From NCBI GenBank assembly GCA_026394695.1, contig JAPKXT010000186.1:1-34459 (forward strand): DNA of 34,459 nt. Reading direction: 5' to 3'. Made by a program: the position numbers and the translations under genes. This document shows, one piece after another, positions 1 through 34,459 of this stretch (positions are counted from its first letter, which is position 1; each line of letters starts with the position of its first letter). Under the pieces are notes generated by a model. It was not told where the DNA came from, ran no database searches, and saw only the letters and a list, made by a program, of their open reading frames with translations. The stretch comes from Methanoregula sp. (GTDB lineage: Archaea; Halobacteriota; Methanomicrobia; Methanomicrobiales; Methanospirillaceae).

Positions 1-298
1 CACCCGGTTGATTGAAGGGCTCAAAAAGATCGACCGGGTGCGTGTGTATGCTCCTAGACGCAGGGAGTCCCGGATCGGTGTAGTCTCGTTTACCATTGAC
101 GGGATCCACCCGCACGAAGTCGCGCAGCAGCTCGATGAGAGCGCCGACATTATGGTGAGGTCAGGTCACCACTGCTGCCAGCCGCTCATGGAACAGCTTG
201 GATTATCTGAAGGAACGGTGCCGGCGAGCCTCGCGCTGTATAATACCGGACATGAAATTGATATGCTCATAGCAACGCTGGAAGAACTCACCAGATGA
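1..298 (+). CDS. Cysteine desulfurase / class V aminotransferase, C-terminal part (5' truncated by window edge)
   Basis: Translation has RSGHHCCQPLMEQLGL, the catalytic-Cys region of SufS-like cysteine desulfurases, and ASLALYNTGHEIDMLIATLEEL C-terminus; ORF open to the left edge. Confidence 0.8.
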   Translation, partial: TRLIEGLKKIDRVRVYAPRRRESRIGVVSFTIDGIHPHEVAQQLDESADIMVRSGHHCCQPLMEQLGLSEGTVPASLALYNTGHEIDMLIATLEELTR

Positions 299-444
299 CA
301 GCTCAAGGTATCGCACCAGAATAATATATTTTTTCAACGGATTTTTTTATCCAACTCTGCCACGTTTTAATATTCCTTCCCTCTAATTCTATTCTGTAAC
401 GTCCCTGTCCAAAAAACGAGGATTATAATGACTGGAGAACCGCG

Positions 445-1245
445 ATGAAAAGTAAACAATTCTCTGACCTGTTCACCCGCTTGCGGGAGAAGCGTCCACT
501 TGTCCATCATATCACCAATTATGTTACGGTCAATGACTGTGCTAATATCACGATCTCTGCAGGTGCTTCGCCAGTCATGGCGGATGCTCATGAGGAGGTG
601 TGTGAGATGGTCACATTCGCCGGTGCCCTTGTCCTCAATATCGGGACGCTCAACAGAGGACAAATTGAATCTATGATACTGGCGGGAGGCATGGCAAACG
701 ATCGAAAAATACCGGTCATTCTTGATCCCGTGGGTGCAGGTGCGACCCGGTTCAGGACCGACACTGCACTGCGTTTACTCGATGAACTGAAGGTCACGAT
801 TCTCAAGGGCAATGCCGGCGAGATTGGGGTTCTTGCCGGTGCAGAAGCACAAGTGAGAGGGGTGGATTCTTACGGGGTAACCGGAGATCTAGTAAAAATA
901 GCCCAACACTTTGCAAAACGGGCTGGGATGACGGTAGTCGTAAGTGGCGCAACTGACATTGTGACCGATGGCAGACGTATCCTTCTGGTTGAAAATGGTC
1001 ATCCGATGATGGGCAGTATTTCCGGTACCGGTTGCATGGCAGCATCCGTTACTGGCGCGTTTGCTGCAGTAACCGACGACCCCGTTATGGCATCGGCAGC
1101 AGCGCTTGCAGCATTTGGGATCGCAGGTGAGAAAGCCGCTGCGGGTGCACGTGGTCCCTATTCGTTCAAGACTACATTGTTCGATGAAATGGCTGCATTG
1201 ATGCCTGAGGATCTTGCATCTGGTGCCAGGATACGTATACGATAA
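445..1245 (+). CDS. thiM: Hydroxyethylthiazole kinase
   Basis: [64 protein letters not shown] motifs typical of ThiM; followed by thiE. Confidence 0.93.
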
Positions 1246-1255
1246 TCGTTGTATC

Positions 1256-1894
1256 ATGAAATACGACCTGTATGTCATTACCGATGAGGCGATAGCTGGT
1301 GGTCTGCCCCATGCAGAGATAGCACGGCGGGCAATTGCCGGCGGGGCAGATGTGATCCAGTTAAGAGACAAGATGTGTAGTTGTCGGGAGTTCAATCGGA
1401 TCGGACGGACTCTCCGCGAGATTACCAGAAAAGCCGGGACGTTGTTCATCGTCAATGATCGCCTTGACGTGGCGCTTGCATGCGGTGCAGATGGGGTTCA
1501 TCTCGGTCAGGATGACATCCGTCCAGGTGTGGCCCGGCAGATTGCACCCCCCGGGTTTATTATTGGTATCTCAGTGGGAACTGTTGAGGAGGCAGTAAGA
1601 GCAGAACAGGAGGGGGCGGACTACCTCGCCATCAGCCCGGTTTTTTCCACTGCCTCAAAGAACAATGCAGGACCCGGTCGTGGTCTTGATGTATTACGGG
1701 AAATCCGGCGGAATGTATCTGTACCGGTCATTGCAATTGGAGGGATTAACCAGGATAATGTGCGCAAGGTCATAGCGGCAGGAGTGGATGGTATTGCGGT
1801 AATATCTGTTGTGGTGGGGAGTCCGGACATCACGGCCGCAGCCCGGGAACTAAAAAAGCTTATCTCTGACAGCAGGAAGAAAATGAGATCATGA
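1256..1894 (+). CDS. thiE: Thiamine-phosphate synthase
   Basis: YVITDEAIAGG, VIQLRDK, FIVNDRLDVALACGADGVHLGQDD, AISPVFSTASK, VIAIGGIN motifs; start likely the ATG at 1256 rather than 1214. Confidence 0.92.
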   Translation: MKYDLYVITDEAIAGGLPHAEIARRAIAGGADVIQLRDKMCSCREFNRIGRTLREITRKAGTLFIVNDRLDVALACGADGVHLGQDDIRPGVARQIAPPGFIIGISVGTVEEAVRAEQEGADYLAISPVFSTASKNNAGPGRGLDVLREIRRNVSVPVIAIGGINQDNVRKVIAAGVDGIAVISVVVGSPDITAAARELKKLISDSRKKMRS

Positions 1895-2280
1895 CCGGTA
1901 ACCAGAACCCCCGCTTTGTCCTCCACGAACATTTCTCAAAACACCCTCACTTCGATCTCCGCTTTGAACATGAAGGAGTGCTGAAAAGCTGGGCTGTGCC
2001 AAAGGGATTACCGGAAAAGTCCGGTGAACGACGACTTGCAATCGCAGTGGAAGATCACCCGATTGATTATATCGGCTTTGAAGGCACAATACCGGATGGC
2101 GAGTATGGTGCCGGTGACGTAAAAGTTCGCGATACCGGATCCTATGAACCATTGATCTGGAGCGGAGACCGGATTGAAGTCATCCTTCACGGGACGACCT
2201 TTTCAGGAAAGTACGTTCTCCTCCGGTTCAAAAAAACTGGCGAGAAGAACTGGATCATTTTAAAAAAAGCAAAAGATTGA
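1891..2280 (+). CDS. Stand-alone LigD-type 3'-phosphoesterase (PE) domain protein
   Basis: FVLHEHFSKHPHFDLRFEHEGVLKSWAVPKGLP and IPDGEYGAGDVKVRDTGSY match the DNA ligase D PE domain; overlaps thiE stop by 4 nt. Confidence 0.88.
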   Translation: MTGNQNPRFVLHEHFSKHPHFDLRFEHEGVLKSWAVPKGLPEKSGERRLAIAVEDHPIDYIGFEGTIPDGEYGAGDVKVRDTGSYEPLIWSGDRIEVILHGTTFSGKYVLLRFKKTGEKNWIILKKAKD

Positions 2281-2364
2281 GTAAAGATTGAGTCACCTCA
2301 CAGAAAAAATGGCTTCGGGAAAATTCCCTTGCGGTCAGATATATTCTTCCTGAATATCTCCTGT

Positions 2365-2904
2365 TTATTGAATAACTGCCAAAATTCCGATTGATGTCAG
2401 AAGGACAATCAGTGTCGCAAGAATCCATCCTGCGAATATAACTGTGACTGCCAGCGCTCCCCGCCATCTGAACAGCCATGCAATCAGCACGCATCCATAG
2501 AGCCCGACTCCGGGAACCCAGATGAAAGGGATGAGGGTAATGATTCCATATTTTTTGAACAGTTCGGATTTTTGGGTGATCGCTTCAATTTTTTCAAGGT
2601 GTTGGTTAAGCCATTTTGACCGGTTCGCAAACATGTCGCAGGTTCCAAACAACGCAAAAATGACTGAAAGTCCGATTGAGCACATGATAAGCATCATGGG
2701 AATGGGATTTATGCCCAGCCCGAGCCCGACAACAACCGCAAAAGGCTGGAGAATGAGGATTGAGGTGATTAGTCCGAGAATATTTGTCAGGGTTATATTA
2801 TGGAAAAAACTGATAACGAGTGGTATTACCAGCACTCCCGTTAGCAGGATGAGCGCAATTTTTAAAATTTCTGTCAATTCTTTATGCCGTGAAAAATTTT
2901 TCAT
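2365..2904 (-). CDS. Small multidrug export-like integral membrane protein
   Basis: Several hydrophobic segments; IPMMLIMCSIGLSVIFALFGTCDM and KYGIITLIPFIWVPGVGLYGCVL resemble the small multi-drug export protein family. Confidence 0.65.
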   Translation of the reverse strand: MKNFSRHKELTEILKIALILLTGVLVIPLVISFFHNITLTNILGLITSILILQPFAVVVGLGLGINPIPMMLIMCSIGLSVIFALFGTCDMFANRSKWLNQHLEKIEAITQKSELFKKYGIITLIPFIWVPGVGLYGCVLIAWLFRWRGALAVTVIFAGWILATLIVLLTSIGILAVIQ

Positions 2905-3091
2905 TCAGTAGGTAAGAAATGGTCCTGAATGATATAATAACTATAAAGATCAGGTTATTATCCCCGCATTAAATGAGATAACGAATCGGGGTTATTATCC
3001 GCTCAACTAAGGAACTTTAAGGAACTTTTTTATCTTTCCGACCAGAAAATAAAAAGATAATGATAGTGGGATTTTTACCGGCGATGGGTCG

Positions 3092-3691
3092 ATGAGAGGA
3101 GTGATCACGGCTCTCATTATTGCCCTCATGGTCATATTGTTATTCTATTGGGCCCCTATTATCGGGGTGTTCTATGATGGGAGCTTGGCTTTAGCCCAAT
3201 CCCTCAGACTCCCGGATAATTCAGTGAATATCGAATATGTGACCGGGTATGCAGCAGATTTCGACAAAATAGGTGATACTGAAATCAGTAATCCTATCCC
3301 TGATTCACAGAAGATGGGTGTACTAACGTTCAGGATGACACTTAATTCTTACCATGCGTTATTCAGGAGTGATATGAGCATCGATCTCGATCAGACAACA
3401 ATGACTTTTGTCAGCCCATCCATGTCGGAAACTCTTTTACAATCCTCAAGTCGCCCGATGGTAAAACCCGGCTGGACAATCTCAAAGAAAACAGGCATTT
3501 TACCTTTTGAATACGCTAATCAGAACGATATCCTTGAACCCTATGAGTCATTTGAGATCCTGGTCTTTCCTTCAACACCGCTCTCTCCGATGTCCCGGTT
3601 CCTTATTCTCATTCAACTGCCGAATAATAATCAGATATTTATCAGCCGGTCTGTTCCGGAAACCATAACGCCGGAAATGGGTTTGAACTGA
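3092..3691 (+). CDS. Single-TM secreted protein with archaellin/FlaG-like beta-sandwich features
   Basis: N-terminal hydrophobic helix directly after MRG; C-terminal NDILEPYESFEILV...IFISRSVPE resembles the archaellin C-terminal pattern (LEPGExxEI... xRxxP). Confidence 0.5.
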   Translation: MRGVITALIIALMVILLFYWAPIIGVFYDGSLALAQSLRLPDNSVNIEYVTGYAADFDKIGDTEISNPIPDSQKMGVLTFRMTLNSYHALFRSDMSIDLDQTTMTFVSPSMSETLLQSSSRPMVKPGWTISKKTGILPFEYANQNDILEPYESFEILVFPSTPLSPMSRFLILIQLPNNNQIFISRSVPETITPEMGLN

Positions 3692-3807
3692 CAAATAACC
3701 GCAGGTCGATCTCCTTCATGTCGATCGGAAACGACGGGAACACAAAAGTATCGGGATAGTATACCGGTTAAAAATAACATTGAATGGATTGTCACTTGAA
3801 CATTTAG

Positions 3808-3879
3808 AGCCGCCGGAGGGAATTGAACCCTCGACCTGCTGATTACGAATCAGCCGCTATGCCGCTAAGCCACGGCGGC
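3808..3879 (-). tRNA. tRNA-Thr (anticodon CGT)
   Basis: Reverse complement folds as cloverleaf: acceptor GCCGCCG/CGGCGGC, anticodon arm GCTGA-TTCGTAA-TCAGC, T arm GAGGG-TTCAATT-CCCTC, discriminator U. Confidence 0.95.
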
Positions 3880-3924
3880 GCAATACCTCACAATATCGAC
3901 CTGTGCTGTAATAAAAGATGTGTT

Positions 3925-4221
3925 TCAGGAATACCCGCTCAACGTGGTGACTTTCTCAGTACCCTGTGTCTCTCTCGGAGCGGAGATGGTACCAAATTTT
4001 GCCTCGTAGTCAGCCACGGTCTTTGTCAACACCCCAAGCAGGTTTTTTGCGTGAGCTGGTGTGATGGAAACAATCGCCTTTGCCCGTGCTTGGTTTACCT
4101 GGGGGAGCTGGTGGAGGAACATGAACGTGAACTCATCATCCTTATAAGCGATCTGGATCATGTTGCTGTACACCGGATCCAGAGTGGGGGGGATATTGAC
4201 TGATATTTCCTGTCCTGTCAT
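3925..4221 (-). CDS. DUF3467 family protein
   Basis: VYSNMIQIAYKDDEFTFMFLHQLP...ARAKAIVSITPAHAKNLLGVLTKTVADYEAKFG is characteristic of DUF3467. Confidence 0.8.
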   Translation of the reverse strand: MTGQEISVNIPPTLDPVYSNMIQIAYKDDEFTFMFLHQLPQVNQARAKAIVSITPAHAKNLLGVLTKTVADYEAKFGTISAPRETQGTEKVTTLSGYS

Positions 4222-4356
4222 GATAATCAGATTTGTATTACTGGTATGAAATACGTTGGCCAGGGATTTTTTTAAGTGTACCCAGATTCAATGTGACAGA
4301 TTTCGAGTCAATAAGTATAATCCCCCCGGTTCCCCACGCTTATAGGAGGAACCATC

Positions 4357-5031
4357 CTGATAGAACAGAGGGAACATGTCGCGATCTCGGATCTGGTGCG
4401 GGTTCACGCATGCCCGGTCCGGTTTTATTTCGAACGAAATGACCCCATTACCGAATCCGACCGGTACGTGATCTGCAAACAACTATCCTATCATCTCGGT
4501 GAACCTCTGGAATCGGACGTGATCTGGAGAGAGGTGCTTGCGGTTCGTCCCACGATTGATACTGACCTTCGATCATTCCTGGAGACCTGTATCACTTCCT
4601 GTAACAAAAGTGAGTGGAAACCAGCAGTCCAGTCCGATGTCCGGGTGATTTCAGGCAAGCACAGTATCGTTGGTATGGTAGATCGCATCGCTGATGATGG
4701 CACATATTCCATCATACGAACTGCCGGTGCCATGCCGTTCGGTACTTATGTGGCAGACCGGATGCGGATTGCATGTATCGCGTTCTGCCTCGAAGAAATA
4801 ACAGGAAACGAGGTGACTGGCGGAAACGTGGAATATATTCCCGACGGGGTCTCACGGTTCCACACCGTCCAGCCCCGTGATCGAAGGCAGGTGATTGCCA
4901 CCCTGCATAAAATCCGGGCAATCCGGAAGGGAGAACTACCCCGGCGCCCGCTTAACGCACCCTGTAACCGGTGCAAATACAACGAGAGGTGCGAGAGCAG
5001 CAGTGGGCAGCGTTTGTCTGACCTGCTCTAG
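4357..5031 (+). CDS. Cas4-like (PD-(D/E)XK, DUF83) nuclease family protein; proposed CTG start
   Basis: Frame upstream of GTG 4396 continues (L/M)IEQREHVAISDLVRVHACPVRFYFER; C-terminal PCNRCKYNERCE Cys cluster; AGGAGG at 4344-4349 lies 7 nt before CTG 4357. Confidence 0.75.
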   Translation: MIEQREHVAISDLVRVHACPVRFYFERNDPITESDRYVICKQLSYHLGEPLESDVIWREVLAVRPTIDTDLRSFLETCITSCNKSEWKPAVQSDVRVISGKHSIVGMVDRIADDGTYSIIRTAGAMPFGTYVADRMRIACIAFCLEEITGNEVTGGNVEYIPDGVSRFHTVQPRDRRQVIATLHKIRAIRKGELPRRPLNAPCNRCKYNERCESSSGQRLSDLL

Positions 5032-5034
5032 CTA

Positions 5035-5955
5035 TTAATCCAACAGTGTTTTTGAAATAATATATTCCCCGCGGGCCTCACGTGTCGTCCCCACAACCAG
5101 CCAGTGTTCACTGCCATGCTGCTCGCAGATCCCACAGGCCTCGATGGTCTCCCCGGCAAGCGCCTGCCCGCTGTAGGTATGTGTAAATGAGAGGACCCTG
5201 CTTATCGATTCGTGCTCCACTTCATACACGGCCGGGCTGTCAAATGCAAGGGATGCATTGATCACCTTAGCCTCTATTTTCATTTTGCCAATCACGGTTC
5301 CGCTTCCTGCCGGCACACTTTTCAGATCATCATACGACCGTGTAAAGAGAATATCAAAATAGGTGCCTTCAATCTGCCCCCGGTTCCATTTCCGCTTCTC
5401 GTGAAGCACAAAATGATCATAGGTGATCTCAGGTTTTCGCTTCTCGTATACTTTTTTCCACATGTCAGAAGAAAGCCCCTCCAGTTTCCCGTTCAGGATT
5501 CCCTTCCTGACCAGCTCCTGAGCGATAAACCAGTGCCTGCCGTAGACAACCATGTCAATATCTGAAGTCTCGTCCTCCAACCCGCACAGGAGAGAACCTG
5601 TGCAACCGATGGTCCCTTGCGGAAGCCTGAAAAGATCGAGAAGTTTTTGTACCCGTACATGTTTGTTCGCAATGTGAGAAATCTCCACATCAGGTTTTAA
5701 CACTTTTTTCACATCGTAGATCGGGACGCGCTGGACGAGATTTGCATAGTATGGTTTATTGTGTGCGATGAACGCGTAGGCATCTTCAAAATCATATTTC
5801 TTGTATCGCGTTCCTGAAGGGTTTACGCGTTCGCCATGATCATCGGGAACATATCTGAGAACACAGCCAACTCTCTCATCATTATCATAAGTAGAGACAG
5901 CATAGAGCCAGCCATCGGCATCCTCAATAAAATCACGCAGGCGAACAGGCATCAT
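5035..5955 (-). CDS. Predicted archaeal nucleotidyltransferase
   Basis: GCTGSLLCGLEDETSDIDMVVYG nucleotidyltransferase signature (GS...SDID) with archaeal flanking domains. Confidence 0.75.
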   Translation of the reverse strand: MMPVRLRDFIEDADGWLYAVSTYDNDERVGCVLRYVPDDHGERVNPSGTRYKKYDFEDAYAFIAHNKPYYANLVQRVPIYDVKKVLKPDVEISHIANKHVRVQKLLDLFRLPQGTIGCTGSLLCGLEDETSDIDMVVYGRHWFIAQELVRKGILNGKLEGLSSDMWKKVYEKRKPEITYDHFVLHEKRKWNRGQIEGTYFDILFTRSYDDLKSVPAGSGTVIGKMKIEAKVINASLAFDSPAVYEVEHESISRVLSFTHTYSGQALAGETIEACGICEQHGSEHWLVVGTTREARGEYIISKTLLD

Positions 5956-5963
5956 AAAAAAAA

Positions 5964-6536
5964 TCAGAGTTTTGCTAAGAACGCTTCGACCGCTTCTGAT
6001 TGTGCACCTTTGCGGAGGATTATTTTTTTTGTAAGGTTGACAACGGTGCTTGGAGTACCTGGCAGCCTTCCCCCGTCAATAAAAAGCTCGCGCGGCACCG
6101 TACACTCCTCTGGTAACTGCGGGTCTTTAGCTCCGTGGAGGTTGGCACTTGTCGCAGTGACAGGTGCATCGAACCGTTCGATGATCTGTAATGCAATATC
6201 ATGTGCCGGCATCCTGATGCCGATCAAACCGGTACCCCCGGTAAGGATATCCGGTACAAGTCTGCGTGCGGGAAGAATTACTGTAACCGGGCCGGGAAGA
6301 AATGTCTCGATGAACCGGTGCATACCAGGCTCAACATGGGCAACCGCTGCCAGCATATCAAAATCAGAAACAGCAATGGAAATGGGCATCCCGAGGGGGC
6401 GCTTCTTTGACTCGTATACTTTAATAATTGCCTCATCAGAAAATGCATCGGCACCAAGACCGTAGATTGTTTCTGTGGGATAGACGATAGTCCCGTCATG
6501 CATCAGAACAGAAACGGCTTTTTCGATGATATCCAT
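5964..6536 (-). CDS. L-threonylcarbamoyladenylate synthase (Sua5/YciO/YrdC family)
   Basis: GTIVYPTETIYGLGADAFSDEAIIKVYESKKRPLGMPISIAV, FLPGPVTVILPA, TATSANLHG, STVVNL motifs. Confidence 0.93.
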   Translation of the reverse strand: MDIIEKAVSVLMHDGTIVYPTETIYGLGADAFSDEAIIKVYESKKRPLGMPISIAVSDFDMLAAVAHVEPGMHRFIETFLPGPVTVILPARRLVPDILTGGTGLIGIRMPAHDIALQIIERFDAPVTATSANLHGAKDPQLPEECTVPRELFIDGGRLPGTPSTVVNLTKKIILRKGAQSEAVEAFLAKL

Positions 6537-7219
6537 CAGAACTCACGTCCGCGGACGCGATTGATGTCAAAGACTGCTTTACTGCTGATGTGCATCACGG
6601 CAAAAACGCCGGCCTGAATTGGGTCTGTGACAACAAGGTCCGCATGTTCAGGTACCGTTCCTGCCATCTTTAGTGCAATGACCGGGATCCCCGCTTCGCG
6701 AACCCGGTCGACTGCCCTTGAAATCTCGCCACCCATAATGGACCCTGCGAGGACGAGGATAGATGCACGGGGAAGTCGTGCAACGGCATCAACCGCGAGT
6801 GCCAGTGTTCGTTCACCGACGAGCGGGATGGTATCCACCGAGATCCGCTCTCCACGGATATTGTGCCGGTCCGCTTCATTCACTGCACCGAGTGCAACCT
6901 GGGCAACCTGTGCCCCACCACCTATGATGATGACCCGTGACCCGAAGATATGTCCGAATGGCTGGTAGGCCTTTACGTTCCTGATCGATGTGATGTGGGA
7001 CAGATCTTCGATGAGCCGCTGGTGATCGCTGCCCTCTTCAGAATCGTACTCAAAATAGAGTTCAGCCATACCGGTGTAGGGGCCGGAATCGAACACTTCC
7101 TGGTTGATCATTACGATGTTTGCTTCATGTTCAGCAACTACTGTTGCGATGTCCCGCAGGACACCCTGGCGGTTCTCCGCGATGATCCGTATTGCACTGC
7201 GTTCGGGTTCCATCTCCAT
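6536..7219 (-). CDS. ACT-domain regulatory protein (DUF5612-like)
   Basis: RIIAENRQGVLRDIATVVAEHEANI is a classic ACT domain, followed by a conserved archaeal domain (ALAVDAVARLPRASILVLAGSIMGG). Confidence 0.8.
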   Translation of the reverse strand: MEMEPERSAIRIIAENRQGVLRDIATVVAEHEANIVMINQEVFDSGPYTGMAELYFEYDSEEGSDHQRLIEDLSHITSIRNVKAYQPFGHIFGSRVIIIGGGAQVAQVALGAVNEADRHNIRGERISVDTIPLVGERTLALAVDAVARLPRASILVLAGSIMGGEISRAVDRVREAGIPVIALKMAGTVPEHADLVVTDPIQAGVFAVMHISSKAVFDINRVRGREF

Positions 7220-7227
7220 ATAACCAA

Positions 7228-7298
7228 TGCGATAACCGGGGATCGAACCCGGGTTAGAAGCTTGGGAAGCTCCTGTCCTACCGCTAGACTATTATCGC
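7228..7298 (-). tRNA. tRNA-Gly (anticodon CCC)
   Basis: Reverse complement: acceptor GCGATAA/TTATCGC, anticodon arm GGAGC-TTCCCAA-GCTTC, T arm CCGGG-TTCGATC-CCCGG, discriminator A. Confidence 0.95.
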
Positions 7299-7581
7299 GT
7301 TCTCACTTCTCTGCGCTCTAATATTGCGTGATTTTAAAGATAAATATAGTGTTTACGCAATCATTCCAGACCCGGGAAAAATGAATTAGCGTTATAGCTG
7401 GTCCTGGAGATTGCAAAAATAAATACTTAAAAAAAGAGACACGAAAATTTTCCTGATTCCAGATTATTCTTCCCGGATTTGTTAAAAAGACCTGTAGAAC
7501 CATTATCTGTTCCTGAATACACAATCCGTTTTTCCTTGGGACGTTCGATATTTTTAAGCAAAGCTGGACAGCATAGGTATA

Positions 7582-7592
7582 CTATATTTATA
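7582..7592 (+). promoter_or_regulatory. Candidate archaeal TATA box upstream of the 7707 surface protein
   Basis: CTATATTTATA in a non-coding stretch about 115 nt before the ATG; AGGAG at about 7696 gives the RBS. Confidence 0.45.
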
Positions 7593-7706
7593 CCGGCTAC
7601 CCAACCAATCTCAGAGAATTTTGCAGGTTCCGCTGGATAGCGGGATTTTGAAAAATCAGGTTGAGCTTATTCCAAGATAACAAAGGACCAAACAGGAGAA
7701 TTCTTA

Positions 7707-8642
7707 ATGAAGATACAAAAAAATGTAATGTGCCTTATCATTGTTGTATGCCTGCTCGCATTAATCCCGTCACTGCAGGCTCTTTCCGATGATAACCCCG
7801 TCAACGTGATTTACCAGACTTCCTTCAGTTCAGATCCCCGCTGGACAACAAACAATCCTTCAACCAATTACTGGGACCCGAACAAGGAAATGTACCACTT
7901 CACTGTTGAACCGAGTACTGGCGGTTACGCGTACAAAGATATCGATTATGAGAGAGGTTCATTTACTTTTGATTATGATCTCTTCCTCACCGAAGTCGAT
8001 GAGGGTGCGACATTCAGGTTCGGTTTATCCGGAAGCGAGATGGACCCATCCAAGAGTCCTAATGTCCTCTCAGTGTTTGACAATGGAAAATATGGACAGA
8101 TTATGTGGCTTCACCTGGTGACTACTGGCAGTAAGCTGATGGAAGTGAACAGCCAGCATGCGGCAGTGGAAATGGGACCAACTGCCTATAACGGACCTAC
8201 GGCAAAATATGAATTAAACAAAACCTACCACGTTACGGTGAAATACGAGGATGATCGTAAGATCCTCAGTATGTCGGTCAGTGAAAAGATAACCGGGAAG
8301 AATATCTGGAGTTACTACATAAACACTGCTGAGAACCTGAACGGAATGAACAGGATATATGTGGGCTCCAAGGGTGACTATGGCATGATGAATATTTACG
8401 CATTGGGATATATCGACAATGTCCGCCTCACCATACCTGCTGCAGTAACAACCACACCCACAGAGATTGCGCAAGAGACTACAGTCACGACCCTCAAACC
8501 AACCACAAAACAAACCATTATTGTGCCAACACCCTATCCCACCAGTACTGCTGCATCACCTTCTGCAGGTATCCTTGCTATGGGGGCAATTGGTATTGTT
8601 GGTGTTGTGTACAGTATTCTGGGCAGGATGAAAAAAGAGTAA
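7707..8642 (+). CDS. Secreted/surface-anchored protein (signal peptide, beta-rich ectodomain, Thr-rich linker, C-terminal TM)
   Basis: N-terminal signal MCLIIVVCLLALIPSLQAL; TTTPTEIAQETTVTTLKPTTKQT linker; ILAMGAIGIVGVVYSIL-GRMKKE anchor. Confidence 0.75.
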   Translation: MKIQKNVMCLIIVVCLLALIPSLQALSDDNPVNVIYQTSFSSDPRWTTNNPSTNYWDPNKEMYHFTVEPSTGGYAYKDIDYERGSFTFDYDLFLTEVDEGATFRFGLSGSEMDPSKSPNVLSVFDNGKYGQIMWLHLVTTGSKLMEVNSQHAAVEMGPTAYNGPTAKYELNKTYHVTVKYEDDRKILSMSVSEKITGKNIWSYYINTAENLNGMNRIYVGSKGDYGMMNIYALGYIDNVRLTIPAAVTTTPTEIAQETTVTTLKPTTKQTIIVPTPYPTSTAASPSAGILAMGAIGIVGVVYSILGRMKKE

Positions 8643-8643
8643 C

Positions 8644-8652
8644 TTTTTTTTT
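8644..8652 (+). terminator. Candidate oligo-T archaeal terminator
   Basis: Run of 9 T immediately after the stop codon of the 7707-8642 gene. Confidence 0.5.
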
Positions 8653-9025
8653 AATGAAGCAGATTACATCCGGCTTATAATGTATGGTTGCCGAGGGATT
8701 GATGAGATCCCTAATCTTTGGAGTGAGATTTGGTTTCAAACGTTCCCGGTTGTCATGAAGTATGGGGTTTTCATGAGGTTCAGCTGTGCATTGCATGGGT
8801 CGGTGACACACCACATATCTGATATGCATCACCTTACATCATAAAATACTGCCAGCATATGATAAATACATAAAATCCTGCTGGTTGAAGTGTTGAACCG
8901 CAAGGTTAGATCAATGAACAGAAAGGATTGATATCACAATGCAATAATATTAACCGTCAATCCCATATATTCCGGTAGTCATACATTGGTAACAAATACA
9001 GGAATACCCCGGAAAGGGGAGATCC

Positions 9026-9811
9026 ATGAATCCGGCTGATAAGTCTCCGACAATAATTGTCCATGAAGAAACCGACTCATTAGAGGAACTCTCTGAGTAT
9101 CTCGATGTGCTCTCAAGCAGCGTACGGCTCCGGATACTAAAATTTCTTGAGAAAAAGCCCCGAAATGCCCGTTCTATCTCAAACGAGATCGAGACCAGTT
9201 ATGAAAATACAAAAAAACATCTTGACAAGCTGATGAGTATCGGCGTTATCAAAAAAGAGGCAGGCCTGGGTGCGCCGACATCCAAGGGTATCCACCCCGT
9301 CTGGGAATATTCCATTGTTCAGGGGGGGCTTGAAACGATCATAAGGAACCTGGGACTTTTTTCAAACACGCGGGTGCAGATAATCGGCAATGAGATTTCC
9401 CGCCGTCTCGATGCAGTAAAAAACACCCTTTCCCGGGAAGTTCTTGGAAATACTCCAGCCGCGATCGTACTTGGCGGACCGGATGACGGGAAAGTGTTCC
9501 TGTTAAAACAGGATCATATCCGCATCGGGCGGATCGATCCCGAGAACAAGACAGCGTTCTCTCCTGAAAACGATATTGCCCTCTCCATTGGTTATACCGC
9601 GGTTACCCGGGTCTCAAAGCCGCACGGCAGGTTCGTCTCTGACAAGGAACACTGGTATATTGAGGACTGCGGAAGCACGGGGGGCACCCGTCTCAACAAT
9701 AAAAAGCTCGAAAAGAATACCCGGATTGCCCTGCATGACGGGGATCTCATCGAACTGTCACGGGGTGTATCCGGTGTCAGCCTGCTCATGATCATCCCGG
9801 AAGGCAGTTGA
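9026..9811 (+). CDS. ArsR-like winged-helix DNA-binding domain fused to FHA domain
   Basis: N-term DVLSSSVRLRILKFLEKKPRNARSISNEIETSYENTKKHLDKLMSIGVIKKE (wHTH); C-term DHIRIGR...VSKPHGRFVSDKEHWYIEDCGSTGGTRLNNKKL...LHDGDLIEL (FHA). Confidence 0.88.
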   Translation: MNPADKSPTIIVHEETDSLEELSEYLDVLSSSVRLRILKFLEKKPRNARSISNEIETSYENTKKHLDKLMSIGVIKKEAGLGAPTSKGIHPVWEYSIVQGGLETIIRNLGLFSNTRVQIIGNEISRRLDAVKNTLSREVLGNTPAAIVLGGPDDGKVFLLKQDHIRIGRIDPENKTAFSPENDIALSIGYTAVTRVSKPHGRFVSDKEHWYIEDCGSTGGTRLNNKKLEKNTRIALHDGDLIELSRGVSGVSLLMIIPEGS

Positions 9812-9891
9812 TATACGCATCATCATTAAATACCGGATGTCAGAAAAAACAATAACCCTAATGTCTGTTCAATAAAAAACATTCACCACTC

Positions 9892-11991
9892 ATGATCCCT
9901 GTTAGTCGCATAGCTCGTTTCCTTGGTATCCTCGCGCTCATCTGCATCGGGTGCATTCAGGCAGCAGCTGCGGCAGAGCATACGGTGGCGCCGTCCGGGG
10001 CTGAATTTTCCAGCATTCAGGCTGCGGTTGACCGGGCATTTCCCGGAGATATCATTACCGTCCGGAGTGGAACCTACCATGAAAACATCCTGCTGGATAA
10101 GCAGGTTTCACTTATAGGCATCGACAGTGGCAGCGGGGTACCGCTGATTGAACCATTAAACAATGGAAATGCGGTTAAAATTACTATTGACGGCTGTACC
10201 CTTGAAGGATTTACCCTCCGGAACAGCGCATCTCCTGCTGCTATCTTCATCAAGTCTGACCAGAATACTATCCGGAATAATACACTTTTGAATAATACGC
10301 GGGGGATATTTTTGCAGTCAGCGATGAAAAATACCCTGTCCGGTAATACAATCACTGACAACAACGAATACGGAATTGTGCTTGAAGAGTCCAGGGACAA
10401 TGTTATTGAAAAAAACATCATAATGAAGAACAAAATCGGGATTACCCTCGATTTTTACTCTCTTTCAAATCATATCTTCTACAACAATTTTGATAATCCC
10501 CAGAACGTAATCTCGTGGAGCCCGACTTCAGTCTGGTCATCACCCCAGAAATTCATGTATACCTATCTTGGCCTTGAGCAACAGGGTTACCTGGGAAATT
10601 TCTGGAGTGATTACCATGGCAGGGATAAGAATGGTAATGGTGTGGGGGACACTCCGTATAGCATCAGGATCGGTTCAAATCCAAAAGCGATCTTTGAATC
10701 CAACCAGAATACCGTAGACGCATTTCCCCTCATGGATCCAACACGATACTACAGCAGTGTCGTACCGGTTACCGATGAGGTTATCGCTCCTTCCACAATC
10801 CCCCTCCCGACAATCCCCGGCATATCTGGCACCGTGGTTACATCCCCTGTTCCCGGCAACCTGACAACGGTATCCCCCTCCGTGTCATCAATACCTGCAG
10901 AAAAGCCCGCTGAAGGAAAAACCACGGGGCTTTTAATGTTTGAGCTTATTGTCCTGCTGACTGCAGGACTGGTGGTTCTGGTGATCTTCTGGCAGCTGAA
11001 AAAGGGTGAGAGGGTACGGGAGGAGATGGCAGCGGGCATCCTGTCAGCACCCTATAAAATGCCTGCGGAAAATTCGGGCCACCCAGGCGGCGCATCTACC
11101 GTCATAACCCCCAATACCGCTAATCCAAGCACAGTTCTGACATGGCCTTCTGCCTCTCCACATGAACAGAAGAACTACTTTCCCCGGGAACTGGAGAACA
11201 AGTATTATACCAGCATCAGATACATCGGGCGTGGCGGCATTGCATGGGTCTATTCTGCCCAAAAGAAAACTGATGGTATAAAAGTAGCGGTAAAAATCCC
11301 GATCAGTTTCGATGAGATGACCGGGAAAGCGTTTTTAAATGAGATTGCAGCCTGGCAAAGCCTGCGGCATCCCAATATTGTTCGGGTGACCGCTGTCAAT
11401 ATCCTCCCGGTTCCCTATGTCGAAATGGAGTATGTGCCGGGTGGGTTGGAAGCGCTGGAAAAACCGGTGCCCCTCTGTAACGCAGTCCGTCTCGTCAGAG
11501 GAATTGCCGATGGGCTCAGGTATGCCCATGAGCATGGATTCATCCACCGGGACATAAAACCCCACAACATCCTGCTTGATGAGGAACAGAGACCAAAAAT
11601 TACAGACTGGGGGATGAGCAAGGTGCTGGCCACCGATATAAAAAAGTCCAGTATTGCAGGATTCTCGCTCTCCTATGCTGCACCTGAACAGGTATCTCCC
11701 TCGGAATTCGGGAGAACGGACGAACGGACAGATATATACCAGCTGGGAGTGGTTTTCTATGAACTGGTAACCGGCTCGGTACCGTTTGGTGGTGAGAGTA
11801 TTGTTGAAGTGGGAAATTCGATCGTGAGGGAGCAGCCGGTAACCCCGTCAAAGCTCAATGCTGACGCAGCACCGGCAGAGGATATCATCATGAAATGCTT
11901 ACAAAAGGATCCGCTGCAGCGATTCCAGTCCGCACAGGAACTGATCGATGCGATTTCCAGGCTCTGTAAAGAAGAACCTGAAGGGTCCTGA
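9892..11991 (+). CDS. Receptor-type Ser/Thr protein kinase: signal peptide, NosD/PbH1-like right-handed beta-helix, TM helix, Hanks-type kinase
   Basis: Ectodomain repeats NTIRNNTLLNNTRGIFLQ / NTLSGNTITDNNEYGIVLEES / NVIEKNIIMKNKIGITL; TM LLMFELIVLLTAGLVVLVIFWQL; kinase GRGGIAWVY, VAVKIP, HRDIKPHNILL, DWG, APEQ, DIYQLGVVFYELVTG. Confidence 0.93.
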   Translation: MIPVSRIARFLGILALICIGCIQAAAAAEHTVAPSGAEFSSIQAAVDRAFPGDIITVRSGTYHENILLDKQVSLIGIDSGSGVPLIEPLNNGNAVKITIDGCTLEGFTLRNSASPAAIFIKSDQNTIRNNTLLNNTRGIFLQSAMKNTLSGNTITDNNEYGIVLEESRDNVIEKNIIMKNKIGITLDFYSLSNHIFYNNFDNPQNVISWSPTSVWSSPQKFMYTYLGLEQQGYLGNFWSDYHGRDKNGNGVGDTPYSIRIGSNPKAIFESNQNTVDAFPLMDPTRYYSSVVPVTDEVIAPSTIPLPTIPGISGTVVTSPVPGNLTTVSPSVSSIPAEKPAEGKTTGLLMFELIVLLTAGLVVLVIFWQLKKGERVREEMAAGILSAPYKMPAENSGHPGGASTVITPNTANPSTVLTWPSASPHEQKNYFPRELENKYYTSIRYIGRGGIAWVYSAQKKTDGIKVAVKIPISFDEMTGKAFLNEIAAWQSLRHPNIVRVTAVNILPVPYVEMEYVPGGLEALEKPVPLCNAVRLVRGIADGLRYAHEHGFIHRDIKPHNILLDEEQRPKITDWGMSKVLATDIKKSSIAGFSLSYAAPEQVSPSEFGRTDERTDIYQLGVVFYELVTGSVPFGGESIVEVGNSIVREQPVTPSKLNADAAPAEDIIMKCLQKDPLQRFQSAQELIDAISRLCKEEPEGS

Positions 11992-12043
11992 TCCCTGATG
12001 ATACCTACAACCATATCCAGTATGATAAAAAGAGATTGCTGAC

Positions 12044-12235
12044 ATGTCTGATGAAAAAAAACTTTATGAATCCGCTCTATGTGCTCATTGTGGGGGAATA
12101 GGATGCCTGTACTGCAATAAAAAAGGAGTTGTTCTTGTTCCTGCACCCAAAAAGCCATGCGCTCATTGCGAAGGGATTGGGTGCATATACTGTGGGTTTA
12201 CCGGTTGGGCTGCACCTAAAGGTAAGTATGATTAA
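12044..12235 (+). CDS. Small duplicated Cys-knuckle (DnaJ zinc-finger-like) protein
   Basis: Two copies of CAHCxGIGCxYC in 63 aa; starts 52 nt after the kinase stop, same strand. Confidence 0.7.
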   Translation: MSDEKKLYESALCAHCGGIGCLYCNKKGVVLVPAPKKPCAHCEGIGCIYCGFTGWAAPKGKYD

Positions 12236-12251
12236 GTAATCGCCCTGATTT

Positions 12252-13490
12252 TTATGAAAATTTCCCCTCAATCCTGCGCGGGATCACACATTCCTCGTAT
12301 CGTTTTGCAAAGTACCGGTCGGTCATACCAGCGATAAAGTCCCGTACCAACTCGGGAGATGTTGCTGACTGAAGATAGATCTGACTGATCCAGCTGGTAT
12401 CAATAAAATCGGTAAAAATTTTTGCATCCCGTAACTCTTCCTCGACATCATTCAGGTATGTCGCAAACAGGGTTGCATACATCTGCTTAACTTTTTCCCT
12501 TTCTGAAGTGAGTTTTTTGTTATTGTAAATATGGATCCGGGAAAATGAGCGCAGGGAAATAAGTGCCTTTTCCACATCCGGGCTGTACGATATATAACCA
12601 ATATCTTCCGTGTTACTGTTTTCCAGAAGGTCGTAAATTAGTGTGTTTATGATTTCCCGGTTGGAGTCACCAAGAGTATCCCTGCATTCTTGCGGAAGCG
12701 GGGTTGTACGCCCGATCAATCCCACTTCACGGGCATCCTGCACATCTCTGCCAATGTAAGCGATGGTGTCAGAAAATTTTACAACACAACCTTCGAGTGT
12801 CATTGGTTCCTTTGTTCGCCTGCCATCTGCATTGTCCTGCACTTTTTTGTCAAATGCCAGCCAGGTCTGGCAGGGTTCAGGTGAGATTTTAAGATCGTCA
12901 GCTTCGCCGTTGTGACAGAGAATCCCGTCCAGCACCTGCATAGTGAGGTCACAGTCTTCAATACGATCGAGGAATTGAACGCTCTGAACATTATGGAAAA
13001 ACTTTCCGATGCCGTATTGCTCACAGAGTTCCGACAGGCAGGTCTCTCCAAAATGCCCGTACGGGATATGCCCGATATCATGGCCGAGAGCGATCGCTTC
13101 AATGAGATCTTCGTTCAGCCTCAGGCAACGCCCGATAGTCCGGGCGATCTTTGATACGATCTGCACATGAATGACACGGTGGGTTATGTGGTCGTTTTCG
13201 ACAAGGTAAAAGACCTGTGTTTTATCGATATACCGCGTATATGCCCTTGTATGAATGATCCGATCAGCGTCCCGAGAGTAGGGGGTACGGATATCATCAG
13301 GTTTTCTGTTGTGCCTTCGCACTGCATCGACACTGGTCGCGGCAAGAGGAGACAGCAGCGATTCCCGTTTATCGGTCATGGCGTGAATGGAGGAGTCGAT
13401 ACCGGGGCTGGGAAGTCGCTGGTCCTTTTTGGAACGGGGCATCTTACCGGTGAATCTGCTCCCTTGGGTATTAAGTGTGATGGAAATCAC
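12252..13490 (-). CDS. HD-domain dNTPase (deoxyguanosinetriphosphate triphosphohydrolase-like)
   Basis: TPYSRDADRIIHTRAYTRYIDKTQVF, ITHRVIHVQIVSKIARTIGRCLRLNEDLIEAIALGHDIGHIPYGHFGE; true start may be internal (e.g. MTDKRES, about 13379). Confidence 0.85.
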   Translation of the reverse strand: MISITLNTQGSRFTGKMPRSKKDQRLPSPGIDSSIHAMTDKRESLLSPLAATSVDAVRRHNRKPDDIRTPYSRDADRIIHTRAYTRYIDKTQVFYLVENDHITHRVIHVQIVSKIARTIGRCLRLNEDLIEAIALGHDIGHIPYGHFGETCLSELCEQYGIGKFFHNVQSVQFLDRIEDCDLTMQVLDGILCHNGEADDLKISPEPCQTWLAFDKKVQDNADGRRTKEPMTLEGCVVKFSDTIAYIGRDVQDAREVGLIGRTTPLPQECRDTLGDSNREIINTLIYDLLENSNTEDIGYISYSPDVEKALISLRSFSRIHIYNNKKLTSEREKVKQMYATLFATYLNDVEEELRDAKIFTDFIDTSWISQIYLQSATSPELVRDFIAGMTDRYFAKRYEECVIPRRIEGKFS

Positions 13491-13945
13491 GGGATGAAGA
13501 GACCAGGATGCAGAGCTGGCAAAAGATCCAAAGCGAATTGCTTTTCCCCATCATAACCCCAGTTATAAAAACCGGGTATCCTGCTATTTTTAAAAATCTG
13601 AAAATTGCCGGAAAATATATTTATTCCCACCAGGTCACTCATCACCCTATTATCCTAACCCATGCGGTGACCAGACGGTGTAACTGCACAGGTGACCGGA
13701 TGGCCGAACTGCCTGCAGTACCTGATACCTTGTGCGAAGGCAGTCCCGCACTCAGTAGAGAACTTTTTCCCAAGAGTCATCTGTGGCTGGTGAGATGGCA
13801 AAATAATAAAAAAATGTGCAAATCCACTGTTCATACCCATGAAGTTCCGCAGTTCCCCGGGGAGCTCCTATCCCTATCTCCACATCTTTATTTTCTCTGA
13901 AGAATAACTGATGAGAGTACAGATTGGATTTATCAGAGGCATTTC

Positions 13946-14839
13946 ATGGCAAAGAAAACAACAAAAAAAGAGGTGGCAGATGAAGAGTGCAATAAAGAGT
14001 GCTCCAACTGCCCCACTGCAACAACCTGCGCATCAGCAAAGAACGGGCCGGCTGGCCTCCCCCCGAAAGCAAAAGTTGACGTCAGACATGTCATCATGGT
14101 ACTCTCGGGGAAAGGTGGCGTGGGCAAATCCACCGTGTCTGTAAACCTTGCCTATGCCCTTTCCAACCATGGTTTCAAGGTTGGGCTTTTAGACCTTGAC
14201 ATGCATGGCCCAAACATCCCCAAGATGTTGGGTATCGAGGATCATAAACTCGCTATTATGGGAGAAATGATCGAACCCGTCCACATCACCGGGATGCTCT
14301 CTGTCATATCGATGGCGTTCCTTCTGCCTGACACAAGCACACCGATCATCTGGCGAGGTCCTATGAAGATGGCTGCAATTCAGCAGTTCCTCAACGAAGT
14401 GAACTGGGGCACACTGGATTATCTGGTTGTCGACCTGCCCCCCGGAACTGGTGATGAGGCCCTCACCATCGCCCAGCTCGCCCCCAATCTCCGTGGGGCA
14501 GTAATTGTCACCACTCCTCAGGATGTCGCAACACTTGATGCGCGGAAATCTGCAAAATTTATCCAGAAACTTGAAGTTCCCGTACTGGGTATCATCGAGA
14601 ACATGAGCGGAATGATCTGCCCTCACTGTGGAGAGGAAATTGACCTCTTTGGCAAGGGTGGTGGCAAAAAGATCGCAGATGAACTATCCGTCCCATTCCT
14701 TGGTGCAATACCGATCGATATCGAAATGCGTAAATCAGGGGATGAGGGACGCCCGTTCATCATAAAGCGCGGCAACAGCCCCACGTGGGAGGCTGTTGAC
14801 AAGGTTATGGAAGCGCTCATCAGAGTTGTTGAGGGTTAA
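13946..14839 (+). CDS. Mrp/Nbp35/ApbC-family P-loop Fe-S carrier ATPase
   Basis: VLSGKGGVGKSTVSVNLAYALSNHGFKVGLLDLDMHGPNIPKMLG; DLPPGTGDEALTIAQ; ENMSGMICPHCGEEIDLFGKGGG; N-terminal Cys cluster. Confidence 0.93.
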   Translation: MAKKTTKKEVADEECNKECSNCPTATTCASAKNGPAGLPPKAKVDVRHVIMVLSGKGGVGKSTVSVNLAYALSNHGFKVGLLDLDMHGPNIPKMLGIEDHKLAIMGEMIEPVHITGMLSVISMAFLLPDTSTPIIWRGPMKMAAIQQFLNEVNWGTLDYLVVDLPPGTGDEALTIAQLAPNLRGAVIVTTPQDVATLDARKSAKFIQKLEVPVLGIIENMSGMICPHCGEEIDLFGKGGGKKIADELSVPFLGAIPIDIEMRKSGDEGRPFIIKRGNSPTWEAVDKVMEALIRVVEG

Positions 14840-14842
14840 GCG

Positions 14843-15151
14843 ATGAATTACATGCGGATTCTAACAGGAAAGGAAATACCGCTCCCGATTTATAGTGGTG
14901 TAATCGCCTGCCTGGAGAACCCGCTTGCATTTCCCGACCTGCTCGAACCGATCTATCGTGAGGCTATGAAACTTGATGATGATACACTTGACAGGTTCAG
15001 GTTCTCACTCATGCGGCTCCAGCTCTATGCAGATATCCACCGGAATGAAGACCTGGAAAAAGCGATGCACATCAAATACGTTGCGCAGGTTCTTGAAAAA
15101 GTGGTTTTTGGATCACTGGTAATGGAACGTGAAGACCTGTCCGCTGACTAA
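14843..15151 (+). CDS. Conserved hypothetical protein
   Basis: Starts 3 nt after the Mrp stop; coding-like composition; no family recognised. Confidence 0.65.
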   Translation: MNYMRILTGKEIPLPIYSGVIACLENPLAFPDLLEPIYREAMKLDDDTLDRFRFSLMRLQLYADIHRNEDLEKAMHIKYVAQVLEKVVFGSLVMEREDLSAD

Positions 15152-15312
15152 ATTTTTATCCCTGCCGGAAAAGATATTATCGGGATACTTATGCAGTGGT
15201 GATACCTATATGTGCAGACCCGATCAATACTAGAATCAGTCAATAATTTCGCAACGGTTTTTTAAAAAACCAGTATCAAAAAATATCAATAATTATTATC
15301 ACTGGAATTACT

Positions 15313-15768
15313 ATGACATCACGCATGCAATCTCCTCACACGACCTGTCCGGGATGCCAGGAAGAGGTCTTTCTCGATGAGCTCGTCGGAGGAAAATGCC
15401 CGCTCTGCGGTTGCTCACTTGAGGATTTTGATGAGTCGTTTGGGGAGTATGAAGGAATCCTTGACCGCTCGGATCTTTCGTGGCTGATCTTCAATTATTT
15501 CGTCTTCAAAAAATTTGTTGATATGGGTGTTCCCCCTCACCAGATCATGGAGTTTGTCACCACCTATGAACAGAATGCGGAAAAACCCTCGGAGGAGTGG
15601 ATCAAAACCGAGTTTACTCTCGAAATCCCGATGAAACTTTTAGACCAGATCAGACCAAAGTACTGTGCGAAATGTAAAAAATTATTCTTCCGTGGTGGAA
15701 AAAAATCCATCCGTGGCGATATGCGTCGGACCCAGCTTACCGTTGAGTATCTTTGCGACCGGTGCTGA
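15313..15768 (+). CDS. Double zinc-ribbon protein, function unknown
   Basis: CPGCQEEVFLDELVGGKCPLCG (N-term) and YCAKCKKLFFRGGKKS...YLCDRC (C-term) flank a central helical region. Confidence 0.7.
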   Translation: MTSRMQSPHTTCPGCQEEVFLDELVGGKCPLCGCSLEDFDESFGEYEGILDRSDLSWLIFNYFVFKKFVDMGVPPHQIMEFVTTYEQNAEKPSEEWIKTEFTLEIPMKLLDQIRPKYCAKCKKLFFRGGKKSIRGDMRRTQLTVEYLCDRC

Positions 15769-15817
15769 TACCGATATAATTTATTGTTATTTTGCTATTT
15801 TCACATTAGTTTTTTAA

Positions 15818-17176
15818 TCAATGCTGGTAATAAAAATCAAGAATTTTTCCCGACTGAATATCAACCCAGCCTACTCCGGGCACCGGCCACTGTTTTTCAC
15901 GGATGACTGCATCATCAAATTGTACCTTCCATGCAATGGAGATACTACCTGGACGGGGAAAGACCGCTGGGGGTCTCTGGTCTCTCCATCGGATTTCTGC
16001 AGAAACAATCCTAAGCCCGTTACTTGATGTCGGATATGTCTGCTTAGCCCGGTCCAGAACCGCGTAGGTGGCCTCATAATGTGTCACAAGCGGCTCTATA
16101 GCAAGCGAAAATGCATTGTCAGGAGAGGCCCAGCGTCGGCTATATTCCGTTACTTCCCCGGTTACAGAATCAACTGAAATCGTAAACCCCTCATAATCAC
16201 AGGGAATATCCTGCATAATGCGGTTGTATACAAAAACGTATTGCCCGGCAATTGCCTCATCAGGGAATCCGAGAGGGTCATACCGGGCATTGCTCATGTT
16301 GAGGGGAAGGGGAAACCCGTTCCGATCGATAATGTAGCGATCTGCAATTTTTTGTGCAGCCGAAATATCGAGTGCAGGGTTTGCCTGCCTGCCCAGTCGT
16401 TCAATGCTTTTGGAAAATGATGTGATCTGACCAGTGTCCGGGTCCATGGTTCCGGTAAGTATCGAGGTATTATTCCTGTACAGGGAAAAGATCCATTCCG
16501 GCAGAGAATCGGTAGTGTTATTATACCTCATTCGGACCGTTTCAGGGTGATACATAATGAACGCACTGCTTACGAGAGTTTTTGCCTGGTCGGAAGTGAT
16601 CCTGGCACGTTCCTGTCCTGATGTATAGGGATCGCCAGTCCTGGCGTCGATAAACACTGAAAACCCGGTAGCCTCTGGTGAAGTATTGACCTGTCTGATC
16701 CTGAACTCGTAAAGGTTCAGACCTGCGTTCTGACCGGTGATATTCACGCTCATTAAAATATAGACAGGTGCCGGATAATCAAGCCGAAGAGAAGCGGTTG
16801 CAGTATCAAGGGATATAATATCACGGGTTGATTGTACGGGCACACCCGAACCAATGATAATGCCGGGGGTTTTTGTAACCGTCACGTTCAGGGTCAGAGG
16901 AGTTGTGATTTCATCAGATCGATTTACCGGGACTGTCTCTGCTGACGTTATTGTGGATGGGGGAAGTTGTACGGGGGTCTGGTTCGGTGAACCCGTCAGC
17001 ATCCCGTTCAATATCAGGTACAACCCGGCACAGATTGCGATAACCAGACAGAAAACTGCGATTTTTTTAAGTTGGCGCTTTTTTTTCTTTGCCTCAATCT
17101 GCATTTTGTAGCGCGGTGGCAGATACGTGATGTCTGACTCTTCGGGATTTTTATTCATTGCTGCCACCTCAATCAA
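15818..17176 (-). CDS. Membrane-anchored exported protein with PepSY-like repeats
   Basis: N-terminal TM (KIAVFCLVIAICAGLYLILNGML); ectodomain repeats an ISAAQKIADRYI..., DSVTGEVTEYSRRW / DPDTGQITSFSKS pattern like PepSY domains. Confidence 0.6.
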   Translation of the reverse strand: MIEVAAMNKNPEESDITYLPPRYKMQIEAKKKKRQLKKIAVFCLVIAICAGLYLILNGMLTGSPNQTPVQLPPSTITSAETVPVNRSDEITTPLTLNVTVTKTPGIIIGSGVPVQSTRDIISLDTATASLRLDYPAPVYILMSVNITGQNAGLNLYEFRIRQVNTSPEATGFSVFIDARTGDPYTSGQERARITSDQAKTLVSSAFIMYHPETVRMRYNNTTDSLPEWIFSLYRNNTSILTGTMDPDTGQITSFSKSIERLGRQANPALDISAAQKIADRYIIDRNGFPLPLNMSNARYDPLGFPDEAIAGQYVFVYNRIMQDIPCDYEGFTISVDSVTGEVTEYSRRWASPDNAFSLAIEPLVTHYEATYAVLDRAKQTYPTSSNGLRIVSAEIRWRDQRPPAVFPRPGSISIAWKVQFDDAVIREKQWPVPGVGWVDIQSGKILDFYYQH

Positions 17177-17419
17177 GTACTTATAATAGTATTCTGTTGA
17201 GGTAAAAATAAAGAACGGTGCCTAAAAAGTCAACAGGTTTGTTGATGAGGGAATGTTCTCTCTAAAAAAAATTGTCGGTAATGGGTAGATCGGAAAAAAA
17301 TTACATAATCCTTCATGATTGCCCTCTTGATTTACCAGATTGTTTTTCCCTTCCGGGTCTGTGAGGGAAATCATAAGTAAAAAAGGGAAAATGATCCCCG
17401 TTCTCACGGGAATTTTATA

Positions 17420-18856
17420 TCAATATGCTCTTCCGACAAGTGTTGCCTTGCCCGGTTTCCCGCAGGCAATACATTTACCCTCTGTGACGGGAACATATAC
17501 TGAACGCACATCAGTCCCAAGAATACTCGCGTTTGTCTTCTCTTCAATCCCATCGCCGCATTCCCGCTGCTGGCACCAGTGGACAACTGCGACCCTGCCT
17601 TCATTGAGGGTAGCGTTGAGTGCATCCATCGATTCAACATTGCAGAGATGGGATTTTGTGTGCTCTTCTGCCCGTGCGCGGAGGGTGTCCGTAATCTCAC
17701 CCAGCACGCGCGTCATGCCTTCTGTTACCGTCGCGAGTTCGAGTGATGTCTTCTCTCCGTTCCGCTTCACCGCCATGACTTTTCCTGCATCAAGATCCCT
17801 GGGTCCGAGCTCAAGCCGGAGCGGGACGCCGCGGAGCTCCCACCAGTAGTATTTTGCTCCTGGTCGCAGGTCGCGGGTATCGAGTTTCACCCGGAAACCC
17901 GCTGTGGTGAGATCGGTTCTTAGTTTCTGTGCTGCCGTCATCACATCTTCATGTCGTTTACCGATGGTGATGGGAACGATGACTGCCTGGAACGTGGCAA
18001 CTGCAGGAGGGAGGATAAGTCCCTTGTCATCGCCGTGTATGCTGATCAGGGCTGCAATACAGCGCTCGGAAATACCGTAACAAGTCTGGTATGCGAGTTT
18101 CTGCTCGCCATTTTTGTCCTCATAGGTAATGTTGAACGTCCGGGAAAAGTGATCGCCAAGGTGGTGCACGGTGCCGATCTGGAGAGTCTTGCCGTTTGGC
18201 ATTATTGCATCAACGGCAATCGTGTAATCGGCGCCAGGGAACTTATCCCAGTCCGGACGTTTTGAGATGAGGGTTGGGATGCAGAGGCCGTTGTAGAATT
18301 CGCGATAGAGAGCGATCGCCTCTTCTACCTGTTGTTCAGCCTCTTCCCAGGTAGCATGAACCGTGTGGGCTTCCTTAAACGAGGTGATCTCCCTGAGGCG
18401 AATCAGCGGACGGGTCTGTTTTGTCTCGTACCGGAACGTGTTTACGATCTGGTAATATTTTATGGGCAAATCTGCATGAGAGCGGACCCAGAGGGCATAC
18501 ATCGGGTAGATTGCGGTCTCGCTTGTCGGACGCAATGCAAGCTTTACATCGAGAAGTGTTGTCCCGCCATGCGTTACCCAGTACACTTCATCTTCGAATC
18601 CTTTGATGTGCTCAGCCTCCTTCATGAATTCCTGTTCAGGAATCAGGAGGGGAAAAAGTGTTTCCTGGTGGTCGCGGTCAAGGAGATCGCGGAGTCTCTG
18701 GTACACGTATTTGCGTATCGCAAACCCGTAGGGGAACCAGACATACAATCCTTTGACAGGATAACGAACATCCATGATCTCGGCCCGCCATAACAGGTCA
18801 TTAAACCATGCAGAAAAGTCATTTTTCGGTGGCAGGGCGCCCGCGTCATCGTCCAT
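17420..18856 (-). CDS. proS: Prolyl-tRNA synthetase
   Basis: [97 protein letters not shown]; archaeal-type ProRS C-terminus. Confidence 0.97.
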
Positions 18857-18868
18857 GAATCAGATCCT

Positions 18869-19435
18869 CTAAGCTACTAAATGTATGATAATTGGTGTAA
18901 TAAAAGCCTCGACAAATGCGGCGATTGCAACAAGTGGCAAGACATATATAACAAACAGTCGTGTGTATCTCCTCGCCTCTTCTGCAGTGTCCCCTACGTG
19001 GTACCACTCAGCGATGAGTGTCTGGGCGAGCAGGATGCCGAGCGCTCCCGAAAGGATGAACGCAGGAATCTCAAAGATACCATGCGGAAGGATCGCTGCG
19101 ATGACAAAAACGACAGAGTGATCCTTATGCACGATTTCCATGATCGAGCCGATAAGTACACCATTCAGACTCATAATAAATATCGTGATGATACCAAACG
19201 ATGCCCCTCCCAAAAAGAGCAGGAGGCATGCTTCAAGATTGTTGAAGAAGAGCCGGATGAAGATATCCGGGGAATCTTTCCCCAGGATCTGATTTGCAAC
19301 CTCTTTTTCAAAGAGTTTCATCAGGTCTTCTCCAATTGCCGGGTTTTTCATTGTTCCAACCCAGCCAACCGTGATCGTGGCACAAAAGAGGAGCGATATG
19401 ATGATGATCGCATTCGTCAGCGGGGAATTAGACAT
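18869..19435 (-). CDS. SpoIIM/DUF95-like integral membrane protein
   Basis: NNLEACLLLFLGGASFGIITIFIMSLNGVLIGSI...ILPHGIFEIPAFILSGALGI, the stage II sporulation M family signature. Confidence 0.85.
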   Translation of the reverse strand: MSNSPLTNAIIIISLLFCATITVGWVGTMKNPAIGEDLMKLFEKEVANQILGKDSPDIFIRLFFNNLEACLLLFLGGASFGIITIFIMSLNGVLIGSIMEIVHKDHSVVFVIAAILPHGIFEIPAFILSGALGILLAQTLIAEWYHVGDTAEEARRYTRLFVIYVLPLVAIAAFVEAFITPIIIHLVA

Positions 19436-20294
19436 ACAGTACCATCCGCGTCATATCCCTGATTCCCGGAGCTAACCCGACTACAATCATGGCGAGCAGT
19501 ACGAGATGCCAGAATGCGGGATTTGCCTCTTTGCGGTAGAGTTCCATGATGTAGATTGCCGGGAAGAGTACGACCAGTTTCAACGGGAACATTACAAATG
19601 CAGTATGGGTCAGTTCAATAAGGCCAGATCCTACCACATGTTGTTCTACATATTGGACTGACGGGTGTAAGTCTATCCCGTAACTCGTCGCGCTTGCATC
19701 CAGCAGCTGACCAAAAAGGAGTGTCAGGTAGAGTGGATCAGTAACATATTCCCAGTGGAGTATGTAGCGCATGCACGCCCAGACCAGCAGAGTGGCAGTA
19801 ATTGCCATCAGGGGAATGATGGCAAACACAAAGAGGTCAAGATGGGCATGGCTTATCCCCCATGCGATCAGCACAAGCGAAACGATAAATGTGGATATAA
19901 TGCCGGCAAAAGCGTAAAATGTGAGAAAATTCTGCGTTAATCCCTGCAGGGTAACGTAGCGGGAAAGGAACAGCATAGCAATCGTATAAAAAAAGAGTAC
20001 GAAGTAGATCAGCGGGGTCACGAGTAAAAACTGGAGGTCCCCCGTGATCATTCCGGTATCCTGAACAACCCGCAACACCCCTCCAAGAAAAACGTAAGGG
20101 AGTGTAGCAAGGATGAATCTGGCATCAATTTTGAATCCAATATCAGAAAGCCAGCTCGATTTTGACATCCAGCGATATAATAAATACACGCCGATGACCA
20201 GGATTAGAGCATAGGTAAGCGTATCTACTATGTTATAGGGTTGGCCCATCCTGATGGGATCGATGTAGTATTTGTATATGAAATCACTAATCAT
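19428..20294 (-). CDS. DUF63 family integral membrane protein
   Basis: FIYKYYIDPIRMGQPYNIVDTLTYALIL...LPYVFLGGVLRVVQDTG; QLLDASATSYGID; archaeal DUF63. Confidence 0.85.
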   Translation of the reverse strand: MISDFIYKYYIDPIRMGQPYNIVDTLTYALILVIGVYLLYRWMSKSSWLSDIGFKIDARFILATLPYVFLGGVLRVVQDTGMITGDLQFLLVTPLIYFVLFFYTIAMLFLSRYVTLQGLTQNFLTFYAFAGIISTFIVSLVLIAWGISHAHLDLFVFAIIPLMAITATLLVWACMRYILHWEYVTDPLYLTLLFGQLLDASATSYGIDLHPSVQYVEQHVVGSGLIELTHTAFVMFPLKLVVLFPAIYIMELYRKEANPAFWHLVLLAMIVVGLAPGIRDMTRMVLYV

Positions 20295-20296
20295 CC

Positions 20297-21385
20297 ATGA
20301 TCAGAATGAGCGCAGATGCAATAAAATTACTCAAACCGAAGGTTTTTGACAAATCCAAATGGATGCAGCTGCCCCGTGATGTTGTTATCGGGCATGATGT
20401 GTTCGGCCAGATCCCGTCTGTCTGTGAAGATCTTAAACTCGGTAAGTCTGCGCTCCTTATATCCGGAAAGAGTACAATGAGTCTTGCCGGGGATAACGTG
20501 AGGAAGATCCTCAATAACAATTATACCGTGAAGCCATTTCTTGCAGATGAGATCAGCCTGCCTGTTATCAAGAAGGCTGAAAAGGCCGCGGCAGGTATGG
20601 ACTTTTTAATCGGTGTCGGGGGCGGGCGGGTGATCGATACCGCGAAGATCGTTTCATATAATCTTGACCTCCAGTTTATTTCCGTACCCACTGCGGCGTC
20701 ACATGATGGTATTGCATCTTCCCGGGCATCAGTGCCTACCCTTGAGGGGCATGCTTCGCTGGATGCCCAGCCACCGATTGCGATTGTCGCGGACACGGGT
20801 ATCATTGCCTCCGCACCGCACCGGCTCCTTGCCGCCGGGTGTGCCGATGTCATCTCCAACTACACTGCGATCCTGGATTGGGAGCTCGCCCACCGGGTTA
20901 AAGGAGAACCGATGAGTGAGTACGCAATAGCGCTCTCAAAGATGACCGCTGAGATCCTGGTAAAGAACTCCCACCTGATCAAACCGCACCAGGAGCAGTC
21001 TGCGTGGTTCGTAACAAAAGCGCTCGTATCCAGCGGGGTTGCCATGAGCATCGCAGGATCATCCCGCCCGGCAAGCGGTGGCGAACACAAGTTCTCCCAT
21101 GCGCTTGACAAGCTCGCACCGGGCAAGGCGCTTCATGGCGAGAGCTGCGGAATTGGGACGATTATTTCCATGTACCTGCACGGAGGAGACTGGAGGGGTA
21201 TCCGTGCTTCGTTAAAAAGCATCGGCGCTCCGGTAACTCCCGCAGAAGTCGGGATTGACGATGCAATTGCTGTTGAAGCGCTTCTTATGGCAAAGACTAT
21301 CCGTCCGGAACGCTTCACAATATTCGATATGGGTCTCACACGGGAATCGGCAGAGAATCTTGTACAGATGCTCTACAGGGAATGA
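20297..21385 (+). CDS. egsA: sn-glycerol-1-phosphate dehydrogenase
   Basis: QLPRDVVIGHDV, IGVGGGRVIDTAKIVSYNLDLQFISVPTAASHDGIASSRAS, SRPASGGEHKFSHALD, HGESCGIGTIISMYLHGG; start could be ATG 20306. Confidence 0.96.
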   Translation: MIRMSADAIKLLKPKVFDKSKWMQLPRDVVIGHDVFGQIPSVCEDLKLGKSALLISGKSTMSLAGDNVRKILNNNYTVKPFLADEISLPVIKKAEKAAAGMDFLIGVGGGRVIDTAKIVSYNLDLQFISVPTAASHDGIASSRASVPTLEGHASLDAQPPIAIVADTGIIASAPHRLLAAGCADVISNYTAILDWELAHRVKGEPMSEYAIALSKMTAEILVKNSHLIKPHQEQSAWFVTKALVSSGVAMSIAGSSRPASGGEHKFSHALDKLAPGKALHGESCGIGTIISMYLHGGDWRGIRASLKSIGAPVTPAEVGIDDAIAVEALLMAKTIRPERFTIFDMGLTRESAENLVQMLYRE

Positions 21386-21396
21386 GGGGTGATCTC

Positions 21397-21843
21397 ATGG
21401 CGGATACAAAAACAAAAGTGACACTGGTCGGGACGGTTCTGGCAAAGGAGGGTGTTGAGTTCATCTACGAAGGTGAAGCTGCCGGGTGCGATACCTGCAA
21501 GGTAAAAAAGGCATGTAATAACCTCCAGATAGGAAGACGGTACCGTATAATTTCCGTCAGGACGACACATCATGAATGCCCCGTTCACCTTAATGGCACA
21601 ACTGCTGTCGAAGTTATGGAGGCACCGATAACCGTGCTTATCAACGCTGATATGGCAATTATCAATTCAAAGATCAAGCTTGAACTCTCCTGCAACAAGA
21701 GTGATTGCCGCAGTTACCCGCTTTGCCATCCTGACGGTGTAGTGGAAGGAGAAAAGTATGTCGTTTCCGATGTGCTGGGTAATGCTTCGGATATATGCGA
21801 AAAAGGACGGGCACTGAAGCTCGTCGATATACGACCTTCGTGA
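21397..21843 (+). CDS. UPF0179 family Cys-rich protein
   Basis: CDTCKVKKACNNLQIGRRYRI, HECPVHLNG, SCNKSDCRSYPLCHPDGV; SD-like GAGGGG before ATG 21397. Confidence 0.85.
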   Translation: MADTKTKVTLVGTVLAKEGVEFIYEGEAAGCDTCKVKKACNNLQIGRRYRIISVRTTHHECPVHLNGTTAVEVMEAPITVLINADMAIINSKIKLELSCNKSDCRSYPLCHPDGVVEGEKYVVSDVLGNASDICEKGRALKLVDIRPS

Positions 21844-22035
21844 TATATTCCCCCAAAAAAAGGATTAAAAATTCCGGTATTCCGGCTTTTTTATTGGTGG
21901 AGCAGGTTCCGGGTATCGCATCCGGATCAAGTGCAGATGCAATACGCACGATCTTGACCTCTGCTATCGATCGTGCCAATACAGAAGTCCATGCGTTGTG
22001 ATCCGAAACCGGAAATCTGACAAACGGGAATTTGT

Positions 22036-22929
22036 TTACCGAACATGCTCTGCACAAGACCAGAGCTGTTCTGCAGAGTGCAGGATACTTCTATAGCCAT
22101 CGAGATCCCGTTTCCACCGGTGCGGGATGGCCCCGGAACCCCAGTATGCCCCGGCAAGTGCGCCGCAGCATGCACCTACCGTGTCAGCATCCCCTCCAAG
22201 ATTGATTGCCGAGAGGATAGCATTCTCAAGGGTGCGGGCATTCATGAAGCAGGACAGGGCTGCGTGCGAGCAGAGCACAGCGTCTAGTGAAGGTACCTGC
22301 AAATAATTCTGGTAATTTCCCAGGATCGTAAACACTTCGTCATTCGTACACAGCAAGCGTGCATGACGGTATGCCTCCCTGCGTGAAACACCGCGGCACA
22401 TATCGCTCACCATCACGTTAAGCCATGCGGAACAGTGCCCTGCGACTGGATCATAGTGCGTAAGTTGTGAGCAAGCAAGGCTCACGAAATACACATCTTG
22501 GGCTGGAAAGAAAATACCCACGGGAAACCCGCGCATTACACTCCCATTACTCCGGCTGCCATGCAGTCGTTTGTGCACGAGCCACGCTGCCCGGTGCGGC
22601 AGGGTACCGGATTTGATCAATTCAAAGAATGCAGAAGATGTCGGGCCATACCATTCCGGATGCTTATTATAACCGAGAATCAACCTTGGTATAAGGTCAG
22701 TTGGACGAAATCCCTTGCATGCAACGAGCGATTCTGCAACTGCCAATGCTTGTAATGTGTCATCAGTGATTTCTCCTTTTTTTCGGAAATGCCGCCCTCC
22801 GGGAAGCATTTCGGTCACCCACGCCTTGGTTGGGGCAGATCCTTCCAGGGGCGCACCCAATGCATCCCCAATTGCCAGCGCAACGAGCGATCCGGTAGCA
22901 TGCAGGTTTCCTGATATAAATCTCACCAA
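22036..22929 (-). CDS. ADP-ribosylglycohydrolase family protein
   Basis: AIGDALGAPLEG, EITDDTLQALAVAESL, NGSVMRGFPVGIF, NLGGDADTVGACCGALAGAYWG metal-binding and catalytic motifs. Confidence 0.93.
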   Translation of the reverse strand: MVRFISGNLHATGSLVALAIGDALGAPLEGSAPTKAWVTEMLPGGRHFRKKGEITDDTLQALAVAESLVACKGFRPTDLIPRLILGYNKHPEWYGPTSSAFFELIKSGTLPHRAAWLVHKRLHGSRSNGSVMRGFPVGIFFPAQDVYFVSLACSQLTHYDPVAGHCSAWLNVMVSDMCRGVSRREAYRHARLLCTNDEVFTILGNYQNYLQVPSLDAVLCSHAALSCFMNARTLENAILSAINLGGDADTVGACCGALAGAYWGSGAIPHRWKRDLDGYRSILHSAEQLWSCAEHVR

Positions 22930-22981
22930 AAAGGTATATCTGTATCACAAGAAAAAGAATCAGCTTGCAGAAGGTGATAGT

Positions 22982-23248
22982 GTGCAAAAGGAAGAGTTGC
23001 TGCATTTACACATGTTAATGATTCACATCAAGAAGTACTATGAAGGCGTCACCAACGAAGAAATCGGCACTGGCCGTTATAATTCCCTTGAAATTTCCCC
23101 GGTCCACATCCACAAGGACAAAAAAGCCCACAAAGATGCTCTTCTCACGCTGGGAGATGAGATTGTTACCCATATTCACGGGCGAAATATGTCTGTGGTG
23201 AACTATTCTTCAGAGACTGCATCCACAAAAGTTGCAGCCGAACATTAA
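22982..23248 (+). CDS. UPF0058 family protein (GTG start)
   Basis: VQKEELLHLHMLMIHIKKYYEGVTNEEI...YNSLEISPVHIHKDKKAHKDALLTLGDEI; conserved archaeal small protein; GTG at 22982. Confidence 0.8.
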   Translation: MQKEELLHLHMLMIHIKKYYEGVTNEEIGTGRYNSLEISPVHIHKDKKAHKDALLTLGDEIVTHIHGRNMSVVNYSSETASTKVAAEH

Positions 23249-23253
23249 AAGTT

Positions 23254-24831
23254 ATGGATGAGGCGCTTGCATTTCGGGAGATGATCTCCCGCATCCTCAC
23301 CCTCAAGCCCGGTGACGAAGCGATCGTTGCGGTAAAGATCGATACCTGCCGGAAGTACAGGCTGCCTGCAGTTCCTAAAAACTCCGCAATTCTTGCAGTT
23401 GCCCGACCGGAGGATCGGGAAATCCTCCGGAAGATCCTGCTTGTGAAGCCCACCCGGACTTTATCGGGAGTAGCTCCTGTTGCGGTAATGACCTCTCCGG
23501 CACCGTGCCCGCATGGTAAATGCCTGCCCTGCCCGGGAGGACCCGACCACCAGTACAAATCCCCCCAGAGCTACACGGGTGAAGAGCCGGCCGCACTGCG
23601 TGCCCGGGAGCATAACTACGACCCATTTGCCCAGGTGCATGCCCGGCTCGGGCAATTCGAGTTGCTCGGTCATCGCGTGGATAAGGTGGAGTTGATCGTG
23701 ATGGGCGGGACGATGACAGCACGAACACCGGAATACCAGGAGCAGTTTGTGTCACGGTGCATTGAAGCGATGAACACCTACCCGGGCGGGGCAGCAGCAG
23801 CTGAGGTACAGGATGTGGCAACCGTGGAAACCGAAAACGAAAATTCCGCAATCCGCTGCGTTGCGATCACATTCGAAACCCGCCCGGACTGGTGCAGGAA
23901 AGAGCATATTGACCGGATGCTGCGCCTTGGTGTGACCAAAGTAGAACTTGGCGTTCAGCACGTTGATGATGCAATTCTCTCATACAACCGTCGTGGGTGT
24001 ACTGTAGCAGATACCGTTGCAGCAAACACTCTCCTCCGTGATGCCGGTATGAAAGTGGGTTTCCATATGATGCCCAATCTTCCCGGTTCGACCATTGATA
24101 TGGATAAAAAAATGTTTGAGACGATCTTTTCTGACCCCGGTTTTATGCCGGACTTCCTGAAAATCTATCCTACTCTTGTCACCCCGGGTTCTGAGATCGA
24201 AGAACTCTGGGGGCGGGGTGCTTACTCGCCATACTGCGAGGAGGAGATGATCGATCTCGTTGCGTATGCCAAGTCCCTCATACCTGAGTATACCCGGCTC
24301 CAGCGGATCCAGCGTGACATACCGGCAAAACTGATCGTCGCCGGTTCCCGGCACTCAAATTTCCGGCAGCTTGCCCAGAACCGGCTAAAGACTACCGGAA
24401 GGCGCTGTCGCTGTATACGATGCCGGGAGATTGGAAGACTTCCCTCGCTTGCAGAATCAGAAATCCGGGTATTGAAATATTCATGCTGCGGCGGACTTGA
24501 GCACTTCATTTCCGCTGTGTCTGACGATTCATTAATCGGGTTTACCCGGCTCCGGTTCCCGTCACGCGTCTGCTATACCGAGCTTGAGAATGCTGCAGTC
24601 ATGCGTGAGCTCCATGTGTACGGAAGTCTTGTCCCGGTTGGGAAATATGCTGAGTCCGATGAATGGCAGCATAGGAATTACGGAAAAGTACTGATTGCCC
24701 GTGCAGAAGAGATCACGTCGGATGCAGGGTTCTACCGCTTGGCGATCATGAGTGGGGTTGGTGTGCGCCCTTATTACCAGAGACAGGGCTATGAACGAAA
24801 AGGACCCTATATGATTAAGGAGCTGCGATGA
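23254..24831 (+). CDS. elp3: Elp3 family tRNA uridine(34) modification enzyme (radical SAM + GNAT)
   Basis: APCPHGKCLPCPGGPDHQYKSPQSYTGEEPAALRA, ELIVMGGTMTARTPEYQEQFV, ITFETRPDWC, HMMPNLPGST; C-term GNAT. Confidence 0.96.
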   Translation: MDEALAFREMISRILTLKPGDEAIVAVKIDTCRKYRLPAVPKNSAILAVARPEDREILRKILLVKPTRTLSGVAPVAVMTSPAPCPHGKCLPCPGGPDHQYKSPQSYTGEEPAALRAREHNYDPFAQVHARLGQFELLGHRVDKVELIVMGGTMTARTPEYQEQFVSRCIEAMNTYPGGAAAAEVQDVATVETENENSAIRCVAITFETRPDWCRKEHIDRMLRLGVTKVELGVQHVDDAILSYNRRGCTVADTVAANTLLRDAGMKVGFHMMPNLPGSTIDMDKKMFETIFSDPGFMPDFLKIYPTLVTPGSEIEELWGRGAYSPYCEEEMIDLVAYAKSLIPEYTRLQRIQRDIPAKLIVAGSRHSNFRQLAQNRLKTTGRRCRCIRCREIGRLPSLAESEIRVLKYSCCGGLEHFISAVSDDSLIGFTRLRFPSRVCYTELENAAVMRELHVYGSLVPVGKYAESDEWQHRNYGKVLIARAEEITSDAGFYRLAIMSGVGVRPYYQRQGYERKGPYMIKELR

Positions 24832-25958
24832 ACCCGGCGACGACCGAATTTCTCCGACAACGGTTCAGCGATTATTACAAAAAAACTGTTCTTGTCTCGC
24901 CATCATCCCTGGAACAGCGGGAGTGGGGTTTTGTCCTTTTCAATCCCAATTCATCTGCCATGCGGATGCGACGGCATGTCGGTTTTTCAGGACGGGAAGA
25001 GCTATTCCAGTACATCAAAAATCTCGTGCCTCAGCATACGTACTACTCGACTGCATACTACGAGAAACCGGATGCCGGGACCATGGCGGATAAAGGCTGG
25101 TGTGGGGCAGATCTGGTATTCGATCTTGATGCCGACCACATCGTGCGTGGTCCCTACGAGCAGATGCTGGCACGGGTAAAGGAGGAAACTGAGAAGCTCA
25201 TCTCAATGCTCACCGTTGAGTTTGGAATGGATCCAAAGACCATCGAACTCGTCTTTTCCGGTGGCCGCGGGTATCATGTTCATGTCAAAGATATCCTGTT
25301 CCGCGGGTGGGGAAGCCCCGAACGCCGGGAACTGATTGACTACGTCTGCGGGATCGGGATCGACCCTTCTGTGATGCTCTCTATTAAAAAACCTGCATCT
25401 CCCGGCTGGCCGGTGCGATACCGTGAAACACTCCTTGAATATCTCCGCTGGATGGGAACCCTGACCGAAGAGGAAGCAATGGCGCACCTGACCGCAATCG
25501 AGGGTATCGGCAAGGACTCGGCAACAGTTCTTCTGAAAAAACGAGAGGAGATTATTGCCGAAATTGAACGCCATCCTACAAGCATGATCTTAAAAAACCG
25601 TGCACTCCAGGCGATCCTTTCCAGGCAGGAAGGAGAATTTAAAAAACGACTTCTTTCCCGTGCAGCTCTAGCGGATGAGCCGGTTACCACCGATACAAAA
25701 CGGCTGATACGTATGCCGACATCGTTGCATGGCGGGAGCGGGATGCGCGTGCAACCTCTTGAAGTCCGGGATCTCCACGATTTTGAACCGCTTGTGGATG
25801 CAGTGGTCTTTTCAATGCGGGATGTCAGGGTCGACCTTTTCCATCCTGTTACGATCCCGATGCTCGGAAGTACTTATGAACTCCAAAAAGGCATCACTAA
25901 AGTACCGGAAGCGGTGGCTGTTTTCCTTTGCTGCCGTGGCATGGCGGAAATTACCTGA
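24828..25958 (+). CDS. priS: DNA primase small subunit PriS
   Basis: REWGFVLFNP, DLVFDLDADHI, LVFSGGRGYHVHV, RMPTSLHGGSGMRV motifs; 4-nt overlap with elp3. Confidence 0.95.
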   Translation: MNPATTEFLRQRFSDYYKKTVLVSPSSLEQREWGFVLFNPNSSAMRMRRHVGFSGREELFQYIKNLVPQHTYYSTAYYEKPDAGTMADKGWCGADLVFDLDADHIVRGPYEQMLARVKEETEKLISMLTVEFGMDPKTIELVFSGGRGYHVHVKDILFRGWGSPERRELIDYVCGIGIDPSVMLSIKKPASPGWPVRYRETLLEYLRWMGTLTEEEAMAHLTAIEGIGKDSATVLLKKREEIIAEIERHPTSMILKNRALQAILSRQEGEFKKRLLSRAALADEPVTTDTKRLIRMPTSLHGGSGMRVQPLEVRDLHDFEPLVDAVVFSMRDVRVDLFHPVTIPMLGSTYELQKGITKVPEAVAVFLCCRGMAEIT

Positions 25959-25969
25959 GGGTAAAGATA

Positions 25970-26644
25970 ATGGGGTCAATGGGGCTTGACGATTTGCGCA
26001 GCATCCTGCTGTCCGAACGGGAGACGGGGCGGCTCATAGCGGTCGCACCCGATCTCTTCGATCGCGGGCATGAGGAACTCGCATCTCTTATCAGCAAAGT
26101 GTACGCCTTTGAAGACCCGCTTTCTGATGAGGCTCGTTCCTTTATTGAAGAAACACTCTCGATTAAAGAGACACTCCGGGAGCTTTTTGCGATACGGTCC
26201 CGCAAGATTGTCGCGCTTACCATCATGCATGCAGAAGGTAATTATTACGACCGTGAAGAAGTCAAGCGGATGATCCCTGTTGAAAAAGAGATGTTTGAAA
26301 CGGTCACTGCCAGTATTGAACAGTGCAAGGGCATCCTGCTCCATAATGTTCCGCATCATGCAAAAAGCACAGGAACTGCAGGTACGGATACCAGCATAAA
26401 ACCCGAGTTTGAACAAGATGAAGACATGAGTGCTGAGAATGGGCTTTTTGAACCCCCACACGCAAATGCACCTCTTTTGCCTTCCAGTGTACTCGTGCGG
26501 GTTCTTGAGGACATGGAATCCTTTATGGGAATTGATGGGAGGATTTATACCCTCTCAAAGGGAGATATAGTAACGCTTCCTGAGCGGAATGCTGCGGTCT
26601 TAAGTGAACGCAACATAGTCTTAAATATGAATCTTTGTAAATAA
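25970..26644 (+). CDS. Archaeal GINS complex subunit (Gins51-like)
   Basis: [28 protein letters not shown]...[11 protein letters not shown] and C-terminal [42 protein letters not shown]; immediately downstream of priS. Confidence 0.85.
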
Positions 26645-26682
26645 TATTGGTATTCTATATCCAAATTATCGGTGAAAATTTT

Positions 26683-26961
26683 ATGAAAATGCCAGCAAAA
26701 TTTAACACCTATTGTCCTCACTGCAGGAATCACCAGATGCACGAGGTCGAGAAGGTAAAGAAAGGCAAGACAACCGGCCTCCACTGGATTGACCGCCAGA
26801 AGGCTCGCAGAGGAAAAGTTGGCAATATGGGAAAATTCTCAAAAGTGCCCGGAGGCGACAAGCCAACGAAAAAGATTAACGTGCGGTACCGCTGTGTAAC
26901 CTGCGGTAAGGCACACCTGCGTAAGGGCTACCGGGTCGCAAAGTTTGAACTGACGGAGTGA
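26683..26961 (+). CDS. rpl44e: Ribosomal protein eL42 (L44e)
   Basis: [43 protein letters not shown]...[22 protein letters not shown]. Confidence 0.97.
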
Positions 26962-26968
26962 GCGCATT

Positions 26969-27157
26969 ATGGTACGCGAGATTCGGGAAAACCGGATTAA
27001 ATTTTTTAAAGTAAAGTGTCCTGACTGTGAGAACGAACAGACGGTATTTGAAAAGGCAAGTACAGTCGTGAAGTGTGTCGTATGCGGGCACGACCTTGCT
27101 CTCCCCACTGGCGGAAAAGCAAGCATCAAGGCTGAGATCATCTCAGAGCTTAAGTGA
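26969..27157 (+). CDS. rps27e: Ribosomal protein eS27
   Basis: FFKVKCPDCENEQTVFEKASTVVKCVVCGHDLALPTGGKASI. Confidence 0.97.
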   Translation: MVREIRENRIKFFKVKCPDCENEQTVFEKASTVVKCVVCGHDLALPTGGKASIKAEIISELK

Positions 27158-27165
27158 TTCTTCCC

Positions 27166-27957
27166 ATGCTGGACCGAGAGTGGCCACAGGAATCAGAACT
27201 GGTTGTCTGTACCGTACAAAATGTCAAGGACTTCGTAGCGTTTGTATCGCTGGATGAGTATGGTGGCCGCCAGGGGCTTATTCCCATCTCTGAAATTGCA
27301 ACGGGCTGGATCAAGTATATCCGTGATCATATCCGTGAAGGGCAGAAGATTGTCTGCAAGGTTCTCAACGTCGATCGGAACCGTGGGCACATAGATCTCT
27401 CCTTAAAAGACGTTAACGAACACCAGCGCCGTGAAAAGATCCGTGAGTGGAAGAACGAATCAAAGGCCCAGAAGTGGCTTGGTTTTGTTGCCGAACAAAC
27501 CGGTGAATCACCGACCGCCCTCGAGGATCTGATTTATAATAAATACGGGGCTTTCTATCCGGTATTTGAAGACCTTGTTACCGATAGCGAGACAACCCTT
27601 AAAAAACTTGATCTCTCCCGAAAGGTTGCAGACTCGCTCCTTCATGCGGCACAGGAGAACGTGAAAGTTCCCAAAGTTGAAGTGACCGGGCACCTGCACC
27701 TTACTTCTGTGCAGCCTGATGGAATTACGGTTATTAAAAATGCCCTCAGGGAGGCAAATAAATCCAAGACTGCCGGTGCCGAGATCGAACTTCTCTATCT
27801 TGGTGCCCCCAACTACAGAATTAAAGTGACCGCCCCTGATTACAAAAAAGCGGAAAAAGCCATTGAGAAAGCGGCTAACGCGGCTATCATTGTCGTGGAA
27901 AAGTCAGGTGGCGAGGGTAAACTCATCAAGAAACCGAAGTCCGGGAAGAGTCAATGA
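27166..27957 (+). CDS. Translation initiation factor aIF2 subunit alpha
   Basis: REWPQESELVVCTVQNVKDFVAFVSLDEYGGRQGLIPISEIATGWIKYIRDHIREGQKIVCKVLNVDRNRGHIDLSLKDVN (S1 domain) with eIF2-alpha C-terminus. Confidence 0.97.
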   Translation: MLDREWPQESELVVCTVQNVKDFVAFVSLDEYGGRQGLIPISEIATGWIKYIRDHIREGQKIVCKVLNVDRNRGHIDLSLKDVNEHQRREKIREWKNESKAQKWLGFVAEQTGESPTALEDLIYNKYGAFYPVFEDLVTDSETTLKKLDLSRKVADSLLHAAQENVKVPKVEVTGHLHLTSVQPDGITVIKNALREANKSKTAGAEIELLYLGAPNYRIKVTAPDYKKAEKAIEKAANAAIIVVEKSGGEGKLIKKPKSGKSQ

Positions 27958-28109
27958 GCGGGCGCATCCATTACTGCACAACAGATCTTACTTATACTCT
28001 TTCTACAACATGCCCGGTATGTGGCAAGCCGACTGCTATTGCCCATCCTGCACGTTTTTCCATTGAGGATCGGTACGGGAAATACCGGAGGATGGTAAAA
28101 AATGATTGA
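27954..28109 (+). CDS. nop10: Ribosome biogenesis protein Nop10 (below the ORF track length cutoff)
   Basis: Manual translation: MSGRIHYCTTDLTYTLSTTCPVCGKPTAIAHPARFSIEDRYGKYRRMVKND*; overlaps the aIF2alpha stop (ATGA) and the next start. Confidence 0.95.
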   Translation: MSGRIHYCTTDLTYTLSTTCPVCGKPTAIAHPARFSIEDRYGKYRRMVKND

Positions 28110-28860
28110 GGAGATCTCTATCCGTTTTCTCGAAAGTGTCAGGGAAAGGAAACCTGTCGATCCTATCCTGATTGAAGGACTCCCCGGGATCGGACAGGTT
28201 GGCAAGCTCGTGGCCGAGTACATGATCCACATGCTGGGTGCAAAAAAGATTGGGGAGATCCATTCCATCTATTTCCCCCCCCAGGTAATTCTTGAAGAGA
28301 ATGGCCTTGCCCGGCTGGCTCGAAATGAACTGTATCTTTACCAGGCTGAGGGCAAAGATCTTATCTTTCTCGTTGGCGATCACCAGAGCACCTCAAACGA
28401 AGGGCATTACCTCCTTGCCGATCAGTACTGCGCGATCGCTGAAGAACTAAAAGTTCAGCGCATTTACACGCTGGGCGGATTCGGTGTCGGGCACCTGGTA
28501 AATGAGCCACGGGTGCTTGGAGCGGTGAACCGCGTGGAACTCCGTCCGGAGATTGAATCTGCCGGAGTTACATTCAACCGCGACGAACCCGGTGGAGGGA
28601 TCATCGGGGCTGCCGGGCTTATGCTTGGGCTTTCTGCAGCGCGTGGGATCGATGCTGTTTGCCTGATGGGTGAGACGAGTGGTTACCTTGTCGACCCGAT
28701 GAGTGCGGCGAACGTGCTCGATAAATTATCAAAACTGATCCATGTGCCGGTCGATCCAACTAAACTTAACGACCGTGCTTCCGAGATGGAAAAGGTTATC
28801 GAAGGATTAGTCGAGGGCAATAAGATGCAAAAGGACGAAGAACTGAGCTACATCGGGTAA
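28102..28860 (+). CDS. Proteasome assembly chaperone (PAC2) family protein
   Basis: PILIEGLPGIGQVGKLVAEYMIHMLGAKKIGEIHS..., YTLGGFGVG, GAAGLMLGLSAARGIDAVCLMGETSGYLVDP. Confidence 0.9.
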   Translation: MIEEISIRFLESVRERKPVDPILIEGLPGIGQVGKLVAEYMIHMLGAKKIGEIHSIYFPPQVILEENGLARLARNELYLYQAEGKDLIFLVGDHQSTSNEGHYLLADQYCAIAEELKVQRIYTLGGFGVGHLVNEPRVLGAVNRVELRPEIESAGVTFNRDEPGGGIIGAAGLMLGLSAARGIDAVCLMGETSGYLVDPMSAANVLDKLSKLIHVPVDPTKLNDRASEMEKVIEGLVEGNKMQKDEELSYIG

Positions 28861-28878
28861 GTGATTTTTCCCGTACAC

Positions 28879-28886
28879 TTTTTTTT
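28879..28886 (+). terminator. Candidate oligo-T terminator of the ribosomal/aIF2 cluster
   Basis: T8 run about 19 nt after the PAC2-family stop codon. Confidence 0.4.
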
Positions 28887-29124
28887 ACTCTATTGAAATG
28901 GTTTTTTAATCCGTACTGAGGGACTATGTATCCCGTTGTTGCTGTGAACGCAGAAGTCGGTTGGCGAGATGAAGTAACAATTTTTTTAATTCCGTAGAAA
29001 AATTCCATTTTTGATAACCATGTTGCGGGGCTGTCAGTTCCGTGTTTCATTGGCACATTCATCCCGCTAACCATACCCCGTATATTAGTGGAGCGATATA
29101 TATCAAATCAGGAGCTTTAAAAAA

Positions 29125-29598
29125 ATGATTGTTATTGGGATCGACCCGGGACTTGCACGACTGGGATACGGGGTAATTGATGTTACCAGGGGGGAAATAC
29201 GTCCGGTTTGTTATGGATGTATCGAAACTTCAGGAAAGGATCTTCGCCCACCAGAGCGATTGTTGAAAATCTATGAAGCAGTAGAAACACTTTTTGAGAA
29301 ATACCAGCCTGCTCACATTTCCCTTGAAAAGTTATTTTTTTCAAAAAATATCTCATCGGCAATGGCAGTAAGTGAAGTACGCGGGGTCATCCTTCTTGCA
29401 GCAGAACAACGCAATATCCCAATCGCGGAATACACACCAAACCAGATCAAGCAGGGTATCACCGGATCAGGTCGTGCAGACAAACGCCAGATGCAGGAAA
29501 TGATAACACGATTGCTTCATCTGGATGAAATCCCCAGACCTGATGATGCTGCGGATGCACTTTCGATTGCCTTATGTCATATCCATATCATGAGATAG
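29125..29598 (+). CDS. ruvC: Holliday junction resolvase RuvC
   Basis: VIGIDPGLARLGYGVID, SLEKLFFSKNISSAMAVSEVRGV, YTPNQIKQGITGSGRADKRQM, RPDDAADALSIALCH; catalytic acidic residues appear present. Confidence 0.97.
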   Translation: MIVIGIDPGLARLGYGVIDVTRGEIRPVCYGCIETSGKDLRPPERLLKIYEAVETLFEKYQPAHISLEKLFFSKNISSAMAVSEVRGVILLAAEQRNIPIAEYTPNQIKQGITGSGRADKRQMQEMITRLLHLDEIPRPDDAADALSIALCHIHIMR

Positions 29599-29602
29599 TA
29601 CA

Positions 29603-30199
29603 ATGATCGCGCATCTCAATGGGGTACCAGTCCTGACCGGGGACAAGTGGGTGGTAATCGATGTTAACGGCATCGGATATCAGGTACAGGTAACCCAGCC
29701 GGCGCTCCAGCTGTTGATGCAAAATAAGGAACCTGTAAATCTTTTCACGCATATGGTGGTCCGTGAGGATGCAATCACCCTGTATGGTTTCATGCACCAG
29801 AGCGAACTGGAGATGTTCAGGATACTTATCAGCGTTTCCGGGATTGGCCCGCAGATTTCCATGAACCTTCTTTCCCAGGTCGGGATCGAGGATTTCGCCA
29901 TGGCAATCCTGAACGAGGATGAAAAAGCCCTGACAAGGATTTCCGGGATTGGCCCCAAGAGTGCGAAACGGTTAATACTCGAACTCAGGGACAAGATGAA
30001 GAAAGTCAGCGAGACGATAGTTTACGGTGAAACCGGCAGGAGCAGTCCCGCCATGCATGATGCAGTAAGTGCACTGATCTCGCTCGGGTTTACAGAAAAG
30101 GAATCAAGGGATGCTGTCAATGATGCAGCCCTCGCATTGAAATCCCCTACAGTGCAGGAACTCATTAAAGCCGCACTCTCGAGACTGAAGGAACGGTAA
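29603..30199 (+). CDS. ruvA: Holliday junction branch migration protein RuvA
   Basis: MIAHLNGVP...[12 protein letters not shown]; HhH motifs [16 protein letters not shown] and [23 protein letters not shown]-terminal [15 protein letters not shown] domain. Confidence 0.97.
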
Positions 30200-30203
30200 T
30201 GGT

Positions 30204-31205
30204 ATGACCGAGAGGATAATCTCCGCCAGGCCACTTTTGGAGGATGGAGATGATCTTACCATCAGGCCAGCCTGTCTGGATGAATTTGTTGGACAGGTCC
30301 AGGTAAAAGAGACGTTGAAGATCGCGATTGAGGCAGCAAAAAAACGTGGTGAACCCTTAGATCATATGCTGTTCTCCGGGCCACCGGGACTTGGCAAGAC
30401 TACGCTTGCGCATATCATCGGGCATGAGATGGGTGCTGATATCAGGGCTACGACCGGCCCGGTACTTGAAAAACCGGGAGATATTGCCGCACTCCTCACC
30501 CCGTTAAAACGGGGAGATATCCTGTTTATCGACGAAATCCACCGGATAAACCCGGTTGTTGAAGAAATGCTGTACCCTGCTATGGAGGATTTCTTTATCG
30601 ATGTGATGATCGGTGAAGGACCGAGTGCACGCTCGATAAAGCTGAACCTTGAACATTTCACGCTTATCGGGGCAACCACAAAACAAGGGCTTTTAGGTTC
30701 CCCGTTCCGGGACCGCTTCGGGATTTTATCACGGCTTGACCTGTATTCACCCGGTGAACTGGTAAAGATTGTGACACGGAGCGCCTCCATCCTGAAGATC
30801 CCGATAACAGTCGATGGTGCCGAGGAGATAGCAAAGAGGAGCCGGGGGACACCCCGGATTGTCAACCGGCTGCTGCGCAGAGTGAGGGATTTTGCTATTG
30901 TCAAAGGGGATGGCACCATCACGCGGGAAATAACCTCCACCGCGCTTGCCATGATGCAGATCGACGAACTTGGCCTGGATGAACTGGACCGGCGCATTCT
31001 TTCAATCATTGCCAGGGATTTTGACGGAGGTCCGGTCGGTGTGAAGACCATTGCGATATCCGTGGGAGAAGAGGTCCGGACCATCGAAGATGTATATGAA
31101 CCATACCTGATCCAGGTCGGTTTTATCAAACGCACTCCGCAGGGAAGGGAGGTCACACCAGCTGCAAAAAAGCATCTCAATAATCCGCAAAAGACCTTGG
31201 TTTAA
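30204..31205 (+). CDS. ruvB: Holliday junction DNA helicase RuvB
   Basis: [111 protein letters not shown]. Confidence 0.98.
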
Positions 31206-31210
31206 GCAGG

Positions 31211-31456
31211 GTGAGTTGGGAAATCACTGGCGCTGATTATCGCACTCCGCACACAATGTCCGCAATTTCAAATCCCGTCTCACTGACCTCCTCTGGCGAT
31301 ACTGCCAGGGGGTGGCTCAACCCCGAGATCATCTCTGATGTTCTCTATACAGTTACAAATGACGAACCGGGAAAGATCCTCCTTTCGAACCTGCCTCCCA
31401 TTGCAATGCTGGAGCAAGTGTTTCACTTTATATCCTGTCACGGGCAACCACATTGA
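31211..31456 (+). CDS. Possible small protein of unknown function between ruvB and EndoQ-like gene (GTG start)
   Basis: 81-codon ORF on the operon strand, 5 nt after ruvB stop, coding-like codon use; no family recognised. Confidence 0.4.
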   Translation: MSWEITGADYRTPHTMSAISNPVSLTSSGDTARGWLNPEIISDVLYTVTNDEPGKILLSNLPPIAMLEQVFHFISCHGQPH

Positions 31457-31461
31457 TAACA

Positions 31462-32583
31462 ATGCTCGCGAATGCCGATCTGCACATTCACTCCCCGTAT
31501 TCAATGGCCGTCTCTCGTTTTATGCAACCGGAGCACCTGGTATCAGCCTGCGTTACAAAGGGCATCCATGTGCTTGGTACAGGAGATGCCCTCCACCCGA
31601 CATGGCGGGAGACGTGGGGACCATTTCTGGAAAACGAAGCAGGTATCGTCATTGTCCCGACCAGTGAGGTCGAGGATGAATGTCGGGTGCATCACCTGAT
31701 TATAGCAGAGGACTTTTCGCAGTTCAAAGAACTGCAGGGACTATTAGAAGGAACATGTAAAAGTTTTCTCACCAGTGGCCGTCCTCATGTCTACCTGTCC
31801 GGTGAGAAGATCGCGCATTATGTGCACGAAGTTGGTGCAATGATCGGCCCGGCACATGCGTTCACTCCCTGGACATCGATGTACGCGTATTTTGATCGTG
31901 TCACCGATTGTTACGGTGGCGAACCGATCGATTTCCTTGAACTGGGTCTTTCAGCGGACAATTCGTACGGTGCGGCTATTGCGGATCTTGACGCTATCCC
32001 TTTCCTTACCAACTCCGATGCCCACAGCCCCCAGCCCGATAAGATCGGACGGGAGTTCAACAGGCTCAGGCTCGCGCATCTCACAGTCAAAGATGTGCTC
32101 ATAGGTGTACGGAAAGGTGCCATTGAGTTAAACGCCGGGTTCTTCCCGGAAGAAGGGAAGTATAACCGCACAGCCTGCACCCGCTGCTTCACCCAATACT
32201 CCCTTGAAGAAGCAATCCGGAACGCATGGCGTTGCCCGGAAGACAACGGGATCATAAAAAAAGGGGTATCCGATCGTGCCCGGGAACTCTCTTCTGTCGG
32301 TACGTATCGTCAGCGTCCACCCTATCTCCATATCATCCCGCTGGGGCAGATTATCCAGACAATGGAAGGTACATCTTCGTCCCGTACAAAAAAGTGCACT
32401 TCTCTCTATGAGCGCTTCATCAGTACGTTTGGTAACGAGATCGAGGTGCTTATCAATGCCCCGGTTGCCGATATCCACGCTATCCATGCAAAAACCGCCA
32501 ACGCAATTGAAGCACTGAGATCTGGGCATGTTACCCTGCACCCGGGTGGCGGTGGAAAGTACGGTACATTCTCGCTCGGGTGA
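31462..32583 (+). CDS. EndoQ-like PHP-domain endonuclease
   Basis: ANADLHIHSPYSMAVS, GTGDALHPTW, VPTSEVEDECRVHHLI, GPAHAFTPWTSMYAYFDRV, LTNSDAHSPQPDKIGREFNRL, Cys cluster TACTRCF. Confidence 0.88.
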   Translation: MLANADLHIHSPYSMAVSRFMQPEHLVSACVTKGIHVLGTGDALHPTWRETWGPFLENEAGIVIVPTSEVEDECRVHHLIIAEDFSQFKELQGLLEGTCKSFLTSGRPHVYLSGEKIAHYVHEVGAMIGPAHAFTPWTSMYAYFDRVTDCYGGEPIDFLELGLSADNSYGAAIADLDAIPFLTNSDAHSPQPDKIGREFNRLRLAHLTVKDVLIGVRKGAIELNAGFFPEEGKYNRTACTRCFTQYSLEEAIRNAWRCPEDNGIIKKGVSDRARELSSVGTYRQRPPYLHIIPLGQIIQTMEGTSSSRTKKCTSLYERFISTFGNEIEVLINAPVADIHAIHAKTANAIEALRSGHVTLHPGGGGKYGTFSLG

Positions 32584-32662
32584 GATCCTGCACATAATAG
32601 GATCGCGTCCGCCACAATTTATCGTAAATATTAATGAAACAGGACACCAACATTATCACTCA

Positions 32663-32839
32663 ATGCTCAAAGTACATCGGGATATCTGTGGATATTGCGG
32701 TTGTTGTGTATCAGTCTGCCCGGAAGGTGCCCTTGAACTGATTGATGCATACCTCTGCGTTGAGAAGAGCTGCACGAGCTGTGGAATCTGTGCAAAAGTT
32801 TGCCCCCTGGGTGCCCTGGAGGTCGTGCATGAAAAATAA
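32663..32839 (+). CDS. 2[4Fe-4S] ferredoxin
   Basis: [18 protein letters not shown] and [18 protein letters not shown]; start at ATG 32663 (MLKVHRD). Confidence 0.92.
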
Positions 32840-34025
32840 GTACGATGTTTTAGTCATTGGAGGGGGTCCGGCAGGAGCTATTGCCGCAAAAAATGCAGTC
32901 GAGAAGGGGCTTTCGGTATGCATTGTCGAAAAGCGTCCGGCGATTGGTGCACCCGTACGTTGTGCCGAGGGTATTGGAAAAGAAGCCCTCCATGAGTTCA
33001 TTGATCCCGACCCACGGTGGATCTCTGCCGAAATGACCGGTGCGAGCATTGTCGCTCCCGATGGGTTTTTGATGAAACTCGAATCTGAGCTCGCGGGCAA
33101 TAAGGTAGGTTATATCCTGGATAGAAAAATCTTCGACCGGGAACTGGTCTGGAAGGCGGCAGAGGCCGGGGCAGATGTTGCTGTCAAGACCCGTGCATCA
33201 GCACCTATCCTGGAGAAAGGATGTGTCAAAGGGGCAAAGGTTGAGTGCTGCGGACAGGTAACGAGCGTTACTGCAGATATTGTCATTGCTGCCGATGGTG
33301 TTGAATCAAAATTCTCCCGGTGGTGTGGTATCGATACCACCGTCCCTCTTCGTGAGATTATGAGTTCTGTCCAGTATGTTATGGCAGATATCGATATTGA
33401 TGCACACTCGACTGTTTTTTATCTGGGCAACGAAGTTGCACCCGAAGGATACCTATGGGTTTTTCCGAAAGGCAGGCGATCCGCAAATGTCGGGATAGGT
33501 ATCTCCGGTAAAAAGAGCGGGGAAGGACACCGTGCAAAGGACTACCTTGACAGGTTTGTGAAAAAGACATTCCCGCAAGGAAAACAGATCGAATATATTG
33601 CCGGAGGAGTATCTGTCTGCCGCCCTCTGGACTGTACTGTTGCAGATGGCCTGATAATCACCGGTGATGCAGCCCGGGTCGTTGATCCTCTTACCGGTGG
33701 CGGGATTTACAACAGCATGTATACCGGAAAACTTGCAGCTGATGTTGCAGCTGAATGTATCGGGAAAGGCAATGTCACAAAAACTGCACTCATGGTGTAT
33801 GACAAAACCTGGCGGGCATCAAAGATGGGTAAAGCCATCGAACGTAATTACCACATCAAGGAATATTTAATCAAACAACCCGATGCAAAACTTAACGAGA
33901 TCATCCATTCCGTTTCAAAACTGAATCTAAAGGAGTTCACCACACTATCCTTAATTAAGGAAATTATGATGGTGAACCCCAAGCTGATGCTTGAGCTGGG
34001 CGCGCTAGCGGCATCAATCCGCTGA
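32829..34025 (+). CDS. Geranylgeranyl reductase family flavoprotein (digeranylgeranylglycerophospholipid reductase-like)
   Basis: [90 protein letters not shown]; overlaps ferredoxin stop. Confidence 0.93.
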
Positions 34026-34459
34026 TTTTTTGAGTTGCTTATTGAGGAGTCGCAGGCAGTCATCTTCTGCTTCTTTTTTTGTAAAGACCGTGAAGATATC
34101 GTTCGGCTGAATTTTGACATTACCACTTGGAATGATCAGTTCACCCCCGGATCTGCGGATTGCAATGAATACGAAGTCTTTTACCTTGAGTTCACGGATT
34201 TCATGCCCGACAATGGGTGCACCCTGTTCAGCGACAATCTCAAAGATGGTCCCTCCAGGAATGGGTGCAAGCTGCTGGAGCTGGGGGTTCTGGGTCCAGT
34301 AATAGAGACGAGACGCTACGAGCTCATCAGGATTCTCGCTGATCCTGACCCCGACTTCCTTGAAAAAATCCGAGTGTGAGGACTGATTGACGATAGAAAC
34401 CACGTTGGGAACGCGGAACTTTTTTGCGAGCCAGCAGGTCATAAGGTTGACCGAATCAT
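34014..34459 (-). CDS. trkA: TrkA-type potassium uptake regulatory protein, C-terminal part (5' truncated by window edge)
   Basis: Frame open to the right edge; [19 protein letters not shown] and TrkA_C-like [40 protein letters not shown]. Confidence 0.85.

Follow-up and report, generated by a model that had tools for sequence, protein, structure and literature searches.

What links a receptor-like Ser/Thr kinase to the predicted DNA-binding protein with an FHA domain encoded just in front of it, and do the two genes truly belong together? The question is raised by a window of 34,459 nucleotides (the whole stretch of DNA analysed) from a Methanoregula-like genome, in which three consecutive open reading frames on the + strand encode a winged-helix/FHA fusion (wHTH-FHA), a beta-helix/transmembrane/Ser-Thr kinase fusion and a small Cys-knuckle protein (Table 1). 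The preliminary description had reported three such consecutive genes, and all of them are present at its coordinates; Pfam and AlphaFold2 recover the domains of the first two. Because the layout is conserved across genera, chance can be excluded as an explanation of this observation, and on comparative grounds the wHTH-FHA and kinase genes are a real two-gene system.

Table 1. Features of the locus, in window coordinates
Feature	Position	Strand	Remarks
Dyad 1, GGTTGAAGTGTTGAACC	8883..8899	.	candidate operator half of tandem pair
Dyad 2, GGTTAGATCAATGAACA	8904..8920	.	21 bp from dyad 1
wHTH-FHA regulator	9026..9811	+	261 aa
Thr9 codon	9050..9052	+	candidate phosphosite in tail predicted to be disordered
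Winged helix domain	9071..9316	+	residues 16-97
FHA domain	9458..9793	+	residues 145-256; G168, R169, S197, H200, S217 and T218 conserved
Receptor-like Ser/Thr kinase	9892..11991	+	699 aa
Predicted extracellular right-handed beta-helix (NosD-like)	9976..10671	+	residues about 29-260
Transmembrane helix	10930..10986	+	residues 347-365; 346-379 in AlphaFold2
Juxtamembrane linker	11011..11178	+	residues 374-429; T403-V-I and T414-V-L, candidate FHA docking sites
Kinase domain	11179..11970	+	residues 430-693; K468, E484, HRD D554, N559, DWG D572
Cys-knuckle ORF	12044..12235	+	63 aa, 52 bp downstream of kinase

We assessed the pairing in 100 neighbourhoods chosen by their FHA or wHTH-FHA match alone, with the kinase ignored, which contain 101 further wHTH-FHA genes. 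A kinase gene adjoins 99 of these, in almost every case as the next gene downstream with the same orientation, and twice convergently (L056, L057); the two without one lie at a contig edge (L131) and next to a PP2C gene (L138). Among the named GTDB genomes, a set overlapping with the fetched neighbourhoods, a kinase adjoins 72 of 80 wHTH-FHA genes, the other eight being near contig ends. The distance matrices of the two proteins correlate with r = 0.90 over 98 pairs, as against a mean of 0.36 (maximum 0.41 of 500) when partners are swapped within genomes, and the nearest relative points to the correct partner 51 times out of 54, where chance would give 24. The fetched pairs are related and these counts are not independent events, for which clustering and the within-genome swaps are a partial remedy. 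Only the wHTH-FHA and kinase families recur in all clades, amid otherwise unrelated contexts, and in three Methanoregula genomes (L244, L245, L246) exactly this pair is missing from an intact order of UP311, Cys-knuckle, dGTPase-like and MRP genes. The preliminary description had staked its proposal beforehand on co-occurrence in relatives, and it clearly survives that comparison: the pair co-occurs, co-diverges and is absent together. Judged by these sequences, the kinase and its dedicated wHTH-FHA protein are adjacent, inherited together and co-diverging.

Relatives of the wHTH-FHA protein were found in 48 of 60 near relatives, and a profile search across the class recovered them from 140 of 199 genomes, with records from Methanoregula, Methanolinea, Methanoculleus, Methanofollis and further Methanomicrobiales; one family of the order with smaller genomes (f6) is almost wholly devoid of them. 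In a phylum-wide profile search the full-length matches end at the order boundary, E falling from 7e-26 to 5e-10 among the matches listed, beyond which there are partial matches, mostly to the wHTH. The genome itself carries a second wHTH-FHA/kinase pair on contig C180. A 942-aa open frame there (G000:C180) was considered as a kinase-factor fusion and rejected as an apparent read-through, since a TGA closes the wHTH-FHA gene and the kinase continues behind it without a frame change.

The regulator consists of an ArsR-type wHTH (PF01022, 26.8 bits against a cut-off of 22, which satisfies the general HTH_5 model) and an FHA domain (PF00498, E 1e-12), joined in the AlphaFold2 model by a two-helix linker (residues 101-140). 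Its score against the ArsR/SmtB metal-sensor model NF033788 is 25.5 bits, below the cut-off of 55, and against the OdhI equivalog NF041660 it is 25.5 bits, below the cut-off of 200; Pfam found no BTA domain of the EmbR/SARP architecture in it, and no histidine kinase or receiver domain in either protein of the pair. Foldseek matches the protein to FHA structures with probability 1.00, its hits including 6hc0, 6hc1 and 6i2p. The phosphothreonine-pocket residues are kept nearly throughout (G168 and R169 in 102/102, S/T197 in 98/102, H200 and S217 each in 101/102). Many FHA domains have an Asn after GS[T/S], a feature that is common though not universal. Here the peptide-contacting Asn of the GS-x-NGT loop is replaced by Gly219 in 99 of 102 sequences, and therefore the peptide contact may differ. 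In one genome (G002:C152:10642-11354) the wHTH-FHA frame is interrupted, by assembly error or decay.

Ahead of the wHTH lies a short tail, residues 1-14, predicted to be disordered (pLDDT below 50), and within it Thr9 is a threonine in all 99 sequences having the column; of the other three rows of the alignment, two stop short of the site and the third is the divergent second copy of L138. Among representatives below 60% identity, all 20 that include this column likewise have Thr there. The flanking residues are variable apart from a hydrophobic one at +1, often joined by others at +2 and +3, and Thr9 thus corresponds to the conserved N-terminal threonine in a flexible tail that characterises GarA/OdhI. 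The divergent L138 copy (10051-10854), which starts MIHCKTFELPED and has no aligned Thr9, yet adjoins a kinase.

On the kinase side, Pfam found a NosD/Beta_helix region (E 4e-28) and a Pkinase domain (E 1e-43) on either side of one internal transmembrane helix; the AlphaFold2 model agrees with this layout, adds an N-terminal helix (residues 4-21) and gives low confidence to linker residues 374-421, which are presumably disordered. The Hanks-type active-site residues are all in place, namely the VAIK Lys, HRD Asp, HRDxK Lys, catalytic Asn and DFG Asp; K468, D554, K556, N559 and D572 (as DWG) are invariant in 100 of 100 kinases, and the active site of this membrane kinase is, to judge by its residues, intact. 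Ectodomains differ among the paired kinases, comprising NosD-like beta-helices, PEGA repeats, multi-TM and short forms. The preliminary description had cast the beta-helix as the sensor; because other kinase copies have different ectodomains, it is not the defining one. One kinase reading frame is interrupted (G023, L039 4583-6513), again by assembly error or decay.

The linker between transmembrane helix and kinase domain perhaps provides the connection between the two proteins. T-[ILVMF]-[ILVMF] occurs in 67 of 97 such linkers, compared with 11.2 expected from shuffled linkers, and after clustering at 50% identity in 10 of 14, compared with 1.1 expected; the control patterns S-hyd-hyd, hyd-hyd-T, A-hyd-hyd and acidic-hyd-hyd are at or near expectation. 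Because this pattern was written after some linkers had been seen and the test was thus motivated by the data, we repeated it with a matrix built from Thr9 flanks only: the linkers' mean best score is 1.81, against -0.29 for shuffled linkers (SD of means 0.17), and Ser-centred linker sites show no enrichment with this matrix. The motif is present in 68 of 98 paired kinases and in 1 of 19 unpaired kinases of the same genomes (p 1.5e-7). Kinase L157, which has the motif (NVTVVTR), was set aside from the unpaired set, as it belongs to the paired type and its contig ends there. About 30% of linkers are without the strict motif, and some of these keep a Thr with a relaxed flank, such as NITRVKK in L069. 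As far as residue patterns can tell, the wHTH-FHA protein and the kinase both carry a matching candidate phosphothreonine motif.

The cassette promoter of Methanoregula supplies a candidate for the DNA end of the pathway, a pair of tandem GGTT-N9-AACC dyads. The core GTT-N9-AAC has 56 sites in 31 of 33 Methanoregula-type promoters versus 2.6 expected, with other spacings near expectation; in most of these promoters the dyad is doubled at a distance of 21 bp, with copies about 142 and 121 bp ahead of the start codon, and in the window's own genome the double dyad occurs once, in the cassette promoter. From their position and dyad symmetry, the tandem dyads are the likeliest binding site of the wHTH-FHA protein, which would make the cassette autoregulated. 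TATA-like boxes, read by eye, flank the dyads at 8862-8868 and 8943-8953, so both repression and activation are possible. Nothing clearly similar was found in the promoters of other clades. A wider regulon defined by the double dyad was considered and dropped: there is the one match in the own genome, and elsewhere matches are scattered at about the rate of a reversed-pattern control. A double dyad at about 1500-1540 of L272 (G024) precedes a gene for a 263-aa predicted secreted protein, a possible further target. Upstream of the dyads, a GTGtATCACCT block (about 8820-8836) is conserved in Methanoregula-type promoters and weaker in the window.

Starting from the gene pairing, the co-divergence, the conserved and enriched motif and the intact active site, all of them read from the sequences, we propose that the pair acts as a phosphothreonine signalling cassette with docking, a Thr9 switch and phosphatase reset, to which we assign a probability of roughly 0.7; GarA/OdhI and EmbR-PknH are the models from which we infer each step of phosphorylation, binding and transcriptional control. 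A signal arriving at the ectodomain would favour dimerisation of the kinase, which would autophosphorylate threonines of its juxtamembrane linker (T403 and/or T414 here). The factor, by its FHA domain, would then dock on the linker pThr-[VIL]-[VIL], allowing the docked kinase to phosphorylate Thr9 in the disordered N-terminal tail, within the same motif as in the linker. The factor's own FHA domain would bind pThr9, in cis or in the partner subunit, and this would bring about release from the kinase and a change both in dimer geometry and in DNA binding. On the tandem dyads of the cassette promoter the wHTH-FHA protein would exert autoregulation, activating or repressing, and the PP2C phosphatase, clustered with the pair in some lineages, would reset the switch.

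Several elements of this scheme have precedents. In actinobacteria the FHA domain of OdhI/GarA docks on an autophosphorylated Thr of PknG (PMC8546545); like the wHTH-FHA protein, OdhI/GarA combines FHA with an N-terminal Thr tail, and its recruitment to an autophosphorylated kinase threonine (PknG or PknB) and later self-binding (PDB 6i2p, 2kb3) are both predicted here. In contrast, GarA/OdhI act on metabolic enzymes and lack any DNA-binding domain, and their ETTS motif is absent here. DgcB of Bdellovibrio, whose FHA domain binds its own phosphorylated N-terminal tail (PMC6733907; PDB 6hc0, 6hc1), has Val at +3 and switches an attached output, as we predict for the wHTH-FHA protein; the output of DgcB, however, is a GGDEF enzyme. 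FhaA is bound by the juxtamembrane region of PknB in its phosphorylated form (PMC12077195). EmbR of Mycobacterium tuberculosis needs its C-terminal FHA domain for interaction with PknH (PMC4601284) and shares with our pair the arrangement of a membrane Hanks kinase and a transcription factor, the action of one on the other being a prediction here. Yet EmbR is built of an OmpR-type wHTH and BTA, in place of an ArsR-like wHTH, helical linker and disordered N-terminal Thr tail; profile similarity between EmbR structures and the wHTH-FHA protein is confined to FHA, and some species here have several paralogous pairs per genome, with exchangeable ectodomains. Within archaea, ArnA/ArnB with ArnC/ArnD of Sulfolobales (PMC6509490, PMC10470591) likewise involve an FHA protein under Hanks-type kinases with an effect on transcription, but ArnA carries a zinc finger in place of a wHTH, and its partner is the vWA protein ArnB. 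The proposed anatomy would thus combine these precedents: a linker with a docking motif, a factor whose tail repeats that motif, an FHA domain and a DNA-binding domain.

The same motif in linker and tail also permits a different order of events, in which FHA binding to the linker phosphothreonine tethers the factor to the membrane and away from DNA, the output being its release, and Thr9 competes for the FHA domain to tune that release. The match between juxtamembrane and Thr9 motifs and the PknB-FhaA precedent (PMC12077195) are consistent with this version. We nevertheless think it unlikely, because conservation is stricter at Thr9 (99/99) than in the linker motif (67/97), a sign that Thr9 is the primary site. 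The kinase might instead phosphorylate another part of the regulator, such as the wHTH or the helical linker, with FHA serving for docking only and Thr9 being kept for another reason. EmbR-PknH would be the model, since FHA is needed there for the kinase interaction and a predicted site is in the BTA domain (PMC4601284). That Thr9 sits in a tail unstructured in the model and carries an FHA-type motif argues against this, and we consider it improbable.

A more sceptical view would take the adjacency as neutral synteny, with kinase and factor serving unrelated pathways; the kinase-factor link, after all, comes from comparison, and the flanking UP311, CYS, dGTPase and MRP genes are likewise syntenic in Methanoregula. 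Recurrence of only these two genes in unrelated contexts of all clades, their joint absence in L244-L246, the drop in correlation on swapping partners and the motif-poor unpaired kinases make this view very hard to maintain. The opposite extension, a single module of all three genes in which the Cys-knuckle protein senses redox state or zinc, draws on that gene's position on the same strand 52 bp behind the kinase in most Methanoregula copies. Its product has two CxxCxGxGCxxC copies, resembles a DnaJ zinc finger and matches no Pfam family; the gene occurs in 50 of 60 relatives and outside Methanoregula shows no linkage to the pair. Because it stands beside UP311 and dGTPase genes without the pair in L244-L246, and in other genera lies at a distance from the pair, we place it outside the system, as a syntenic bystander, contrary to the preliminary description; the three-gene module is scarcely credible.

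Returning to the signalling cassette, the sequence clues suggest that the kinase may switch a DNA-binding protein directly, as an archaeal counterpart of bacterial two-component signalling. Both would have a paired sensor kinase and DNA-binding partner, duplicated and with variable sensors; unlike two-component systems, the pair has no histidine kinase or receiver and would use Ser/Thr chemistry and phosphothreonine reading. We are evenly divided on the broader proposition that one methanogen order uses a modular Ser/Thr analogue of such signalling, with duplicated kinase/wHTH-FHA pairs, interchangeable ectodomains, partner-by-partner insulation, pThr-[VIL]-[VIL] used twice, for linker docking and then tail switching, and autoregulation through a tandem operator. 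A prior description of the kinase/wHTH-FHA pairing was not found in the literature searched, most subscription journals being outside its scope. The wiring of archaeal Hanks-type kinases to outputs is known mainly from Sulfolobales. If the model is correct, wetland and digester methanogens would gain a direct route from membrane to promoter without histidine kinases. It names specific testable sites, Thr9, the docking residues T403 and T414 and the DNA at 8883-8920, and the co-divergence of partners would offer a natural test case for insulation of duplicated Ser/Thr kinase pathways.

Lastly, several neighbouring genes deserve mention. A PP2C gene lies immediately beside the wHTH-FHA or kinase gene on the same strand in seven loci and three arrangements: upstream of wHTH-FHA (L053, L055, L059, L061, L139), downstream of the kinase with an 18 bp gap (L118), and behind a wHTH-FHA gene without adjacent kinase (L138). 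PP2C is present in 47 of 60 relatives; no PP2C_2 match was found in the window's own genome, which is 75% complete. In three loci a MacB-like ABC permease (assigned by sequence) lies directly upstream of wHTH-FHA and co-directional with it, at gaps of 30 to 71 bp (L107 4959-6149, L051 5507-6718, L136 4583-5788); MacB-type exporters as a common target were rejected, as they adjoin the pair directly in those three loci only. An anti-phage role was also discarded, the PADLOC matches being unspecific because they are confined to the kinase domain of the kinase and the wHTH of the factor. In the window, positions 7707-8642 encode a predicted secreted protein with a Thr-rich stalk and a C-terminal hydrophobic helix, which is conserved immediately before the cassette in 25 Methanoregula-type loci and is retained where the pair is missing. 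Downstream, a dGTPase-like HD hydrolase (12252-13490) and an MRP/NBP35-type ATPase (by sequence; 13946-14839) follow in conserved order. A second type of kinase without a wHTH-FHA neighbour occurs in L140-L156; most of these kinases continue for about 102 aa beyond the kinase domain, and several lie near a PP2C gene.
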